64,000 bases of DNA from Methanothrix soehngenii GP6. GTDB taxonomy: Archaea; Halobacteriota; Methanosarcinia; Methanotrichales; Methanotrichaceae. Below, one piece after another: positions 1 to 64,000 of this stretch. Location: the NCBI RefSeq assembly GCF_000204415.1, contig NC_015416.1, forward strand, positions 2,356,001 to 2,420,000, read 5' to 3'. Positions within the stretch are counted from its first letter, which is position 1. The number at the start of each line of letters is the position of its first letter. A program made the position numbers and the translations under genes. The notes beneath the pieces were generated by a model that made no database searches, had not been told where the DNA came from, and was given only the letters and a program-made list of their open reading frames with translations.

Positions 1-151
1 CCTTGAATAAAAGCGGCTCCAGCGAGGCGTGATCATGGCATAACAGGTTCAGAAGATCTCTTATCATTGCCCCCTCGCCTGGAAGATCGATATCTTTCTC
101 CTTTCCCAGAATATTTCGAAATCCGGCAAACGACCTGATCTTAATCCTCAT
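1..151 (-). CDS. MoaD/ThiS-like ubiquitin-fold protein (partial)
   Basis: Only the first 50 residues lie in the window; the gene runs off the left edge. It begins MRIKIRSFAGFRNILGKEK, the usual first beta-hairpin of MoaD/ThiS small sulfur-carrier proteins, followed by a short helix region (MIRDLLNLLC). The C-terminal Gly-Gly that would prove a sulfur carrier is outside the window. Its ATG (149-151) overlaps the end of tfuA by 11 bp, so it is the third gene of a ycaO-tfuA-moaD-like operon on the minus strand. Because TfuA/YcaO install a thioamide, a sulfur carrier next door suggests the sulfur donor for that reaction; this is inference from context. Confidence 0.7.
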   Translation of the reverse strand, partial: MRIKIRSFAGFRNILGKEKDIDLPGEGAMIRDLLNLLCHDHASLEPLLFK

Positions 152-794
152 CAATAGCTATCTCCTTTGCCCTCTCCAGGGCCCGGATGGCGTCCTCCAT
201 CTTGAAGTCTCGCCGGTTGGAGGCCAGGAATGCGCGAAATCTCTCTATCTCCTCCTCTGCCACAAAGTCCCGCGCCCTCTCCATCATCATCTCATAGCTC
301 CTCTCAGGAAAGTACAGAGCCTGTGCGCAGCGAAGGAGCCTGTCTTTTCCGACGGTGCCGATCGCTCCCTTCTGCCAGGCCTGCTCCAGATTGAAGCGGA
401 TGTTCACCAGAGGCTCTGAATGCGGCTCAAACGTGAAAGGATCAAAGGTTAGCGCCACCTCATCATCTGATACCAGCATTCCTTTCTTATAGGCCTGATA
501 GATGAGCCCTACTCCCTCCATGCCATAAACATCCAGCTCCGAGGCCCGCAGGGCTCCCATGCTCGACGCCCCCAGGACCCTCGCTCCTGCGTCCAATGCG
601 TATATGACCTCTTTATGCGCCACAGAAGAGTCCTGAAAGAAGACCCCATCGATGAGAACGATGATCCGCGCTCCATCCTGGGCAGCCCGATAAACGTCAC
701 CCCGCCGGGCAGGAGGCCGCCATTCAGCCTGCAGAATCTCCTCTGCCCTAGCTCTGGAGAGGCTTGGCCCTAGGAAGACGACGACTTCTGGCAT
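141..794 (-). CDS. tfuA: TfuA-domain protein, partner of YcaO
   Basis: 217 residues. The family signature is clear: the N-terminal [10 protein letters not shown], the middle IIVLIDGVFFQDSSVAHKE and the GASSMGALRASELDVYGM stretch are typical TfuA core motifs. In methanogens TfuA works with YcaO to convert the backbone of a glycine in McrA to thioglycine (known for the family in Methanosarcina). The start (ATG at 792-794) lies 47 bp inside the 3' end of ycaO, so the two are translationally coupled; the stop overlaps the MoaD-like gene. The sulfur-delivery chemistry assigned to TfuA is family knowledge, not visible here. Confidence 0.9.
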   Translation of the reverse strand: MPEVVVFLGPSLSRARAEEILQAEWRPPARRGDVYRAAQDGARIIVLIDGVFFQDSSVAHKEVIYALDAGARVLGASSMGALRASELDVYGMEGVGLIYQAYKKGMLVSDDEVALTFDPFTFEPHSEPLVNIRFNLEQAWQKGAIGTVGKDRLLRCAQALYFPERSYEMMMERARDFVAEEEIERFRAFLASNRRDFKMEDAIRALERAKEIAIDED

Positions 795-1968
795 TCTTTA
801 TCCTCTTGCCCACCCTTTCCCTGTCCACCCCAGCGATCTCAAGACCCGGGACGATCACCCTCACCACCGGAACGCCGATCTCTTCTCTGGTTAAATCGAC
901 CACCACTGCTCGCTCCAGGCCCGCCTCTTCCAGCTTGCTGATCATGAACTTGATATCCAAAAGGAAGTCATTGCTCTCAAAAGACTGAATATCAGCAAAG
1001 CTCTTTTTCTCCCCGATATCAAACCAATAACGGTTGAGCCTCTTGGTCCTTTCGTATCCGATTTGCCGGCGGAAATCGGCGGTGACGGTATCCTCTCTTG
1101 CCCCGTGGATCTGGGTGAGCCGGCTCTGCGCCACCTCAGTCAGGGCGCGCAGCACCGCCACCCGGGCGCTGGTGTGGGTACCCATCCCAGTGGTGAGCAG
1201 AGTGGGATCGCGCAGCTTTATATCATCGGCAGCAGCCGCGCAGGTGGGGATGTCGATATCGCTGGTGATATCCCGCAGGTAGACATCCACCTCTGCTGCG
1301 GCGAACCTCTCCAGCAGGCCTTGTGCCTGTTCGTCAACAACATCAGATATCAGCGGCCCCATGTGCCTCGTCGCCTCCACTATTGCCCAGGCGTCTCTCT
1401 CTATAACCTCAGCTAGACCGTGGAATATCGCCTCTTCCATCATATTCCCTGAGGCGAGACCGCTGGTGTTGGTCCGAAAGAGCCTCTTGTAGTCAGAGGA
1501 CAGAGGATGAAATACCGCATTGGCTGGGACCTGTATCTCTTCGTCATTCATAATATCCCAGCCCAAAACCCAGGGGATCTCAGCGTCTGCATCCGCGACT
1601 GCTTCTGTGGGGAGTATCAGATCGACAGGGTTCAGAGCCTCGGCTTTCAGGCTGGAATAGCGGGCAATTGTCAGCTCCCTGTCTCGCACCTCTCCAGAGT
1701 AGCGCTCGAGCCCCTCCATCATCGCCGAGACCCTGGCCTCGACAGGAGTTGCCCCTTTGCCATTATAGACGGAGACCGCTCCCCGATCGGCCATCGGCCG
1801 GATGGAGGAGAAGACTGGTATACCGATTCGGTCCAGATTGGTTATATCGGCCACTCTGGTGATCCCGGCAGCGGGCAGCTTGGCCTCGATTCGCTTCTCA
1901 GTCTCCTCCGGGGATGCCGCCCGGTGAGTGTCCTCCTTGTATCTCTTTATGCAGGGCCCTAGCTTCAT
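748..1968 (-). CDS. ycaO: YcaO-family cyclodehydratase/thioamidation enzyme
   Basis: 406 residues, full length. YcaO enzymes activate a backbone amide with ATP; the ATP-site motifs are visible as [13 protein letters not shown] (about residues 80-92) and [12 protein letters not shown] (about 184-195). The companion TfuA gene overlaps its 3' end, the arrangement found in methanogens where the pair makes thioglycine in McrA. A TATA-like TTTATATTCC at 1991-2000 is centred about 28 bp upstream of the ATG, so the transcript is probably leaderless and this start is well supported. The C-terminus ends in basic residues ([15 protein letters not shown]) rather than the Pro-rich tail of azoline-forming YcaOs, fitting the TfuA-type. 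Confidence 0.92.
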
Positions 1969-1990
1969 CGCCAGATCCTTGGGGAGCTAT

Positions 1991-2000
1991 GGAATATAAA
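1991..2000 (-). promoter_or_regulatory. TATA box for ycaO-tfuA-moaD-like operon
   Basis: TTTATATTCC on the minus strand, centred about 28 bp upstream of the ycaO ATG. This is the expected archaeal TATA spacing for a transcript that starts at or next to the start codon. Confidence 0.5.
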
Positions 2001-2032
2001 CCCTGTTCAAGAGCACTGATCAAGAGCTCTTT

Positions 2033-2473
2033 TCAGGAGCTCGGTGGGGCCTCGGGCGGAAGGAACGGAAGGCGGTCTCTCATTCTATAAGCCAGGGCCT
2101 GGCAGGTGGCAACTAGCCGCCCGTCCTCTCCCGTTACTCTGATCTCACAGGAGGAGATCTTTCTGGACCGATTCGTCTCTTTCCCTTCGGCCCGCAAAGT
2201 CTCTCCGGGACGAGCAGGAGATAGGTAGCTGACATTCACTCCCAGTGCCACTGCCACTGTGCCATGGGAGTTGACGGTCAGCTCAAAGGCGGCATCTAAG
2301 AGTGAATAGATTGCCGCACCATGGGTCGTCCTGAAGAGGTTGTTCATCATCTCGTTCGTCTTCATCTTCAAGATAGCGTGCCCCGCCTCCAGCTCCTGGA
2401 TCTCTATCCCGAACATCCGGGCATAAGGCTCACGGGCAAACTCCTCCTTTAGAGACTTTATACATTGGTCCAT
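2033..2473 (-). CDS. Hotdog-fold (PaaI-type) thioesterase
   Basis: 146 residues from the ATG at 2471-2473, which has a GGAGAGGAGAG ribosome binding site just upstream; a longer reading to 2563 exists but its extension is not thioesterase-like. The hotdog signature is plain: MFGIEIQELEAGHAILKMK, then NNLFRTTHGAAIYSLLDAAF (catalytic-helix region with HGG/A-type turn and acidic D), and VNVSYLSPARPGETL. Members hydrolyse acyl-CoA thioesters; the substrate cannot be read from the sequence. It is divergent from the gene at 2542. Confidence 0.85.
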   Translation of the reverse strand: MDQCIKSLKEEFAREPYARMFGIEIQELEAGHAILKMKTNEMMNNLFRTTHGAAIYSLLDAAFELTVNSHGTVAVALGVNVSYLSPARPGETLRAEGKETNRSRKISSCEIRVTGEDGRLVATCQALAYRMRDRLPFLPPEAPPSS

Positions 2474-2510
2474 GGAAATCTCTCCTCTCCAGGGACCATT
2501 TCTCGAAACG

Positions 2511-2520
2511 GTTATATCTG
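2511..2520 (+). promoter_or_regulatory. TATA box for the 2542 operon
   Basis: GTTATATCTG centred about 27 bp upstream of the ATG at 2542, supporting a leaderless start there. Confidence 0.45.
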
Positions 2521-2541
2521 CTCCGCCAGGATCTAGAGATA

Positions 2542-3045
2542 ATGCCCTCTTCTCAAGGCCCAAGGCCGGAACCGGTCTCCATAGAGATCAGTGGATCTTC
2601 CGTATCCATCCTGCTCACTCAGGGCTCCATCAATATCTGGTTCGGCAAAAAATTCGATAAGTTGCTTCTATCCAGGATTCTGCTAATGATCTCCAAGGTC
2701 GACTCGACCACAGAGCATGAGAAGGAGGTCTTGTGCCGCTTTGAGGAGATCAGCGAGTTTGAGAGCAATGGCTATATTCTGACATCATATGCCCGCAAAA
2801 AGGACAGATACCGGGCGATATTCGTGGTCCCATTCTCCAATAAGAGGGCGCTGGAAAGGTTTATGGAGTCCGTATCCACGGAGACCGAGAAAGAGGATGT
2901 GAAGATCACCCTTTACTGGAGAGGGGGGAGGGTCAGGATGAACATCATGAAAGAGGAGCTGAGCACGCTCGGCTGCTTTAGCATTCTCAATGTGATCTAT
3001 AGGGATGATCAGATCGGAGAGCAAAACAGGAGGGAGAAGCCATGA
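2542..3045 (+). CDS. Uncharacterised protein coupled to an aminotransferase
   Basis: 167 residues, soluble, not recognised. It alternates predicted strands and helices and has a central basic/aromatic stretch (SYARKKDRYRAIFVVPFSNKRALERFM) and a late TLYWRGGRVRMN; there are no metal-binding cysteine pairs, signal peptide or membrane segments. Its stop overlaps the start of the aminotransferase in an ATGA junction (3042-3045), so the two are one operon and are translationally coupled. The start is supported by a TATA box 27 bp upstream. A regulatory or accessory role for the aminotransferase is possible but not shown. Confidence 0.75.
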   Translation: MPSSQGPRPEPVSIEISGSSVSILLTQGSINIWFGKKFDKLLLSRILLMISKVDSTTEHEKEVLCRFEEISEFESNGYILTSYARKKDRYRAIFVVPFSNKRALERFMESVSTETEKEDVKITLYWRGGRVRMNIMKEELSTLGCFSILNVIYRDDQIGEQNRREKP

Positions 3046-4145
3046 GGTTTGCATGTTGTACAGAGGAGATTGAGATATCAGGAATTAGGAAATGCTTCGA
3101 GTCGGCTATGCCCGGCTCGGTCAATCTGGGACTGGGCCAGCCGGATTTCGACACTCCATCTCACATAAAGAGGGCTGCGATCAGGGCCATAGAAATGGGG
3201 CAGTGCGGCTACACCCCCAACTGCGGAGTGCCGGCGCTCAGAGAGGCACTGGCAGAGAAGTTGATGAGAGAAAACCAGATCGACTGCACCGCCGATGATA
3301 TAATGGTCACCAGCGGTGCCAGCGAGGCCCTATTCCTGGCAATCGTCGCCCTGGTAGACCGGGGCGAGGAGGTGCTGGTGGGAGATCCAAGCTTCCTCTC
3401 CTATGCCGAGCTGACTCGGCTGGTGGGGGCAAGGCCCGTCTCCGTCCCCTTAGACGAGGACCTCCGCATAACCCCGGAGGCAATTGGGGAGCGAATAACA
3501 AAAAAGACCCGGATGATAATCATCAACTCCCCCTCCAACCCCACCGGATCGGTCCAGACCGAGGAGCAGATGAGGGCTATCGCCGAAATAGCCGATGACG
3601 AGGATATCGCCCTCCTCTCAGATGAGGTCTATGAGCATTTCATCTACCGGGGAGAGCATATCAGCCCGGCTAGGTTTTCAGATAATGTGATCACCGTCAA
3701 TGCCGTCTCCAAGACCTATGCCATGACCGGCTGGCGGCTGGGTTATCTCGCCGCCCGGAACGAGGCGATAGAGCAGCATCTCAAGATTCATCAGTATGTC
3801 CAGGCCTGCGCCAGCTCCATCTCCCAGGCCGCAGCCCTGGAGGCGATCTGTGGACCCCAGGATTGCGTTCGTCAGATGAGGGATGAGTTTATGAGCCGCA
3901 GAGACCTTCTGGTAGCAGGCTTCCGGGAGATGGGAGTGGACCTGACAGAGCCGGATGGCGCTTTCTATCTCTTCCCTCGGGTGGGAGACGGCGACCTGGT
4001 GGCCAGCAAGCTGGCAAGAGCAGGGGTCATCACCGTTCCAGGATCTGCTTTTGGAGAGGGCGGAAGGGAGCATATCCGGATATCTTATGCCGCCAGCCGG
4101 GCCAATCTCGAGGAAGCGCTGCGGAGGATGAAAGATATCCTTTAA
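3042..4145 (+). CDS. Class I/II PLP-dependent aminotransferase
   Basis: 367 residues, normal for the aspartate-aminotransferase fold type I family. Seen: the N-terminal VNLGLGQPDFDTP, TSGASEALFLA phosphate-binding loop, NSPSNPTGSV, SDEVYEHF, the PLP-lysine motif NAVSKTYAMTGWRLGY (Lys about residue 224) and the carboxylate-binding REHIRISYAAS with its Arg. The amino-group donor and acceptor cannot be fixed from sequence; aspartate/aromatic/branched-chain aminotransferases of archaea all look like this. It overlaps the unknown gene upstream by 4 bp and is followed by IF-5A with its own promoter. Confidence 0.9.
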   Translation: MRFACCTEEIEISGIRKCFESAMPGSVNLGLGQPDFDTPSHIKRAAIRAIEMGQCGYTPNCGVPALREALAEKLMRENQIDCTADDIMVTSGASEALFLAIVALVDRGEEVLVGDPSFLSYAELTRLVGARPVSVPLDEDLRITPEAIGERITKKTRMIIINSPSNPTGSVQTEEQMRAIAEIADDEDIALLSDEVYEHFIYRGEHISPARFSDNVITVNAVSKTYAMTGWRLGYLAARNEAIEQHLKIHQYVQACASSISQAAALEAICGPQDCVRQMRDEFMSRRDLLVAGFREMGVDLTEPDGAFYLFPRVGDGDLVASKLARAGVITVPGSAFGEGGREHIRISYAASRANLEEALRRMKDIL

Positions 4146-4149
4146 ATAG
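4139..4149 (+). promoter_or_regulatory. TATA box for aIF-5A
   Basis: CCTTTAAATAG across the aminotransferase stop codon, about 35-40 bp before the aIF-5A ATG, leaving room for a short leader that carries the GGAGTGAT ribosome binding site. Confidence 0.4.
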
Positions 4150-4180
4150 GTGAGTCGCATTCGCCCTCAGGAGTGATGAA

Positions 4181-4564
4181 ATGAAGGAGCAGGTTGAGGT
4201 CAGAGAGCTGAAAGAAGGAAGGTATGTAATCATAGATGAAGAGCCCTGCATAATCAAGAGCATATCCCATTCCAAGCCCGGCAAGCACGGTTCGGCCAAG
4301 GCGAGGGTGGATGCCATTGGCATCTTCGACAACCAGAAGAAATCCATCGTCCAGCCGGTCACCACCAAGATCTACGTGCCAACTGTCGAGCGCAAGACCG
4401 GCCAGGTCTTGTCCATCGGCGACACATCGGTGCAGCTAATGGACCTGGGCAGCTATGCTACCATCGATGTTCCCATAACAGAGGACCAGAAATCCAAGAT
4501 CGAGGAAGGCAAAGAGGTAGCCTACCTAGCGGTGATGGGCAGGACCAAGCTGGACATTCGCTAG
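4181..4564 (+). CDS. eif5A: Translation factor aIF-5A
   Basis: 127 residues, full length. IF-5A stimulates peptide-bond formation at difficult (proline-rich) stretches and carries deoxyhypusine/hypusine. The modified lysine loop is present: SKPGKHGSAKAR with the target Lys at residue 35, followed by the OB-fold domain ending VMGRTKLDIR. A GGAGTGAT ribosome binding site precedes the ATG. Proline-rich proteins in this window (for example the PWWPWWP tail at 9.8 kb) would be natural clients, but that link is speculation. Confidence 0.97.
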   Translation: MKEQVEVRELKEGRYVIIDEEPCIIKSISHSKPGKHGSAKARVDAIGIFDNQKKSIVQPVTTKIYVPTVERKTGQVLSIGDTSVQLMDLGSYATIDVPITEDQKSKIEEGKEVAYLAVMGRTKLDIR

Positions 4565-4663
4565 GGATTAAGCGATCGGCTTCCTGTTCCCAAGGCGGGC
4601 TTGTTCATCTTTTCCTGGCCTGCCTTCGATTTCACATTTTGTGGGTAGCTCGGAGGCTATAAG

Positions 4664-5449
4664 TTGTCATCCTACTCCGCCTATAAGGGCACGGGTTTTG
4701 ATCAGCTGGATCCCTTCGATTCCAGCGACAGCAATCTGTGGCGCAAGGCGGAGTATCTGGGCCGATACCTATTTGCCGCCGATTTTCTGCGCAGCCGGAG
4801 CATAAGGCTTGCCGCTGATGTATCCTGCGGCCTGGGATACGGATCGATTGAGCTGGCCACCGCCTCCGAGGAGGTAGTGGGCATAGATGGCAGCCCGGAG
4901 ATGATCGAGCGGGCGATGGCTGGATGCCAAGAGCCCAATATTCGCTTCAATTGCCTGAACCTGGAGGAGGACGATCTCTGCAGGCATATCCGGGAAGGCT
5001 CCTGTGGGGCAGCGGTCAGCTTTGAGACCCTGGAGCATCTGAACGATCCGGGCCGGGCGGTGGATCAGTTCTCCAGAATCCTCATGCCGGAGGGCTTTTT
5101 CATCTGTTCCGTCCCTAATGTTATATCGGAGTCGGGAGATGACGCCGGCCTGCCAAAGAATAGGTCCCATAAGCAGTGGTTTAACTTTCCCTCGCTCTGC
5201 CGGATGGTGGAACGACGCGGCATGAGGGTGATATATCGGCTGGGCCAGTCACGCTCAAGAATGCTCTATCGAAGAGAGCAGCAGCTCTTCAATGCCAGGA
5301 GGATCAGGCGGAGGCTGAGCGACGAGACGGTGATGCACTCTGAAGAAATGATCCGCTGGCTGTCTTATGTTGCCGCCTATCCATCTGTGGAGGATGTCGA
5401 TGGATCCTACTCCATCATCATCATCGCCCAAAAGCAGGGCTCAGATTAA
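4664..5449 (+). CDS. Class I SAM-dependent methyltransferase
   Basis: 261 residues beginning at a TTG (4664). The SAM-binding motif I is AADVSCGLGYGSIELA, followed by EVVGIDGSPEMIERA (acidic end of strand 2), FNCLNLEEDDL and SFETLEHLNDPGRAVDQF, the standard order of a Methyltransf_11/25-type Rossmann domain. Substrate unknown. It ends at 5449 directly against the stop of the convergent phosphoesterase, with no intergenic space. Confidence 0.85.
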   Translation: MSSYSAYKGTGFDQLDPFDSSDSNLWRKAEYLGRYLFAADFLRSRSIRLAADVSCGLGYGSIELATASEEVVGIDGSPEMIERAMAGCQEPNIRFNCLNLEEDDLCRHIREGSCGAAVSFETLEHLNDPGRAVDQFSRILMPEGFFICSVPNVISESGDDAGLPKNRSHKQWFNFPSLCRMVERRGMRVIYRLGQSRSRMLYRREQQLFNARRIRRRLSDETVMHSEEMIRWLSYVAAYPSVEDVDGSYSIIIIAQKQGSD

Positions 5450-6121
5450 TCAGATCCATTTGACTGTTATCTCATCGTTCAGATCGATCACTGCTCCATA
5501 GCCCCGACGCAGCTCTCCTACGTTCACCACCAGGGTGGAGCCGATATGACACTCTCCCCGATCCTCATGAATATGGCCGCATAAGACCAGATCGGGCTGA
5601 TAGTTCTCTATGAATCGGCGCAGTTCAGAGGAGCCGGATCTCTCGCCATTGTAAAGAATATCACAAGCCCCCCGGGGCGGCTGATGAACGATGACGATCT
5701 TGGCCCGGGTACCAGCCACCTCCTGGTAGGCTTTCTCCAGAACGGAATAGACCTCATCATCGCGATGGTAGTACCTATTGGGATCGCCAAGTCTGCGGGG
5801 ATCTCGGGCTATCATTCCTCCCATGCCAAGAAATCCGTACTCCTTATGGCGAAAAGAGGATCGGTGAAGGACAATAAAACCCGCTTTCTCCCAGAGATCA
5901 GGGACGACATCTCTGTGGTCCATATTGCCGGGAACTATCAGCACTGGCGGACCAAGGCGGGCGAGGGCCATGGCAGCAGGCTTCGCTCCCTCTGTTGAAC
6001 TGGCATTATGGAGGTCGCCGCAAAAGGCAATCAGGTCGTACTTGAGGTCCTTTAGATTCCTGATCCCCTCAGTGCAGTCATGCAGGTCCGCCAGACCCAG
6101 AATCCTCAGAGCCCCACTCAT
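5450..6121 (-). CDS. Calcineurin-like metallophosphoesterase
   Basis: 223 residues. The metal-binding signature is complete: LADLHD (motif I), FCGDLHN (motif II), VPGNMDH (GNHD-type motif III with Met in place of the usual His/Asp neighbour), IVHQPPRG and CGHIHEDRG (GHxH motif). Such archaeal YfcE/MJ0912-like enzymes hydrolyse phosphoesters with two divalent metals; the substrate is not predictable. Convergent with and abutting the methyltransferase gene. Confidence 0.88.
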   Translation of the reverse strand: MSGALRILGLADLHDCTEGIRNLKDLKYDLIAFCGDLHNASSTEGAKPAAMALARLGPPVLIVPGNMDHRDVVPDLWEKAGFIVLHRSSFRHKEYGFLGMGGMIARDPRRLGDPNRYYHRDDEVYSVLEKAYQEVAGTRAKIVIVHQPPRGACDILYNGERSGSSELRRFIENYQPDLVLCGHIHEDRGECHIGSTLVVNVGELRRGYGAVIDLNDEITVKWI

Positions 6122-6167
6122 GGACCATCTCCAGAATATGGCTATGGATCTCCAGATATTTAGATCT

Positions 6168-6890
6168 CTACGATATCGTATGGGCGGGCTTGGATGATGC
6201 CACTTCAGCCTGCGGGGGGAATACGTCCACTATGACCACGTTGCTCGGCTGGTTGTTGATCACGAAGTAGAGCATGTGTCTTCCTGCTTGATCGGCATCA
6301 AAGCTCATATTGTTGTAGCCAGGATTGAGTTGATAGACGCCGTAATCGTGAAATATGCTATTTGTCTGAATGGTCTGGTAGAATCCGGCATCTCCTCTCT
6401 GGGGTACATAGGCTACCAGCTCCAGCTTGCTTCCCAGGGGCACGACTGCATACTGCGACCAGTTAGCTGTTCCCCTTATCCATAGATCGCTTCTGGTGGC
6501 CATAGCAGATGCATATTGAGAATATGCCAGTCCCTGACCATCGCCATAATAGACTGCTATCGGCTCTTTCCCAGATATATCATACTGAGCAGGTTTGCCG
6601 ATCACTCCGCCCTCGGCAGTCTTTGTGGCAGCGGCAAAATATTCGCTATAGGGAATGAATGCGCTCTGTGCTGCACCCGCAATGTAGAGGGACGCGTCCG
6701 AGGGCAGGGGATATCTGGCGCTGGGCACGGGCTGGTCCAGCCAGTCCAGCATTCCCGCCAGGCCCTCGTCCAGAGTCCCACGACCATAAGACTGGCCGAT
6801 GTTGGGATTCGAGTAGCCTGTATCTGCGGCAAAAGCCGGTAATGGAAGGCTGATTGCCATTATGCAGATAAGAAATATGACCTGTTTCAT
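6168..6890 (-). CDS. Secreted protein of unknown function
   Basis: 240 residues with a clear signal peptide (MKQVIFLICIMAISLPLPAFA, cleavage near residue 21-22). The mature part is rich in Tyr, Ser, Gly and Asn and reads as beta-rich, with segments such as WIRGTANWSQYAVVPLGSKLELVAYVP and a late HMLYFVINNQPSNVVIVDVFPP. No cysteines, transmembrane anchor or known domain seen. It has a faint resemblance in style (LVYFVV/LLYFVIN plus naturally short strands) to the secreted protein at 54813-55859, suggesting an extracellular matrix or surface role. Confidence 0.8.
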   Translation of the reverse strand: MKQVIFLICIMAISLPLPAFAADTGYSNPNIGQSYGRGTLDEGLAGMLDWLDQPVPSARYPLPSDASLYIAGAAQSAFIPYSEYFAAATKTAEGGVIGKPAQYDISGKEPIAVYYGDGQGLAYSQYASAMATRSDLWIRGTANWSQYAVVPLGSKLELVAYVPQRGDAGFYQTIQTNSIFHDYGVYQLNPGYNNMSFDADQAGRHMLYFVINNQPSNVVIVDVFPPQAEVASSKPAHTIS

Positions 6891-6953
6891 CTCATTTCAC
6901 CCGCAAATGGGTTTCGACACATCCTATTTAAACTTGCGTCAAAAGTTCGACAA

Positions 6954-7559
6954 TCAGTGAAAGATCAGGGCGTCCTTTGGGCAGGCATCTACGCAGCGGC
7001 CGCACTTTATGCAATCCGGCAAATCCTGCAGCTCAAATACCCGAAGCTGCATGGGGCAGACCTTCTGGCACCTCTTGCAGTCAATACATAAATCCCCGTC
7101 CAGCTTGAGCTGGTATTTGCTGCCTCCCATAATCCTCTGCAATGTGCCCATGGGACAGAATGTGCACCAGGTCCGGGGGGCGATGATCACGCCAAAGAGT
7201 ATGGCAATGGAGGTGGTGATTATGCATAGGGTGACAAATACCATTCCGATTCGGTCCACCACCCCCTGGGTTCCTAATAGCCGGTAGATCATAAAGCCCA
7301 TCAGGGCGATGAAGATGGGAATCCTGATCCACATGCTGCGCAGGAAAAGAGGGATCGCCAGCCTTCGGCTAAGGGGGGCCAGCCAGAAGTCAACGAAGCT
7401 GCCCCGGGGGCAGAGGTTGCCACAAAACCATCTGCCTCTGAAGGGGGCAATGATCAGAAGGGTGGCGAAGACCAGCAGGAGGATGTAGCCAAGCTTGGGA
7501 TAAAAGATCCCGCCAATCGATACAATCAGCACGATCATGCCCAGATAAGGGAGGGTTTC
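6954..7559 (-). pseudogene. NapH/CcoG-like membrane polyferredoxin, N-terminus cut off by an insertion element
   Basis: What remains is about 200 residues: three or four membrane helices with two cluster-binding loops (GRWFCGNLCPRGSFVDFW and APRTWCTFCPMGTLQ), then a ferredoxin tail with two 4Fe-4S motifs (CIDCKRCQKVCPM and CIKCGRCVDACPK). Family members start with one more membrane helix. The frame stays open upstream of the first ATG (7536-7538), reading ETLPYLG before it, and is lost at about 7560 where the IS5-like element begins; a stop codon follows at 7566-7568. So the 5' end has been removed. A shortened protein starting at 7538 might still be made. Role would be membrane electron transfer. 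Confidence 0.75.
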
Positions 7560-8740
7560 GAAAAACTAATCAATCGAAATGTTTATATACTATTAATATC
7601 ATAATATTTGATGTATGAGGACGCTCATAGATTTTGCCATGCGAGAAGAATATTCTCGGGTTAAAGCTCTCGGCGATGATCTCTCCGATATTAACTCTTT
7701 AATCAATTGGGATCGATTCAGATTTTTAGAACCATTGATCTATAAGAATAAAACTAGCCGTGGAGGTCGTCCAAACATTGATATTGTAATTATGGTGAAG
7801 GCACTTGTACTTCAGAGTTGGTTTGGTTTATCAGACCCAGAACTGGAACGCCAAGTTACGGACAGAATCTCATTTCGAATTTTTCTTGGCACCACAGAAG
7901 TGATTCCAGATTTCAGCACAGTTTGGCTATTTCGCGAGCGACTGATCGAATGTGGCAGATACGAGGATCTTTGGAAAGAGCTCCAGAATCAGCTTGATGA
8001 GAAAGGATTTGCCGTAAAGAAGGGCACAATTCAGGATGCTACTTTCATAACATCTGATCCAGGGCAAAAGAGGAATAAAAAAGATCAGAAAGACCAAGAT
8101 AAAAAGGATCCCAATTTAGAAGCCATCAAGGCGAGACCGACTCCTGATTTTGATAAAGACTTGCTCAATATTTCTAATAATATCGTTAGCAGCAATGCCA
8201 AACCAAAGAGACTCGATGATGGTCCAATAAATGAGGGGACTTGGGCAAAAAAGGGCAGCAAATCATTTTTCGGTTATAAGGGCCATATTCTAATCGATAC
8301 CGAGTACCATCTTATCCGAAAAATCGAGACAACAACAGCATCTCTTCATGATAGTCAGGTGGACCTTGGAATCAATGGATTACCACGTTACGCCGATAAA
8401 GGATATAGCGGTGCCAAGACACAAGGATACGATGCTGCGATGAAAAAAGCTGCAAGAGGTCATAAGCTGGGAATCAAAGACATTCTGAGAAATAAAAGGA
8501 TCAGTAGAAAGCGATCGCAAATCGAAAGATGTTTTGCGGTTATGAAACGAGCCCATAATGCAGGTCATGTTTCTGTAACGACTATCGCCAGAGCAGGGAT
8601 AAAATTCATGATGAATTCAATCGTTTACAACATAGAGCAGTTGAAATATTTAGGGCGTGTTCCTTCAACATAGCGGAGGCTATGAAAGTGCACGAGAGAA
8701 TAGAGAAAAAGCAAGGCAAAATGCAGAAAAAGAGGCTACA
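7560..8740 (+). mobile_element. IS5-like insertion element (boundaries approximate)
   Basis: The left limit is set by where the NapH-like reading frame is broken (about 7560). I could not find a matching right terminal inverted repeat or target duplication, and the rest of the NapH-like gene is not found to the right, so the right end is approximate and a rearrangement has probably happened. A TTTATATAC TATA-like box (about 7580-7588) precedes the transposase. A second, wrecked copy of the same family lies at 25249-26180. Confidence 0.6.
7615..8673 (+). CDS. IS5-family DDE transposase
   Basis: 352 residues, apparently intact. The N-terminal DUF772-type region is seen as GGRPNIDIVIMVKALVLQ and LTDPELERQ-like sequence, then DRISFRIFLG. 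Catalytic residues fit DDE: Asp in GTIQDATFITSDPG, Asp in RYADKGYSGAKT and Glu in RSQIERCFAVMKR. A Lys/Asp-rich insert (about residues 155-185) separates the first and second blocks. Base composition is more A+T-rich than the neighbouring core genes. Confidence 0.9.
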   Translation: MRTLIDFAMREEYSRVKALGDDLSDINSLINWDRFRFLEPLIYKNKTSRGGRPNIDIVIMVKALVLQSWFGLSDPELERQVTDRISFRIFLGTTEVIPDFSTVWLFRERLIECGRYEDLWKELQNQLDEKGFAVKKGTIQDATFITSDPGQKRNKKDQKDQDKKDPNLEAIKARPTPDFDKDLLNISNNIVSSNAKPKRLDDGPINEGTWAKKGSKSFFGYKGHILIDTEYHLIRKIETTTASLHDSQVDLGINGLPRYADKGYSGAKTQGYDAAMKKAARGHKLGIKDILRNKRISRKRSQIERCFAVMKRAHNAGHVSVTTIARAGIKFMMNSIVYNIEQLKYLGRVPST

Positions 8741-8756
8741 TAATGGATGAATTGAC

Positions 8757-9125
8757 CTAAAAACAACCATAAAGATTGAAAATATTAACGCAGGAATTTA
8801 AAGCTCTTCTAATTGGTGCTAAATCGAAACCCTCACTGGTTGGTTCAAAGTTCTTAACTGATGAATGATCCTTCATGGCAGTCTTACGGTTAGATGCAAC
8901 GCGATTGATAGCCCTGATTGCCAGATTGGCAGAAAGACCAAACTTAGCTCGAACATCTTGGTATACAATGCCCTGAATACGGACCTTATTTCTAAGCTTA
9001 GCAGGCGTATTCTGGTTTATCCAATTGCAGGCATCCGCAAAGGCTTTCAGAGTATCCTCCATCTCTTCGGCCTGGGAGTCTGTTGGACTTAACTTGCATC
9101 GGACGGTTAACACCTGCTCAGTCAT
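8757..9125 (-). pseudogene. tnpB: TnpB (IS605 OrfB) N-terminal fragment
   Basis: 122 residues that match the start of TnpB-type RNA-guided nucleases: VLTVRCKLSPTDSQAEEME, then FADACNWINQNTPA and the KFGLSANLAIRAINRVA helix. A full TnpB has about 370-420 residues with the RuvC D-E-D triad; all of that is missing and the sequence ends in unrelated residues (NIFNLYGCF). The 3' part was lost on the side facing the IS5-like element. Confidence 0.75.
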
Positions 9126-9186
9126 CAGTAGGCAGTATAGTCACTAAGTGATATATAGGTTTTGGTGGGCTACTTACGGCTTTCCT

Positions 9187-9207
9187 CCCCGCCCTGAAGA
9201 GCGGGGC
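9187..9207 (-). repeat. IS200/IS605-type end hairpin
   Basis: CCCCGC ... GCGGGGC forms a 6-7 bp stem with an 8-nt loop, the usual imperfect palindrome at IS200/IS605 ends. It lies just upstream of the tnpB fragment, so it is the left-end remnant of that element. Confidence 0.5.
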
Positions 9208-9481
9208 TTCCAGCCTGTGTTTATGTGAAAGCCTGTTGTCCATGAGAAATGAATCCGAACGGTTGCTGTTTGGCGGCCGGACATAGGCAAAGCCGTCAAT
9301 ACGGCATTTTATGATCGTTTAGATCGATTAGATCATTTTTTAAAGCATAGCTAATCCAATCAAATCGATATCTGCGCTATGAAGAGCCCCTTGCTTCTCG
9401 TCAAGTCGTCAATAATATCTGAGCTGAAAAATGGTCCATGTTATGCAATAAAAATTATATATTACAAAATCACACGCTTGA

Positions 9482-9494
9482 TTATATATAAATA
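9482..9494 (+). promoter_or_regulatory. Strong TATA box of the RiPP-like operon
   Basis: TTATATATAAATA is one of the best archaeal TATA matches in the window. It predicts a transcript start near 9510 and a leader of roughly 30 nt before the ATG at 9542. No other such box is seen before the following two genes, which fits one transcript for all three. Confidence 0.6.
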
Positions 9495-9541
9495 GCTAGA
9501 ACACTTGCGTACCCAAATTTAGATAAATACTTATACGAATA

Positions 9542-9982
9542 ATGCAAGTATTAAATATGTCAATAAGTGAAGCGTCTGGGGACATTCCCAGAAGAAAGAT
9601 TCCGAAATTCAGAGCAACAAAGGCACAGCTTAAAGATATGAAAACCGCAGCGGCTATTTTAAACATGCTCTCTGAAAAGCCGGAAGTCCTTAAGAAATTG
9701 GGTGATGAATACTTGGAAGCATCCAATGCACCGGAGGAAGAAAGGGATTTTGCAGAGTATGAGTTGAGACAAAATGTGCTTAGGACCTTGACTGAGAACA
9801 TAAAGCAAATCCCAGAAGAAGAGCTCGAAAGGAATATCGACATCGTATTAGGCCCATGGTGGCCATGGTGGCCTAGATATAGAATGCCACCAATAATCAA
9901 GGATTACGGCTATTATTGGTCTGGGGAGGGTATTGAGTTTCAGCCGCGAGGATTGGAGATGAGAAGGCAACGAAGAAGATAA
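9542..9982 (+). CDS. Candidate RiPP precursor with Trp/Pro/Tyr-rich C-terminal core
   Basis: 146 residues; a second possible start (MSIS) is at 9557. Residues about 20-100 are a charged, helical leader-like part (KAQLKDMKTAAAILNMLSEK, EEERDFAEYELRQNVLRTL). From about 104 the composition changes abruptly: VLGPWWPWWPRYRMPP, then DYGYYWSGEG, and a basic end (MRRQRRR). The WWP pair is encoded by a tandem 9-bp repeat, CCATGGTGG twice (from 9855). There are no membrane segments or signal peptide. It is followed by PqqD-like and cobalamin radical SAM genes on the same strand, so a leader plus modified core is the natural reading. No named precursor family recognised; a structural protein is the alternative. 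Confidence 0.6.
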   Translation: MQVLNMSISEASGDIPRRKIPKFRATKAQLKDMKTAAAILNMLSEKPEVLKKLGDEYLEASNAPEEERDFAEYELRQNVLRTLTENIKQIPEEELERNIDIVLGPWWPWWPRYRMPPIIKDYGYYWSGEGIEFQPRGLEMRRQRRR

Positions 9983-10036
9983 TAAGCCGACGAAGAGGAT
10001 GATCCAGATAAAAAGCTGATGAAGAGGACAGTCTAA

Positions 10037-10522
10037 ATGCCGCAAGAGATCGAGTACGATCAACCCGCAGTCGCCACTTTTTCGCCTCTGAGGTCTAAGG
10101 ATGCTGAAGATCCGTATAGAGATCTGATCAATAATATAGGTTCCATCTTAAGCGAAAGAAAGTTGATCAAAAGCGAGGTGGTATTGCCCAAAAAGGAGAA
10201 ATTGGTGGTAAATTATCCGGACTACGCATTTGCTCATCCTATTCGCTTGCATCCCTCATGTTGGGTAGATGATGGAGATCATCTTGCAGGCGTACACCCT
10301 AAATCCAGTCTTCCCTTTTTTATTAACTCTTCTGGCTCAATCATTTGTCGCCTTTGCACAGGAAAAAATAGTATTAAAGAGATACAAAAAGAGCTCAAAG
10401 AAATCTGGTTTTCAGTTGCCGATGATGTATTATTAAGGGATGGACTATCCTTCCTGATGCTGCTGGAAGAGATGAATCTAATAGAATTTGTGGGGCGGAA
10501 AATTGAAGGTACTGCTCATTAA
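10037..10522 (+). CDS. PqqD-domain (RiPP recognition element) protein
   Basis: 161 residues. The C-terminal ~75 residues match the PqqD winged-helix pattern: HPKSSLPFFINSSGSIICRL (strand pair, then ILxL-type helix), TGKNSIKEIQKELKE, and LSFLMLLEEMNLIEFVG. PqqD domains bind leader peptides and present them to radical SAM enzymes. The N-terminal ~80 residues are an unrecognised extension with HPIRLHPSCWVDDGDH. It sits 54 bp after the precursor-like gene and overlaps the radical SAM gene, so the three form one unit. Confidence 0.75.
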   Translation: MPQEIEYDQPAVATFSPLRSKDAEDPYRDLINNIGSILSERKLIKSEVVLPKKEKLVVNYPDYAFAHPIRLHPSCWVDDGDHLAGVHPKSSLPFFINSSGSIICRLCTGKNSIKEIQKELKEIWFSVADDVLLRDGLSFLMLLEEMNLIEFVGRKIEGTAH

Positions 10523-11846
10523 TCCCCCTGGTTGGGTTGGAGATAGAATCCCGTTAGGTTACGATCTAGTGCCATCGGTGCCTTTGGGTTTGGGCTACCT
10601 TGCATCAACTATGGAATCTGAAGGCATAACTGCTAAGATCGTTGACATGGATTGGGGTGGTTTTTCCAAAGAGGAATTAGTCGATATGATATCGAAATTC
10701 GATCCTGATATCATAGGAATAACATCCTTCACCTCCAATTATGCAAATGCTGTGGACATTGCCAAAGCAGCAAAATCGCACAATCCTAATATCAAAATAG
10801 TATTCGGTGGCGTACATGCTACATTCATCCATCGAGATGTGTTGCACACGATTCCTGAAGTGGACATAGTTGTTCGATATGAAGGAGAGCGAGCGATATG
10901 CGAAATCTGTGATGCTCTGGATAGGGGAAGAAAGCTAGAAAATGTCAAAGGAATCAGCTTTCGCCATGATAATCGGGTATTTTCCACACCACTTAGGCAT
11001 AGGATAGAGAATCTTGATAGCATACCATTCCCCGCTTTTCATCTATTGGAGCCCTCGATTGAGCATTACATAGGGGAGGGAAAAGAGAAGGGCTTTCCCA
11101 TAATAACTACTCGAGGATGCCCCTTCAATTGCATATTTTGTTCCACAGCAGCACTTCACGGTCGCAAATACCGTACAAGAAGCGCAAATAATGTCTTAGA
11201 TGAGATGGAATTTGTACAAGATAAATACAAAATAAATGTAATCAGCTTTGCAGATGATAATTTCACCATGAAACGAAATAGAGTTATCGAACTATGCAGA
11301 GGCATTAAAGAAAGACATCTCGATTTTGAATGGGGTTGCAGCGCCAGGGTGGACTTATTATCAAAGGATTTATTGGAGGTGATGAATTCCTCTGGCTGCA
11401 AAAATATATTTTTCGGTATAGAATCCGCATCTCAAAGGGTACTTGATACGGTTAAGAAGGGCTTTAGCATTGAGAAAGCAAAGGAGATGGTAAAGCTCAC
11501 TGAGAAAATGGGAATAAAAACACATTGTTCATTTATCCTAGGCTTGCCGAACGAGACCGTGGAATCGATAGACGAGATGATCAGATTTGTTGAAGAGACT
11601 ATGCCATCGGGAAGAGTGCTTCCTAACGTTTTGGAAATACTTCCCGGCACCGAGCTATGGGATAAAGAGAGCGAATATTTTGGAAATACGCCATCCATAC
11701 CAGCTGCAGACATAATCAGAGTTCAATTGGAGCTTTTCTACAAATTCTTTGAGATAAGTTCAAAAGGGAGGGAATTGCTTACGATTGAGCCACCAGATAT
11801 TGAGATCATTGGCGGATCGACTGCATTTGCGCAGACGCAAATGTAA
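10503..11846 (+). CDS. Cobalamin-binding radical SAM enzyme
   Basis: 447 residues from the TTG at 10503, which puts KVLLINPPG (the normal first strand of B12-binding radical SAM proteins) at the N-terminus and has GGGGCGG upstream; a TTG at 10488 adds five residues. Residues 1-140 are the Rossmann-like cobalamin domain (VPLGLGYLASTMESEG, IIGITSFTSNY, IVFGGVHATF). The radical SAM motif CPFNCIFC has Cys near 206, 210 and 213. A C-terminal ~60-residue extension follows. Such enzymes methylate unactivated carbons or phosphorus, or make rings; the PqqD partner points to a peptide substrate, probably the Trp-rich protein upstream. Codon and base composition are A+T-rich like its two partners. Confidence 0.88.
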   Translation: MKVLLINPPGWVGDRIPLGYDLVPSVPLGLGYLASTMESEGITAKIVDMDWGGFSKEELVDMISKFDPDIIGITSFTSNYANAVDIAKAAKSHNPNIKIVFGGVHATFIHRDVLHTIPEVDIVVRYEGERAICEICDALDRGRKLENVKGISFRHDNRVFSTPLRHRIENLDSIPFPAFHLLEPSIEHYIGEGKEKGFPIITTRGCPFNCIFCSTAALHGRKYRTRSANNVLDEMEFVQDKYKINVISFADDNFTMKRNRVIELCRGIKERHLDFEWGCSARVDLLSKDLLEVMNSSGCKNIFFGIESASQRVLDTVKKGFSIEKAKEMVKLTEKMGIKTHCSFILGLPNETVESIDEMIRFVEETMPSGRVLPNVLEILPGTELWDKESEYFGNTPSIPAADIIRVQLELFYKFFEISSKGRELLTIEPPDIEIIGGSTAFAQTQM

Positions 11847-11920
11847 ATGGATATAATCCAATAATAGTTCTAATAATATTTTTATATAGTTAATGTGATA
11901 ATTGCGGGCCGGCCCCGCAG

Positions 11921-12019
11921 GCTTGTTCAAGAGCAGAAGAGGCGCTGGCCATCTTCGAGCAGATCGAGAGCTCCTGCGCGGAGCGTGTGCGGAGGCAGCT
12001 GGCGGAATGGCCGGGATAA
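11921..12019 (+). pseudogene. Relic of the 3' end of an NB-ARC/TPR gene
   Basis: 33 codons read ALAIFEQIESSCAERVRRQLAEWPG before a stop; this is nearly the C-terminus of the TPR protein at 13227-15383 (ALAIYEQIKSPIAERVRLQLAEWQR). Nothing of the rest of the gene is found upstream, where the A+T-rich RiPP-like cluster ends. It marks a former second copy whose body was deleted or replaced. Confidence 0.7.
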
Positions 12020-12066
12020 GGTGGCAAGGGCATGTCCAGGGACTATCCCGCTCTATAATTATGGCC

Positions 12067-12432
12067 CTAGATAGCAGAAACGTCGTTGAACATCAAGCAT
12101 TCAGCCAATTTCGCATTTACATCTCGTTTGAGATCATCATCTGCTTTCCCGAGTATGCCCTCAATGAACATCTTCTCCAGGGTCGCTATCTTGTCGATTA
12201 GGAGCCAAGACTCCTCTTTCAATCCTGTTGCTTTGAAGGAGAGCGTGCCTTTGCGTATTAACAAATCCGATGGCAATGGAGGATCTGGACGTTGTGTAGT
12301 CATGGGGGCTATGGTCACATCCAAATGTCCTTCATGAAGGACTAAAGCAGGCCTCAGCTTTGTGGAACTGAGATCTGTAAAAGGAAAGTGAACTAAAACT
12401 ATGCTTCCCTTAGGCATTCTGGGAACTTGCAT
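12067..12432 (-). CDS. MazF/PemK-type mRNA endonuclease toxin
   Basis: 121 residues. The PemK-like pattern is clear: MPKGSIVLVHFPFTDLSSTKLRPALVL (the GDIVLVxFPFTD..KxRPALVL motif), then VTIAPMTTQ and the STIxK-equivalent LLIDKIATLEK. MazF toxins cleave mRNA and are held by a co-transcribed antitoxin. Its start follows the antitoxin stop by 1 bp. Translation may begin at the second Met (MPKGS), five residues in. Confidence 0.85.
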   Translation of the reverse strand: MQVPRMPKGSIVLVHFPFTDLSSTKLRPALVLHEGHLDVTIAPMTTQRPDPPLPSDLLIRKGTLSFKATGLKEESWLLIDKIATLEKMFIEGILGKADDDLKRDVNAKLAECLMFNDVSAI

Positions 12433-12433
12433 G

Positions 12434-12607
12434 CTACCTGAATCTGACTTTAAGATCCTCTACGGTATAAATATCAGGCTCATTTTCGAGAAGCGAGGCT
12501 AAAGCCCTCTCGGATAGTCTCATAAGGCCTCTGGTAATTGCTCTGTCTTCGCCAAGCTCCGACAGATCGCAAGGAAGTTGCGAGGTCTCCCCTGAACTCT
12601 CACACAT
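12434..12607 (-). CDS. Antitoxin for the MazF-type toxin
   Basis: 57 residues from the ATG at 12605-12607. The helical C-terminus (AITRGLMRLSERALASLLENEPDIYTVEDLKVRF) is the part expected to wrap the toxin. A longer reading to 12715 exists, but GTTTTAAATA at 12631-12640 lies about 28 bp upstream of the ATG chosen here, the spacing of a leaderless archaeal start. It is not a recognised MazE/AbrB antitoxin; identity rests on position and size. Confidence 0.65.
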   Translation of the reverse strand: MCESSGETSQLPCDLSELGEDRAITRGLMRLSERALASLLENEPDIYTVEDLKVRFR

Positions 12608-12630
12608 AGATACTACTTGTGGATTCTTGA

Positions 12631-12640
12631 TATTTAAAAC
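12631..12640 (-). promoter_or_regulatory. TATA box for the antitoxin-toxin pair
   Basis: GTTTTAAATA on the minus strand, about 28 bp upstream of the antitoxin ATG at 12607. Confidence 0.45.
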
Positions 12641-12788
12641 ATGGGTGGAAAATAGCCTGCTATCGAGAGTTGAGCGAGTTCCTGGACCTGAGCCGGTCAG
12701 AGCTACCCAGATCATCCTACCTGAGCATCAAATCCAGAAAGGCTTATCATTTCAGCCCTCTCAACACACCATCAAGGATGTGATGCAG

Positions 12789-13217
12789 ATGGATCCATTA
12801 ACGCTGGCCGTCATAGCCGCCCCGTTTGTGGCCAAAGGGGCGGAAGCCTTCTCCAGCTCGGCAGGCGATAAGCTGGGCGCAAAGGTCGGGGAGCTATGTC
12901 AGGCGGTGATAGACAAGTTCAGGGGCGACTCCGATGCAGAGGAAACTCTGGCCCTCGCCCAGAAGAGGCCGGACTCCAAAGGGCAGCAGAGTGCGCTCGA
13001 AGAGATTCTGGCGGAGAAGCTAAAGGACGACCAGGATTTCGCAGCAAAGGTGCAGAGGCTGGTGGACGATCTGCAGAAAGGAGGCGGCGGCAGGACGGCC
13101 TTCGACCAGCGGGGCCAGACTGTGCACGGCTCGCAGACCAATATTGCGGGAAATGTCAACAGGCCTGTTCTCTCTGGAAACTTCAGCGGCCCGGTGAACA
13201 CGGACAAATCCAAGTAA
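12789..13217 (+). CDS. Small partner protein of a STAND (NB-ARC) module
   Basis: 142 residues from MDPLTLAVIAAP (an in-frame ATG two codons earlier, at 12783, is also possible). An N-terminal hydrophobic helix (LAVIAAPFVAKGAEAF) leads to an alanine-rich helical region of about 75 residues. The C-terminal ~45 residues are a Gly/Asn-rich stretch, FDQRGQTVHGSQTNIAGN then VLSGNFSGPVNT, which looks like a short beta-solenoid-type repeat. The start of that stretch recurs at the N-terminus of the NB-ARC protein encoded 9 bp downstream. Similar N-terminal helical modules accompany NB-ARC and caspase-like effectors in bacteria (from memory). Function not proved. Confidence 0.65.
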   Translation: MDPLTLAVIAAPFVAKGAEAFSSSAGDKLGAKVGELCQAVIDKFRGDSDAEETLALAQKRPDSKGQQSALEEILAEKLKDDQDFAAKVQRLVDDLQKGGGGRTAFDQRGQTVHGSQTNIAGNVNRPVLSGNFSGPVNTDKSK

Positions 13218-13226
13218 AAGCGAACC

Positions 13227-15383
13227 ATGCCAGATAATAAATCCCGTTTCGACCAGCGTGGCCAGAAGGTGATCGGCCAGCAGATCAATGTGGCAGGGGA
13301 CGCTACTCTCCCGCCTCCTCCTCTGGTCCTCGTCCCTCACCTGCCCGCTCCACCAAGGGACTTCACCGGCCGGGACGAGGAGCTAAAAGACCTTCTGGCA
13401 GACTTTGATCGGGGAGCCACCATCACCGGCCTGCGTGGCATGGGAGGCATCGGCAAGACGGCTCTAGCTTACGAATTAGCCGAGAAGCTTGCCAGGCGCT
13501 ATCCTGACGGCCAGATCCTGGTCGAGCTGAGGGGCACGGGCCCGGAGCCCATGACCCCAGCCGAGGCCATGGCCAAGGTTGTGAGGATCTATTATCCGGA
13601 GGCTAAGCTGCCAGGGAGCGAGGCGGAGTTGGCCAGGATCTACCACTCTCTCCTTCACGACTTGCGTGTGTTGATGCTGTTGGACAATGCCTTTAACGAC
13701 CGACAGGTGCGTCCTCTTTTGCCGCCAGCGGGCTGCGGAGTGATTGTAACCTCCCGCCGCAAGTTCACCCTCCCCGGTCTGGTGCCAATGGACCTGGATG
13801 TCCTGCCGGAGGATAAGGCGGTGGAGCTTCTGCTGAGATTATGGAATCCCGAGGCATCGCCATCCACAGAACAACTTAAAGACAAAGATCTGAGCAGAAT
13901 TGCATGCCTCTGCGGCTACCTGCCTCTAGCGCTGAGGGCAGCGGGAAGCTTGCTGGCCAACAGCCCTGACCTGAGCCCGGCTCAGCTAGCCCGAGATCTG
14001 CGGGACGAGCGCACCCGGCTGAAGCGCATCGGCAAGGAGGGCGTGGACCTGGATGTTGAATCCAGCTTCGGCCTGAGCTACAGCCGTCTGACTGAAGAGA
14101 CCGCCCGCGTTTTTCTCCTGCTCTCCGTCTTCCCTGCGGGCTTCGATGCCGCTGCAGAAGAGGTGGTCTGCCGGGACGAGGGTCACCGGCACCTGAGAGA
14201 GCTGATGCGCTGGAGCCTGGTTGAGTACCAATCACTGGGCGTAGAGTACGGGAGATATCACCTGCATGACATAGTGCGAATCTATGCCGCCTCCTGCTTG
14301 CAAGCCGGGGAGATGGGGGAGGCGGAAGAGCGCCATGCTGAACACTACTGGAGAGTACTCTCTGCTTCCAATGAGCAATACAAGCAGGGTGGGGAGAACC
14401 TCCTAGCAGGTCTGGCGCTTTTCGATCGGGAACGAGCCAACATCCTGGCAGGATGGAGCTGGGCGGAGAGGAACCTTAAGGATAGCCGTGCTGCCGACTC
14501 GCTCTGCAGCTCCTACCCAGGTGCAGGAGCATATGTGCTGAATCTGCGCCTGCATCCTCAGGAACAAATTCGTTGGCTGGAGACGGCCGCTGATGCGGCA
14601 AAACAAATGCAGGATCGAGGCGCTGAGGGCGCACACTTTGGTAACATAGGCTTGGCTTATGCCGACCGAGGCGAGACGGGAAAAGCCATCGTCTACTACC
14701 AGCAGGCCCTGACCATCACCAGGGAGATAGGGAACCGACAGGACGAAGGTGCTATACTAGGCAACCTGGGACGGGCCTACGCCAATCTAGGAGAGCCGCG
14801 TAAAGCTATCGAACATCACGATCAGGCACTGACCATATTTAAAGAGATAGGGGACCGGCGGGACGAAGGTACTACGTTGTGCAATATAGGCATTGCCTAT
14901 GCCGCCTTGGGCAAAATCCACAATGCCATAGAGTACTTCGAGCAGGCTTTCGCCATTGCTAGGGAGATTGAGGAACGAAGGAATGAAGGAATATGCCTAG
15001 GCTGCCTGGGCCAAGCCAATATCAATCTAGGCGAGATCCGAAAAGCCATCGACCACTACCAACAGGCTCTTGCCATTGCCAGGGAGATCGGAGATCGACG
15101 GAGCGAAGGAAATTCATTGGGCAGCCTGGGCACAGCTTATAAAAATTTAGGGGAACCGCACAAAGCCATCGAGCACTACGATCAGGCTCGGACCATTTTT
15201 AGAGAGATCGGGGATTGGAGGGGCGAAGGAAACTCCATCTGGAACATGAGCTTGGTCCTGAATGGCCTAGGGAATCGAGCCGAGGCCGTGAAGCTAGCAG
15301 GAGAGGCGTTGGCCATCTACGAGCAGATCAAGAGCCCGATTGCGGAGCGTGTGCGGCTGCAACTCGCGGAGTGGCAGAGGTAG
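13227..15383 (+). CDS. NB-ARC/TPR STAND NTPase
   Basis: 718 residues. Domains in order: N-terminal FDQRGQKVIGQQINVAGD motif shared with the upstream partner (residues 8-25); NB-ARC NTPase with Walker A GMGGIGKTAL (71-80), Walker B VLMLLDNAF, the sensor VIVTSRRKF and the CGYLPLALR (GLPL-like) motif; a winged-helix MHD-like region (YHLHDIVRIYA); then tetratricopeptide repeats of 40 residues from about 465 to 710, each with the AKAIEHYxQALxIxREIGDRxxEG pattern. STAND proteins oligomerise when the TPR sensor meets a trigger; many are antiphage sensors. There is no fused effector domain, so the partner protein may supply it or act as adaptor. The gene is G+C-rich. Confidence 0.88.
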   Translation: MPDNKSRFDQRGQKVIGQQINVAGDATLPPPPLVLVPHLPAPPRDFTGRDEELKDLLADFDRGATITGLRGMGGIGKTALAYELAEKLARRYPDGQILVELRGTGPEPMTPAEAMAKVVRIYYPEAKLPGSEAELARIYHSLLHDLRVLMLLDNAFNDRQVRPLLPPAGCGVIVTSRRKFTLPGLVPMDLDVLPEDKAVELLLRLWNPEASPSTEQLKDKDLSRIACLCGYLPLALRAAGSLLANSPDLSPAQLARDLRDERTRLKRIGKEGVDLDVESSFGLSYSRLTEETARVFLLLSVFPAGFDAAAEEVVCRDEGHRHLRELMRWSLVEYQSLGVEYGRYHLHDIVRIYAASCLQAGEMGEAEERHAEHYWRVLSASNEQYKQGGENLLAGLALFDRERANILAGWSWAERNLKDSRAADSLCSSYPGAGAYVLNLRLHPQEQIRWLETAADAAKQMQDRGAEGAHFGNIGLAYADRGETGKAIVYYQQALTITREIGNRQDEGAILGNLGRAYANLGEPRKAIEHHDQALTIFKEIGDRRDEGTTLCNIGIAYAALGKIHNAIEYFEQAFAIAREIEERRNEGICLGCLGQANINLGEIRKAIDHYQQALAIAREIGDRRSEGNSLGSLGTAYKNLGEPHKAIEHYDQARTIFREIGDWRGEGNSIWNMSLVLNGLGNRAEAVKLAGEALAIYEQIKSPIAERVRLQLAEWQR
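14625..15290 (+). repeat. Tandem 120-bp repeats encoding TPR units
   Basis: About five to six 120-bp units within the NB-ARC/TPR gene, each encoding one 40-residue TPR (units start near GxLGxAYxxLGE). Similarity between units is high enough for slippage or recombination to change repeat number. Confidence 0.7.
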
Positions 15384-15481
15384 AAAAGTCTCGTAAAGAG
15401 CTCTTTCATGCAGGAGGAGCCATCCCTGAGACAGGGCAACCACTTTTTCATTTATTGCAGAAGCAAGCTACATACTGTTCG

Positions 15482-15637
15482 TTTGTGAATCCTGCCTTTT
15501 TATCAGCCTTTTAAGAAGGCCCAACTCCAAGATCTCTATCTCTATGAACAGGCATTGATAAATGGATGTCGCTTCCTTCTTTGATAAAGATATAGTGACT
15601 GCCTTCAATATGATTTATTGTCCAGCCTGCGATCGAA
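15482..15637 (-). pseudogene. hicA: Decayed hicA
   Basis: Directly after the HicB-like stop, the minus strand reads IAGWTINHIEGSHYIFIKEG, SDIHLSMPVHRDRDLGVG, then needs a -1 correction near 15520 (one extra C) to continue LLKRLIKRQD. This is the HicA double-stranded-RNA-binding fold including the catalytic-type GSH motif. The N-terminal ~20 residues are missing and the frame is broken, so it is a dead toxin gene. Confidence 0.65.
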
Positions 15638-15823
15638 TTATGCTATCTTAAGCCGCCTCGCTGCGTCCTTGAGCCGGGATTTCAGGCACCCAATTATTGC
15701 CTCGTTTATGTTTTCCAGAGCATCCTCAAGGCCCTCTCCTTCAGAAAGGCATCCTTTAAGGTCTGGACACTCGGCAACATATATGCCTTCATCGTCCTTC
15801 TCTATGATAATGTTGAATTCCAT
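15638..15823 (-). CDS. hicB: HicB-like antitoxin (solitary)
   Basis: 61 residues: MEFNIIIEKDDEGIYVAECPDLKGCLSEGE and the following EDALENINEAI helix are the standard HicB partial RNase H fold. It lacks the C-terminal DNA-binding domain, like many short archaeal HicBs. Its toxin partner downstream is wrecked. It lies 19 bp downstream of the radical SAM gene on the same strand. Confidence 0.8.
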   Translation of the reverse strand: MEFNIIIEKDDEGIYVAECPDLKGCLSEGEGLEDALENINEAIIGCLKSRLKDAARRLKIA

Positions 15824-15842
15824 TGCATTGCTGATTCTTCAA

Positions 15843-16988
15843 CTACTTCCCCAGTATCTCCTTATGCGCCTCCCTGAATCCGGGGTCCCTCATCTGGCAT
15901 GAGCACTTCCCCTTGAACCAGGGGTAGCGGGTCATCTCTCTCCAGATCTCTTCCAGGCTTTTCTCTTTGATGTTTCCAAAGCCCAGAGGCATATAGGCGC
16001 AGGGCAGGGCCACTCCGTCTCCATCAACATGAATCCATCTTCTCCCGGCAAAGCAGCCGAACATCTCCGGGCTCAACAGATACGGCAGTGCGGAGACTCT
16101 GGGGCCCTCCATTCTGTTCTTCTCCTTGTGGAAGCTCTCCAGCCTGGCCACATCCCCAGATGTAAGCACCTCATCCTCATGGGTTGCCCAGCGGCCTACA
16201 GCCACAATCTCGTAGAGGGATAGCTCTTGCACCCCCAGCTCTGCAGCCAGACTGAATGCATCCTCCAGATAATCGATATTGTGGGGGGAGGTCACCATGA
16301 ACAGGTCCACCAAAAGGCCCGCTTCCAGGGCATTGCGAACCCCGGATAAGGCGTCCTGAAAAGCACCTTTGCGCCCCCGGAAGCGGTCGTGCTGCTCTTC
16401 GATGGGGCTATCTATGCTAATCCTCACCGCATACAGTCCCGCCTCTTTCAGCTGCCTGGCCAGCTCTAAAGTTAAGTGATAGCCGCTGGTGAAGCTGGTG
16501 GCCACTGCTCGCTGGTCGACAGAAGAAACCAGATCGGGCAGATCCTTACGGAGCATGGGCTCTCCACCGTCGAAGGTCACCAGATACGAGCCCATATCCA
16601 GGGCCTGGGAGATCGCCCCCTTGATCACGTCGCTTGAGAGTATCTGCCCCTGACGGGAGGGGGCGGAACAGTGCAGGCAATCGTTGGGGCAGGCCTTCAC
16701 TACCGCAATGGAGAACTGGTCGGGCACCGGCCGGCGGATCATCGCCCCCACCTGAGCATTGAGCATGCGGTCGAAGGCAACGCTTGGGGCGGGAGGAATC
16801 CAGGTGGAAAAGATGAACCTGTCCGGGCCGGAGCTGATGGATTTCTCCGTGGCAAAGACCTTATTGATCTGGTCGATTATCGGTTTCGCCAGAAGGGCAG
16901 CCGGGCCGCGGGCAGAAAGACGGATTCCTTCCCCCGTTCCATCAGCCGAGGCCTCGATCTTCAGCAGAGGCTTTTTTGCGATCTGCAT
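15843..16988 (-). CDS. Radical SAM/SPASM-like protein coupled to GGPP synthase
   Basis: 381 residues. The N-terminal ~85 residues are an unusual preamble; the radical SAM cluster motif CPNDCLHC has Cys at about 100, 104 and 107, followed by TFDGGEPMLR and ISIDSPIEEQHDRFRG. A C-terminal region with CFAGRRWIHVDGDGVALPC and CSCQMRD resembles SPASM-type auxiliary cluster ligands. The start overlaps the end of the GGPP synthase gene by 28 bp, so it is coupled to isoprenoid synthesis; an isoprenoid or membrane-lipid modification is a reasonable guess. Peptide modification is the alternative, given the SPASM-like end. Confidence 0.85.
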   Translation of the reverse strand: MQIAKKPLLKIEASADGTGEGIRLSARGPAALLAKPIIDQINKVFATEKSISSGPDRFIFSTWIPPAPSVAFDRMLNAQVGAMIRRPVPDQFSIAVVKACPNDCLHCSAPSRQGQILSSDVIKGAISQALDMGSYLVTFDGGEPMLRKDLPDLVSSVDQRAVATSFTSGYHLTLELARQLKEAGLYAVRISIDSPIEEQHDRFRGRKGAFQDALSGVRNALEAGLLVDLFMVTSPHNIDYLEDAFSLAAELGVQELSLYEIVAVGRWATHEDEVLTSGDVARLESFHKEKNRMEGPRVSALPYLLSPEMFGCFAGRRWIHVDGDGVALPCAYMPLGFGNIKEKSLEEIWREMTRYPWFKGKCSCQMRDPGFREAHKEILGK

Positions 16989-17896
16989 CTTTGCAGTCCC
17001 CGGCAGGTCATCTCATCCACTATCTCCCGGAGCTGGAGCTTTTTCTCTTCATCTCCATTCAGGGCCTGGAGGGCGCTTTTGGCCTGGTTGCAGTGATCAT
17101 CGGTGACTTTTATGCACATCTGCACCACGTTGGCGGTATCAGATCCAATGTCCGAATCAGCATCAAAACCAGCATCAGAATCGGTATCATGAGAAGCTGA
17201 ACGAGAGCTTCGGCTGGCATAGATCTTGGGAAGGGTGACCGAGGTCTTCTGGGAGGACTTCCCCTGATCTAGGCCCAGGAACTCCTCCAGGTCATCGAGG
17301 ACCTGATAGCCCAGGCCCAGATGCAGCCCATAGCTCTCCAGCCTGGCCACATCCTCTTCCCCTGCCCCGCTGATCAGCCCACCGATCTTGGCCGAGGCGG
17401 AGAAGAGGGAGGCCGTTTTTCTGGTGATGCACTGATAGTAATCCTCAGGCGAGCCCGCGCAGGAGAGGTCCATCAGTTCCCCCTCGGACATGTCCATGCA
17501 GGCCCGGGAGAACGCCCTTATCACCGGCTGGCTGTATCCGGATATCAGGTCGATCGACCTGGAGATGAGCCAGTCGCCCGCCAGGAGCGAAGCCTCCGGA
17601 CCAAAACGCTCCAGAGCACTGGGCGAGCCCCTTCTCTCTATGCCATGATCCAGAATATCGTCATGCACCAGGGATGCAGCATGGACCAGCTCAATGGCCA
17701 GAGCAGCGCTTATGGACTGGGCAGGAGGGGTGCCGAGAGCCTCTGCAGAGAGAATAAGAATGAGCGGCCTGACCCTCTTTCCCGGCGCGGAAAGCACATA
17801 GCTCAGTATCTCCCCCAGAGGGGAATCGGGCAGGTCCCTCACCAGTGCGGCAAGCTCTTTATTGATGAGATGGTACTCATCCCGGGCGGAGAACAT
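16961..17896 (-). CDS. idsA: Geranylgeranyl diphosphate synthase (polyprenyl synthetase)
   Basis: 311 residues. Trans-prenyltransferases condense IPP with allylic diphosphates; in archaea the C20 product feeds ether lipids. Seen: GKRVRPLILIL near 39-49, first Asp-rich motif VHDDILDHG (Asp 79, 80, 83) and second motif QVLDDLEEF at about 198-206, where the usual DDxxD is DDLEE. Between about 225 and 260 there is a low-complexity Ser/Asp run (HDTDSDAGFDADSDIGSDTA) not normal for the family. Chain length cannot be fixed with certainty; C15/C20 is the expectation. Operon with the radical SAM gene. Confidence 0.92.
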   Translation of the reverse strand: MFSARDEYHLINKELAALVRDLPDSPLGEILSYVLSAPGKRVRPLILILSAEALGTPPAQSISAALAIELVHAASLVHDDILDHGIERRGSPSALERFGPEASLLAGDWLISRSIDLISGYSQPVIRAFSRACMDMSEGELMDLSCAGSPEDYYQCITRKTASLFSASAKIGGLISGAGEEDVARLESYGLHLGLGYQVLDDLEEFLGLDQGKSSQKTSVTLPKIYASRSSRSASHDTDSDAGFDADSDIGSDTANVVQMCIKVTDDHCNQAKSALQALNGDEEKKLQLREIVDEMTCRGLQRCRSQKSLC

Positions 17897-18014
17897 CGAT
17901 CCAAGTAGTCTCGGCCAGGTTATTTAGCTTTTGCTGAGGAAGACATTGAGGCGATGGATCGAATATCAATAACTATTAATAGTAATCAATCACCTTGATA
18001 TTTAAGAAAATTTT

Positions 18015-18025
18015 GGGAGGAGGAG
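18015..18025 (+). promoter_or_regulatory. Strong ribosome binding site
   Basis: GGGAGGAGGAG ends 3 nt before the ATG at 18029. A TATA-like GATATTTAAG lies at about 17997-18006. Confidence 0.5.
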
Positions 18026-18028
18026 TAG

Positions 18029-18619
18029 ATGCACAAAAAAATGATATTGCTTTTGCTCATCACCTGTGCGGTTTTTGCAGCAAATTCAATGGCCCAAGAG
18101 CCAGCAGAACTCAATAAGAATATTCTGATGAAGGAAATTTCCGCTCCAGACTCTTTAGCTGCCTCAGCCACACCAGCCAAAGTCCCTTCAGCGATTGCAG
18201 TGGTTGATACTGCTCAAGCATCAGCAGTCGCTCCCCTTGCGGGAGCAGATCTCAGACCTGCATTATGGGTGGATTGTTATACTGGAGATTTTGAAGATGT
18301 CTTGGCGAGAAGAGGTTTCCTCTTTGTAAGGAATATATATGTTTATGTATATAATAGCGGAACTAGAGCAAGCAGTGCTGCAGTAGGGAAAATTGAATTC
18401 TTCGATGTATTGACAGATAGAAATGTAGTATCTGAGTTCAATGTGGATCCAACTGAATCCAAGAAATGGGGAAATATTCGTCCAAGAAATAGTGTAGCAG
18501 GACCTTTCATCATCAAGAAGGATACAGGAATTACTGCCAGCGTCACTTTCCGCCCCACCTCTACCAGCCCATCAAAGACCAGGACGATCATAGAAAAAGA
18601 ATGCAGCATTCTTATTTGA
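18029..18619 (+). CDS. Secreted protein of unknown function
   Basis: 196 residues with a signal peptide (MHKKMILLLLITCAVFAANSMA). After an Ala/Pro-rich linker, residues from about 75 form a single beta-rich domain beginning DLRPALWVDCYTGDFED, with NIYVYVYNSGTRASSAAVGKIEF, resembling CARDB/Ig-like cell-surface folds. Two cysteines, one in DCYTG and one near the end (EKECSIL). Strong ribosome binding site and a T8 terminator downstream; a single-gene unit. Confidence 0.8.
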   Translation: MHKKMILLLLITCAVFAANSMAQEPAELNKNILMKEISAPDSLAASATPAKVPSAIAVVDTAQASAVAPLAGADLRPALWVDCYTGDFEDVLARRGFLFVRNIYVYVYNSGTRASSAAVGKIEFFDVLTDRNVVSEFNVDPTESKKWGNIRPRNSVAGPFIIKKDTGITASVTFRPTSTSPSKTRTIIEKECSILI

Positions 18620-18635
18620 TCTTCCATTAAATATT

Positions 18636-18646
18636 CATTTTTTTTA
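18636..18646 (+). terminator. Oligo-T terminator
   Basis: T8 run at 18638-18645, 19 bp after the stop of the secreted-protein gene and next to the convergent CoA-binding gene. Archaeal transcription ends at such T runs. Confidence 0.5.
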
Positions 18647-18655
18647 AAACATAAA

Positions 18656-19072
18656 TCAAAGTAGTCTGTTAGACTCTATTTTTGCGCACCTTCCCGCAAC
18701 CACCCGGAATCCCTCCCGATCCAGCCGCTTTATGGCCTCTGGGCTCTCTGTTCCCGGCTGCATCCAGAATACCCCAAAGCCCTTCTTCTTCGCCTCCTCG
18801 GCCAGTGCGGGGACGGCAGAGGGCCGACGGAAGACATCGACGATATCGATATCTTCCGGGACGTCCTGGATGGAGGCTAAGACCTTCTCGCCCAGGATGG
18901 TCTGGCCGGCGCAGTTGGGGTTCACCAGATAGAGCTTGAAGCCGTGCCTTTTCAGGACCTCGGATACGAAGTAGCTGGGCTTGTATGGGTCAGGAGAGAT
19001 GCCGACTACACAGATGGTGCGGCAGCTGGTGAGGGCATCTTTCAGGTCTTTGTCATCTCTTAGTATGGCCAT
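18656..19072 (-). CDS. CoA-binding (YccU-type) protein
   Basis: 138 residues, the usual length for single-domain CoA_binding_2 proteins. CVVGISPDPYKPSYFVSEVL is the nucleotide-binding start of the Rossmann fold; YLVNPNCAG, DIVDVFRRPSAVP and GVFWMQPGTESPEA follow in standard order. Role unknown; the family binds CoA and may act as regulatory subunits. Confidence 0.9.
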   Translation of the reverse strand: MAILRDDKDLKDALTSCRTICVVGISPDPYKPSYFVSEVLKRHGFKLYLVNPNCAGQTILGEKVLASIQDVPEDIDIVDVFRRPSAVPALAEEAKKKGFGVFWMQPGTESPEAIKRLDREGFRVVAGRCAKIESNRLL

Positions 19073-19180
19073 GAGATCTGATATGGCCGGGATAGGATAA
19101 ATAGGGTTGCCACTATCTCTCTTGGCTCTTCGCTGTATCGAGTGGGTAGCGGGATAATTAACCCTGGTGGTTTACGGAAT

Positions 19181-19322
19181 ACGGAATAAAACCGCAGAGG
19201 CGCAGAGCGCACGGAGTACGAACGAACGGAGACGACTATTTGCTCATAAATATGCTATTTTTTTCAAGTGCTGGTAATAAGGTAAATTTCCACGTCTCTG
19301 CGAACTCTGCGTCTCTGCGGTT
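19181..19322. repeat. Palindromic dispersed repeat (CGCAGAG type)
   Basis: Left arm at 19190-19217 (AACCGCAGAGGCGCAGAG...) pairs imperfectly with the right arm at 19294-19322 (...CTCTGCGTCTCTGCGGTT) across about 75 bp. The first 36 bp recur in direct orientation at 21098-21133 on the other side of the adjacent insertion sequence with about five mismatches. Such CGCAGAG elements are dispersed in many genomes; no gene inside. Confidence 0.6.
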
Positions 19323-21063
19323 AACCCACATTCCGCAGTTCACCCCATCACATAATACTTTTTGCACTCACTACCTAATAATTCCAGAATGGTTTTCTGG
19401 GGATCGCTTAGATGTATAACTGTTTTTATGATTGTTTCACCGTCCATAATAGCCGATGCTATAACGCCCATAAAAATCTCAAAGACCCAGCGCATTGTGG
19501 GTCGCTGTGTTGGTTTATTTAGCTGATTGGGCACAGTCTGGCCGGTTTTCTTGAGTTCTTGCCTGAGCTTCCATTCAGCAAATGAATATATTAGAAGACT
19601 TAACACCATAATCATGCAAAGTGCTTCTATTCTCTCCTCTTTTTTGAGATAGACCTCAGAGACATGGAAACTTTTGTCCTTCAAGAATCTGAATCCACGT
19701 TCCACCGCTTGCTGTCCTTTATAATAATTTAGCATAACCTCGGGATCAAGATCGACCTGATTACTGGCTAAAACGAATCGACCTAAGTTCTTGCGAGCTT
19801 CGATCAGAGCTTCTTCATTTAATTTAATTTCTCCCTGAATCATATAGCTCGCAGTTAAAAGCTCATCTTTTTTCGGTCTTCCTCGTTTCTTTTCTGCTTT
19901 TTCCATAACAGGCACAACCCGCACATTATCGAGGAGATGATGTGGATGTGAGGATTGCCATAATCTCAAATCATTATCAGCGTCCGGTATGCAGGCAAAT
20001 TTCTTTCTCATTAGCTTTTTGAGATCTTTTCCTGCTTCTATAGTTTCTTTCTCTATTTTTCTCTCAAATGTCTTTTCATTCCTCTCGTTCATTTCTTTGG
20101 ACCAAACAACAACTGCACGCTGAGGGACGCCGCCATAATTGATATCAGTAGCATAAAAAGCGTATCGTGGATCGCTGCCAGGAATCATATTTAAGTTGGA
20201 ACTGAGGAGCTCTTGAGCTTCTGCCACCGTAGCAGGCATATGTGTAATCCATTTTGTTTCTGTACCCATTAGTTTAATATTTTCTTCAGTATACAGAGCG
20301 CTATCAGCGACCCAAAAATTATCATCATCTAAATCGATCGCTTGTTGCGTTTTTTGTATCATCTCCATTAAGCTTTTCTTATCAGATTTGTTCCCAGAGT
20401 AAGCTTCAGTGAAGAGAGGCAAGCCAAACTGATTTGTGACCATGCCGAGGACAAACCTCTTCAGATCCATTCTACCATCTTTGGCATGGCCAAAAGTAAT
20501 TTTAATAGAATCGGTACTGTCTGGTGCATCATTCTCATATTTTCCATAAACTCCGAAGTTTGTTGTGTCTGCATGAAGCAGTTGAGTTCCAAAGGAAAAT
20601 TGTTTCATGATGTGCAAAGAGATCTCATTGAAAAGCTCGGTAGCACCGTATTTGTAGATCGCATCGAGTGTCCTTCCAACGACATCATCATTGAGGTCAG
20701 TCGGACAAATTCCTTTGCCAAGTAGCTTTTCGGTAGGGATTGTCTTGAAAAAATTAGGAAAGAGGTAAAGTCGCTGACCAGTATAACCCAAGCCATTCAG
20801 GATCATAGCTTTAATAATTACTGAATGGGGAAGATTTCGCGAGCCTCTCTTTGGAAGAACCCGATCAATTACATCCGCGAGATTCAATGCATCGAATGAG
20901 CCTGCTACAATGCCAAGGTGGCCTATCAAGTAAGATTGGACATCCATCTCCATGCTGCTTCCCTTCTGGGAAGAAGCTGTAGCTGCTATTAAATAATCTT
21001 TCCTATTTTAATCACAGGCTATTTCTTGGATTATTTTATGCGAAGTGCGGAATGTGGGGTTAA
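19321..21063 (-). mobile_element. IS1634-like insertion sequence with terminal inverted repeats
   Basis: 1743 bp. The left end TTAACCCACATTCCGCAGTTC (19321-19341) matches, in reverse complement, the right end at 21042-21063 with one inserted C and one mismatch. No target-site duplication could be seen at these limits. The left end abuts a palindromic CGCAGAG repeat whose first arm recurs right of the element. Confidence 0.75.
19340..20953 (-). CDS. IS1634/IS4-type transposase
   Basis: 537 residues, apparently intact. An N-terminal DUF4277-like segment (LGIVAGSFDALNLADVIDRV) is followed by the DDE core: LLHADTTNFGVYG (first Asp), FWVADSALYTEENI (second Asp) and the C-terminal YYKGQQAVERGFRFLKD (Y-2-R-3-E-like signature with the catalytic Glu). 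This is the IS1634 branch of IS4-type transposases. Confidence 0.88.
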   Translation of the reverse strand: MEMDVQSYLIGHLGIVAGSFDALNLADVIDRVLPKRGSRNLPHSVIIKAMILNGLGYTGQRLYLFPNFFKTIPTEKLLGKGICPTDLNDDVVGRTLDAIYKYGATELFNEISLHIMKQFSFGTQLLHADTTNFGVYGKYENDAPDSTDSIKITFGHAKDGRMDLKRFVLGMVTNQFGLPLFTEAYSGNKSDKKSLMEMIQKTQQAIDLDDDNFWVADSALYTEENIKLMGTETKWITHMPATVAEAQELLSSNLNMIPGSDPRYAFYATDINYGGVPQRAVVVWSKEMNERNEKTFERKIEKETIEAGKDLKKLMRKKFACIPDADNDLRLWQSSHPHHLLDNVRVVPVMEKAEKKRGRPKKDELLTASYMIQGEIKLNEEALIEARKNLGRFVLASNQVDLDPEVMLNYYKGQQAVERGFRFLKDKSFHVSEVYLKKEERIEALCMIMVLSLLIYSFAEWKLRQELKKTGQTVPNQLNKPTQRPTMRWVFEIFMGVIASAIMDGETIIKTVIHLSDPQKTILELLGSECKKYYVMG

Positions 21064-21379
21064 TATTCGTAGCTGAATATTCAAATACATGGTAGTTACG
21101 GAATAAAACCTCAGAGTCACAGAGCGCACAGAGGATCATGAAAAATTTCGAATTCCTGTGACTAGCGCACGAACCCACACCAAATAGCGAGGAGCCTCTA
21201 TCTTCTTTGTGCCTATTTGTCTCTCTAGTAAAATCGGGATGCTTGGGCCTCACCACAAAGGCGCAAAGGCACAAAGAAAAACTTTCTGCAGTACATCGCC
21301 CATACAATGAGGCATTGCGTGGAGGCGGGAACACCGCCGCGCGAAACACCACCGTCCAAAGATCGATTGATAGTTACCC
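21064..21379. other. Intergenic repeats, no gene seen
   Basis: Contains the 21098-21133 copy of the CGCAGAG-type repeat and, at about 21203-21280, an imperfect inverted pair (TTCTTTGTGCCTATTTGTCTC with CAAAGGCGCAAAGGCACAAAG). No coding potential seen. Confidence 0.5.
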
Positions 21380-22237
21380 TCAACTCTTCTTGCAGAGCAC
21401 CTTGTCCAGGAATATCAGGTTCTCCGGGGACTCGGTCAGTCGGACCCGATCTCCTTTCACATCAACTACCGCGTCCAGCCGGGTGAAGTGGACCTGAGAC
21501 ACCCTGACCAGGGGCTCGCATCGGGCCTGCAGGTGAGCCCGGAATCCGTCCATCATCCCTCCGTCTCCCATGTAGTCCACCAGGCGACGGAAGAGCTTGG
21601 GGAGGATCACCACATTCTCGGTAAGGGGCTCCAGGCCAGGTACAGAGAAGCCTTTTGTGGTCAGGTCGAATGGCCATACCCCCCGTTCCTCGGACCTGGC
21701 GTGGGCCATGGCCCGGGTCAGGGGAAGGCGAAGGTCGGAGAAGAGGCCGTTGTAATAGGTGGGATAGGCGAGACCCCGAGCAATGAGGCCGTAGTTGAGG
21801 CTCCGCTTCAGTATCGACTCATCTAAGATGACCTCGGAGCCGTCTCTATGTTCGATTCCGCCGGCAAAGACGAAGGCCACAGGCCGCCGGTTTGCCTCGG
21901 TGCTTCTGGCCAGGATATAGCCCTCGGTCTCGTCTTGGGCCTTGATTACCCTGCTCTGGCTCTCATCCCACACCACCTCATCGATTCCCAGATATGATAG
22001 CAGATATCGGCAGGCCGCTCTCGCCAGCTTCATGGGCTGGTGGTATCCCTGATAGTGAGTCTCTAGGGCGTCCACCCCCTCTACGCGCAGCTGGGCATGG
22101 CCGCGAGCATTCAATTCCGCCGCCGGGCCGGAGAGCTTTTTCCAGTTATCAGGATTCCTGGCTCGAAAGCGGATTGAATCGCCATCAGGGCTGTAGCCCT
22201 TGACGTGAAATGTCCCCTTTATCAAAAAGAATGCCAT
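21380..22237 (-). CDS. Staphylococcal-nuclease-like protein
   Basis: 285 residues. The SNase-type OB-fold pattern is seen: HVKGYSPDGDSIRFRA at the start (DGD replaces the usual DGDT metal loop), LRVEGVDALETHY (R..GID.PE-like), GLIARGLAYPTYYNGL and ARSEERGVWPFD near 200-211 (the A...RG.W motif). A long insert separates the two halves and an extra ~75-residue C-terminal part has no known domain. Likely a nucleic-acid-binding or nuclease protein, cytoplasmic; activity unsure. Confidence 0.75.
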   Translation of the reverse strand: MAFFLIKGTFHVKGYSPDGDSIRFRARNPDNWKKLSGPAAELNARGHAQLRVEGVDALETHYQGYHQPMKLARAACRYLLSYLGIDEVVWDESQSRVIKAQDETEGYILARSTEANRRPVAFVFAGGIEHRDGSEVILDESILKRSLNYGLIARGLAYPTYYNGLFSDLRLPLTRAMAHARSEERGVWPFDLTTKGFSVPGLEPLTENVVILPKLFRRLVDYMGDGGMMDGFRAHLQARCEPLVRVSQVHFTRLDAVVDVKGDRVRLTESPENLIFLDKVLCKKS

Positions 22238-23016
22238 TCATATCATCCTAAATATCTTTTGATATACCTATTTTTAGTACTGCATAATTTTTAGGATTTA
22301 TAGTTTATTATCGAGAAATAGAATATTCAAAGAGGGATCGAATTGATTTCTACGCCAGCTGTGCCCAGCCCAAAGCGCGCTCCTTCTTCGCAGCTCTGCC
22401 CTTTTCGCAAGTCTATCTGCAATAACCTTTTTCCCCAATTAGCGCCAATGCAACAAATATGTCCCCCAGCCTCGCCATCCACCGCGGCCTGAAGCGTGCA
22501 GAGATCGACCTCGCTGCCACAAACAACGAGGAGCGGATCCAGTGACATCGTAAAGGCTGCAAAGCCAGCAGGAAGATTAAATAGTTGGCATAGTATGTCA
22601 TATCTAATGGCGGAGTAGTTGGTTGGCTTGTTATGATAATCCTGAGGTCGCAGAAATGATGTCAATTGCCAAGAGGCCTGCAATGGAGGACCCTGGGAAC
22701 GGCAAGGAGTTTATAGAGGGCATTCTGATAATTTTTCAATTATCTGGATCCGGATCGATTAATTGAACGGTGAGTCGCAAAATTTAAATTCAGAAAGATA
22801 AAATAGATATAATAACCTGTAGTTTCCAAGTTTTTGATTTTGCATACGCAATGCAGTAAAGAGGTAAAGCACATGTTATTAAATAGCAAAATATTAGCAC
22901 AAAAGAGATATTTATCGCTAGTCAATTATGTAAAAATTGAATTCAGTTTATAAAGTTGGTGGTTGAAGTGAAAAACTTGGAAAGTACAGTAATAACAAAT
23001 GATTTAGAGAAGCACA
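22238..23016. other. Gene-poor stretch with a comD relic and the hicBA promoter
   Basis: Apart from the comD fragment (22418-22543) no gene is supported. The right part (22740-23010) is very A+T-rich; TTTATAAA at 22947-22954 is the likely TATA box for hicBA. Confidence 0.5.
22418..22543 (+). pseudogene. comD: Duplicated 5' end of comD
   Basis: About 102 bp (22418-22519) match 37865-37966, covering the comD leader and first ~21 codons, with under ten mismatches. It encodes MSPSLAIHRGLKRAEIDLAA, then runs into unrelated sequence and stops at 22541-22543. The functional comD is at 37907. Even the non-coding leader is copied, so this is a DNA-level duplication, not convergent similarity. Confidence 0.8.
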
Positions 23017-23220
23017 ATGAAGCTGACCGTGATGCTTGAACCAAGTGAGGAAGGAGGATTTACTGTGCTGTTTCCTGCCCTTCCCGGATGTATTAGCGAG
23101 GGGAGTACCCGCGAAGAGGCATTGAAAAACATTCAAGAAGCTATTGAATTGTATCTTGAACCTGTGGAAGATGACCTGGTACTGCAATCGGAAGCTGAAC
23201 TTTTGGAGCTTGTGGTATGA
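23017..23220 (+). CDS. hicB: HicB-like antitoxin
   Basis: 67 residues with the standard HicB start (MKLTVMLEPSEEGGFTVLFP, ALPGCISEGSTREEALKNIQ). Its stop overlaps the hicA start (ATGA at 23217-23220), so the pair is translationally coupled. Short form without a separate DNA-binding domain. Probably neutralises the following toxin. Confidence 0.88.
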   Translation: MKLTVMLEPSEEGGFTVLFPALPGCISEGSTREEALKNIQEAIELYLEPVEDDLVLQSEAELLELVV

Positions 23221-23450
23221 CCAAAGTTCCCAGCCTTGGATACGACCAAGTCGTGCGAGCGCTGCAGAGAGACGGTTGGATTGTAGTTAGGCAGAAAAGA
23301 AGTCATAACCGTCTCCAGAAGCACACCTCTAACGATAACGAAATTCTCAAGCTCACCGTCCCTTCACATAATCCCATTCTCCGTTCAACCCTTTCCCATA
23401 TCCTAAAGCAAGCACGACTATCTGTTGATCAATTTATTGAATTGCTATAA
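23217..23450 (+). CDS. hicA: HicA-like mRNA interferase toxin
   Basis: 77 residues: VPSLGYDQVVRALQRDGWIV then RQKRSHNRLQKH, where the usual GSH catalytic histidine motif is RSH, and LKLTVPSHNPILRSTLSHIL. Full-length for HicA. The replacement of Gly by Arg before SH is common enough, so activity is likely kept. Contrast with the broken hicBA at 15.5-15.8 kb. Confidence 0.88.
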   Translation: MTKVPSLGYDQVVRALQRDGWIVVRQKRSHNRLQKHTSNDNEILKLTVPSHNPILRSTLSHILKQARLSVDQFIELL

Positions 23451-23962
23451 AGGGCCAATCCGTTGCCTTATAACTGTATGTTGCGTCCGGATCGAAAGGA
23501 CAAAGAAATGAGTGAAATATAAGGAGTATAGCATTAATCTCATTCCCTCGCCGATGGGGCAGGGCGATGATCACATCTTCTTTATTCAGGCCCGAAATCT
23601 GGCAGGCCCCCCGCGATTCCCGAAAAGATGGTGTGCCGCCCAGATATGGGCGGATAACTTAATCCTCGATGGGTGCTCATTCGCATTCGCGTTCTATAGA
23701 CGCATTCTTGCATCATATCAAGCAATTGGTTAAAAAAGCTACTTTTCAGGTTTTTCATCCTTCTTGCATTAGCAATTTGTTTATGAGAGTTTAACTCATT
23801 GTCCACTCGGAGGTTCACTCCAGTTTTTTCCCATATTCAGGATCAGGACATCAAGAAAATTGCATCGAGCAAAATCAAACGTCATCTAAGATGCCGTTAA
23901 CACTCTCTTTCCTGAGAAGAAATGCCATTCCAGGAGTTATCATGCTTGCTGGAAAAGTGGAG
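23451..23962. other. Gene-poor stretch with a solitary IS3-type end
   Basis: No gene supported. At 23787-23823 lies a sequence that is the reverse complement of the left end of the IS3-like element (GGAGTGAACC, CCGAGTGGACAA, AGTTAAA), facing away from it, 140 bp to its left. It is a solo terminal remnant of a related element. Confidence 0.5.
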
Positions 23963-23994
23963 TGAACCCCTCCGAGTGGACAAAAAGTTAAGCA

Positions 23995-24348
23995 ATGCCG
24001 ACTCATGGAGGGAAGTGCATGAAGAAGACCAGGCGGCGTTACGACCGGGACTTCAAGATATCAGTATTAGCCGAACTTGAGGCAGGCAAGCCACTTGCTC
24101 AGATCGCCCGCGAATATGGCATCCATCCGAGTCTTCCTTGCCGATGGAAGGTAGAGCTGGCTGAAAATCCCGAAAAAGCATTCATGGGTAACGGAAACAA
24201 GTACAAAGATCAGGCGAAGATTGCAGAATTGGAGAGACTTCTGGGCCAGGCTCATGCTGAAATTGACCTTTTAAAAAAAGCCTTCGCCATGACCCAGAAG
24301 AAGGTCCGCGAGGAGAGACGAAAGCCGATGTTGAGGGACGACATATGA
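23995..24348 (+). CDS. IS3-family OrfA (HTH protein)
   Basis: 117 residues. A Tc3/IS3-type helix-turn-helix (RRRYDRDFKISVLAELEAGK, LAQIAREYGIHPSLPCRW) is followed by a leucine-zipper-like helix (IAELERLLGQAHAEIDLLKK) for multimerisation. Start may be MPTH or MKKTRRRYD. Overlaps OrfB by an ATGA junction instead of the frameshift window of typical IS3 elements. Confidence 0.88.
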   Translation: MPTHGGKCMKKTRRRYDRDFKISVLAELEAGKPLAQIAREYGIHPSLPCRWKVELAENPEKAFMGNGNKYKDQAKIAELERLLGQAHAEIDLLKKAFAMTQKKVREERRKPMLRDDI

Positions 24349-25223
24349 TCATTCAGGAAGCTCAATCAGATGGCCTTCTGTTGCCAATATCTCACTCCTG
24401 CTTGGCGCTGGATGTGAGTCGCAGCGGTTACTACGAGTGGTTGAAGCGGTCCGAAAAGTTCACTGCGGAGAATAGCGAATCTTCGGATCTGGTTAACCAG
24501 ATTCAAGAGATAGCTTTGGAGTTTCCTTATTACGGGTACAGGAGAATTACAGCAGAACTTCAAAATCGCGGCTATGCGGTCAACCATAAGCGCGTGCTGA
24601 GGCTCATGCGCCAGGAGAAGTTGCTTTGCTATAAGAAGAAGTTCAAGCCGGTAACAACCGATTCCACTCATGGTCTGCCGGTCTATCCTAACCTTCTAAA
24701 AGGCAGGGAAATCACGGGACTGAACCAGGCATGGGCTTCTGATATCACTTATGTCCAGCTGCAGCACGAGCATATCTTTCTCGCGGTTATCCTGGATCTC
24801 TACAGCAGAAAGTGCATCGGGTGGGAGCTGAGCAGGAGCATAAGAAGCGATCTGGCCATGAGTGCTCTGGCAAAGGCATTGAAGAACCGTTCCAAGGAAT
24901 CCCTTGAGGGTCTTATTCATCATTCTGATCAAGGCGTTCAGTATGCGTCCAAGGATTATGTAGACTGTCTTAAGGCGCATGACATCCAGATCAGCATGTC
25001 GAGAAAAGGAAATCCTTATGACAATGCTTTTGCTGAGAGTTTTATAAAAACACTGAAGGTCGAGGAGGTATATCTCAATGAATATGAGACATTTGAAGAT
25101 GCATTCAGGAACATATGCAACTTTATTGAAAATGTGTACAACCATAAGAGGCTGCATTCAGCTCTCAATTACAGATCTCCGGTTCAGTTCGAAGTGGAGG
25201 TTGCCTTAAATACCATTGCTTAA
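24345..25223 (+). CDS. IS3-family OrfB transposase (integrase core)
   Basis: 292 residues. An HTH_21-like segment (YYGYRRITAELQNRGYAVNH) precedes the retroviral-type rve catalytic core: Asp in AWASDITYVQL, Asp in LIHHSDQGVQYAS and Glu in NAFAESFIKTLKVEEV, then YNHKRLHSALNYRSP at the end. All DDE residues present; intact. Confidence 0.92.
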   Translation: MIIQEAQSDGLLLPISHSCLALDVSRSGYYEWLKRSEKFTAENSESSDLVNQIQEIALEFPYYGYRRITAELQNRGYAVNHKRVLRLMRQEKLLCYKKKFKPVTTDSTHGLPVYPNLLKGREITGLNQAWASDITYVQLQHEHIFLAVILDLYSRKCIGWELSRSIRSDLAMSALAKALKNRSKESLEGLIHHSDQGVQYASKDYVDCLKAHDIQISMSRKGNPYDNAFAESFIKTLKVEEVYLNEYETFEDAFRNICNFIENVYNHKRLHSALNYRSPVQFEVEVALNTIA

Positions 25224-25248
25224 CTATTTGTCCATTATCAGGGGTGCA

Positions 25249-26180
25249 GTCCATTGGGAAAGCTTCAGACCGCCGCTCGAAGCTATGTACAGAAACAATA
25301 CCGAATGCGGCGGTCGACCGAATCTCGATGTGATCGTGATGCTCAAGTCGCTTTTCCTTCAACAGCTTTACAATCTATCCGATGAGTAGCTTGAACGCGA
25401 AATTGCCGATCGCATTTCGTTTAGAGTGTTTCTTGGGACAACGGAGACTGTTCCAGATTCCACAACGATTTGGAAATTTAGAGAACGCCTTGCTGAGAAA
25501 GGAGTAGACCAGAAAATATGGGCTGAGATGCAAAGGCAGCTTGATGCCATGAAACTCAAGGTGCAAAAGGGAATCATGCAGGATGCCACTTTCATAACAT
25601 CGGATCCTGGCCATGCCAACGCAGATACTCCTCGCGGCGATGAGGCCAAAACCCGCGTCATCCAAGCGTTGATGTTTGGAGCTTTCAATAGAACGCAGAT
25701 ACTCCTCGCGGCGATGAGGCCAAAACCCGGCGAAGTAAAGATGGAGCGTGGGCGAAGAAAGGAACTAAATCCTTTTTCGGCTATAAGCTGCATGATGCCA
25801 TGGATGAGAAATTTGGTTTGGTTAGAAGGATCGAGGTCACGGCTGCCAATGTCCATGATAGTCAAGTAGATTTAGCAGAAGAAGGCGAAGTTCGATATGC
25901 TGATAAAGGATATTATGGAGCGAAGACAAAAGGATATGATGCAGCCATGAAAAAGGCAACGCGGGGGCATCCTTTAAATTACAAAGATGAAATGCGCAAC
26001 AAGCGGATCTCAAGCAAAAGATCGCCTGTTGAGAGGTTCTACGCTTTCATCAAATGTGTCTGCAAGTCGGGACATGTCGCTGTTACCACGATTCCAAGGG
26101 TTAGAGTCAAGATGATAATCACAGGTATCGTTTTCAATGCTTATCATTTGGCCTCGGCCAAATGCAAATTGCAGGCATAG
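25249..26180 (+). pseudogene. Wrecked IS5-family transposase
   Basis: Homologous to the intact copy at 7615-8673 (GGRPNLDVIVMLKS, DRISFRVFLGTTE, GIMQDATFITSDPG, RYADKGYYGAKTKGYDAAMK, RSPVERFYAFIK). Three lesions: the N-terminus is removed by the IS3 element; an in-frame TAG at 25386-25388 replaces a codon in LSDE*LERE; and a 74-bp duplication (25618-25655 repeated at 25692-25729 with 36 bp between) shifts the frame. Deleting one duplicated unit restores the reading AKTRRSKDGAWAKKG. Confidence 0.85.
25618..25729 (+). repeat. 38-bp direct repeat, 74 bp apart
   Basis: AACGCAGATACTCCTCGCGG... occurs at 25618-25655 and again at 25692-25729, identical across 38 bp. It interrupts the transposase pseudogene. 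Confidence 0.8.
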
Positions 26181-26307
26181 CGGTAGCTATCGAAAAAGTA
26201 TGAAAAATCTGATGAAAATGAGAGATTCCGGAGGCAAGAACAGAGAAAACTAGATCGAAAGCGTAAAAATATTGGCGGTGTTCGTTATGGGGACCATCGA
26301 CCTTAAG

Positions 26308-27321
26308 TTAATCGGAATTCTCCAAAGTATCACATCTCTTGACTATGCGATCGAATTCGGCTCCAACGAAGATCGCTCCAGCGGTAAGATTTGTGAAATA
26401 GGTTATGAGCCTCCAGAGTCCTACCAGAACTCCAAGAAGATAACTGGGAACAAACATGGAATAAAGATAGCTCATGCTGACCTCAGCTATACCACTCCCT
26501 CCCGGGGTTAAGGGAGCCAAACTGATTAATGATACTATTATCTGAGCAGTGATTGAGGAAATTAAGCTGGGATTTCTGCCCAGACCGACGAGCAGAACAG
26601 ACGGAATAAGAAACTCGCAAGCCCATAGAATTATAGTAACAACGAATAAAGTTGGCATCCTGATTCTTTCTCCTGCAAGCGTGATGACCGCCTCCCGGAA
26701 TAACCAGATTTGCTTTTCCACGGCAGTTAGAGTCTTTCCACCTTTCGTCTTTCCTCGAACCCAATTTATTAGTTGTTTTATGCTTTCTGGGTTGTGGATT
26801 AGCATCCAGAGGAAGATCATTAGAAGAATTAGAATTCCAAGAAAAGCCGCTCCTACTTTTAACCCAAGTCCCGGCACCAACTCTTTCAGGAAGAAGCAGA
26901 CGACCAATGCTGATAGGAGGAGAATGCTATCGAGAAGTCGCTCTGCCAATACGATAGCCATCGCAGAGCCATAGCTAAGGCCGTTATCAGCAAGCATTTT
27001 GATCCTCATTGGTTCGCCACCTACAGATGATGGGGTAAGCGAGGCGAGGAAGTTTGAGGCAAGCGTTGTCTTGAAAGCCAAATAGAAACTGATCTTGTGT
27101 CCAATGATAAATGCCAGAAGCTGTATTCTCAAAGACCCGAAAAGCCATGAGAGTAAATGAAGAGACAAGGCCAAAAGCACAAACTTGACTCCAATACTTG
27201 TAAGTACATCATAAGTTATAACAGTGTTTGTTAATTTTAGAATAATAATGATAACGAAGAAACTTATGAGTGATGGTATGAGGACACCCATAGCTCCACT
27301 TTTTCTATAATTGAAAGACAT
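26308..27321 (-). CDS. Flippase-like membrane protein (LPG synthase TM family)
   Basis: 337 residues with about eight hydrophobic segments. The family pattern is seen in SFYLAFKTTLASNFLASLTPSSVGGEPMRI, near residues 78-107, ERLLD at about 127, and the late SLAPLTPGGSGIAEVSMS. Members of this UPF0104/AglD-C-like family (lysylphosphatidylglycerol synthase TM region) are thought to move or assist lipid-linked sugars. First gene of the glycosyl/lipid cluster by position but last in transcription order. A+T-rich. Confidence 0.88.
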   Translation of the reverse strand: MSFNYRKSGAMGVLIPSLISFFVIIIILKLTNTVITYDVLTSIGVKFVLLALSLHLLSWLFGSLRIQLLAFIIGHKISFYLAFKTTLASNFLASLTPSSVGGEPMRIKMLADNGLSYGSAMAIVLAERLLDSILLLSALVVCFFLKELVPGLGLKVGAAFLGILILLMIFLWMLIHNPESIKQLINWVRGKTKGGKTLTAVEKQIWLFREAVITLAGERIRMPTLFVVTIILWACEFLIPSVLLVGLGRNPSLISSITAQIIVSLISLAPLTPGGSGIAEVSMSYLYSMFVPSYLLGVLVGLWRLITYFTNLTAGAIFVGAEFDRIVKRCDTLENSD

Positions 27322-27375
27322 ACTTCATCTCCTTGGTTCGAAATGCAGATTAGGCCACGCTAAAAAGCGAATATA

Positions 27376-28645
27376 TTATAATTCACCATCTGATTTCATC
27401 ATATTCAAGCACCTTAAAACAGAATATGCCGATCTATTAACCCCCAACACATCTCTTTTCGGTGTCGGTTCCAACGCAATATAAATTTTTTATTGGAATA
27501 ATTATATCCCCAAAACCAGAATTAATGCCCCAAGATGCATTTTCAGGAATTAATTCTTGGTAATGTATCATATTTTCTTCGATGTGTGGAATTGTTTTGA
27601 TTATTTCATCGAATGCTTTTTTCCGTATCATTGACCCATTATATTCGCTGGGACGCGTAAATGCGAAACTTACAAGCTGCTTTCCGTTAGGTGCCAGTGA
27701 CGAATCATAATTTGAAGTAGGAACAAACCAGGCATATGGCTCTGAGTCAATCCACATCTCGGAACCGTATTTCGTAAAGATCTCTCCTTTAAGACCTACC
27801 CAGATCGTTAGCGATTTAGCCCTTTTAATAGAAGTCAAATTTTTTATGTACTCTTTTAGCAAGCCATTGACTAGGTTTGGTAAATCTGAGACGAATCCGG
27901 AGTAGATAACTGTTTCACATCCGTAATTGTTGTCATTAGTGCAGACTTGCTCTATTCGCTCATCGCTTCCTATCTTTAAAACATTAGCAATCGTTATTAT
28001 TTTCACTCTGTTCTTAGGAAACGATGATAGGATGGAATTAACTATGTATTGAAGTCCACCCTTTGGATATCCTTGATCTGTGGCTCCATCGGATATTAGC
28101 AAGTCATATAACTCTCCAATACAGGGAACCGGACTTGTATTGTGAGTTTTATTATCAATAAATCTTAAAACTGGGGCATTTTCAATCGAAGTGCTAACCA
28201 TGAAATAACAAATCCAGTCCAAAAATCTTCTCGTCGCGACAGAGATATTTGCGGGAAGAATATACAATATATTAAATAAAGTCGCGATTAGCAATAATCT
28301 ATCCGTGGTAGGAAGCAAACTGAATGTCATCCAGGCATTAATGCTCCAAGGAAACGGCTTTATCTTGCCACCAGTTCTCACATAGCACTTCCAAAAAGGG
28401 ACGAACTGGGGGATAACATCAAAATAGCGATCCATTAATTCCCTTAGTGGTCCTCTTTCCAGCCTAGTTATTGTGTGAGGGCCTGTGTCTACACGATACC
28501 CATCGACTTCATAAGATCTGCATACACCGCCGATATATTCTTCTTTTTCTAATACCAATACACTTTTGTTTTCTTCCGAAATTGCAAGGGCAGATAATAA
28601 TCCGCTAATTCCTGCGCCTATCACTACTACGTCGTATTTATTCAT
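27376..28645 (-). CDS. FAD-dependent oxidoreductase (amine-oxidase/phytoene-desaturase-like), frameshifted near C-terminus
   Basis: About 402 residues to the in-frame stop at 27437. The FAD-binding motif VVVIGAGISGLLSALAIS, then EKEEYIGGVCRSYEVDGYRVDTGPHTI, are classic. The usual C-terminal FAD motif is seen as NLYCVGTDTEKRCVG, but the frame then hits a stop after a G5 run (27441-27445). Removing one G lets it continue VNRSAYSVLRCLNMMKSDGEL to a stop at 27376, the expected family end. So either a sequencing/assembly error or a real one-base frameshift. Similar enzymes desaturate isoprenoids or act as UDP-sugar/protoporphyrinogen-type oxidoreductases; substrate unknown. Confidence 0.8.
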
Positions 28646-28729
28646 AAGTCACCTGATTTTGAGTTGTCCGTTTCCGAAGTTCATTGAAAATCTATGCATA
28701 TACTGCCTTAGCTGAAGATTTTAGATCAC

Positions 28730-29542
28730 TCATTTGTAAACGTATCTCTGAATACCAGAAAGGAACTTGCTTAACGCTTTAAAGTTCTCCAAGCTATCTA
28801 TTGCTCTTTGATCAGGGTTACGTATCGGAACATATTTTTTATATTTTAAATATTTTGATATATACAAATTGCTAATCCTTCCGCTGTCCATCATCCCAAG
28901 CTCGAAATAATACCTGCATAGTCCAATCGCTCCATATGCCTCAAGTCGCCTTGGTGAAGTCACCACTTTTCTTTGGATCAGAAAATATGTCCGACCCTCT
29001 TTTCTTAGCTCTCGACTAAAAAAAGCATCTTCGAGGGCATAATTTTTGAAGCCGCCGACCTTGTAAAAGACGTCCCTTGGCACGCATAGATTTATCCCAA
29101 TGAGACTAACGTTGTCAATTTTTGAATTTAGCCCTAGATAGCAATTGCTAATATATTCGTAGAATTTTGTTTTGATGTCAGCTCCGTCTAATTCAAACGC
29201 CGTAGTCAGCCCGACCACGCCGCTTTCTAGGTACCTGTGAACGGTCTCAAGGTAGTCCTCTTTAATCCTCGTATCCGCGTCTATAAATACTAAATATTTG
29301 CCTTTCGCAAACTCTGCCCCTTGATTCCGGCCCCACCAAATCCCCCTTTTTTCTGATACAATTACCTTGTCAGCGTATTTCCCGGCAATCTTGACCGTGT
29401 TGTCATTACTTCCCCCGTCTGAAACAATTATTTCATAACCATTTCGTGGAAATGTTTGCTCTGAAATCGATTCTAAGCAAGCCCCTATATAAGATTCCTC
29501 ATTTAGTGCGGGCACAATGACTGAAAATTCCATAACAATCAC
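28730..29542 (-). CDS. Family 2 glycosyltransferase
   Basis: 270 residues. The GT-A signature is complete: FSVIVPALNEESYIGACLES at the start, VSDGGSNDNT (nucleotide), RNQGAEFAKGKYLVFIDADTRI (DxD-type DAD), and ALEDAFFSRELRKEG (ED general base). No strong membrane helix, so probably a peripheral cytoplasmic-face enzyme adding a sugar to a lipid or polymer. Lies between the oxidoreductase and a radical SAM relic in the same orientation. Confidence 0.9.
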   Translation of the reverse strand: MIVMEFSVIVPALNEESYIGACLESISEQTFPRNGYEIIVSDGGSNDNTVKIAGKYADKVIVSEKRGIWWGRNQGAEFAKGKYLVFIDADTRIKEDYLETVHRYLESGVVGLTTAFELDGADIKTKFYEYISNCYLGLNSKIDNVSLIGINLCVPRDVFYKVGGFKNYALEDAFFSRELRKEGRTYFLIQRKVVTSPRRLEAYGAIGLCRYYFELGMMDSGRISNLYISKYLKYKKYVPIRNPDQRAIDSLENFKALSKFLSGIQRYVYK

Positions 29543-29770
29543 TTAGTTAATTCTTCTGATCATTTTTAATCGAAGGCGTTGAACTATATTATGGGAACAA
29601 AAAGGGATTATTCTGCCTTCCGGCAGACCATAGTTAATCCCACACTGCTCCAACTTCCCAAATCCATGTTGAATTGATCCTGGGTGGAAAAACCCGATAC
29701 TGCGAGTCTTCCTATCAGCTCCAGCTCGAAGTCTTTTGAAATGGTATCGAAAAAGGGGTCCCTTCCGGAG
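29543..29770 (-). pseudogene. Broken 3' end of a second tetraether-synthase-like radical SAM gene
   Basis: The last ~35 residues (EQCGINYGLPEGRIIPFCSHN) match the C-terminus of the neighbour at 29948 (ERCAIHYALPDGRLIPFCSYN). Upstream parts of the same protein appear in another frame (DPFFDTISKDFELELIGRLA, then FSTQDQFNMDLGSWS), so at least one frameshift and a large deletion have occurred. No radical SAM motif remains. What lies at 29770-29926 is unclear. Confidence 0.6.
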
Positions 29771-29947
29771 GAAGTAACTGCCTGTCTGAGTGTCGGCAGG
29801 CCAGTTATCGTTCATCATCCCAACTACGATCCTATCGGCCTTATCGAGGTGGCCGATGGAGTAATGGGATAGAGCCTCGGATATGATCAAAAGGTCCTTC
29901 GATGTCATCACGGTGGTTTCATGCATAGTGGATAGGCTCCTTGAAAT

Positions 29948-31492
29948 CTACATCTTTGCAAAACTTTTTCCTCCTAAGGGATCACAACGGTGAATAGAAT
30001 TGTAAGAACAGAAGGGAATGAGCCTTCCATCAGGCAGAGCATAGTGTATGGCACACCTCTCAAGCCTTTCCAAATCCATGTTGTATAGATCCTGGAAGTG
30101 CATTATCCCAATGAAGAGAAATCTAGTGTGGAAATCGATCAAAGCCTCTCTGGCACCCTCTATGAACACATTCAGGATCAATTTCTTGAGATTCAGGTTA
30201 TCTGGGACCATGGCTCCATCTATAAACCTGGGAACATCCTTGAGTATCCATCCTTTCATCTTGAGCCTTCCAAGCCTTGATCCATCGAAGTCCGCCACCC
30301 TCTGTCTGACGTTCTCCATGAGTCCTTCAACGTCCAGGAACCTGGTGATGGGAATCATGTGGCCGCCTTGGCAATAGATGTATGTGCCGGCACCACAACA
30401 GGGATGGGCCATAAAAACCGGTTGAGATATGCCCGTTTCAGCCTCTATTAAATGGGATATGGGTTTGACAAAGGGAATCGGATAAAAGTCATCTCGAGTT
30501 ATCTCGTTGTTCGTCTGATCCTCCAGGAGTGCAAGAACATCGGGTATGGTAATCCTCTTAGCCGTCCTCTCTTCCTGATCGATCCTGCCGGCAAAGGAAA
30601 CCGGTTGGAAGTTTACACCCTTGATGATATCAAGTTTTTTAGATGCAAATCTAACTATATCTCCTGCCTGGCCGTCATTTGTGCCCTTGACTAGAGTAGG
30701 AACCAGCACTGTGCTCAAATTCCCTGCCTGACGCAGGTTCTCTATGGCGCGAAGCTTTTGAGGCAGAAGGTTTACGCCCCTAATAGCTTCATAGGGCTCT
30801 GGAGTGACGCCGTCAAACTGCAGATAGACTGTAGAAAGCCCACTTTGGATAAGCTCATGGCATAGATCTGGCCTGGAAGCAAGCACTAGTCCATTAGTTG
30901 CCAACAGGATCTGGGCGAAGCCCATCGTTTTTGCCAGGTAGACAATATCAGGTAGGTCAACCCTCATTGTAGGCTCGCCGCCAGAGAACTGAATTGCAGG
31001 ACAGGGTACTGGTATTTGGTCCCTTAGAACCTGCATCATTGATGCTATCTGGCCTATAGTAGGCTCATTCTTATCATTCCCAGCATCGGCAAAGCATATC
31101 GGACAAGAAAGGTTACACCTGCTGGTAACATCGATGATCCCCAAGAGAGTTCCAGATTTATGATTCTCGCATAAACCGCAATCCAGAGGACAGCCATGAC
31201 TTGTCTTGCTGGACTTATTGATCCTTAAGCCATCGGACCAATAGCTCATGAACCTTCTGTAAATGGCTGCATCTGACCAGTAGATATCTTTAAAATCACC
31301 ATGCTCCTCGCAATGCTTCTCGATCATGACTGCCTCATCCTCTTGAAATATGCGAGCGGATATAACTTCCAAGCAGACAGGGCATAGGGACGAGACGGTT
31401 CTGGCAATGAGGGGCGTTTTGCCATTCATTGGATCTGTCTCTTTAGCTTCCTGAAAACTATGTATATTAATCACATCTTTAATATTATGCAT
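29948..31492 (-). CDS. Tes-like radical SAM protein (tetraether-lipid-synthase family)
   Basis: 514 residues if it begins MHNIKD (31492); a start at 31537 would overlap the glycosyltransferase gene by 44 bp. Three cysteine sites match the Tes/MJ0619 pattern: SLCPVC near 36-40, GCPLDCGLCENH near 100-110, and the radical SAM motif RCNLSCPICFADAG (Cys about 126, 130, 133), followed by QFSGGEPTMRVDLP and VYLQFDGV. A C-terminal Cys group (HPCCGAGTYIYC, IPFCSYN) completes it. Tes joins archaeol tails into membrane-spanning lipids. Here it is embedded among glycosyltransferases, so its substrate may be a glycolipid; that is inference. Confidence 0.82.
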   Translation of the reverse strand: MHNIKDVINIHSFQEAKETDPMNGKTPLIARTVSSLCPVCLEVISARIFQEDEAVMIEKHCEEHGDFKDIYWSDAAIYRRFMSYWSDGLRINKSSKTSHGCPLDCGLCENHKSGTLLGIIDVTSRCNLSCPICFADAGNDKNEPTIGQIASMMQVLRDQIPVPCPAIQFSGGEPTMRVDLPDIVYLAKTMGFAQILLATNGLVLASRPDLCHELIQSGLSTVYLQFDGVTPEPYEAIRGVNLLPQKLRAIENLRQAGNLSTVLVPTLVKGTNDGQAGDIVRFASKKLDIIKGVNFQPVSFAGRIDQEERTAKRITIPDVLALLEDQTNNEITRDDFYPIPFVKPISHLIEAETGISQPVFMAHPCCGAGTYIYCQGGHMIPITRFLDVEGLMENVRQRVADFDGSRLGRLKMKGWILKDVPRFIDGAMVPDNLNLKKLILNVFIEGAREALIDFHTRFLFIGIMHFQDLYNMDLERLERCAIHYALPDGRLIPFCSYNSIHRCDPLGGKSFAKM

Positions 31493-31493
31493 A

Positions 31494-32702
31494 TTATAAC
31501 TCCGGCCTTCTGCGGCTAGATGATGATTGGAGATCACTCGTATTATATCGCTTTAAGGCTTCGTTGTATACATCTTCCGTCTTCGAGGCGATGCTATCCC
31601 ATCTGAATTCGGCGTCGATCCGGTTGTAGCCTTCATAGGCCAGCTTTTTCATTTCATCTGGACTATCGAGCAGGCGGTTGATGCACCAAGCTATGGACTC
31701 AGGTTGGACGTAGGCCAACAGTCCATCTTCGAAATTATTTATTATACTGACCGCCTCAGTAGCGACAACTGGTTTGCAGGCGTCCCATGCCTCTAAAACT
31801 ACAATTCCAAAAGGTTCATTTCTGCTCGGAATACATACAAGATCGCAGGCATTCAAGACTTCTTCCTTCGTAGGACCGCTGACATAACCCAAGAATCTGC
31901 AAGCTTCACCGATACCCAACTCCCAGGCCCTGCGCTCGCATTCAGTCCTCATGCTCCCCTCTCCGATGAAAATGAACTTTACATCACCGCGGTTCTTGAG
32001 TATGAGAGGAATTGACTCCACTAGCAAATCCGGTCCCTTCTGAATGCTCATCCGGCCACAAAAGAATACCATCGGCGTGATTGGAGAGATGCCATATCTC
32101 TCCTTCACCCTTCCTGCATCAAGAATTTGCGGGGTCTTTCTCCTGATAATGCCGTTGGGTATAATGGTGATCTTGCTCTCTGGAATAGAATATATCTGCA
32201 TGAGTTCGTCTTGCATGCGCCTTGTTGTTACGATCATCTGCTGTGATTCGTAACCTCCGAGCCATTCTCTGTGAGATATCTCCTTGGAAATGTCATCGCC
32301 AAAATAGTTTCCATTTCTTCCCCATTCGCTGCTATGTAAAGTAAGGATATACCGAAGGCCGTAGTCGCTCTTTATGCGGTTTAGGGCCTTAACAGGATGC
32401 CAATCGTGACCATGGATTATATCGAACTTTCCGAATATCTTTTGAGCACGCTCAAAGCTCTCAAAGAGAGCATCACACATCTTGTCCATCTGGAAAACTA
32501 TGTTTCCCAAGTTTTCTATGGCAACCCTATGATAATGGACCCCATTGATTATATCATAGACATCGAAGTCACCGCGACGGGTAAAGATATGTACCTCGTG
32601 GCCTCTTTTCACCAGTGCTTCGGACAGCTCAGACACATGAGGTGCTATTCCACCGATTTTTACTGAATACAAACTCTCCCAGGAAAATATACCTACTCTC
32701 AT
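31494..32702 (-). CDS. GT4-family glycosyltransferase
   Basis: 402 residues from MRVGIFSWE at 32702, with GAGG upstream; a longer reading to 32759 adds a non-family tail. The glycogen/starch-synthase-like N-terminus shows KIGGIAPHVSELSEALVKRGHEV, then the UDP-glucose-type C-terminal half: VFFCGRMSIQKGPDLLVES, FIGEGSMR, and CIPSRNEPFGIVVLEAWDACKPVVAT with the EX7E retaining motif. Cytoplasmic retaining glycosyltransferase; acceptor unknown. Ends at 31494 just before the Tes-like gene. Confidence 0.9.
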   Translation of the reverse strand: MRVGIFSWESLYSVKIGGIAPHVSELSEALVKRGHEVHIFTRRGDFDVYDIINGVHYHRVAIENLGNIVFQMDKMCDALFESFERAQKIFGKFDIIHGHDWHPVKALNRIKSDYGLRYILTLHSSEWGRNGNYFGDDISKEISHREWLGGYESQQMIVTTRRMQDELMQIYSIPESKITIIPNGIIRRKTPQILDAGRVKERYGISPITPMVFFCGRMSIQKGPDLLVESIPLILKNRGDVKFIFIGEGSMRTECERRAWELGIGEACRFLGYVSGPTKEEVLNACDLVCIPSRNEPFGIVVLEAWDACKPVVATEAVSIINNFEDGLLAYVQPESIAWCINRLLDSPDEMKKLAYEGYNRIDAEFRWDSIASKTEDVYNEALKRYNTSDLQSSSSRRRPEL

Positions 32703-32820
32703 CTCAGTTCCTCTTTTGCGGGCCCTTTGGAGCATCCGTCTATCAGATCCGCCAATCATTTCCTCACCCAGCAGCTTTTAAAGCCTCTTCAACTTTCTTT
32801 AGAGCTTCAATTGCCTTAGA

Positions 32821-33321
32821 TCACTCCAACGATTCCTTTATCTCATCCAAAGATTGCTTTCTCAGGAAGTCTATCGCTTTCTTTCCCATTTCATAGGATT
32901 GCCTAAGAGAAGCAATTCTCTCCAGCAGATACTTTGCATCATCTCTGCCAGCCAATATGTCTGATTCTGTCTTGTTTAGGGCCTCGCAAAAGAGCTGCAC
33001 CTCTTTGGTAATGGCGTCCAGCATATTAGTTTTGATGGTTTCCGGATCAGTAATCGGTGCATATAGATGCCTTTTATCTCCGGGTATCACAACACGCTTA
33101 ACTAATCCCAGGTTCTTCAATTGGTTCATATTTAAACTCACAGTTGACTTACTGTAGCCGGTGTCCTGCACCAGTTCATCTAAAGTCACTGGATCTTTGG
33201 CCGAAATCGCCAAACCCCTGAGATAACCCGCAGAGTCGCTATATCCCTTGATCCTGGCCCACTGGATACAGGCATTTATGATATGCCTCCTTATATCCCG
33301 ATTCGAAGCCTCACCTTCCAT
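32821..33321 (-). CDS. GbsR/MarR-type winged-helix regulator
   Basis: 166 residues. DNA-binding domain: VTLDELVQDTGYSKSTVSLNMNQLKNLGLVKRV is a standard winged helix at about 44-76, followed by a wing (PGDKRHLYA) and a long helical C-terminus for dimerisation. It is a paralogue of the regulator at 37305 (LAEKTGYSKTTVRSNMNFLENLGM). It precedes the GT4/Tes-like/GT2/oxidoreductase/flippase genes on the same strand, so it may control that cluster or the RDD protein. Confidence 0.85.
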   Translation of the reverse strand: MEGEASNRDIRRHIINACIQWARIKGYSDSAGYLRGLAISAKDPVTLDELVQDTGYSKSTVSLNMNQLKNLGLVKRVVIPGDKRHLYAPITDPETIKTNMLDAITKEVQLFCEALNKTESDILAGRDDAKYLLERIASLRQSYEMGKKAIDFLRKQSLDEIKESLE

Positions 33322-33338
33322 TTAAATCACGGTTCTGT

Positions 33339-33743
33339 CTATTCTATTTCCGTCCGGTTGATGACGATGGTATTAGATATCTTATTGAACAAGCGCTGCC
33401 TGCTCCTTTGAAAGAGAATCAAAGACATTAGGACGTCAACGGGAAGCAGAAATGCCTTTCCAAATGACTCTGCAGCCGCATCTCTAAACCGAATTTGCTC
33501 TCCATAAGGTCCTGTTACAGCTATCTTAAGGAACATCTTCCCCACCGATTGACCTCTGTAGCCTTCCAGTGAAGTCCAATAAATGAACAACAGAGAAGAT
33601 AGAAGCAATATTCCACTAATGGTGAAAACTCCTACCTCTAAGACGATTATGATTTTGTACCATATAAGACAGATAAGAAGGACATCGATCAACCAGGCCC
33701 AGAAACGATCTCCCCAGCTTGACAATACTATTATCTCATCCAT
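33339..33743 (-). CDS. RDD-family membrane protein
   Basis: 134 residues, three to four helices. The RDD signature is visible as GDRFWAWLIDVLLICLIWY (Arg then Asp pair at the N-terminus) and GYRGQSVGKMFLKIAVTG. Function of RDD proteins is poorly defined (some move ions or respond to stress). It precedes the regulator by 17 bp and is probably co-transcribed with it. Confidence 0.85.
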   Translation of the reverse strand: MDEIIVLSSWGDRFWAWLIDVLLICLIWYKIIIVLEVGVFTISGILLLSSLLFIYWTSLEGYRGQSVGKMFLKIAVTGPYGEQIRFRDAAAESFGKAFLLPVDVLMSLILFQRSRQRLFNKISNTIVINRTEIE

Positions 33744-33869
33744 AAGAGCTCCCTTCGATAACCTGATCCCGCTCGTTGTATCCAGATTTTCACATTTTTA
33801 TATCGTGATTTGACCTGATCTTTTAGCCCCCAAAAAAACGGAGGGGGGCCTGGCGCTCAGCAGGCCTCC

Positions 33870-34922
33870 TTAGGCCTTTTTCTGCTTCTTTCGGTACATG
33901 TATCCACCGGCTGCGACTATGATAATGAGAACAATCACCGCAGGCAGAAGCAGGGATGAGGAGGCGGCTTTGACAACCACTGGTATCTTCATGCTTTCCG
34001 AGATGACTGTGTCGCCATTGAGGTCCGTATATTTGATCTCGCTGCTTATGCCGTAATCCTTCGTTGTAGCATCGGAGTCGACATCCATCCGGAAGAGGAC
34101 AGTGGTCTCATTTCCCGGCTCCAAATTCCCGATGAAGGCCTGATCATCGGTGGAGGAGAAGGGCTTGAAGATGGAAAGCCTGGCCACGGCATCCCTCACC
34201 GGGTCCTCGCCGATATTCCTGTAGGTGGCATGGATCTCCTGCTTCTTGCCCCCGACCATAAGTTCAGCAGTGGTGTTCTGGATGACGAAGTCCGCCTGCT
34301 TCTTGACCCGGATGGTGACGGGAACCGTCTGGTTGGCCTTCTGGTAGATATAAGAGACCCGGTAGTTGGAGAATGTGGACGTGCCCCCCTCGGTGACTAG
34401 CTTGGAGGCATAAACCCGGACGTTATCCTGATAGTCATAAGTCATGTTCAAGTGGAGTGGATACTCTCCGGCAGGAGCATGCTCCCCGATCTTTATGGTG
34501 AACTTGAGAGGGAACTGGGTCTTGTCGCCTGACTTGAGCGACTCGACCACCTGGTCGCCTGACTTCACCTCGATCTGAGGGGCCCGGGAGACCAGGGTAG
34601 TGGTAATCCCCAGAGCAGTGGGCTTCTTGTTCTCCTCCTCCAGCTCTGCACTGGCAAGGGCATATTCCTTGGAATTCTGGGGCATCTGGTCCTGCTTGAA
34701 GCCAATGATCCGGCCGTAGTTGGTCAGATCAAGATAGAGGGTGACGGTATCCCCCCGCTTGAACTCATCTGTGCCGGAGATGCTCGCGGATATGTCCGGA
34801 CTGCCGTACATGGTATAGTAATTGTCCCCGCCAAGCTCCAGGGGTATGTAGCTGTTCTGGGCTAATACCGGAGCCAGGAGTGTCAACATGATAGCCAAAG
34901 CTATCGCAAACTTAATTTCCAT
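33870..34922 (-). CDS. Membrane-anchored secreted protein of an RND operon (COG1361-like)
   Basis: 350 residues from MEIKFAIALA at 34922 (GGAGAA ribosome binding site within the RND gene end). Signal peptide, then about 280 residues of Ig/CARDB-like beta domains (DTVTLYLDLTNYG, DKTQFPLKFTIKIG, ELMVGGKKQEIHATYRNIGEDPVRDA, GNLEPGNETTVLF), and a C-terminal membrane helix (LLPAVIVLIIIVAAGGYMY) with a basic RKKQKK tail. This S-layer-related type is regularly coupled to archaeal RND pumps and probably works as their periplasm-side partner. Overlaps the RND stop. Confidence 0.85.
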   Translation of the reverse strand: MEIKFAIALAIMLTLLAPVLAQNSYIPLELGGDNYYTMYGSPDISASISGTDEFKRGDTVTLYLDLTNYGRIIGFKQDQMPQNSKEYALASAELEEENKKPTALGITTTLVSRAPQIEVKSGDQVVESLKSGDKTQFPLKFTIKIGEHAPAGEYPLHLNMTYDYQDNVRVYASKLVTEGGTSTFSNYRVSYIYQKANQTVPVTIRVKKQADFVIQNTTAELMVGGKKQEIHATYRNIGEDPVRDAVARLSIFKPFSSTDDQAFIGNLEPGNETTVLFRMDVDSDATTKDYGISSEIKYTDLNGDTVISESMKIPVVVKAASSSLLLPAVIVLIIIVAAGGYMYRKKQKKA

Positions 34923-37239
34923 TGATTCTTCTCCGTGATTGATCATTAATTAGCGCAATTGCTTTCTTAAGTTCCTGTTTAGCGTTCTCCACCACTTCAC
35001 GGTGAATTTCCATGCGAATCATTAAAACCACAAATACTGTGAATGTGGTGATGAGAGCAAAGACAATCGACAACACTGTCACCAGCCCGAAGTTGCTGAT
35101 GATGTTGAAGGGCGATGACATCAGAGCGGCAAATCCGAAAATGACAGCTGCTCCCGATGCCACCAGAGCAGAACCTATGCGATTGGCCGTGATCTTCAGC
35201 GCCTCATAAGGATCACCAACATTATGCAACTCCTCATAGAAGCGCTCCATCATCAGTATGGCATATTCCGAGCCTACTCCCAAGATCAGAGCACCCAGTG
35301 TGGCTGTGAGGGGTGTGTACTTCAGTCCACCGTAATACATGACCAATCCCATCCAGCCTATCACTACCAGCATGGGCAGCACTGGCAAGAGGGCCTTGAT
35401 CAGGTCTCTGTATATCGCTAAGAGCAGGATGAAAATCAAGACCAGGCCCAGCAGCGACATTTCTACTCTACCGGATATCAGTGCATCCATAACCGTGGCC
35501 ATGAGCACTGCTTGGCCCGTTATCCGAACTGAAACTCCAGGAGGCGGAGTCATCCAGGCCAGGTCGTCTTCGTACGACTTGATTAGCCGGGCCATACCTT
35601 CCGTACCCAAGTTGGTCTGGGCATCGCCGATATTTACATCCACAATGGCCAGGTTATGACCGCTCAGGTACGTATCTTGCACGGCCTCAGGCAGGGAGGC
35701 AATTATCTCCCGTATTTGGGTTCTATCATCAGGTATCTCCCCGCCGCCAGCCTCTTTAACATAGGTGGCTATGCTCGTAACGCTTTCAGTCCTATCCTCT
35801 CTGGATGTCAGCAAATAGTTGCTGAAATCATCCATCCACCTGAGATTATGCGGATCGGTAACGTCGTCAGCCTGAACCAAGAATTTGAGCGAGTCAGTTC
35901 CGCCAAAGAACGCTTTCATGTGATTTAAATCGATCAGCGGAGACAAGTCCTGGGGAATGTAGTTCTTCGTATCCGTTTCTATGGGAACCATCGTATCGGC
36001 ATAGTTTCCCGCTAGGGCCAGAATCAGAGCCACAGCCAGCACTGCTTTCCATCTTCCGACACAGAAATTTGCGACATTCTCTATGAAAGCGCCAATTGCC
36101 GAACCATCTTCCGAATGGCCTTCTGCCTTCTTTTTTCTGGGTGATTTTCTTTCTGACAGATAAAGAACCGTTGTATTCACGAAGAGGGCGGAGAGATAGC
36201 ACATGACAAGACCGATCATGCAGACCTTTCCGAAATCGTTGATTGAGGGGACGGTGGAGCTGAGAAGTGCGATAAAGCCTGCTTCGGTTACAGTCACGGC
36301 GATGGCCACAGGAATGGCCACGTGGTTGACCGTACTGATGGCGGCTTCCACAGAGGACTTGCCTTTGATCAACTCCTCATCTATCCGGTTGTGGAACTGG
36401 ATGGCATAGTCTATGCCGAGTCCAATCATGATGGGGAAAGCAGCAAATGTGACCATGCCCATGGGTATATGAAAAAAACCCATAGCTCCGACGGTCCAGA
36501 TTATGCCCAGAAGGACTATTGGTAAAGGAAGCAGAGGCCATCTGACATGTCTGAAGACCAGGAGCAAAGCGACTATCATCAGCAACCCGCACAGGAGAAG
36601 GACCGAGCCATTGCTGTTGTTCATCACCTCTTGAATAGCGGCCTGAAAAGAGGGATCGCCCGTGACGGTGGTGCTATAGCCTGCGGGAAATTCTGCAAAA
36701 TCAACTGCACTACTTATTTCTGCAAGAAGCTCACCACGTTGTGACTCTGTCAGGGTAGCTGTGGTGGGCATCCCCACGATCATCCTGGTATGCCTGCTGT
36801 CAGGCATGAGTCCCTGGACCGAGGAGCCAGCATCAGCCAGGATCTCGTCTATCCTTTCCTGAGAAGGAATACGGCGGATGCCACTGCTTTGATATTCAGC
36901 ATCGGCAACGATGTCGGCTATGCTCTGGACGCTGATTACATTAGGAATCATCTTCGTGTGATCGGATAAGCGCAAGCTGGCCGACAGGGCATCTGCTTTT
37001 GCCACGTTATCGCCTTCTATCAGAATTATATTGCCATCTGCGCCGAAGTTTTCCTGATATAAATGGTCATATAACTGATAAAGGGACGAATCTTTTGACA
37101 CAAAGCTCTCTGTAGTCATGCCGGTACTCTCTATCTGCTGAGCATAATGAACTGATACCAGTGTCAAGAGAACTGCTACGGCTATGATTATTACAGGATT
37201 CTTGGTGATCCACACCCCGAGTCGCTCCAAGCCTATCAT
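34912..37239 (-). CDS. RND-superfamily exporter (MMPL/HAE3-like)
   Basis: 775 residues: two repeats, each one membrane helix, a large external loop, then five helices. Visible signs: the N-terminal WITKNPVIIIAVAVLLTLVSVHYA, the first SSD-like block (GLGIDYAIQFHNRIDEELIKG, near 280) and the second (ILGVGSEYAILMMERFYEEL, near 655), where the G-(L/V)-G-x-(D/E)-Y-x-(I/V) motif carries the proton-path acid. HAE3-type pumps move hydrophobic substrates, lipids or hopanoid-like molecules. Operon with the anchored beta-domain protein; regulator is divergent. Confidence 0.92.
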   Translation of the reverse strand: MIGLERLGVWITKNPVIIIAVAVLLTLVSVHYAQQIESTGMTTESFVSKDSSLYQLYDHLYQENFGADGNIILIEGDNVAKADALSASLRLSDHTKMIPNVISVQSIADIVADAEYQSSGIRRIPSQERIDEILADAGSSVQGLMPDSRHTRMIVGMPTTATLTESQRGELLAEISSAVDFAEFPAGYSTTVTGDPSFQAAIQEVMNNSNGSVLLLCGLLMIVALLLVFRHVRWPLLPLPIVLLGIIWTVGAMGFFHIPMGMVTFAAFPIMIGLGIDYAIQFHNRIDEELIKGKSSVEAAISTVNHVAIPVAIAVTVTEAGFIALLSSTVPSINDFGKVCMIGLVMCYLSALFVNTTVLYLSERKSPRKKKAEGHSEDGSAIGAFIENVANFCVGRWKAVLAVALILALAGNYADTMVPIETDTKNYIPQDLSPLIDLNHMKAFFGGTDSLKFLVQADDVTDPHNLRWMDDFSNYLLTSREDRTESVTSIATYVKEAGGGEIPDDRTQIREIIASLPEAVQDTYLSGHNLAIVDVNIGDAQTNLGTEGMARLIKSYEDDLAWMTPPPGVSVRITGQAVLMATVMDALISGRVEMSLLGLVLIFILLLAIYRDLIKALLPVLPMLVVIGWMGLVMYYGGLKYTPLTATLGALILGVGSEYAILMMERFYEELHNVGDPYEALKITANRIGSALVASGAAVIFGFAALMSSPFNIISNFGLVTVLSIVFALITTFTVFVVLMIRMEIHREVVENAKQELKKAIALINDQSRRRINGN

Positions 37240-37304
37240 GCCAATAAAACCTTCTGTTCGGATTTTGCCGAATAGACCAAATAAACATAAAATACTTAAA
37301 CTTT

Positions 37305-37847
37305 GTGACTGATCTGAGTGGTGTGAACGATGAAGAAATGCTGGCGCTAAAGAGGCCTATTATTGATGCATGCATTAAATCCGCCCAGAAAAATGGGTGG
37401 AGCGATGCTATGGGATTGCTCAGAGGAACTCTCTTCTTGGAAAGCGAATCCATGTCCCTTGATACGCTGGCCGAGAAGACCGGCTACAGCAAAACGACAG
37501 TGCGCTCCAATATGAACTTCCTTGAAAACCTCGGCATGGCCCATCGTGTAGTGGACCTGGCGGGCAAGCGGCGTCACGACAAGCAGCATCGCTATGCTCT
37601 GGAAACTGACGTCGAAGCGATGAGGCCGGTGGTCCTGTCTGCTGTAAGAGAGGAGATTCATTCTATCTTGCGGGCTCTCAATCAAGTAGAAAAAAATCTC
37701 GCGGCTCATAGCTCGGAGGCTGAGAAGACGAGCGCAATAATGCGCAAGACAAGGCAGTTTTATGAAGAGATGGACAGAGTCATGGAGCTAATGAATCATT
37801 ACACCTTGAAAGAGCTTATCGAAGTTCTGGAGAGCAAGAAAAAGTGA
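37305..37847 (+). CDS. GbsR-type winged-helix regulator divergent from RND operon
   Basis: 180 residues from a GTG (37305), with other in-frame starts possible further in (MLALK). Winged helix: MSLDTLAEKTGYSKTTVRSNMNFLENLGMAHRVVDLAGKRRH, then a helical dimerisation region. Paralogue of the 32821 regulator. The 65-bp gap to the RND gene holds an A+T-rich block (AAATAAACATAAAATACTTA) that could serve both promoters, so autoregulation and RND control are likely. Confidence 0.85.
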   Translation: MTDLSGVNDEEMLALKRPIIDACIKSAQKNGWSDAMGLLRGTLFLESESMSLDTLAEKTGYSKTTVRSNMNFLENLGMAHRVVDLAGKRRHDKQHRYALETDVEAMRPVVLSAVREEIHSILRALNQVEKNLAAHSSEAEKTSAIMRKTRQFYEEMDRVMELMNHYTLKELIEVLESKKK

Positions 37848-37906
37848 ATGGGACGATATAAATTGTGCAATAACCTTTTTCCCCAATCAGCGCCAATGCA
37901 ACAAAT

Positions 37907-38404
37907 ATGTCCCCCAGCCTCGCCATCTACCGCGGCCTGAAGCGTGCCGGGATAGACTTCGCCGCCTCTGTACCCTGCGTCAACCTGCAAGAGCTCCTGA
38001 CACTGCTGGGCGAAGACCCGGATATCATCCACCTTCCCGCCACCCGGGAGGAGGAGGGGGTAGGCCTGTGCGCCGGTGCCTGGATGGGAGGACGAAGGCC
38101 CGCTCTGCTCATGCAGAACTCGGGATTGGGAAACTGCATCAATGCCCTGGCCTCGCTTGACATGCTCTACGGCATTCCTCTGCTCATAATCATCAGCCAC
38201 CGCGGCGGCAAGGGCGAGCCGATAGTTGGCCAGGTGCCCATGGGCCGGCTCACTGTCCCCCTTCTGCAGACCCTGGATATCCCCTACCAAGCTCCTGCAA
38301 GCGGAGAGGGTGAGGAGGCTGTGGTGGCATCCTGGGAAGAGGCCCAGGAAAAGCGTCATCCAGCAGCCGTTCTCCTGGACCTGGACTACTGGAGGCGAGC
38401 ATGA
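37907..38404 (+). CDS. comD: Sulfopyruvate decarboxylase alpha subunit
   Basis: 165 residues. ComDE converts 3-sulfopyruvate to sulfoacetaldehyde in coenzyme M synthesis. ComD carries the TPP-activating Glu region (HLPATREEEGVGLCAGAWMG, Glu 48-50) and the QNSGLGNCINALASL substrate-side motif. The gene overlaps comE by ATGA (38401-38404). Its 5' leader and first codons are duplicated as a relic at 22418. Confidence 0.93.
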   Translation: MSPSLAIYRGLKRAGIDFAASVPCVNLQELLTLLGEDPDIIHLPATREEEGVGLCAGAWMGGRRPALLMQNSGLGNCINALASLDMLYGIPLLIIISHRGGKGEPIVGQVPMGRLTVPLLQTLDIPYQAPASGEGEEAVVASWEEAQEKRHPAAVLLDLDYWRRA

Positions 38405-38961
38405 AGCGTATAGAGGCCATCGCTTTAGCAGCCGAATCCGCCCAGGGGCAAAATGCCCTATTGATCTCGAATATCGGCTTTCCCAGCCGGGAGCTGTACT
38501 CCATCTGCGACCGGCAGGAGAACTTCTATATGCTCGGCTCCATGGGCATGGCCTCTTCCATCGGCCTGGGCCTGGCCCTGGCAAAGCCCAAGAGAAGGGT
38601 GATGGTCCTTGACGGCGACGGCTCAGTTCTCATGAACCTGGGGACCCTGGCCACAATTGCCCTTCACGGCCCGAAAAACTTTCTGCTGGTGATCCTGGAC
38701 AACTGCTGCTACGGCTCTACCGGCTCGCAGCCCACCTGCACCTGCTACTGCACCGACCTTGCCGCCGTCGCCCGGGGGGCAGGGATCAGAGAGGTGGAGA
38801 AGGTCGATGATCCCGAAGCTTTGACCAGGGCCCTTCAAGGGCAGGGCGTGGTGGTGGCGAAGGTGGAGGCGGGCAATGCCATCGTCCCCATAATTGACCT
38901 TGGCCCAGAGCAGATAATCGAAAGGTTCACCCGATCCGCTCTATCGGCGGAGCCATCCTGA
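38401..38961 (+). CDS. comE: Sulfopyruvate decarboxylase beta subunit
   Basis: 186 residues. The TPP-binding motif is complete: VMVLDGDGSVLMNLGTLATI then LVILDNCCYGSTG (GDGS about 72-75, Asn at the C-end). Works as the thiamine-diphosphate half of ComDE. The 3' end runs 35 bp into the convergent ComF-like gene. Confidence 0.94.
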   Translation: MKRIEAIALAAESAQGQNALLISNIGFPSRELYSICDRQENFYMLGSMGMASSIGLGLALAKPKRRVMVLDGDGSVLMNLGTLATIALHGPKNFLLVILDNCCYGSTGSQPTCTCYCTDLAAVARGAGIREVEKVDDPEALTRALQGQGVVVAKVEAGNAIVPIIDLGPEQIIERFTRSALSAEPS

Positions 38962-40231
38962 ACGATCCTTCCAGAATCCTTCTTTTCAGCTCCCCGGATA
39001 GCTTCACAGCTCTGAGCCTGTCCGACTGGCGCAGGACCACCGGCACAGAGCGGACGCTTCCCGAAGAGGTCTTCATCCGCAACGCTCCCAGACGACAGCG
39101 GAAGGCGCCGTTCGGACATTCGGTCACGCACAGGCCGCAATGAAAGCAGAGCGACCCATCCCGGATGGCCACCCGCGCCTCCTGATCGTAGCGGACGGCC
39201 CTCATGGGGCAGGCCCTCTCCACCAGACATTTTTTGCATCCCCTGCACCGCTGCGGATCAAACTCCACCTCCAGGTCCACGTCCTCCCAGACATCCCCAT
39301 AATTGGCCTGGCCTATCACCGTCCGGGTGTTGATGTCATTTACCGGCAGGGCGATCTCCCGATCTCTGCGAGCGATCTCTTCTAGTATTGTGGGGCTGGT
39401 CACGGGGATGGGCACAGCCAACGAGCATATGCACTCCGGCCCCAGGCCGGTGACAAATCCGCCCATGTACTCCGCGGTCATATGATGCATATCAGCAAAA
39501 CCGGATAGATTTGGTTTGTCGCGGCTGCTGCGGGTTCCTGTGCCAAGGACGTAGCCCTCTGCCCCGTTGAGGAGAATGCGCGTCCCAATGCCAATCGTCT
39601 CCAGCAGGGGGTCACACTTCAGGGGATTGATCTGGCCGCAGCCGGAGAATGTGGCCCCCTGACAGTGAGGCTCAAAGCCCCGGGCATGAAAGATGGTCCT
39701 GACCGACCGGGAGCCGGGATTGACAAAAGCGGAGTAGTTCTTGAAGGCATGGCGGGAGCCGAACATGCGGGCCTGGGGCATATCCTCCAGCCCCGCCTCC
39801 GCCTGCAGCAATCCTCCCTCGTCCGTCTGGACCTCCACCTGAATCGTCTTCCCCTCCACCAGATCCCGAAATAGATGGCCTCCGCCGTAATCCGGCCGGT
39901 CGCGGCTGCAGGCGGTCCCGAATACGATCAGATCCAGTAGCCCCAGGTTCTCATTAGGACAGGGACCCACCTGGGCTGATATGCCGTTCAGCCAAACGTT
40001 CCTCGCCCTCTGGAAGGATCCCGGCTCGGCAACCGGAAAGGAGAGAATGGCATATGTCCCGCTCATCACCGCCCGGGTAGCGGTGGTTACCACGTCCACC
40101 TCTTCGAGGCTTGACCTATCCTCATCCTCCACCAGACGGGATACCTCTTCTGCGGTGAGGACAACCGCATCGCTCCGCTCTATCCTCTCCAGTATTTCGG
40201 AGAATTCTTTTCCGACCACTATGCTTGCCAT
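38927..40231 (-). CDS. DUF39 (HcyBio) protein with ferredoxin tail, ComF-like
   Basis: 434 residues. The DUF39/COG1900 core is seen in ILSFPVAEPGSFQRARNVWLNG, FHARGFEPHCQGATFSGCGQ and LLNGAEGYVLGTGTRSSRDK. Two 4Fe-4S motifs follow (CRGCKKCLVERACP at about 329-342, CFHCGLCVTECP at about 362-373). Known DUF39 enzymes in methanogens insert sulfur: homocysteine from aspartate semialdehyde, and, in one group, coenzyme M from sulfoacetaldehyde (the comF activity). Lying against comDE, whose product is sulfoacetaldehyde, this copy is best read as the last CoM step. The homocysteine role is the alternative. Confidence 0.8.
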   Translation of the reverse strand: MASIVVGKEFSEILERIERSDAVVLTAEEVSRLVEDEDRSSLEEVDVVTTATRAVMSGTYAILSFPVAEPGSFQRARNVWLNGISAQVGPCPNENLGLLDLIVFGTACSRDRPDYGGGHLFRDLVEGKTIQVEVQTDEGGLLQAEAGLEDMPQARMFGSRHAFKNYSAFVNPGSRSVRTIFHARGFEPHCQGATFSGCGQINPLKCDPLLETIGIGTRILLNGAEGYVLGTGTRSSRDKPNLSGFADMHHMTAEYMGGFVTGLGPECICSLAVPIPVTSPTILEEIARRDREIALPVNDINTRTVIGQANYGDVWEDVDLEVEFDPQRCRGCKKCLVERACPMRAVRYDQEARVAIRDGSLCFHCGLCVTECPNGAFRCRLGALRMKTSSGSVRSVPVVLRQSDRLRAVKLSGELKRRILEGSFRMAPPIERIG

Positions 40232-40553
40232 TCTTCACCTGCGCGACCTGCTCTGCCGCTCTCCTTGTCTGGCCTGCTCGCTTGGGATGCTCGAACGGAG
40301 TTCCTTGCATACCATACTATTTCATCATCCGCATTTCCCTTTCAATCTGCCGATTGTCCCCTCATTCTTTGGCCATTTTGTAGTATATGTCCACTCAGTT
40401 GTCCAGATGGGGAAATTGCTGTAGCATGACCGGAAAATGCTTTATACCGATCTTTCCCCAGATGACCATAAGTCGGTATAATCAAGGTACAGTTAGGTAG
40501 GCATAGGTAGACATAGACGGTTTAGGCAGGTTAGATAGGTATAGGTGATCGCA

Positions 40554-41561
40554 TTGAGGAAATTCGTGTTGATAGCCACCCTGGCAGCAGTGGTGGTACT
40601 AACCTTGGGCTGCATATCCCCTCCTGAGAAGACCGAAAGCACTAATCTCACAGAGAATTCCGCAGGAATTACCACCCTGCGCATAGGCTACCAGCCCAGC
40701 ACCCATCAGATTGCCGAGATGGTTGCCTCTGAGATGGGCTGGTGGGCGGAGGACCTTTCGCCCTTTGGCATAACTGAGATTAAAGAGTTTGAGTTTCCCA
40801 CAGGAGTTCCGGAGATGCAGGCCATGGTCGCAGGAGAGCTGGATATTGCTTACGTCGGAACGGCTCCGCCCATTTCAGCCATAGCTGCTGGACTTCCGGC
40901 CAAGATAGTGGCCGCAGTCAACATCAAGGGTTCAGACCTGGTGGTCCGGCCAGACTTGGCCTACAGCGGACCGGAATCCCTGGAAGGCCTCTCCATAGGC
41001 ACATTCCCGCCCGGGTCAATTCAGGACACTGTAATGAAGAAGTGGCTTACGGATAATGGAGTTGAAGTCTCAGAAGTGGATATCAAAGCCATGGACCCAG
41101 GACCTGCTATGAGCGCTCTATCCGCAGGCAGAATAGATGGAGTATTCCTTCCCCATCCAGCCCCATCCATTGTGGAACTGAACGGCAAGGGCAAGGTGGT
41201 GGTGGCATCAGGCGAGATGTGGCCTGACCATGCCTGCTGCAGTCTGGTGGTCACAGACAAGCTCATCCAAGAGCAGCCTGAACTGGTAGAGCAGATCATA
41301 AAGACCCATATAAAGGCGACAGAGTACATCAATACTCATCCGAAAGAGGCCGCAGAGATCTATTCCAGAAAAACCAATGCGAATATCACTGAAATTGAGC
41401 ATTCCATTGAGAACTGGGACGGCGAGTGGGTCAGCGATCCAAATCTGCAAATACCCTCAACGGTAGAATATGCAAGAGTCGACTATGAGATGAAGTATAC
41501 TCAAAGGGAGCTGACAGAGGAAGATCTCTTCGATACCAGCTTCTACGAGAGGGTGAGCTGA
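40554..41561 (+). CDS. SsuA/TauA-type substrate-binding lipoprotein
   Basis: 335 residues from a TTG at 40554 that has GGTGAT seven nt upstream (a GTG at 40545 is the other choice). Lipobox LTLGC with Cys at about 20. Periplasmic-binding fold of the NMT1/taurine-sulfonate type: TTLRIGYQPSTHQIAEMVASE, EFPTGVPEMQAMVAGELDIAYVGTAPP, DGVFLPHPAPS. Binds small anions such as sulfonates; with CoM genes to the left, a sulfonate (taurine, CoM, sulfolactate) is a reasonable guess. The 5' leader contains many TAGG/AGGT repeats (40490-40545). Confidence 0.85.
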   Translation: MRKFVLIATLAAVVVLTLGCISPPEKTESTNLTENSAGITTLRIGYQPSTHQIAEMVASEMGWWAEDLSPFGITEIKEFEFPTGVPEMQAMVAGELDIAYVGTAPPISAIAAGLPAKIVAAVNIKGSDLVVRPDLAYSGPESLEGLSIGTFPPGSIQDTVMKKWLTDNGVEVSEVDIKAMDPGPAMSALSAGRIDGVFLPHPAPSIVELNGKGKVVVASGEMWPDHACCSLVVTDKLIQEQPELVEQIIKTHIKATEYINTHPKEAAEIYSRKTNANITEIEHSIENWDGEWVSDPNLQIPSTVEYARVDYEMKYTQRELTEEDLFDTSFYERVS

Positions 41562-41562
41562 A

Positions 41563-42357
41563 CTGAGAAAAGCTAGTGGGAGTAGGATCTCGCGTGTCCT
41601 GAGAGACCAGGGCATTCCTGTCCTTTCCATTTTTATGTTGATTGCTCTCTGGGAGACGGCAGCATTTCTCATTGATGACAGATTGATTCTGCCCAGCTTC
41701 TCCCAGGTTGTTTTTGCCTTTATGGAAAACTGGCGGTCTATTCTTTTGGATGACCTGCCAGTCAGCGCACTTCATTTCGCCATCGGCATGGCGGGCGGTC
41801 TTTTAATTGCCCTTCCCATTGGAATGATAATGGGATGGTTTAAGTTTCTGGACAGCATTTTTGATCCAATCGTGGAGATACTGCGCCCCATACCGCCACT
41901 GGCCTGGATCCCATTTGCCATCATCTGGTTTGGCATTACCAATACTGCAGCAGGATTTATCATATTCATAGGGGCTGTGTTTCCCATATTGACCAACACC
42001 TACATGGGCTTCAAGAGCCTTCCCCGGGTGTATGTCGAGTCAGCAAAGGTTCTGGGTGCAACCAAAGATCTCGATCTGATCAGGTATGTTGCTCTGCCCT
42101 ACTCTCTGCCCTCCATTGCAGCAGGCATAAGGATTGCCATGGGAATTGCCTGGATGTGCCTTGTCGCCGCCGAGATGTTCGGGGTCAGCAAGAATGGCCT
42201 GGGATTCAAGATCTGGGACTCCTATGGCCACTACCGGATGGACGAGGTATTCATGTACATGATCGTCCTGGGTCTCCTGGGCCTGGCTATAGATCGTACC
42301 TTCCGCTATGTGGTGGAGGAGAGAATGCTCAAGTGGCAGGTGGGCCTGACTCAGTAG
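41563..42357 (+). CDS. ABC transporter permease (SsuC/TauC-type)
   Basis: About 264 residues. The first ATG (41635) would cut the first membrane helix (IPVLSIFMLIALWETAAFLI); the frame opens 72 bp earlier at a CTG (41563) with GGTGA seven nt upstream, so a CTG start is likely. The permease EAA loop is seen as YVESAKVLGATKDLDLIRYVALP, and the BPD membrane domain as ILRPIPPLAWIPFAIIWFG. About six helices. No ATPase gene follows; the next gene is the SAM synthetase. Confidence 0.85.
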   Translation: MRKASGSRISRVLRDQGIPVLSIFMLIALWETAAFLIDDRLILPSFSQVVFAFMENWRSILLDDLPVSALHFAIGMAGGLLIALPIGMIMGWFKFLDSIFDPIVEILRPIPPLAWIPFAIIWFGITNTAAGFIIFIGAVFPILTNTYMGFKSLPRVYVESAKVLGATKDLDLIRYVALPYSLPSIAAGIRIAMGIAWMCLVAAEMFGVSKNGLGFKIWDSYGHYRMDEVFMYMIVLGLLGLAIDRTFRYVVEERMLKWQVGLTQ

Positions 42358-42517
42358 GCCAAAGAATCAGGGGAGAGGAAGCCACCTCCTCCATCTGGCC
42401 ATTTGGGCTTATTTTCCAATTGGGCTGCAGTGCAAAGCATTAATATGACAGTGCACCTCTTTAATTTGTGGAACTGCCTTAAAAGCTTGTCAATGAAACG
42501 GCATTCGAGGAAATGAC

Positions 42518-43708
42518 ATGAAGAGAAACATCAAGGTTGAACGCCTCAATCAAAGGCCTTTGGAGCAGCAGGAGATAGAGCTGGTAGAGCGCAAGGGAAT
42601 AGGCCATCCGGACAGCGTAGCAGATGGCCTCGCAGAGTCCATCAGTCGGGCTCTATGCCAGGAGTACCTTGATAGATTTGGAGCGGTGCTGCACCACAAC
42701 ACTGATAAAACCCAGATAGTGGCTGGAAGGTCTAAACCGGCATTTGGAGGCGGCGAGGTCATCTGCCCGCTGTATATTCTGCTCACCGGCAGGGCCACAA
42801 GGGTCTTCAAGGAGGAGGAGATCCCGGTGGACACCATTGCCATCAAAGCGGCGCGCAAGCTCCTTGTTGAGTCCCTCTCCAATTTGGATGTCAACAACCA
42901 CGTCATCCTCGATGCGAAGATAGGGATGGGCTCCTCTGATCTGCGCGACGTCTTCGGTCGGAAGGTCCCCTCCGCCAATGATACCTCCTTTGGCGTTGGC
43001 TATGCCCCCCTCTCCCAGACGGAGAATATCGTCTATAACACTGAGCGAGAACTGATGAATCTCAAGAAGAGCATTCCCGCCATTGGCGAAGACATCAAGG
43101 TCATGGGCATGCGCCAGGGAGATGAAATCAACCTCACCATCGCCTGCGCCCTGGTGGACAGGTATGTGGCTAACATGAAAGAGTATGCAGACACGAAAAG
43201 GGAAATTGTCGAGCATGTGATTGATTTCGCCAAGCAGTTCACCTCCCGCAGGGTATTTGCCCAGATGAATGTGGCGGACAACATCGAAGAGGGATCGGTC
43301 TACATCACAGTCACTGGAACCTCAGCGGAGATGGGAGACGACGGTGCAGTGGGCCGGGGCAACCGGGCCAATGGCCTCATCACTCCCAACCGGCCCATGA
43401 GCCTGGAGGCGACCTGCGGAAAGAACCCCATCAACCACGTTGGAAAGATCTATAACCTCCTGTCCATCGAGGCAGCAAAACAGATCGCCGCCGAGGTCCA
43501 GGGAATCGAAGAGGTCTACATTAAGATCCTATCACAGATAGGAAAGCCCATCGACGAGCCCCATATCGCCAGCGTGCAGATCGTCCCCAAGGAAGGAGTG
43601 GACATAAAGTCATTGCAGGATGGGGCCACAGAGATTCTGGACGAGTGGCTGGGGAGTATACCAAAGCTGCAGCAGATGCTCTTCCGGGGAGAGCTCAGCA
43701 CATACTGA
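42518..43708 (+). CDS. mat: Archaeal S-adenosylmethionine synthetase
   Basis: 396 residues, the length of the archaeal MAT family (unlike bacterial MetK). Seen: [78 protein letters not shown] and the late [13 protein letters not shown]. Makes SAM, the cofactor of the many radical SAM and methyl-transfer enzymes in this window. GAGG ribosome binding site; bidirectional oligo-T terminator after the stop. Confidence 0.96.
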
Positions 43709-43715
43709 TCTCAAC

Positions 43716-43731
43716 AAATTTTTTTAAAAAA
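43716..43731. terminator. Bidirectional terminator between mat and mrp
   Basis: T7 then A6 (43719-43731) between the converging mat (+) and Mrp (-) genes. Confidence 0.5.
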
Positions 43732-43753
43732 TAGTCTAGCCCCAAGGCAGTAG

Positions 43754-44605
43754 CTATCTCAGGATATTTTTCAGCCTCTCCACAATAAGGCGGAAGATAT
43801 CTGCGGCAGGTGTATCTCCCTCCACGAAGGTCTGGCCGGCATCGCCCAGTGAGCAGACCTGGGGATCAATGGGAATGGATCCCAGAAATCTCACATTCAT
43901 CTCCTCTGCCATTCTCTCCCCGCCGCCGCTCTGAAAGATATCGATCCGTTGATGGCAGTGGGGACACATAAGGCCCGCCATGTTCTCGATAATTCCAATA
44001 ACAGGAAGCTTCATCGTCTTGACCATATTCACTGCTTTGCGGGAGTCAAGCAAAGAGACCTCCTGAGGAGTGGTGACAATTATCGCTCCAGCCAGGTCGG
44101 GGATGAGCTGCACCACGCTTAAAGGCTCGTCGCTGGTGCCTGGTGGGAGGTCTATGATCAGAAAATCGAGTTCTCCCCAGTCTACATCCTGGATGAACTG
44201 CTTGATGGCGGCCATCTTCATCGGCCCCCTCCACACCACGGGCGAGTCGGGGCTGGATAGAACTAGGGCCATGGAGGCTGCCTTGATGCCGCCGGCATCG
44301 GCAGGTCTTATCCCCTCCTCCCCCAGCACCAGACTACGATCCTCAATTCCCAGGAGCTTTGGAATATTGGGGCCGGTGATATCGGCGTCCAGAATGCCGA
44401 CCTTAAATCCATCCAGCAAGAGGGCCCGGGCGAGGTTGACCGATACCGTGCTCTTGCCTACTCCACCCTTGCCGCTGGCGATGATGATATTATGTTTGAT
44501 CTTGCTCCCCGGGTCAACTTCGCATGTGACTGCTTCGCCGCTATTCCGGCTGGGGCAGGTGCCCTGATGAGTGCATGTCTCGCAATTTTCATTATTCTCC
44601 GTCAT
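43754..44605 (-). CDS. Mrp/NBP35-type Fe-S scaffold ATPase
   Basis: 283 residues. N-terminal Cys pairs (CETCTHQGTC, residues 8-17) and the P-loop SGKGGVGKST at about 44-53 with the deviant Lys of MinD-like ATPases; DLPPGTSDEPLS, VTTPQEVSLLD and the C-terminal CPHC (about 216-219) that binds the transferred cluster. Loads Fe-S clusters on target proteins; with so many Fe-S enzymes nearby it is general housekeeping. Confidence 0.93.
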   Translation of the reverse strand: MTENNENCETCTHQGTCPSRNSGEAVTCEVDPGSKIKHNIIIASGKGGVGKSTVSVNLARALLLDGFKVGILDADITGPNIPKLLGIEDRSLVLGEEGIRPADAGGIKAASMALVLSSPDSPVVWRGPMKMAAIKQFIQDVDWGELDFLIIDLPPGTSDEPLSVVQLIPDLAGAIIVTTPQEVSLLDSRKAVNMVKTMKLPVIGIIENMAGLMCPHCHQRIDIFQSGGGERMAEEMNVRFLGSIPIDPQVCSLGDAGQTFVEGDTPAADIFRLIVERLKNILR

Positions 44606-44633
44606 CGAAAACCATCCATTTGAGGATTTTTAG

Positions 44634-45542
44634 TTATCCTCTGCCACGGCTTTTGCTTCCCAGAAAGCAGAGCTTTCCTCCTTCGATCCTTCTGGTGATC
44701 AGACCATCGTGCTCCAGGATCTTGCAGTATTTGATGGCATCGCTATCAGTAAGATCATGAAGGCGGCAGATCTCCTCCAGGGTAGAGGGCGAGCGGCATA
44801 AGCTGTCCAGGATTCTGTTGCGAATATCAACCGGGACCCTCCAGTCCCAGTCGGGAATCAGCTCAGCTCCTGGGAAGATCTCCAGCATCCGAACCATCTC
44901 CTCCTCGCTCAGGGGTCGGACCGGCTCTGCCGGAGTCCTGACCACGGTGTTCAGCTGAATTCTGTCCGGCTCAGTCGATTCCGCCGCTCGAGCTATGAGA
45001 TCTGCCTCATGGTCATTGATCCCAGCCACCAGCATCACCTCCAGCCAGATCTCTCCCGAGTACTCCCGGCGAAACTCCTTGAGGCCTTGAATTATCTCCT
45101 CGATCTTCAGGCCCGGATCAGGCCGGTTTATCGCCTGGAAGGCAGCGGGAGAAGCGGCATCTAGGGAGGGAAGGACAATATCCGCTGCTGCAACCTCCTT
45201 TCGAACTGCAGGGCTGGTAAGAAGGGTGCTGTTTGTGATCACCGCCACTGGGCGGGAGACGGTCTCTTTAGCGAAGGCCACCACCCTTCCCAGATCCTGG
45301 CTCAACGTCGGCTCTCCCGAACCGGCAAACGTCAGGTAGTCGAAGGGCTCATTCCTCTTCTCCCTGATCTCCCCGAGCACCTTTTGCGGAGGTACAAACC
45401 GTCCCCGTCCGCAGGTCAGGCAATCGGTCCGGCCCAGCTCGCAGTAGATGCAGTCCAGATTGCAGGTCTTGTGCCTGAGCAGGTCCACCCCCATGGATAG
45501 CCCCAAGCGGCGGGAGAGCACAGGTCCGAATAGATATCCCAT
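44634..45542 (-). CDS. Radical SAM protein with winged-helix tail
   Basis: 302 residues. The N-terminus GPVLSRRLGLSMGVDLLRHKTCNLDCIYCELG (motif Cys 27, 31, 34) is that of the COG0731 group. GSGEPTLSQDLGR is the GGE-like motif. An extra Cys pair (DCLTCGRG) sits after the cluster. The last ~60 residues form a winged helix (LEEICRLHDLTDSDAIKYCKILEHDGLI). Substrate unknown; some relatives act on wybutosine-type tRNA bases, but this one lacks those hallmarks. Confidence 0.87.
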   Translation of the reverse strand: MGYLFGPVLSRRLGLSMGVDLLRHKTCNLDCIYCELGRTDCLTCGRGRFVPPQKVLGEIREKRNEPFDYLTFAGSGEPTLSQDLGRVVAFAKETVSRPVAVITNSTLLTSPAVRKEVAAADIVLPSLDAASPAAFQAINRPDPGLKIEEIIQGLKEFRREYSGEIWLEVMLVAGINDHEADLIARAAESTEPDRIQLNTVVRTPAEPVRPLSEEEMVRMLEIFPGAELIPDWDWRVPVDIRNRILDSLCRSPSTLEEICRLHDLTDSDAIKYCKILEHDGLITRRIEGGKLCFLGSKSRGRG

Positions 45543-45656
45543 GTTTTCTGTTCCTGTCCAATGTCTGCCGAAGCAGCCCTTTAACGCTTAAACATTTGCA
45601 TGCAATTGAATTCTATTTGCACAAAGCTTAATAGACTGCCATGCCCATGAATCGGC

Positions 45657-46601
45657 ATGGACAAGGCTCATGAACTCATAAAGAAGCTCGGCCAGAGCGA
45701 TGACTATTTTGAACGTCAGAAAGCGGCATGGGCCCTGGTAAACCTGGGTGACGAGGCGGTTGATGCCGTTGCTGAAGCCCTGGAGAAGGGCGAGTTCTCA
45801 GACCTGCGCTACAAGTCCGCCTGGATCCTGGGCAAGACAGGATCTGCCAGGGCGTTAAAGCCTCTCTGTTATGCCCTGCTCAGTGATCCGGATCATGTGG
45901 TTCGCGAGTGGAGCGCAGCCGCTATGGAGGCACTGGGCAATCAGGAGGCAGTACAGCCTCTGGTTTTGGCCATGAAAAGAGACGGCTCCAGGGATGTACG
46001 CTTGAGGGCGGCGATGGCCCTCCGCGCTTTAGAGGCAGCAGAGGCTTTCAGAGATCTTCTGAGCTATGACGATCCCGAGGTCCGGGGGATGGCCACCACC
46101 GGCCTCGCGAAGATCGGCTATGCTCAATCCCTGCCGGATGTGGCCCGGCTGATGACAGATGAGAGTGCGGAGGTTAGGCGAAGGGCGGCAGCCTACATGG
46201 GAGAGATAGCCCGCGAAGAGGGCATTGAACCCCTCACTCGTGCCCTGCAAGATGATGAGGTGGATGTACGCTGCGAGGCCTTGAAGTCCCTGGGAAAGAT
46301 AAAAGGGGAGAGAGCCGCAGATCTAGCTCTTGCCGCTCTGCCGGACAAAGAATGGAAGGTGCGCTATACTGCCGTGACTGCTCTGGGGGAGATAGGCCAC
46401 GACAAAGCCCTAGATGCTCTGATAGAGGTCATGTTCAGCCAGGATGACGAGGAGATCAGAGCCTGGGCGGCCTGGAGCCTGGGTGAGATCGGGGATGAGA
46501 GGGCGATAGAGCCGCTGAAAAAGGCTTACAAGACCTGCCCCACTGAAGTGATGAAGAGGGCTCGGGATTCGCTGGTGGAGGTGTTCGGAGAAGAGGTCTA
46601 G
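45657..46601 (+). CDS. HEAT-repeat protein
   Basis: 314 residues made of about nine HEAT/PBS-lyase-type repeats of ~31 residues, for instance YKSAWILGKTGSARALKPLC, VREWSAAAMEALGNQEAV and IRAWAAWSLGEIGDERAIEPL. No catalytic motif; a scaffold for protein interactions, cytoplasmic. Single gene with no partner. Confidence 0.88.
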   Translation: MDKAHELIKKLGQSDDYFERQKAAWALVNLGDEAVDAVAEALEKGEFSDLRYKSAWILGKTGSARALKPLCYALLSDPDHVVREWSAAAMEALGNQEAVQPLVLAMKRDGSRDVRLRAAMALRALEAAEAFRDLLSYDDPEVRGMATTGLAKIGYAQSLPDVARLMTDESAEVRRRAAAYMGEIAREEGIEPLTRALQDDEVDVRCEALKSLGKIKGERAADLALAALPDKEWKVRYTAVTALGEIGHDKALDALIEVMFSQDDEEIRAWAAWSLGEIGDERAIEPLKKAYKTCPTEVMKRARDSLVEVFGEEV

Positions 46602-46622
46602 CTCCGACTCCACCATTGTTGT

Positions 46623-47207
46623 TCAGAGCTCATCCAGAACTCTCCTCAGATGCTCTTTGCTCCGCCTGATCTCCTCTGTGCTGGGGGAATATCCCTCCTG
46701 CTCCCTTTGTACCTCTTCCATCGCCCGGGTTAAAATCTCCATAGTCTCCACTGACCCCGGACAGGACGGGTTTACTACCACCTGATCGGAAGAGCCGTAG
46801 ACCCCAAGGAATGGAAATATGCGGCAGGACCAGGGACGGGCAGCATAGATCTTGCAGCCGCCCGCCAATCGGTCATAGAACTTGCAGGGCAGGATGTGCT
46901 TGAAGTCCAGAACTCCGGGCTTTTTGGGATCGGGAATGGTGTACTTTTTCAGGGCCCTGTTCAGGGGGATTTTGAGATGCTTTGCCAGTTGTGCAGCATC
47001 CTCGGGCCGCAGGCGGATGGGGTCTCCGGTGGTGCAGCATGTCCCGCACCGCTGACACCGGAAAAGAATGTGGCAGGCCATGCGGGTATAATCTGCCGGG
47101 GTGTACTTCGGCTGATCGAACCGCGGGAAGACCTCTCCGTCGGGGAGCATCGTAGCCTTCAAGAGCAGAACTGCGACCTCTTTTGGATCCTTTTCCCCTT
47201 CCGTCAT
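46623..47207 (-). CDS. YkgJ-family cysteine cluster protein
   Basis: 194 residues. The metal-site pattern is FRCQRCGTCCTTGDPIRLRPED (CxxCxxCC) then CKFYDRLAGGCKIYAARPWSCRIFPF. Family members bind zinc or an Fe-S cluster; role unknown. It is divergent from the EngB gene with a 57-bp gap. Confidence 0.85.
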   Translation of the reverse strand: MTEGEKDPKEVAVLLLKATMLPDGEVFPRFDQPKYTPADYTRMACHILFRCQRCGTCCTTGDPIRLRPEDAAQLAKHLKIPLNRALKKYTIPDPKKPGVLDFKHILPCKFYDRLAGGCKIYAARPWSCRIFPFLGVYGSSDQVVVNPSCPGSVETMEILTRAMEEVQREQEGYSPSTEEIRRSKEHLRRVLDEL

Positions 47208-47264
47208 TTATGCTATTGTTCTCAGATAGGCATCCTTTTCAATCTTGCCCTTCCTCTTAATGCC

Positions 47265-47834
47265 ATGTCCAAGGAAGTTGTCCTCATCGGCAGGTCCAAC
47301 GTCGGCAAATCCACCTTATTCTGGGAGCTCACGGGAAAGAAGGTTCCGATCGGCAAGCGTCCTGGTATCACCCAGTACCCGTTCAAGACCAAGGTAGGCA
47401 ACATCTTCTATGTGGATATGCCCGGCTATGGCTTTATGTTTAGAACCACCAAAGCCGACCAGGAGAAGACCAAAGATCTGATCGTCCATTATTTTGAAGA
47501 GCATGCCAGGGAGATTCTCCTGGCAGTGCAGGTAATTGACGCCGCATCTTTCCTGGACATAGCCGACCGCTGGGAGGGCCGGGGCGAGGTGCCGATGGAG
47601 ATAGAGCTTTGGGAGTTTCTGGACGATTTAGGCCTCGACTCGGTCCTGGCAGCGAACAAGATGGACCGAATAGCCAAGCAGGACAGGGATGGAGCACTTG
47701 ACCTGATCTGCGAGCGTCTGGGGATGCTCCCACCCTGGACTCAGTGGCAGGATCGGGTTGCTCCCATCAGCGCCAAACGCGGTCAGATCGAGCCCCTTCG
47801 AGCCGTCATCTCCAGAAAGGTGGCCGTAGCCTGA
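47265..47834 (+). CDS. engB: EngB/YihA-type GTPase
   Basis: 189 residues from MSKEVVLIGRSNVGKST at 47265; longer readings upstream run over the neighbouring gene. G motifs in order: GRSNVGKST (9-17), GITQYPFKT (switch I), VDMPGYGFM (G3), NKMDRI (G4) and PISAKRG (G5). EngB GTPases assist large-subunit ribosome assembly; this is the archaeal type. Confidence 0.92.
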   Translation: MSKEVVLIGRSNVGKSTLFWELTGKKVPIGKRPGITQYPFKTKVGNIFYVDMPGYGFMFRTTKADQEKTKDLIVHYFEEHAREILLAVQVIDAASFLDIADRWEGRGEVPMEIELWEFLDDLGLDSVLAANKMDRIAKQDRDGALDLICERLGMLPPWTQWQDRVAPISAKRGQIEPLRAVISRKVAVA

Positions 47835-47851
47835 CTGGGCATGATTGAGAG

Positions 47852-48757
47852 CTATATTCCCTGGGCCTCAAGCTCCTTGATCACTGCTTCTCGGATCTCA
47901 TTGCCCACCGCGCTGGCCACATTTCTCCCCGGAACTGTTACCTCCAGCCTGAGGACCAGTTCTGCACTCTTGGAGCTTATGAGCTGAACGCTCAATGGCC
48001 TGTCCTTTGGAACCTGAGAATGGCCGCGCGCCTTCTCCAGAATTATCTCCCTCGCCCGATCTATGTCCGCCGCCTTCTCCAGATCAAAGTCCACCGACCA
48101 GGTGATCTCTTTCTCCCTGATCGTCCAGTTTATGACAGGCTCTGTGCTAATGATGCTGTTTGGAACAATGATTCTGCGGTTATCTGCAGTGCGAATCACC
48201 GTATGCCTCAGGGTCAGATCCTCGACCTGGCCATAATCGCCTCTGAAGTCCACCAGATCCCCCACCCGGAAGGGCTGGAATATGGCGATAAATATCCCAG
48301 AGGTGAAGTTGGATAGGGAGTCCTTGGCCGCATAGCCTACGGCCAGGCCTAAGATCCCCGCTCCGGCGAGCATGGCGGTGGCGACCTTATGCAGCTGTGG
48401 AATTTGCAGTATGACCAGCATCAGGCCAGCCAGATAAATGGTGGCGGAGGCGATCCTGCGGATCATGAGCTGCATGGTCTCGTCCATTCTTACCTCCGCC
48501 CGGTTTATGACTCTGGGGATATGAGTTCGCAGCATCTGATCCACGATTTCTGCCACAGCTCTGACTATAAATATTATAAATATTATTACTATCAAGTTTA
48601 CTATAATAGATATTGTATCTATCTCATGAATGGCATCTGCCAGCACCTGAATTGAGGCAAGATCTACATGCCTTCCGGCCATCAAATCCACCTTATACTG
48701 AATCTGGTCTGCTAAAAGCTGAGGATCGGCCAGACTCATCGCACGAGATAAGTCCAT
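47852..48757 (-). CDS. mscS: MscS-type mechanosensitive channel
   Basis: 301 residues: two N-terminal hydrophobic helices, then the pore/TM3 region AMLAGAGILGLAVGYAAKDSLSNFTSGIFIAI and the beta domain FRVGDLVDFRGDYGQVEDLTLRHTVIRTADNRRIIVPNS. Opens under membrane tension to release solutes. A TATA CTTTAAATATTC at 48778-48789 lies about 26 bp before the ATG, so the start (48757) is leaderless. Confidence 0.92.
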   Translation of the reverse strand: MDLSRAMSLADPQLLADQIQYKVDLMAGRHVDLASIQVLADAIHEIDTISIIVNLIVIIFIIFIVRAVAEIVDQMLRTHIPRVINRAEVRMDETMQLMIRRIASATIYLAGLMLVILQIPQLHKVATAMLAGAGILGLAVGYAAKDSLSNFTSGIFIAIFQPFRVGDLVDFRGDYGQVEDLTLRHTVIRTADNRRIIVPNSIISTEPVINWTIREKEITWSVDFDLEKAADIDRAREIILEKARGHSQVPKDRPLSVQLISSKSAELVLRLEVTVPGRNVASAVGNEIREAVIKELEAQGI

Positions 48758-48777
48758 CGTTGAGGGGAGGGAAAATG

Positions 48778-48789
48778 AATATTTAAAGC
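48778..48789 (-). promoter_or_regulatory. TATA box of mscS
   Basis: CTTTAAATATTC centred about 26 bp upstream of the MscS ATG; leaderless spacing. Confidence 0.45.
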
Positions 48790-48818
48790 TTCTTCAAAAC
48801 GATTTTTTTTGGCATTCA

Positions 48819-50027
48819 TCAGATCCATTTCTTCCGGTAGAAGTATGCCAGCATCACCGCCACCACCAGCAGCATCAGCACCAGGACTGCAGGATATCCA
48901 TAGGGGTGCTCCAGCTCCGGCATGTGGGTGAAGTTCATACCGTAAAGCCCGGACAGGAAGGTCAGAGGGATGAATATGGTGGAGATGATGGTCAGGAGCT
49001 TGATCACCTCATTGAGCTTGTTGCTCAGGCTGGAGAGATAGGTCTCCAAAAGCGAAGCTGACATATCCCTGAATGTCTCTATGTTCTCGATCACCTGGAT
49101 GGTATGGTCGTACACGTCCCTCAAGTAGATCCTGGTAGTCTCCGATATGAGGTGCGAGTCCATTCTCTGCATGCGGCTTATTGCCTCCCGGAGAGGCCAG
49201 ACCGACTTTCGCAAAAAGAGCATATCCCTTTTCAGATTGTAGATGGCGGGCAGGATTCCCGGCTCAGGATTGGAGACCACTGAGTCCTCCAGCTCCTCGA
49301 ACCTATCGCCCAGCTTCTCCATGATCACAAAGTAGTGGTCGACGATCGAATCGATCATGGAGTAGGCAAGGTAATCGGCACCCTGCTTTCTGATCCGGCC
49401 TTTGGACGTCCTCAGCCTCTCCCTGAGGGGCCGGAATATATCCACATCCTTTTCCTTAAATGATATTATAAAATTTTTGCCGAAGATTATGCTCACCTGG
49501 TCCATGTCGATATTGAAGTCCCCTATCTCATCATCATCCTCCGCTTCCTCATAGTAGAGCATCTTGAGGACGATGAATATGTAGTCCTCATAATCCTCAA
49601 CCTTGGGGCGCTGGTCGGTCAGAATGTCCTCCAGGACCAGGGGGTGCAATCCATAGCATGCTCCCAGCTTTTCCAGAGAATACACCTGCCGGGGACAGTC
49701 CACGTTGATCCATATCATATAGGGCCGGTCCCGGAATATCAGACAGTCCTCAACCTCATTGGTCTCCGTCTCTAGAAAGTGATTCTCATCATACTCTATC
49801 ACTGTAAACCTGGGCAGCTCTCGAGTCTGCTGCATTTCGGGAGAAGTGGCCGACCCATTGGGAACTGGAACTGAATCAGAGTCTGAGGTCGGGATATCCG
49901 GCTCTTTTTCTGATTGGATTGAGGGCGATGCAGAAGGCGATCCAGCAGGCGAGGGCTTGATGGAAGTATCAGCGCTGCTATTGGATTGACGATCTGACGA
50001 ATAATCCTCTTTTCCCGGTTCCTGCAA
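48819..50027 (-). CDS. corA: CorA magnesium/cobalt transporter
   Basis: 402 residues. The CorA signature GMNF is in LYGMNFTHMPELEH near the C-terminus (about residue 360), flanked by the two membrane helices (TIISTIFIPLTFLSGL and PAVLVLMLLVVAVMLAYFY) and the basic KKW end. A long acidic cytoplasmic part and coiled-coil stalk precede it. The first ~70 residues are Ser/Pro-rich low complexity (SSADTSIKPSPAGSPSAS), unusual for CorA. Pentameric Mg2+ channel. Confidence 0.93.
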   Translation of the reverse strand: MQEPGKEDYSSDRQSNSSADTSIKPSPAGSPSASPSIQSEKEPDIPTSDSDSVPVPNGSATSPEMQQTRELPRFTVIEYDENHFLETETNEVEDCLIFRDRPYMIWINVDCPRQVYSLEKLGACYGLHPLVLEDILTDQRPKVEDYEDYIFIVLKMLYYEEAEDDDEIGDFNIDMDQVSIIFGKNFIISFKEKDVDIFRPLRERLRTSKGRIRKQGADYLAYSMIDSIVDHYFVIMEKLGDRFEELEDSVVSNPEPGILPAIYNLKRDMLFLRKSVWPLREAISRMQRMDSHLISETTRIYLRDVYDHTIQVIENIETFRDMSASLLETYLSSLSNKLNEVIKLLTIISTIFIPLTFLSGLYGMNFTHMPELEHPYGYPAVLVLMLLVVAVMLAYFYRKKWI

Positions 50028-50145
50028 GATACTGCCTCCTATTTCATTCGTTTGCCATTGCCCGCTTTACCTTCTAATTCAGTTATCGCTCCAATATTGC
50101 TTTATCTTTGCCTTCGATATATTTCTCTTCTAGGCACCACTTAAA

Positions 50146-51420
50146 TCATCCTCCCAAGAGGGGAAAGATGGTCGTCACCACCAAGAGAACAGTGAGGATG
50201 CTCATGATAATGGTTGTGCTCCAGGCGATCAGATTGAAGAGCTTTCCGTTGGTGTATTTTCCCATGATCTTTCTGTCATTGATCAGAATGAGGATGAAAA
50301 GCAGCACCATCGGCAGCAAAGATCCGTTGATCACCTCCGAGAGTACCATTATCGCCAGCAGTGGAGCGTTGGGAATCAGTATGAAGATGGCACCGAAGGC
50401 GATCAGCAGTGTAAAGAGGAGGTAAAACTGTGGCGCATCCCCAAACCTCTTGTTCAGCCCGGAGTCCCAGCCCATCCCCTCACATAGGAAATAGGCTGTC
50501 GAGAGGGGCAGTATGGATGCGGCAAATAGGGAGGCATTGAGAAGTCCGAAGGCGAACAGCCATGCGGAGTATTCGCCAGCCAGAGGGAATAGAGCAAGAG
50601 CTGCGTCCTTCGCCGTCTCAATCCTTATTCCGCCCGCAAAGATGGTAGCGGCGCAGGTGAATATTATGAAATACGATACGACGTCAGTGATCAGGCAGCC
50701 CACATAGACATCCCACTTGGTGTATTTATACTCGGAGATCTTGATCCCCTTCTCGACGATGGTGGACTGGAGGTAAAACTGCATCCAGGGAGTGATGGTC
50801 GTTCCTACGATCCCAATCACCATATAGAGGTACCCTGACTCCAGGCTCAGGCTGGGGGTGACCGTCTGGGTGAAAAGGAACTTCCAGTCGGGCTTCAGCA
50901 TCAACCCGGATATGATATAGGTGATGTAGACCGAACTGGCGATGAGAAATACCTTCTCTAAAGAGCGGCGGTTGCCCATGACCACGATCGACCAGACCAG
51001 GACCGCGGCCGCGGGAACGGATACATATTTGCTCACTCCGAATATCTCCATGCTCGCCGCCACCCCGGCGAACTCCGCAGTAGTTGTGCAGAGGTTAGCG
51101 ATAATGAAACCGAGGAGGAGGACCACCGTCGGCTTGACCCCGAATCGCTCCCGGATGAGATCGGCCAGACCCTTGCCCGTGACCACGCCCATCCGGGCGC
51201 ACATCTCCTGCACCACGAACAGGGCGAAGGTTATGGGTATGAGAAGCCAGAGGAGAGAGTATCCAAAATGAGCCCCGGCGATGCTATAGGTTGTGATTCC
51301 GCCGGCATCGTTATCCACATTGGCGGTGATTATCCCCGGCCCGATGATGGCCAGGAACACGGCCAGCCTGGCCAGGGATATCTGGGGAGCTCTGCCCCTC
51401 AGGCCAATACCCAATTGCAT
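50146..51420 (-). CDS. Nramp-family divalent-metal (probably Mg2+) transporter
   Basis: 424 residues, about 11 helices. TM1 reads IIGPGIITANVDNDAGGITTY where classical Nramp has DPGN, and TM6 reads GIVGTTITPWMQFYLQS where classical Nramp has the metal-binding MPH. Loss of that methionine is typical of Nramp-related magnesium transporters (NRMT). The gene overlaps the upstream MgtE-like soluble protein by 4 bp (ATGA at 51417-51420 on the minus strand), so the two are one coupled unit; transition-metal transport is less likely. Confidence 0.88.
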   Translation of the reverse strand: MQLGIGLRGRAPQISLARLAVFLAIIGPGIITANVDNDAGGITTYSIAGAHFGYSLLWLLIPITFALFVVQEMCARMGVVTGKGLADLIRERFGVKPTVVLLLGFIIANLCTTTAEFAGVAASMEIFGVSKYVSVPAAAVLVWSIVVMGNRRSLEKVFLIASSVYITYIISGLMLKPDWKFLFTQTVTPSLSLESGYLYMVIGIVGTTITPWMQFYLQSTIVEKGIKISEYKYTKWDVYVGCLITDVVSYFIIFTCAATIFAGGIRIETAKDAALALFPLAGEYSAWLFAFGLLNASLFAASILPLSTAYFLCEGMGWDSGLNKRFGDAPQFYLLFTLLIAFGAIFILIPNAPLLAIMVLSEVINGSLLPMVLLFILILINDRKIMGKYTNGKLFNLIAWSTTIIMSILTVLLVVTTIFPLLGG

Positions 51421-52781
51421 CAGTCCATCCCTCGGATCCTGCGCAGCTTATGGTAGTTCCAGGGCATGCGCTTCCTGAGGTCTTCGGGAATTATCTCATC
51501 TAAAGCATCGTCGAAGGTCACTATCCCCAGGATCCTGCCCTCCTCGTCCGCCACGGGCACGCACAGGAAATCGTATTTGGAGAGGAGGTTAGTGACCTCT
51601 TCGATGGTCGAGGTGGGAAGTACGCTCAGGACCTCTTTTTTCATGACGGTGCTCGCTATATCATCGGGTTCGGCCAAGAGCAGGTCGCGAAGAGACATGA
51701 CTCCCAAGAGTTGACCTGAATCGCTCTGGACATAGATGTAATAGATCATATCCACCTCTTTTCCCGATCTCCTCAGAATGGAGAAGATATTCGATACCGT
51801 GCATCCGGAGGGGACGGCAACGTAATCGGTGGTCATGAGGCTTCCCGCAGAGCTATTGCTGTAGGCCATCAGCTCTCTGACCTCCTCCGCCTCCACCTCG
51901 TTCATCAGTTCCAGCACCTCAGAGGCCTTGTTCTCGGGCATTATCCCCAGGAGGTCGGCTGCATCGTCGGGATTCATGTTCTCCAGGATGTCAGCCACAT
52001 CGTCGCTCTCCATCTGATTGACCATGGTGGCCTGGACCTCCGGGTCCACCTCTTCCATGGTCTCGGCGGCTGTCTCCTCGCCCAGGGAGTCGAGAATGAG
52101 AAGACGATCCCTGTTGTTCAGCTCCTCCAGGATATCGGCTATATCCGCGGGATGAAGGTCATTGATGGTCTTTCTGGAGATCTTGAGGTGAAGGCTTCGC
52201 AGGTTGGGATCGAGGGGATCGATATAAGACCAGGGTACAATGCGGTTGGGCAGTCTTGCCATCAGGCCGCCAGAAAGGCCGCCAAGTCCCAGCCTCCTGA
52301 TTATCCCCTTGAAACCGACGTCCACCCCTACCAGGCAGAGGGATCTCTTTACCTGGCCGAGGAGGATGTCGTTTACTCTCACCACCTTCAAGCCGTCTAT
52401 ATCCACGATCTGCCGGTCAAGAATGGTCTCGGTAACCAGGAGCTCATTCTCAGAGAGCCTTCCCGGAGGGATCTCGTCCCTGGACACATCCAGGCGGATA
52501 TCGCCGTTGATGCTGCCAACGCTGGATATGGGTAGGATGACCTTCTCTCTCAGGATGTTGGAGGTATAGATGATGCGCGAGATCTCCAGCAGGGTATCCC
52601 CAGGCTGGAGGGCGAGGTCTGATAGCTTGCCCACAGCATTTCCCTCCCGATCGCTGATCTTCATTCCCTGCAGCTGGCTGAAGAAGCTTACCCGATTGAA
52701 TCCATTTGTTGCTGCCTCCTTGACCCAAAGGGGGCCGGTGGCTGTGATCTTCTCAGCGATGCCCCTGGATGTGCGCCACAT
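51420..52781 (-). CDS. MgtE-like soluble regulator: PRC-barrels, MgtE N domain and CBS pair
   Basis: 453 residues and no membrane helix. Order: two PRC-barrel-like segments (MKISDREGNAVGKLSDLAL near 40-58 and VDIDGLKVVRVNDILLG near 125), the MgtE_N superhelical domain (INDLHPADIADILEELNNRD, EVDPEVQATMVNQMES, MNPDDAADLLGIMPE) and two CBS domains (LMTTDYVAVPSGCTV; VLPTSTIEEVTNLLSKYDF). The MgtE pore domain is absent. Overlap with the Nramp-like gene suggests it senses Mg2+/nucleotide and gates that transporter. Confidence 0.9.
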   Translation of the reverse strand: MWRTSRGIAEKITATGPLWVKEAATNGFNRVSFFSQLQGMKISDREGNAVGKLSDLALQPGDTLLEISRIIYTSNILREKVILPISSVGSINGDIRLDVSRDEIPPGRLSENELLVTETILDRQIVDIDGLKVVRVNDILLGQVKRSLCLVGVDVGFKGIIRRLGLGGLSGGLMARLPNRIVPWSYIDPLDPNLRSLHLKISRKTINDLHPADIADILEELNNRDRLLILDSLGEETAAETMEEVDPEVQATMVNQMESDDVADILENMNPDDAADLLGIMPENKASEVLELMNEVEAEEVRELMAYSNSSAGSLMTTDYVAVPSGCTVSNIFSILRRSGKEVDMIYYIYVQSDSGQLLGVMSLRDLLLAEPDDIASTVMKKEVLSVLPTSTIEEVTNLLSKYDFLCVPVADEEGRILGIVTFDDALDEIIPEDLRKRMPWNYHKLRRIRGMD

Positions 52782-52861
52782 ATCACCTCAGTTCCTTAAC
52801 AGCTCAATCTCAACTGCTCAATTCTCTGCTAGCTTAATCTGCTCGATATTCTCAATGCATC

Positions 52862-53341
52862 CTAGACAGGAGGGCTCTCTTCTTTCACCCGATCCATGAC
52901 CACGATCTCCAGGAGGTTTTTAACCCCTTCAACGGAACGGATGCGGTCGTTGATGATGGTCTTCAGCTCTTCCAGGCCACGAGACCAGACCTTGAGGAAG
53001 AGGTCGTACTCTCCTAATATTCCGTAGACCTCGGTTATCTCCGGGATCAAAACCAGAGCCCGAACCGCCCGATCATGGCTCTCGGAGTCGGTCTGGACCA
53101 GCATGATGGCGGTTACTGTATAGCCAGTGGCCGCGGGACTGGCGCTGATGGTGAACCGCTCAATGACCCCCTGGGACTTCATGCGCTTCAGACGGAATTG
53201 GACGGTTGCATCGGCAATGCCTGACCTCCGCGATATCTCCTGCAGGCTCATGCGACTGTCCTCTCGAAGGTTAGTGAGAATGGTCCTATCTACCTCATCC
53301 AGCTCCAAGCTATCGCCCACATCTATCTTGTATTTCTTCAA
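52862..53341 (-). CDS. Lrp/AsnC-family transcription regulator
   Basis: 159 residues. HTH: LDEVDRTILTNLREDSRMSLQEISRRSGIADATVQFRLKRMKSQGVI, then the RAM/AsnC ligand domain (GYTVTAIMLVQTDSES, EITEVYGILGEYDLFLKVW). Amino-acid-responsive regulator in general; nearby Mg2+ genes hint at their control but no operator was identified. Confidence 0.92.
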   Translation of the reverse strand: MKKYKIDVGDSLELDEVDRTILTNLREDSRMSLQEISRRSGIADATVQFRLKRMKSQGVIERFTISASPAATGYTVTAIMLVQTDSESHDRAVRALVLIPEITEVYGILGEYDLFLKVWSRGLEELKTIINDRIRSVEGVKNLLEIVVMDRVKEESPPV

Positions 53342-53506
53342 TTATTCCTCTTGATGTTGGCAGAAAACCAATAATACCATATAAAGATTCCTATTTTACC
53401 AGTTCTTTGTTTAGATCACGCATTTTCAACTTGCCCAAAAATTTTCCTGGCTAGCGAGGGGGATACCAGTCTGAATTTAGATACAAAATTTAAAAAAATA
53501 AATATT

Positions 53507-54040
53507 TTAATAACTCGACGATCTTTGAACCTCGAAATCCCCTTCCAGGGACATACTGGATCCGATCTTGCTCTTGCCCAATCCGCCCTGGGATGATGAA
53601 TACATTGAATCTTTGCCGGACCCGATCCGGTCAGAAGCATTGACTGCGGTTGCATTAAAAGCAGTGGTGTTGAGCGCAGTCCAGTTCAGTGTTCTTGTTT
53701 TAATGATCGAGGCATTTTCAGCGCTGGAATTTGTGGAATCATTGGAGGATAGATTGATGAGCTTTGATAGATCGACAGTTGAGCCATTCGATTGGACAGT
53801 ATCAATACCGATGCTAAAGAATGTGCTGTGCTTGTTATTTGACTGGTTGGCGTTGGATACGGAACCGCTCTGCAAATCAGCGATCTTATCCTCCATGCCC
53901 TGAGCATCCATATTCATTGGGCCAGATATGGGTGTAGCAGATCCGGTGATAGTAAGCCCTTCAGATTCGATGCCATCCGCGGCCAGAAGGGAAAGCGATG
54001 CCGCTCCAAGGACAATTAATACTGCCATTGCTGCCTTCAC
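53507..54040 (-). CDS. Secreted Ser/Asn-rich protein
   Basis: 177 residues, signal peptide (MKAAMAVLIVLGAASLSLLA), then low-complexity Ser/Asn/Thr-rich sequence with many N-glycosylation sequons (NQS, NDST, NSS, NAS, NWT, NTT, NAT). No fold recognised. Probably a glycosylated surface or extracellular protein. Confidence 0.75.
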   Translation of the reverse strand: MKAAMAVLIVLGAASLSLLAADGIESEGLTITGSATPISGPMNMDAQGMEDKIADLQSGSVSNANQSNNKHSTFFSIGIDTVQSNGSTVDLSKLINLSSNDSTNSSAENASIIKTRTLNWTALNTTAFNATAVNASDRIGSGKDSMYSSSQGGLGKSKIGSSMSLEGDFEVQRSSSY

Positions 54041-54224
54041 AATTCCACCTTCATGCTATTAGCATTATAGATGAGATAATACAATTTTAATCTTCCTATG
54101 AAAGCCCTTTGGATAGAATCTGGCTAATGTGCGAAATCTGCGCGTCCTACAGTTATATTATCTTTCTTCCCATAGCCTTTTATTTTCACTTCTCCAATCC
54201 TATCAATTATTAGAATCATCGAGG

Positions 54225-54707
54225 ATGGCGCTAAATATGATAGAGATTGGCGATGTTGCCCCGGACTTCTGTCTGCCCGGAGCAGGGGGTCAGGAGATCT
54301 GCCTTAATGCCCATAGCGGCAAATGGCTGGTCTTATACTTTTATCCCAAGGATAACACCAGCGGCTGCACCCGAGAGGCTATGGACTTCACTGCCCATCT
54401 GCCGGATTTTCGCAAGCTAGGCGCAGAGGTGGTGGGAATCAGCCGGGACAGTCCTGCAAGCCACGAGAAGTTCGCCGCCAAGCACAGCCTGAAGGTGACG
54501 CTTTTGAGCGATCCGGACCATAGGGTCACCGAGTCTTATGGGGCCTGGGCGCTGAAGAAGATGTACGGCAAAGAGAGCTATGGGACTGTCAGGTCCACCT
54601 TCCTCATCGATCCAGAGGGAAAGATAGCATACATCTGGAGGAGGGTCAAAGTGGATGGCCATGCCGCTGCAGTATTAAAAAGATTGCAGAAGCTGCAGGA
54701 AATATAG
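54225..54707 (+). CDS. Bcp/PrxQ-type peroxiredoxin
   Basis: 160 residues from MALNMIEIGD (54225); MIEIGD at 54237 has the better-spaced GAGG. The thioredoxin fold is seen as FYPKDNTSGCTREAMDF, with the peroxidatic Cys48 in TSGCT (Ser for the usual Pro), no clear resolving Cys in the usual +5 position (REAMD), then VGISRDSPASHEKFAAKH and STFLIDPEGKI. Reduces peroxides. Likely a 1-Cys or atypical member because of the missing +5 Cys. Confidence 0.9.
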   Translation: MALNMIEIGDVAPDFCLPGAGGQEICLNAHSGKWLVLYFYPKDNTSGCTREAMDFTAHLPDFRKLGAEVVGISRDSPASHEKFAAKHSLKVTLLSDPDHRVTESYGAWALKKMYGKESYGTVRSTFLIDPEGKIAYIWRRVKVDGHAAAVLKRLQKLQEI

Positions 54708-54812
54708 GATCTATCTGGAGAGCAGAATTGATGGGGCAGGAGGGCAAAAGCCCCTCGCTGCTGCCCATTGTTCTCAGCTTGATCGACATTGGATCTTTTT
54801 TCAGCCCTATAT

Positions 54813-55859
54813 CTACATGATATCGTTTGTGTTTAGCGAGGTTATAGGCTCGACAGTGCCGGGGGTAGCATTGCCCGCTGGTGTTTCCGCTGATGTATCA
54901 TCCTTGGTCTGCTGTTTGAGCCTCTCTCTCGCGGCAGCAAGCCTGGCCTTGGTGGAGCTGACGCTGGAATTGATGTTGGAGGCCACGGTTGCGTTCTGGG
55001 CTGTGGTGTTGTTGGCCGCAGCTCCAGCTACAGCACTCTCGTTTGTCGCTGCAGCGGCCAATGCAATCGGCTGGACTGCTTGCCCGGCAGGCTGAGCTGC
55101 GGAGACATTTTGTGCTCCCGCCGTCCCATAGACCTGCTCATTTGTGAGCTGCAGATAGTCGCTATTAAAGTCAATGACAATGGGACTATCGGTATAGTAG
55201 CCATACACCAGAGACACAGGCCTGCTCTGCAAAGAGATGCCGCTGAAGCCCACCAGCGCACGATCCTGGCTCGCGTTTCCAGTAGTTATGACCTCGGTAT
55301 CGAATCCCGCAGTTGCACTATACGGCCAGCCCCACTGATCAAGAAGGACGAAATTCTCTGGACTGAATACTACATCCTGGGTGCCATTGTTCTGGCCACG
55401 GACCTGAACCACTATTCCCTGCTCGTCGGGATTTATCAGCCAGTCTGTGATCCCATAGTACCTTATCAGCAGAAACTCATTGCCGGCTTTTGGTGTAGCC
55501 CACCAGTTGATGTTGATCGGCCTTCCGCCCTCAGGAGTCGCAGTAATCAACTTGAAGAGGCTGTCCTTTGGAACCACGAAATAGACCAGCTGCCTTCCCT
55601 CGTTCAGGGGTTTGTACATCGCTGGATCGTAAACAGCATCATACTGATCCATCATTTGATATGTGGCATTCGAGGCGTTCAGAAGCCCGGTATCCACCTT
55701 CAGGACCTCCTCACTATCATTTAACTCAAATGGCATCCTGATTGAACCAAACAGGACTACCGTAGCATTTCCATCGCTGGCCTGCAGAGGGTAGGCTCCT
55801 GCCGGGCCCATAGCCAGTGCCAGTAAGAAGGCCGGAATAATTAAACACATCTTATTCAT
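54813..55859 (-). CDS. Secreted protein with DUF4352-like beta domain
   Basis: 348 residues. Signal peptide (MNKMCLIIPAFLLALAMGPAGA). A beta-sandwich part follows: NWWATPKAGNEFLLIRYYG, EQGIVVQVRGQNNGTQDVVFSPENFVLLDQWG. The final ~110 residues are Ala/Asn/Thr-rich with many sequons and a short basic helix (KARLAAARERLKQQTKD). No membrane anchor. Extracellular; function unknown. Confidence 0.75.
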   Translation of the reverse strand: MNKMCLIIPAFLLALAMGPAGAYPLQASDGNATVVLFGSIRMPFELNDSEEVLKVDTGLLNASNATYQMMDQYDAVYDPAMYKPLNEGRQLVYFVVPKDSLFKLITATPEGGRPININWWATPKAGNEFLLIRYYGITDWLINPDEQGIVVQVRGQNNGTQDVVFSPENFVLLDQWGWPYSATAGFDTEVITTGNASQDRALVGFSGISLQSRPVSLVYGYYTDSPIVIDFNSDYLQLTNEQVYGTAGAQNVSAAQPAGQAVQPIALAAAATNESAVAGAAANNTTAQNATVASNINSSVSSTKARLAAARERLKQQTKDDTSAETPAGNATPGTVEPITSLNTNDIM

Positions 55860-56074
55860 TGAATATCCCCACTTTTGCCATCATCTCTCATGAAATGGCT
55901 GACTTCATGCTTTTTCGCATTTAAATTGCATTCTGCTATTGTCTGTATTTTATCATCCGGTTATATACATTTTATCCAGGATTCTTCCGACCAGGATCCC
56001 TGTACCATGCCCCCGAGAGCTATTGGGAAACCTATATCTCCCTGTTCTTTCATATCCAGCGGCGGTGTTCTTAA

Positions 56075-58087
56075 TTGTCAATGCCTATCCTTGTAACCTG
56101 CGGCCTCCCTTACGCCAACGGGCCCTGTCATCTGGGCCACCTAAGAACCTATGTACCAGCGGACATCTTCGTCCGAGGATTGAGAAAGATGGGCAAAGAG
56201 GTGCTCTTCGTCTGCGGCTCGGATTCCCATGGAACCCCGATCGTGGTCAATGCCGAGGCTCAGGGAATGACCCCCAAGGCTCTGTCCATCAAGTATCACC
56301 AGCACTTCGATGAGATCTTCCAGGGAATGGAGATTGATTTCGACTTCTTTGGCGATACTGACGATCCTGCTTGCCACAATCGCACCAAAGAGATGGTAGA
56401 AGCTCTCATGGAGAACGGCTACGTCTATCCCAGGGAGATCGATCTTGCCTATTGCCCCAAATGCGAGCGCTTCCTGCCGGATAGATATGTGGAAGGGGAG
56501 TGTCCCTACTGCGGCAAGCCCGCCCGGGGAGACGAGTGCGACATGGGATGCGGTCGCCACCTGGAGCCGGGAGAGATCAAGAATGCCATCTGTAAGGTTT
56601 GCGGCGGCCGGGCAGAGTACCGCAAACAGACTCATTACTTCTTCCGCCTCTCTGGATTCCGGGACTTCCTGCTCGAGCATCTGCAGACCCTGGGGGGGAC
56701 CGCCTCAGCCAGGAACTATGCCACGGAGTGGGTCCGCTCGGAGCTCAAGGACTGGTGCATAACCCGCAATATGGCCTGGGGGGTCAGATTTCCAGGCAGC
56801 GACGACCTGGTAGTCTACGTCTGGGTGGACGCTCCTATAGGCTATATCGCCTTCACTGAGGAGTGGTGCGCCAGGTCTGGCCGGGACTGGGAGGACTACT
56901 GGAAAAAACCTTCCCAGATCATTCACTTCATCGGCGGAGATATCGTCTATCATCACTGCATCTTCTGGCCGGCGATGCTCAAAGGAGCGGGATACACCCT
57001 GCCCTCGGCAGTAGTTGCCAGCGGCATGCTCAAGATCGATGACAAGAAGTTCTCCAAATCCCGGGGCAATGTCATCTGGGTGAAGGACGACTACATGGAC
57101 CGAGGATTGCATCCCGACCTTCTGCGCTATTACCTGGCCAGCTATACCGCTCATAATAAAGAGGTCAACTTCGCCTGGAACATATTTGCCGATAAGGTCA
57201 ACTCCGAGCTTGTGGGGGCTTTTGGCAACTTCATCAACCGGGCCCTCACCTTCAGCGTGAAAAACTTCGAGGGAAAGGTGCCTGAGGGCAAGATCGATGC
57301 TGATGTTTTGGCCCGGATCGAAGAGACCATGGCTGAGGTTGTATCCGGCCTGGAGGAGTACGAGTTCAAGAAGGCCACAGACAGCGTGATGACCCTGGCC
57401 GATTATGGGAACACCTACTTCCAGAGCCATGAGCCCTGGAAGCTGGTCAAAAGCGACAAGGATGCCGCAGGCTCTGTCCTTCGAAGCTGCCTGCAGATCG
57501 CCAAAGCGCTGGTAATTCTGATGGAACCGGTAATGCCCGCAAAGATGCAAAACGCCTGGAAGCAGCTGGGCATGCCAGGAGAGGTCAGTAAGATCGCTTT
57601 AGAAGATGCTCTTGTGCCCCTGGACTCCGGCCAGAGCCTGGGAACCCCTGAGATCCTCTTTGACCGCCTGGAGGAGAAATTCGTCAAAGAACTGGAGAAG
57701 ATCTTCATGGATAGGATAAAAGAGGCCGGATCCAAAGGCAAGGGAACGCAAGATAAGAAGAAAGAAGAGATCTCCTTTGAGGATTTCCAGTCCATGGATA
57801 TAAGAATAGGGGAGATCAAGAATGCAGAGGCCATTAAAGGCTCAAACAAGCTCCTCAAGCTCAATGTGGATATAGGAGGAGAGATCCGCCAGGTGGTAGC
57901 AGGCATCGCCCAGTCCTATGCAAAAGAGGACCTTGTGGGCACGAAGGTGGTGGTTTTGGTCAATTTGAAGCCGGCCAAGCTCTTCGGAATAGAATCACAG
58001 GCCATGCTCCTGGCGGCTGATGTGGAAGGCAGGGCAGTGCTTCTCAGGCCGAGAGAGGCAGTGGAAACGGGAACAAAAGTACGTTAG
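56075..58087 (+). CDS. metG: Methionyl-tRNA synthetase with C-terminal tRNA-binding domain
   Basis: 670 residues. Catalytic domain with [11 protein letters not shown] (HIGH) and KFSKSRG (KMSKS); a zinc knuckle region [36 protein letters not shown]; an anticodon domain; then a charged linker and the EMAP-II-like module ([26 protein letters not shown]). The fused tRNA-binding domain is common in archaea. Charges tRNA-Met. Followed by atwA after 5 bp. Confidence 0.96.
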
Positions 58088-58092
58088 GAGGT

Positions 58093-59832
58093 ATGATTTT
58101 GCTGCAGATAGAGAATCTTTCCAAGACTTACAGGCTAAACGACAGGGATATCGAAGCCCTTAAAGCCATAAGCTTCACCGCCCAGCCGGGCGAGATTTTG
58201 GGAATAGTGGGCAAGAGCGGAGGCGGAAAGAGTACCCTGATGAAGATCCTGCGAGGCATGGATCGCTTTGATTCCGGCAAGATCACCATGGACGGCATTA
58301 CCATCACCCCAGACTCCAGCGATGAGGAGATAAGGGCGCGGATGGCGGCCACCGCCATACACCTGCAAAGGGACTTTGCCCTTTGGACGGAGTCCGCTCT
58401 CAATAACGTGGTGCGACGAATTCATTCACGCAAGACGGGCTATGAGGTCCTGCCCATACCCGAGAATGCTGATTATGATGAAATGTACAAAGAGGGGCTC
58501 TTTTACCTGGGCCTGGTGGGCCTGGAAAAGAAGGCCAGCCACCTGGCAACCATCCTCAGCGGCGGTGAGAAGCAGAGGCTTGTGATCGCCAGACAGCTGG
58601 CCAAAAAGCCCAAGGTCCTCTTGCTGGACGAGCCGGCCACCATGGCCTGCCCGGCCACGAAGCAGGAGGTTTTAGATGCCATCAAGAACGTTCGGGATAA
58701 GCTTGGCCTGACAATAGTCGTCGTCTCCCACCTGCCGGAGGTCCACAATTATCTGGCGGACAGGCTGATCTGGCTGGAGAAGGGCGAGATCGTAGCTGTT
58801 GGAGAGCCACGAGAGATCCTGAACAGGTTTATGGCGGGAATTGGAAAGCCCGAGCCTTTGGCGCCAAGAAGAAACCTGGGACCATTGATCAAGGTGAGAG
58901 ACCTGTCCAAGAGGAGCTGCCAGGTCTGCAAGGGAGAGGTTTTAGACGTCCTCAGGATAGAGAATCTCAATTTCGACATCAACAAAGGGGAGATCACCTC
59001 TTTCATAGGCAACAGCGGCGGAGGAAAGACCACCCTTCTCAAGATCATGCAAGGAGTCAGAATGCCGGATGCTGGAGCGGTCTATTACCGCTATGGCGAT
59101 GAATGGGTGGATATGCTCACCTATTCACCCCATAGGATGAATGTGCGTCGAACTTTGGGTGTCATGTACCAGGAGTTCGCCCTTTATGCCGGGGAGACCA
59201 TCATCGATCAGATCGCATATCAGATGGGCATCAAGAGCACCGATGTGATTGGATATGCCCGTTCCGTAGCCGAGGAGATGGGCATAAGCGAAAAGGTGTT
59301 GGATATCATCTATGCCATGGCGGATATGTCTGAAGAGGATGCAAAGTCCGCTCTGGAGTCTCTGGGGCTGACGAGGGATATATTCAAAGATCTATTCCCC
59401 CGCTTTCCAAACACTGAGGCCCAGAAGTTCGCTGAGCCCATATTCGACCTGCTGGATTTGGACAGAAGTGTCATGTGGAAGCTTCCCAGGCAGCTATCCG
59501 GCGGGGAGCTGGTGAGAGCCTCCCTGGCCATTCTCCTTGCCGCCCAGCCAGAGGTTATGATTCTGGACGAGCCGTTTGGAGATATCGATCCCATCACATT
59601 GCGGGAGGTCTCCAATGCCATAAAGAAGATCAACTCGGAGTTTGGTACGACCATTATCCTGGTGAGTCATCATGTGGATTTCGTCAAAGAGGTATCTCAC
59701 CGGGCCATACTGATGGAGAACGGCGCGCTGGTTGCAGACGGAGATCCCATTGAAGTCTCTAATGCCTTCCTCTCCCGATGCAATGCCCCCTACCTGAGAA
59801 GTACGCAGGAGCGTTATGCCATTCATGGATGA
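58093..59832 (+). CDS. atwA: Methyl-coenzyme M reductase activation component A2
   Basis: 579 residues with two ABC ATPase domains on one chain. Domain 1: Walker A GKSGGGKST (40-48), signature LSGGEKQRLVIARQL, Walker B KVLLLDEPA. Domain 2: IGNSGGGKTTLL at about 310, LSGGELVRASLAILL, MILDEPFGDIDPITL. This is the AtwA family that, with ATP, reactivates the nickel cofactor of McrABG. Five bp after metG. Confidence 0.93.
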   Translation: MILLQIENLSKTYRLNDRDIEALKAISFTAQPGEILGIVGKSGGGKSTLMKILRGMDRFDSGKITMDGITITPDSSDEEIRARMAATAIHLQRDFALWTESALNNVVRRIHSRKTGYEVLPIPENADYDEMYKEGLFYLGLVGLEKKASHLATILSGGEKQRLVIARQLAKKPKVLLLDEPATMACPATKQEVLDAIKNVRDKLGLTIVVVSHLPEVHNYLADRLIWLEKGEIVAVGEPREILNRFMAGIGKPEPLAPRRNLGPLIKVRDLSKRSCQVCKGEVLDVLRIENLNFDINKGEITSFIGNSGGGKTTLLKIMQGVRMPDAGAVYYRYGDEWVDMLTYSPHRMNVRRTLGVMYQEFALYAGETIIDQIAYQMGIKSTDVIGYARSVAEEMGISEKVLDIIYAMADMSEEDAKSALESLGLTRDIFKDLFPRFPNTEAQKFAEPIFDLLDLDRSVMWKLPRQLSGGELVRASLAILLAAQPEVMILDEPFGDIDPITLREVSNAIKKINSEFGTTIILVSHHVDFVKEVSHRAILMENGALVADGDPIEVSNAFLSRCNAPYLRSTQERYAIHG

Positions 59833-59838
59833 TCGTTG

Positions 59839-60954
59839 ATGGATTCAGAGCTGGAGGAGATTTACCGTCAGGTTGCAGACAGCATATCACCTGAAGAATT
59901 CGAGGAGAGGGTGAAAGAGAAGGTGGCCCTTATGGCCGGCTTATGCGACTCCCGGACCGCGGCCATGCTGGTGGCCAGGGACCTGGGCAGCCCTGATCTT
60001 CTGACCAAGATCGGGAGCATCCGGCCTGAGATGGGGAACGTCACATTCACCGGCAGGGTGATCGCCGTATCTCCTGTGCGGGAGTTTCAGCGATCAGACG
60101 GATCTCTTGGCAGGGTGGCAAACATCACCCTGGCGGACGAGACCGGGTCGGTGCGTGTCGCCCTCTGGGACGAGACAGCAGAGCTAATCAAGTCAGGGGA
60201 CCTCGCTGTGGACCAGTGCCTCAAGGTGAGGGGACTGGCCAAAGAGGGATTTGCGGGGACTGAGGTCAGCCTTGGCCGCGGTGGCGGGTTCGAGGAGATA
60301 GATCAGGATATTCATCCACGCGTCGCGCCTTACAAGATTGGAGAGCTGAAGAGGGACATGAGCGATGTCAACCTTCTGGCGGCGGTTGTGGATCCGGGAG
60401 AGATGAGGGAGTTTGAGCGCCGAGATGGGGGCAAGGGCCAGGTTCGAGGGGTGACGCTGGGAGATGAGACCGGCAAGGTCCGGCTCACCCTCTGGGATGA
60501 GCAGGCCCAGATGCCTCTTCTTAAGGGGGAGACGCTTGAGATCGTCGGCGGCTCAGTCCGGGAGAGGTACGGCCTCTTGGAGATCCAGACCGGTGGGAGC
60601 ACCGCTATTCGCAAGAGCACTAAAAAGCTGGACTTCTCAGAGAGGATGACCCCAATAGCGGAGCTGAAAGAGGGAATGCTCTCTAGCGTTTCCGGCTTTG
60701 TATCCGGCCTGGGGGAGGTGCGGGAGTTTCAGAGGGATGATGGCAGAATGGGCCGGGTGGCGAATATCTACATCTCTGATGATTCCGGCCGGATCCGGGC
60801 AGCTCTATGGGGAGAGCATGTCGATCGACTGGTGGAGGTTGATCTTGGATACAGGGCGGAGATTATCGATGCGCAGGTCAAGAGCGGCTGGAATGAGGGA
60901 TTGGAACTCTCCTGCGGATGGCGCACCAGGATTACTTTCGCCCCGCCTGAGTAA
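59839..60954 (+). CDS. rpa: Archaeal single-stranded DNA-binding protein (RPA-like)
   Basis: 371 residues from the ATG at 59839. Three OB folds with the repeated pattern GRVANITLADETGSVRVALWDE (about 90-110), GQVRGVTLGDETGKVRLTLWDE, and GRMGRVANIYISDDSGRIRAALWGE, each preceded by a RxFxRxDG strand. No zinc finger. Binds ssDNA in replication and repair; directly precedes radA. Confidence 0.92.
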   Translation: MDSELEEIYRQVADSISPEEFEERVKEKVALMAGLCDSRTAAMLVARDLGSPDLLTKIGSIRPEMGNVTFTGRVIAVSPVREFQRSDGSLGRVANITLADETGSVRVALWDETAELIKSGDLAVDQCLKVRGLAKEGFAGTEVSLGRGGGFEEIDQDIHPRVAPYKIGELKRDMSDVNLLAAVVDPGEMREFERRDGGKGQVRGVTLGDETGKVRLTLWDEQAQMPLLKGETLEIVGGSVRERYGLLEIQTGGSTAIRKSTKKLDFSERMTPIAELKEGMLSSVSGFVSGLGEVREFQRDDGRMGRVANIYISDDSGRIRAALWGEHVDRLVEVDLGYRAEIIDAQVKSGWNEGLELSCGWRTRITFAPPE

Positions 60955-61000
60955 GGAAGTTATGTGAGTTATGAGAACACCTACCAGAGGAACTGTGAAG

Positions 61001-61978
61001 ATGGCAATAAAACTACTGGAAGACCTGCCGGGCGTAGGTCCGGCCACTGCCGAAAAGCTGCGCGAGGCGGGATTCAACTCAATCGAAGCCATTGCCGTTG
61101 CCTCTCCTGGAGAGCTGGTGAGCGCAGCGGAGGTTGGTGAGGCCACTGCCGCCAAGATCATAGCCGGGGCACGGGAAGCGGCAGACGTAGGCGGCTTTGA
61201 GACCGGTGACCGCATCCTGGAGAGAAGAAAGCAGGTGGGTAAGGTCACTACAAGCTGCAAGAGCTTCGATGAGCTGCTGGGCGGAGGTATGGAGACTCAG
61301 GCCATTGTGGAGCTCTACGGAGAGTTCGGATGCGGCAAGACCCAGGTCGCCCACCAGCTGGCAGTGAATATCCAGCTGCCGGTGGAGATGGGCGGGCTGA
61401 ATGGCTCCGTCATCATAATCGATACTGAGAACACATTCCGGCCGGAGCGCATCGACCAGATGGTCAAGGGGCTGCCGCCTGCACCCGACGGCCGGATCTG
61501 GGAGACTGAGGATTTCTTAAAGAACATCAACGTGGCCAGGGCCTTCAACTCCAATCACCAGATCCTGCTGGCGGAGAGCGCCATGGACCTGGCGGAGAAG
61601 GTCAAAGATTCTGAGAGGCCGGTCCGGCTGCTCATCGTGGACTCGGTGACTGCCCATTTCCGGGCAGAGTATGTGGGGCGGGGGACCCTGGCCGACCGCC
61701 AGCAGAAGCTCAACAAGCATCTTCACGACCTGATGCGCTTTGGAGACCTGAACAACGCCCTGATCCTGGTGACCAATCAGGTCATGTCCAAGCCGGACAC
61801 CTTCTTCGGAGATCCGACTAAACCGGTGGGAGGGCATGTCCTGGGCCATACCTCCACCTTCCGGCTCTACCTGCGAAAATCCAAAGGGGAGAAACGCATC
61901 GCTCGCCTGGTGGATTCGCCCAACCTGCCTGATGGGGAAGCGGTCTTCTCGGTGACAACCGACGGATTGAAGGACTGA
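61001..61978 (+). CDS. radA: DNA recombinase RadA
   Basis: 325 residues from [11 protein letters not shown] (61001); an ATG 30 bp earlier (60971) is in frame. N-terminal HhH ([16 protein letters not shown]), polymerisation motif [11 protein letters not shown], Walker [10 protein letters not shown] (107-115), Walker [21 protein letters not shown]1/L2 with [23 protein letters not shown]. Archaeal Rad51 homologue for strand exchange. Coupled in function and position with the ssDNA-binding gene. Confidence 0.96.
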
Positions 61979-62031
61979 ACGCGGGAACGGGAACGTCGGT
62001 CAGATGAAAAAGAAAAGGTGAGGGAGGAGGG

Positions 62032-62039
62032 GGTGATCC
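62032..62039 (+). promoter_or_regulatory. Near-perfect Shine-Dalgarno (GGTGATCC)
   Basis: GGTGATCC within GGGGGTGATCC pairs with the full 3' end of archaeal 16S rRNA (anti-SD). It ends 4 nt before the ATG of the short reading frame at 62044. Confidence 0.5.
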
Positions 62040-62043
62040 GAGG

Positions 62044-62157
62044 ATGCAGGAGGCAAGGAGCAGTGCTCCCGGATCGTCCACTTCCATTAGCAACTCTATA
62101 GATATAGACGATTGTGACAAGAAGTTGTCTATAATATTCAAAGGGATGAGGAGCTAG
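62044..62157 (+). CDS. Possible small protein downstream of radA
   Basis: 37 codons, beginning MQEARSSAPGSSTSIS and ending DKKLSIIFKGMRS. The only argument is the unusually strong ribosome binding site (GGGGGTGATCC) 4 nt upstream and its location 65 bp after radA. No homologue known to me; Ser-rich, no membrane segment. It may also be a non-translated leader of what follows. Confidence 0.35.
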   Translation: MQEARSSAPGSSTSISNSIDIDDCDKKLSIIFKGMRS

Positions 62158-62265
62158 CCAGAGGGATCCGACATCGGCTTAATGCCTAATCTATCGGATT
62201 GCATGGGCCTCATAATTTCCATTGTAGACGAAAATTTTAAGTTCATAAAATTTATTCAATAACCT

Positions 62266-63285
62266 ATGAATATAATGAATATGGATAGAGGTAATATAAG
62301 AGACAGTATAATTATATCAATTTATCTTCCAATAGCCATTATCTTCATTGTGGGGCTCTCTCATGCCGCCGTAATCGAGGTCAATCCTGGCCAAAGCATC
62401 CAGAAGGCGATTGATCTAGCCAATCCAGGTGACACAATTAGAGTGCTCAATGGGACCTATACCGAGAACATCGAGATCGATAAACAGCTGACAGTGAAAG
62501 GGATCGATATGCCGGTGATATGGGCAAAGCACAGTGGAAGCACCATCAACATCACTGCAGACGGCTGCTTAATCGAGGGAATAGATGCTGGAAACTCAAG
62601 CGGCTGGCATCAGGGCGGAATCAGGATCACTTCGAATAACAACGTCATCCATAGAAATGAAGTAAAAGATAGTCGCACTGGCATCGTTCTCCAAGAGTCA
62701 TCTGGCAACAAAATTTTCTATAATGACGCGAGAAACGGAGGAACGGGAATATTTCTCAGGAACTCATGCGATAACACCATCGAAAGAAATGAGATAAGCA
62801 GCCATGGGAAGGATAGTCTTGGGGTTAGTTACGGCATATATCTTCTGAATTCCTCCAATCACAACATAATACGCAAAAATATAATCGACATTGGAGGGCT
62901 AATTAACGGGGGAATAATGATTTATTGCTCGGAGTTCAATTCCGTAAATGATAATGAGATTACTGGCAGCGGCTTGTTTAGTGGAATGGGAGTCGCTCTT
63001 CTCGAAAGCAATAACTGTCTCATCGAGAATAATACCGTCGCCTCAAACGGCATCCTTGGCCAGGGTATTCGCCTTATGTTCTCTCACAATAACACAATAG
63101 ATGATAACAGTTTGTGCTGCTATGGTCCAATAGGTCAGGCCATTGCGATCCTTCAATCCGAAAATAACCGTATATCTGCTAACCAGGCAAAGAGCTGGCA
63201 CTGGGGAAGGGACATAGAATTTGAGGGAGCTTCTGGAAACAAACTATCTGGAAATGATGCTATCAGAATCTATGGCGAACCATGA
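62266..63285 (+). CDS. Secreted right-handed beta-helix (NosD/PbH1-type) protein
   Basis: 339 residues. N-terminal hydrophobic signal (IISIYLPIAIIFIVGLSHA), then the starting block VNPGQSIQKAIDLANPGDTIRVLNGTYTENIEIDKQLTVKG of pectate-lyase/NosD-like proteins and about eight PbH1 turns with N-x-I repeats (NNNVIHRNEV, SGNKIFYNDA, CDNTIERNEI, SNHNIIRKNI). Extracellular, possibly carbohydrate-binding or surface-structural. Weak C-terminal anchor not seen. Confidence 0.85.
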   Translation: MNIMNMDRGNIRDSIIISIYLPIAIIFIVGLSHAAVIEVNPGQSIQKAIDLANPGDTIRVLNGTYTENIEIDKQLTVKGIDMPVIWAKHSGSTINITADGCLIEGIDAGNSSGWHQGGIRITSNNNVIHRNEVKDSRTGIVLQESSGNKIFYNDARNGGTGIFLRNSCDNTIERNEISSHGKDSLGVSYGIYLLNSSNHNIIRKNIIDIGGLINGGIMIYCSEFNSVNDNEITGSGLFSGMGVALLESNNCLIENNTVASNGILGQGIRLMFSHNNTIDDNSLCCYGPIGQAIAILQSENNRISANQAKSWHWGRDIEFEGASGNKLSGNDAIRIYGEP

Positions 63286-63407
63286 TTTGCCATCCCAAAA
63301 AAATTGTGAATTACAGCCAGATGCATGCGGATTTGACCCAAACATGAATTTGGAGGAAATGATACCCAACCCAAAGCTTTAATGTCTCCAGCGCTCTCTT
63401 TTCTGCC

Positions 63408-64000
63408 ATGAACCTTGGTCGCCTCTTCAAGCCGAAATTTTCACCACGCATAGCGGAAAGCCCGCCGTTCAACTACCTGGAACTGAGGAGCAAGCCCTTC
63501 TACATCGTGGCCTCGGTGGAGGTGGGCAATACCACCACTAAGAGCATACTTACTGCTACCGATCTGAATACCGGCAAGACCTACATCGTGAACAAGACGG
63601 TAAAGATGACCAGAGATGTGAGGCCGCCAAAACCAGGAGAAGAGATCTTTGCCCATACCATCAATGGCACCCCCCTCACCAAGGAGTCCGTTGCCGAGCT
63701 GGTGAAAAACACCCTGATCGAGAGCCACGATAGAGCCCGTCTGGACATCAAGACCGATCTGAACTTCGTGGTGCGCTCAACCGGCGTAGTGGCCGAGCTG
63801 GACTCTCCCGAGCAGGTAGGAATATTCATTCAAGCCCTGGCCCAGGGCTGCCTCGATGCCGGCGTCCCTCCCCGGCTCATGACCCCGGCGATGAGCATAC
63901 ACAACATCCTGGAGAAGTTCAAGAGATATACCATGATCGAGAAGGTCATCTTCATGGGAGCAGTGGCCTCCTGCTTCCCGCCCCAGGGGTCCACCGGAGT
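63408..64000 (+). CDS. Methanogenesis marker protein 14 (partial)
   Basis: 197 residues visible; the gene runs off the right edge. It begins MNLGRLFKPKFSPRIAESPP and has ASVEVGNTTTKSILTATDLNTGKTYIVNKTVKMTRDVRPPKPGEE, matching the conserved N-terminus of marker protein 14, an ASKHA-like protein found in methanogens. Its exact role is not known to me (ATPase of a reductive-activase type is a fair reading of VEVGNTTTKS). Independent evidence that this is a methanogen. Confidence 0.88.
   Translation, partial: MNLGRLFKPKFSPRIAESPPFNYLELRSKPFYIVASVEVGNTTTKSILTATDLNTGKTYIVNKTVKMTRDVRPPKPGEEIFAHTINGTPLTKESVAELVKNTLIESHDRARLDIKTDLNFVVRSTGVVAELDSPEQVGIFIQALAQGCLDAGVPPRLMTPAMSIHNILEKFKRYTMIEKVIFMGAVASCFPPQGSTG

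Follow-up and report, generated by a model that had tools for sequence, protein, structure and literature searches.

A candidate three-gene RiPP locus with a PqqD-domain protein and a B12 radical SAM enzyme in a methanogenic archaeon

The window analysed here, a stretch of 64,000 bases of Methanothrix soehngenii GP6 DNA (positions 2,356,001-2,420,000), lies on the 3,008,626-base contig of a two-contig, 3,026,645-base genome and contains a trio of genes arranged head to tail on the + strand at 9542-11846, downstream of a TATA box. The trio and its left flank comprise the following features:

7615-8673, left flank: IS5 gene
8757-9125, - strand, left flank: truncated transposase gene of the IS200/605 type
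9482..9494, + strand: TATA box TTATATATAAATA, putative archaeal promoter of the trio (sole exact copy in the window)
9542..9982, + strand: candidate precursor of 146 aa (open reading frame list; coding score)
9854..9892, + strand: PWWPWWPRYRMPP, residues 105-117 of the 146-aa protein (translation; Trp clustering; putative role)
10037..10522, + strand: PqqD-domain (RiPP recognition element, RRE) protein of 161 aa (Pfam; hhalign)
10503..11846, + strand: B12-binding radical SAM enzyme (Pfam, NCBIfam, alignment, structure model)

A preliminary description of this DNA had placed a TATA box upstream of the trio and the start of the radical SAM gene inside the PqqD gene, and both statements hold. The TATA box is present exactly, matches with up to two mismatches number 4 in the window versus 0.86 expected, and a start site about 25 bases 3' of it would give a 5' leader of roughly 30-45 bases. 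From its opening TTG at 10488 the radical SAM frame runs to 11846, TTG 10503 being the likelier start, and the stop codon of the PqqD gene is at 10520-10522; counted from 10503, the two genes overlap by 20 bases. The first gene begins at ATG 9542, with an alternative ATG possible at 9557, and is separated from the PqqD gene by 54 bases.

The existence of a 146-residue protein with a Trp/Pro tail is borne out by the codon usage of its frame, which is that of its neighbours (+20.8 bits, the other five frames scoring -64 to -4), and by the clustering of four of its five Trp residues within five positions (shuffle p about 2e-4). PWWPWWPRYRMPP sits in the C-terminal third of the protein and is proposed as the centre of a core peptide; the tail, which runs up to residue 146, also includes YGYYW and RRQRRR, and the core limits of 105-117, or to 126, or to 146 are guesses. 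The protein matched no family in Pfam, NCBIfam or PADLOC and no leader family in Pfam or NCBIfam, and it lacks the NHLP (nitrile-hydratase-like) leader that both of these libraries detect in locus L183, a cluster from the same genus. No credible relative was found in 50 genomes of the order (all from one family), 393 genomes of the phylum, viral contigs or plasmids; the preliminary description had asked whether Trp-rich homologues are common apart from PqqD and radical SAM genes, and no homologues were found at all. Two matches were rejected, one in genome G313 (E=5e-4) that falls inside an IS110-like transposase frame and one in G419 that seems to be GC-rich DNA read off-frame. PWWPWWP-encoding DNA in viral contigs amounted to 73 stretches; no B12 enzyme, PqqD domain or believable relative of the precursor went with any of them, and most look repetitive or off-frame.

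The second protein carries its PqqD domain at about residues 92-154 (10310-10498). It scored 22.6 bits (E=1.4e-4) against the Pfam PqqD model in a protein scan and 24.2 bits in a genome search, the cut-off being 23.4 bits, and hhalign against an alignment of 18 independent PqqD proteins, which leaves out the one from the trio, gave 95.8% probability and E=7e-9. These scores uphold the PqqD fold assigned to it earlier. The AlphaFold model of this protein is of low confidence (pLDDT 45) and adds no structural support, and Foldseek with that model returned insignificant matches only. Matches elsewhere cover essentially the PqqD domain alone, with the 90-residue N-terminal extension matched nowhere; weak relatives in three genomes (G190, G161 and G074) were set aside, as they have no adjoining B12 radical SAM gene.

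The third protein is confirmed as a B12-binding radical SAM enzyme by Pfam (B12-binding E=2.5e-23, radical SAM E=1.3e-24), by an invariant CxxxCxxC at 11118-11141 together with retained conserved motifs, and by its fold, which was modelled well (pLDDT 88). The closest solved structures are TsrM, OxsB, MgmA, CysS, TokK and AprD4, and most of the B12 radical SAM enzymes nearest in fold are C-methyltransferases; TsrM as the top match was not taken as a sign of Trp methylation, since the other five are about equal. Pfam finds B12-binding and radical SAM domains only, without the SPASM/twitch domain of triceptide, sactipeptide and ranthipeptide enzymes. Among NCBIfam models ApyD is best at 244 bits, far below its equivalog cut-off of 750, and HpnJ and BchE follow at 221 each. 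Four control relatives without RiPP features had HpnJ or BchE first and ApyD third, and ApyD was the first model for the B12 enzymes of two loci with RiPP features, so that the ranking gives a modest signal leaning toward a peptide substrate. The best relatives reach 43% identity in the phylum sample and 41% in a scan of 84,980 species genomes, where distant members can escape the seeds and near-identical records may be absent. In almost every case a PqqD neighbour is missing, and none of the three plasmid-borne relatives inspected has an annotated PqqD-like gene beside it. In trees the enzyme forms a long branch outside a broadly distributed archaeal clade; its exact placement was set aside as unsafe, as it groups with two other long branches.

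GC3 values of 0.445, 0.404 and 0.409 for the three genes, versus 0.59-0.73 in neighbouring core genes, agree with the earlier remark that the trio is A+T-rich unlike its surroundings; a MazF-like gene (0.463) is A+T-rich too, however, and because the neighbouring insertion sequence shares this composition (0.375 for the adjoining IS5 transposase), it marks the block as foreign and not the trio as a unit. On the left, beyond the IS5 gene, lies a ferredoxin-type gene conserved in most congeners, and the alignable DNA on that side ends at about 7551 in six of them. On the right, 80 bases at 11932-12011 are 83% identical to the 3' end of a TPR gene (13227-15383), which suggests that the arrival of the block broke another gene of this type and left this scar. 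Given this foreign GC3, the IS5 and truncated transposase genes, the TPR-gene copy and the end of congener alignment, the block looks acquired. Between the insertion sequence remnant and the TPR-gene remnant (9126-11931) there are only the trio genes, and the open reading frame list holds no protease, exporter or second modifying gene at 9126-12066. At 8757-9297 the truncated transposase gene (- strand) is followed by a stretch with a hairpin, cctccccgccctgaagagcggggcttcc, that resembles the end of an IS200/605 element; an Rfam HgcC match at 9164-9297 was rejected (23 bits versus a gathering score of 50). Elsewhere in the window, at 15843-16988 (- strand), is a radical SAM/SPASM protein whose matches to heme-synthesis and PqqE-type models all fall short of the cut-offs.

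A search for co-occurring trios in other methanogens, proposed with the preliminary description, came back empty: no orthologous trio was found in the 50 order genomes or the 393 phylum genomes. The trio is a singleton, and its precursor and core are without conservation support. Among the loci examined besides the window, a B12 radical SAM gene and a PqqD domain occur together only in a Chloroflexi locus (L042) and in an NHLP-type cluster of genome G017, neither orthologous to the trio. PqqD domains over the Pfam cut-off are present in 13 of the 50 order genomes, with up to six matches per genome, and therefore peptide-modification loci are patchily common in this methanogen family, mostly without this type of B12 enzyme in the stretches examined. 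The genomes with such discrete PqqD/RRE genes include G036, G021, G009, G005, G003 and others (loci L165-L181). In one related methanogen (L099; G005, contig C9, 926-6053), a 134-aa PqqD protein is surrounded by three radical SAM genes whose features are SPASM-like, and the 646-aa radical SAM protein among them has, by eye, a C-terminal HPr-kinase-like stretch reminiscent of SynChlorMet-type cassettes.

We consider the trio to be, probably, a minimal, horizontally acquired RiPP cluster in which an RRE-bound leader directs modification of the aromatic tail by the B12 enzyme. A PqqD gene lies directly upstream of, and overlaps, a B12 radical SAM gene; a small Trp/Pro/Tyr-tailed frame lies directly upstream on the same strand; and the order precursor, PqqD, B12 radical SAM, with the last two overlapping, is the usual logic of RRE-guided maturation. 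A PqqD-fold element is present, and a leader peptidase and exporter, common but not universal in RRE-dependent systems, are absent from the block. The earlier proposal of a RiPP system with a Trp/Tyr/Pro core agrees with the domain calls and with known RiPP logic; given that the comparative trio search returned nothing, it is only partly supported, and we infer from a single genome that the 146-aa protein is the substrate of the other two. In the proposed mechanism the 146-aa protein would be the precursor, its charged, helical N-terminal part serving as a leader that the discrete PqqD-domain protein would bind and then present to the translationally coupled B12 radical SAM enzyme. SAM would be reductively cleaved at the CxxxCxxC-bound [4Fe-4S] cluster; in the PWWPWWPRYR...YGYYW tail an sp3 carbon would then lose a hydrogen to the 5'-deoxyadenosyl radical and receive a methyl group from methylcobalamin. 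By analogy with the apy and pbs systems described below, C-methylation (+14 Da) of a Trp, Tyr or Pro residue at such a carbon would be the most likely chemistry, and an aromatic crosslink (-2 Da) the next. Because the block has no peptidase or exporter, maturation would depend on host proteases encoded outside it, or the product would stay a modified protein. The stronger reading, of a new-class, two-enzyme archaeal pathway that would need no more than the B12 enzyme and a discrete PqqD protein to C-methylate or Trp-crosslink a repeated Pro-Trp-Trp core, with no relative known outside the species, is somewhat unlikely.

Several other explanations bear on the same evidence. The PqqD protein and the enzyme may be a genuine peptide-modifying pair whose substrate is encoded elsewhere, in which case the Trp-rich frame would be an orphan within the mobile block that has nothing to do with them. 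Neither a homologue nor a known leader ties this frame to RiPP precursors, and the methanogen B12 radical SAM enzymes MgmA, which is among the fold matches, and Mmp10 act on a large protein, methyl-coenzyme M reductase. The frame nevertheless adjoins the pair on the same strand at a spacing of 54 bases, with the same composition and a single promoter-like site, and PqqD domains normally serve a precursor encoded alongside them (PMC10635010); we judge this explanation unlikely. It is quite improbable that the trio is what insertion sequences left of a larger imported RiPP cluster, lacking its protease, exporter and partner enzymes and perhaps not functional: such trimming fits the IS5 gene, the truncated IS200/605-type gene and the broken TPR-gene end at its flanks, the missing maturation and export genes and the singleton distribution, whereas all three frames are intact, with overlapping starts, a clean promoter element, and the catalytic cysteines and conserved motifs kept.

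A small-molecule substrate, with another role for the PqqD-like domain, appears highly improbable. BchE, HpnJ-like and lipid enzymes do act on small molecules, the scores of the BchE and HpnJ models are not far below that of ApyD, and most relatives of the enzyme have no PqqD domain nearby; PqqD domains, however, are peptide binders in characterised systems, and ApyD ranks first for the trio enzyme but third in the control relatives.

Many RiPP clusters have been predicted in archaea, radical SAM types included, while few products are characterised, the known ones being lanthipeptides of Haloarchaea (PMC12144867). If the RiPP reading is true, this methanogen locus, with three genes that include one recognition protein and one maturase, would offer a B12 radical SAM RiPP pathway of very small size for reconstitution, and its Trp/Pro core could show which carbons are open to attack by a B12 enzyme of this kind; a product, if made, might serve in signalling or antagonism within methanogenic communities.

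The trio would belong with the known RiPP clusters that combine an RRE with a B12 radical SAM enzyme, among which its host, small size and core are unusual. In the aminopyruvatide (apy) system, the cobalamin-dependent ApyD acts on an RRE-bound peptide and places a methyl group on Tyr C-beta (PMC10635010). The two share an RRE-guided B12 radical SAM enzyme acting, in the trio putatively, on an aromatic tail, with ApyD the best NCBIfam model for the trio enzyme; however, apy is bacterial, ApyD carries its own RRE, the precursor is unrelated to the 146-aa protein, and the cluster further contains a P450, an MNIO with its partner and a methyltransferase (PMC10635010), for which the trio block has no open reading frames. 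The biphenomycin-like pbs system likewise pairs an RRE-containing protein with a B12 radical SAM enzyme, PbsB, which crosslinks two ortho-Tyr rings and whose core is aromatic, but it is bacterial, has an FHAFRF core, and needs an MNIO, an arginase, a hydroxylase and a TldD-type protease (PMC12257519).

In the Chloroflexi locus L042 (DSAR01000445.1, 761-7240), which is uncharacterised and RiPP-like, a 72-aa frame (acidic, then hydrophobic), a B12 radical SAM enzyme with ApyD as best model and a discrete PqqD protein (68 bits) lie in one run, and the PqqD proteins of this locus and the trio are 30% identical. It differs in carrying additional enzymes, another PqqD domain and an ABC transporter, and its precursor-like frame is unrelated to the 146-aa protein. 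The NHLP-type cluster (L183/L191, G017) comes from the same genus and also has a precursor-like gene adjoining B12 radical SAM genes and a PqqD domain, here in a metalloprotease-like protein; its precursor, however, is of the Os1348/Os17 NHLP family, its three enzymes are distant paralogues, and the cluster is not homologous to the trio. At about 3710-11029 on contig C180, L183 comprises the 87-aa Os1348/Os17 NHLP precursor and the three B12 radical SAM genes, together with a ParA-like ATPase and the PqqD and metalloprotease-like protein, for which the daptide protease model is a near match.
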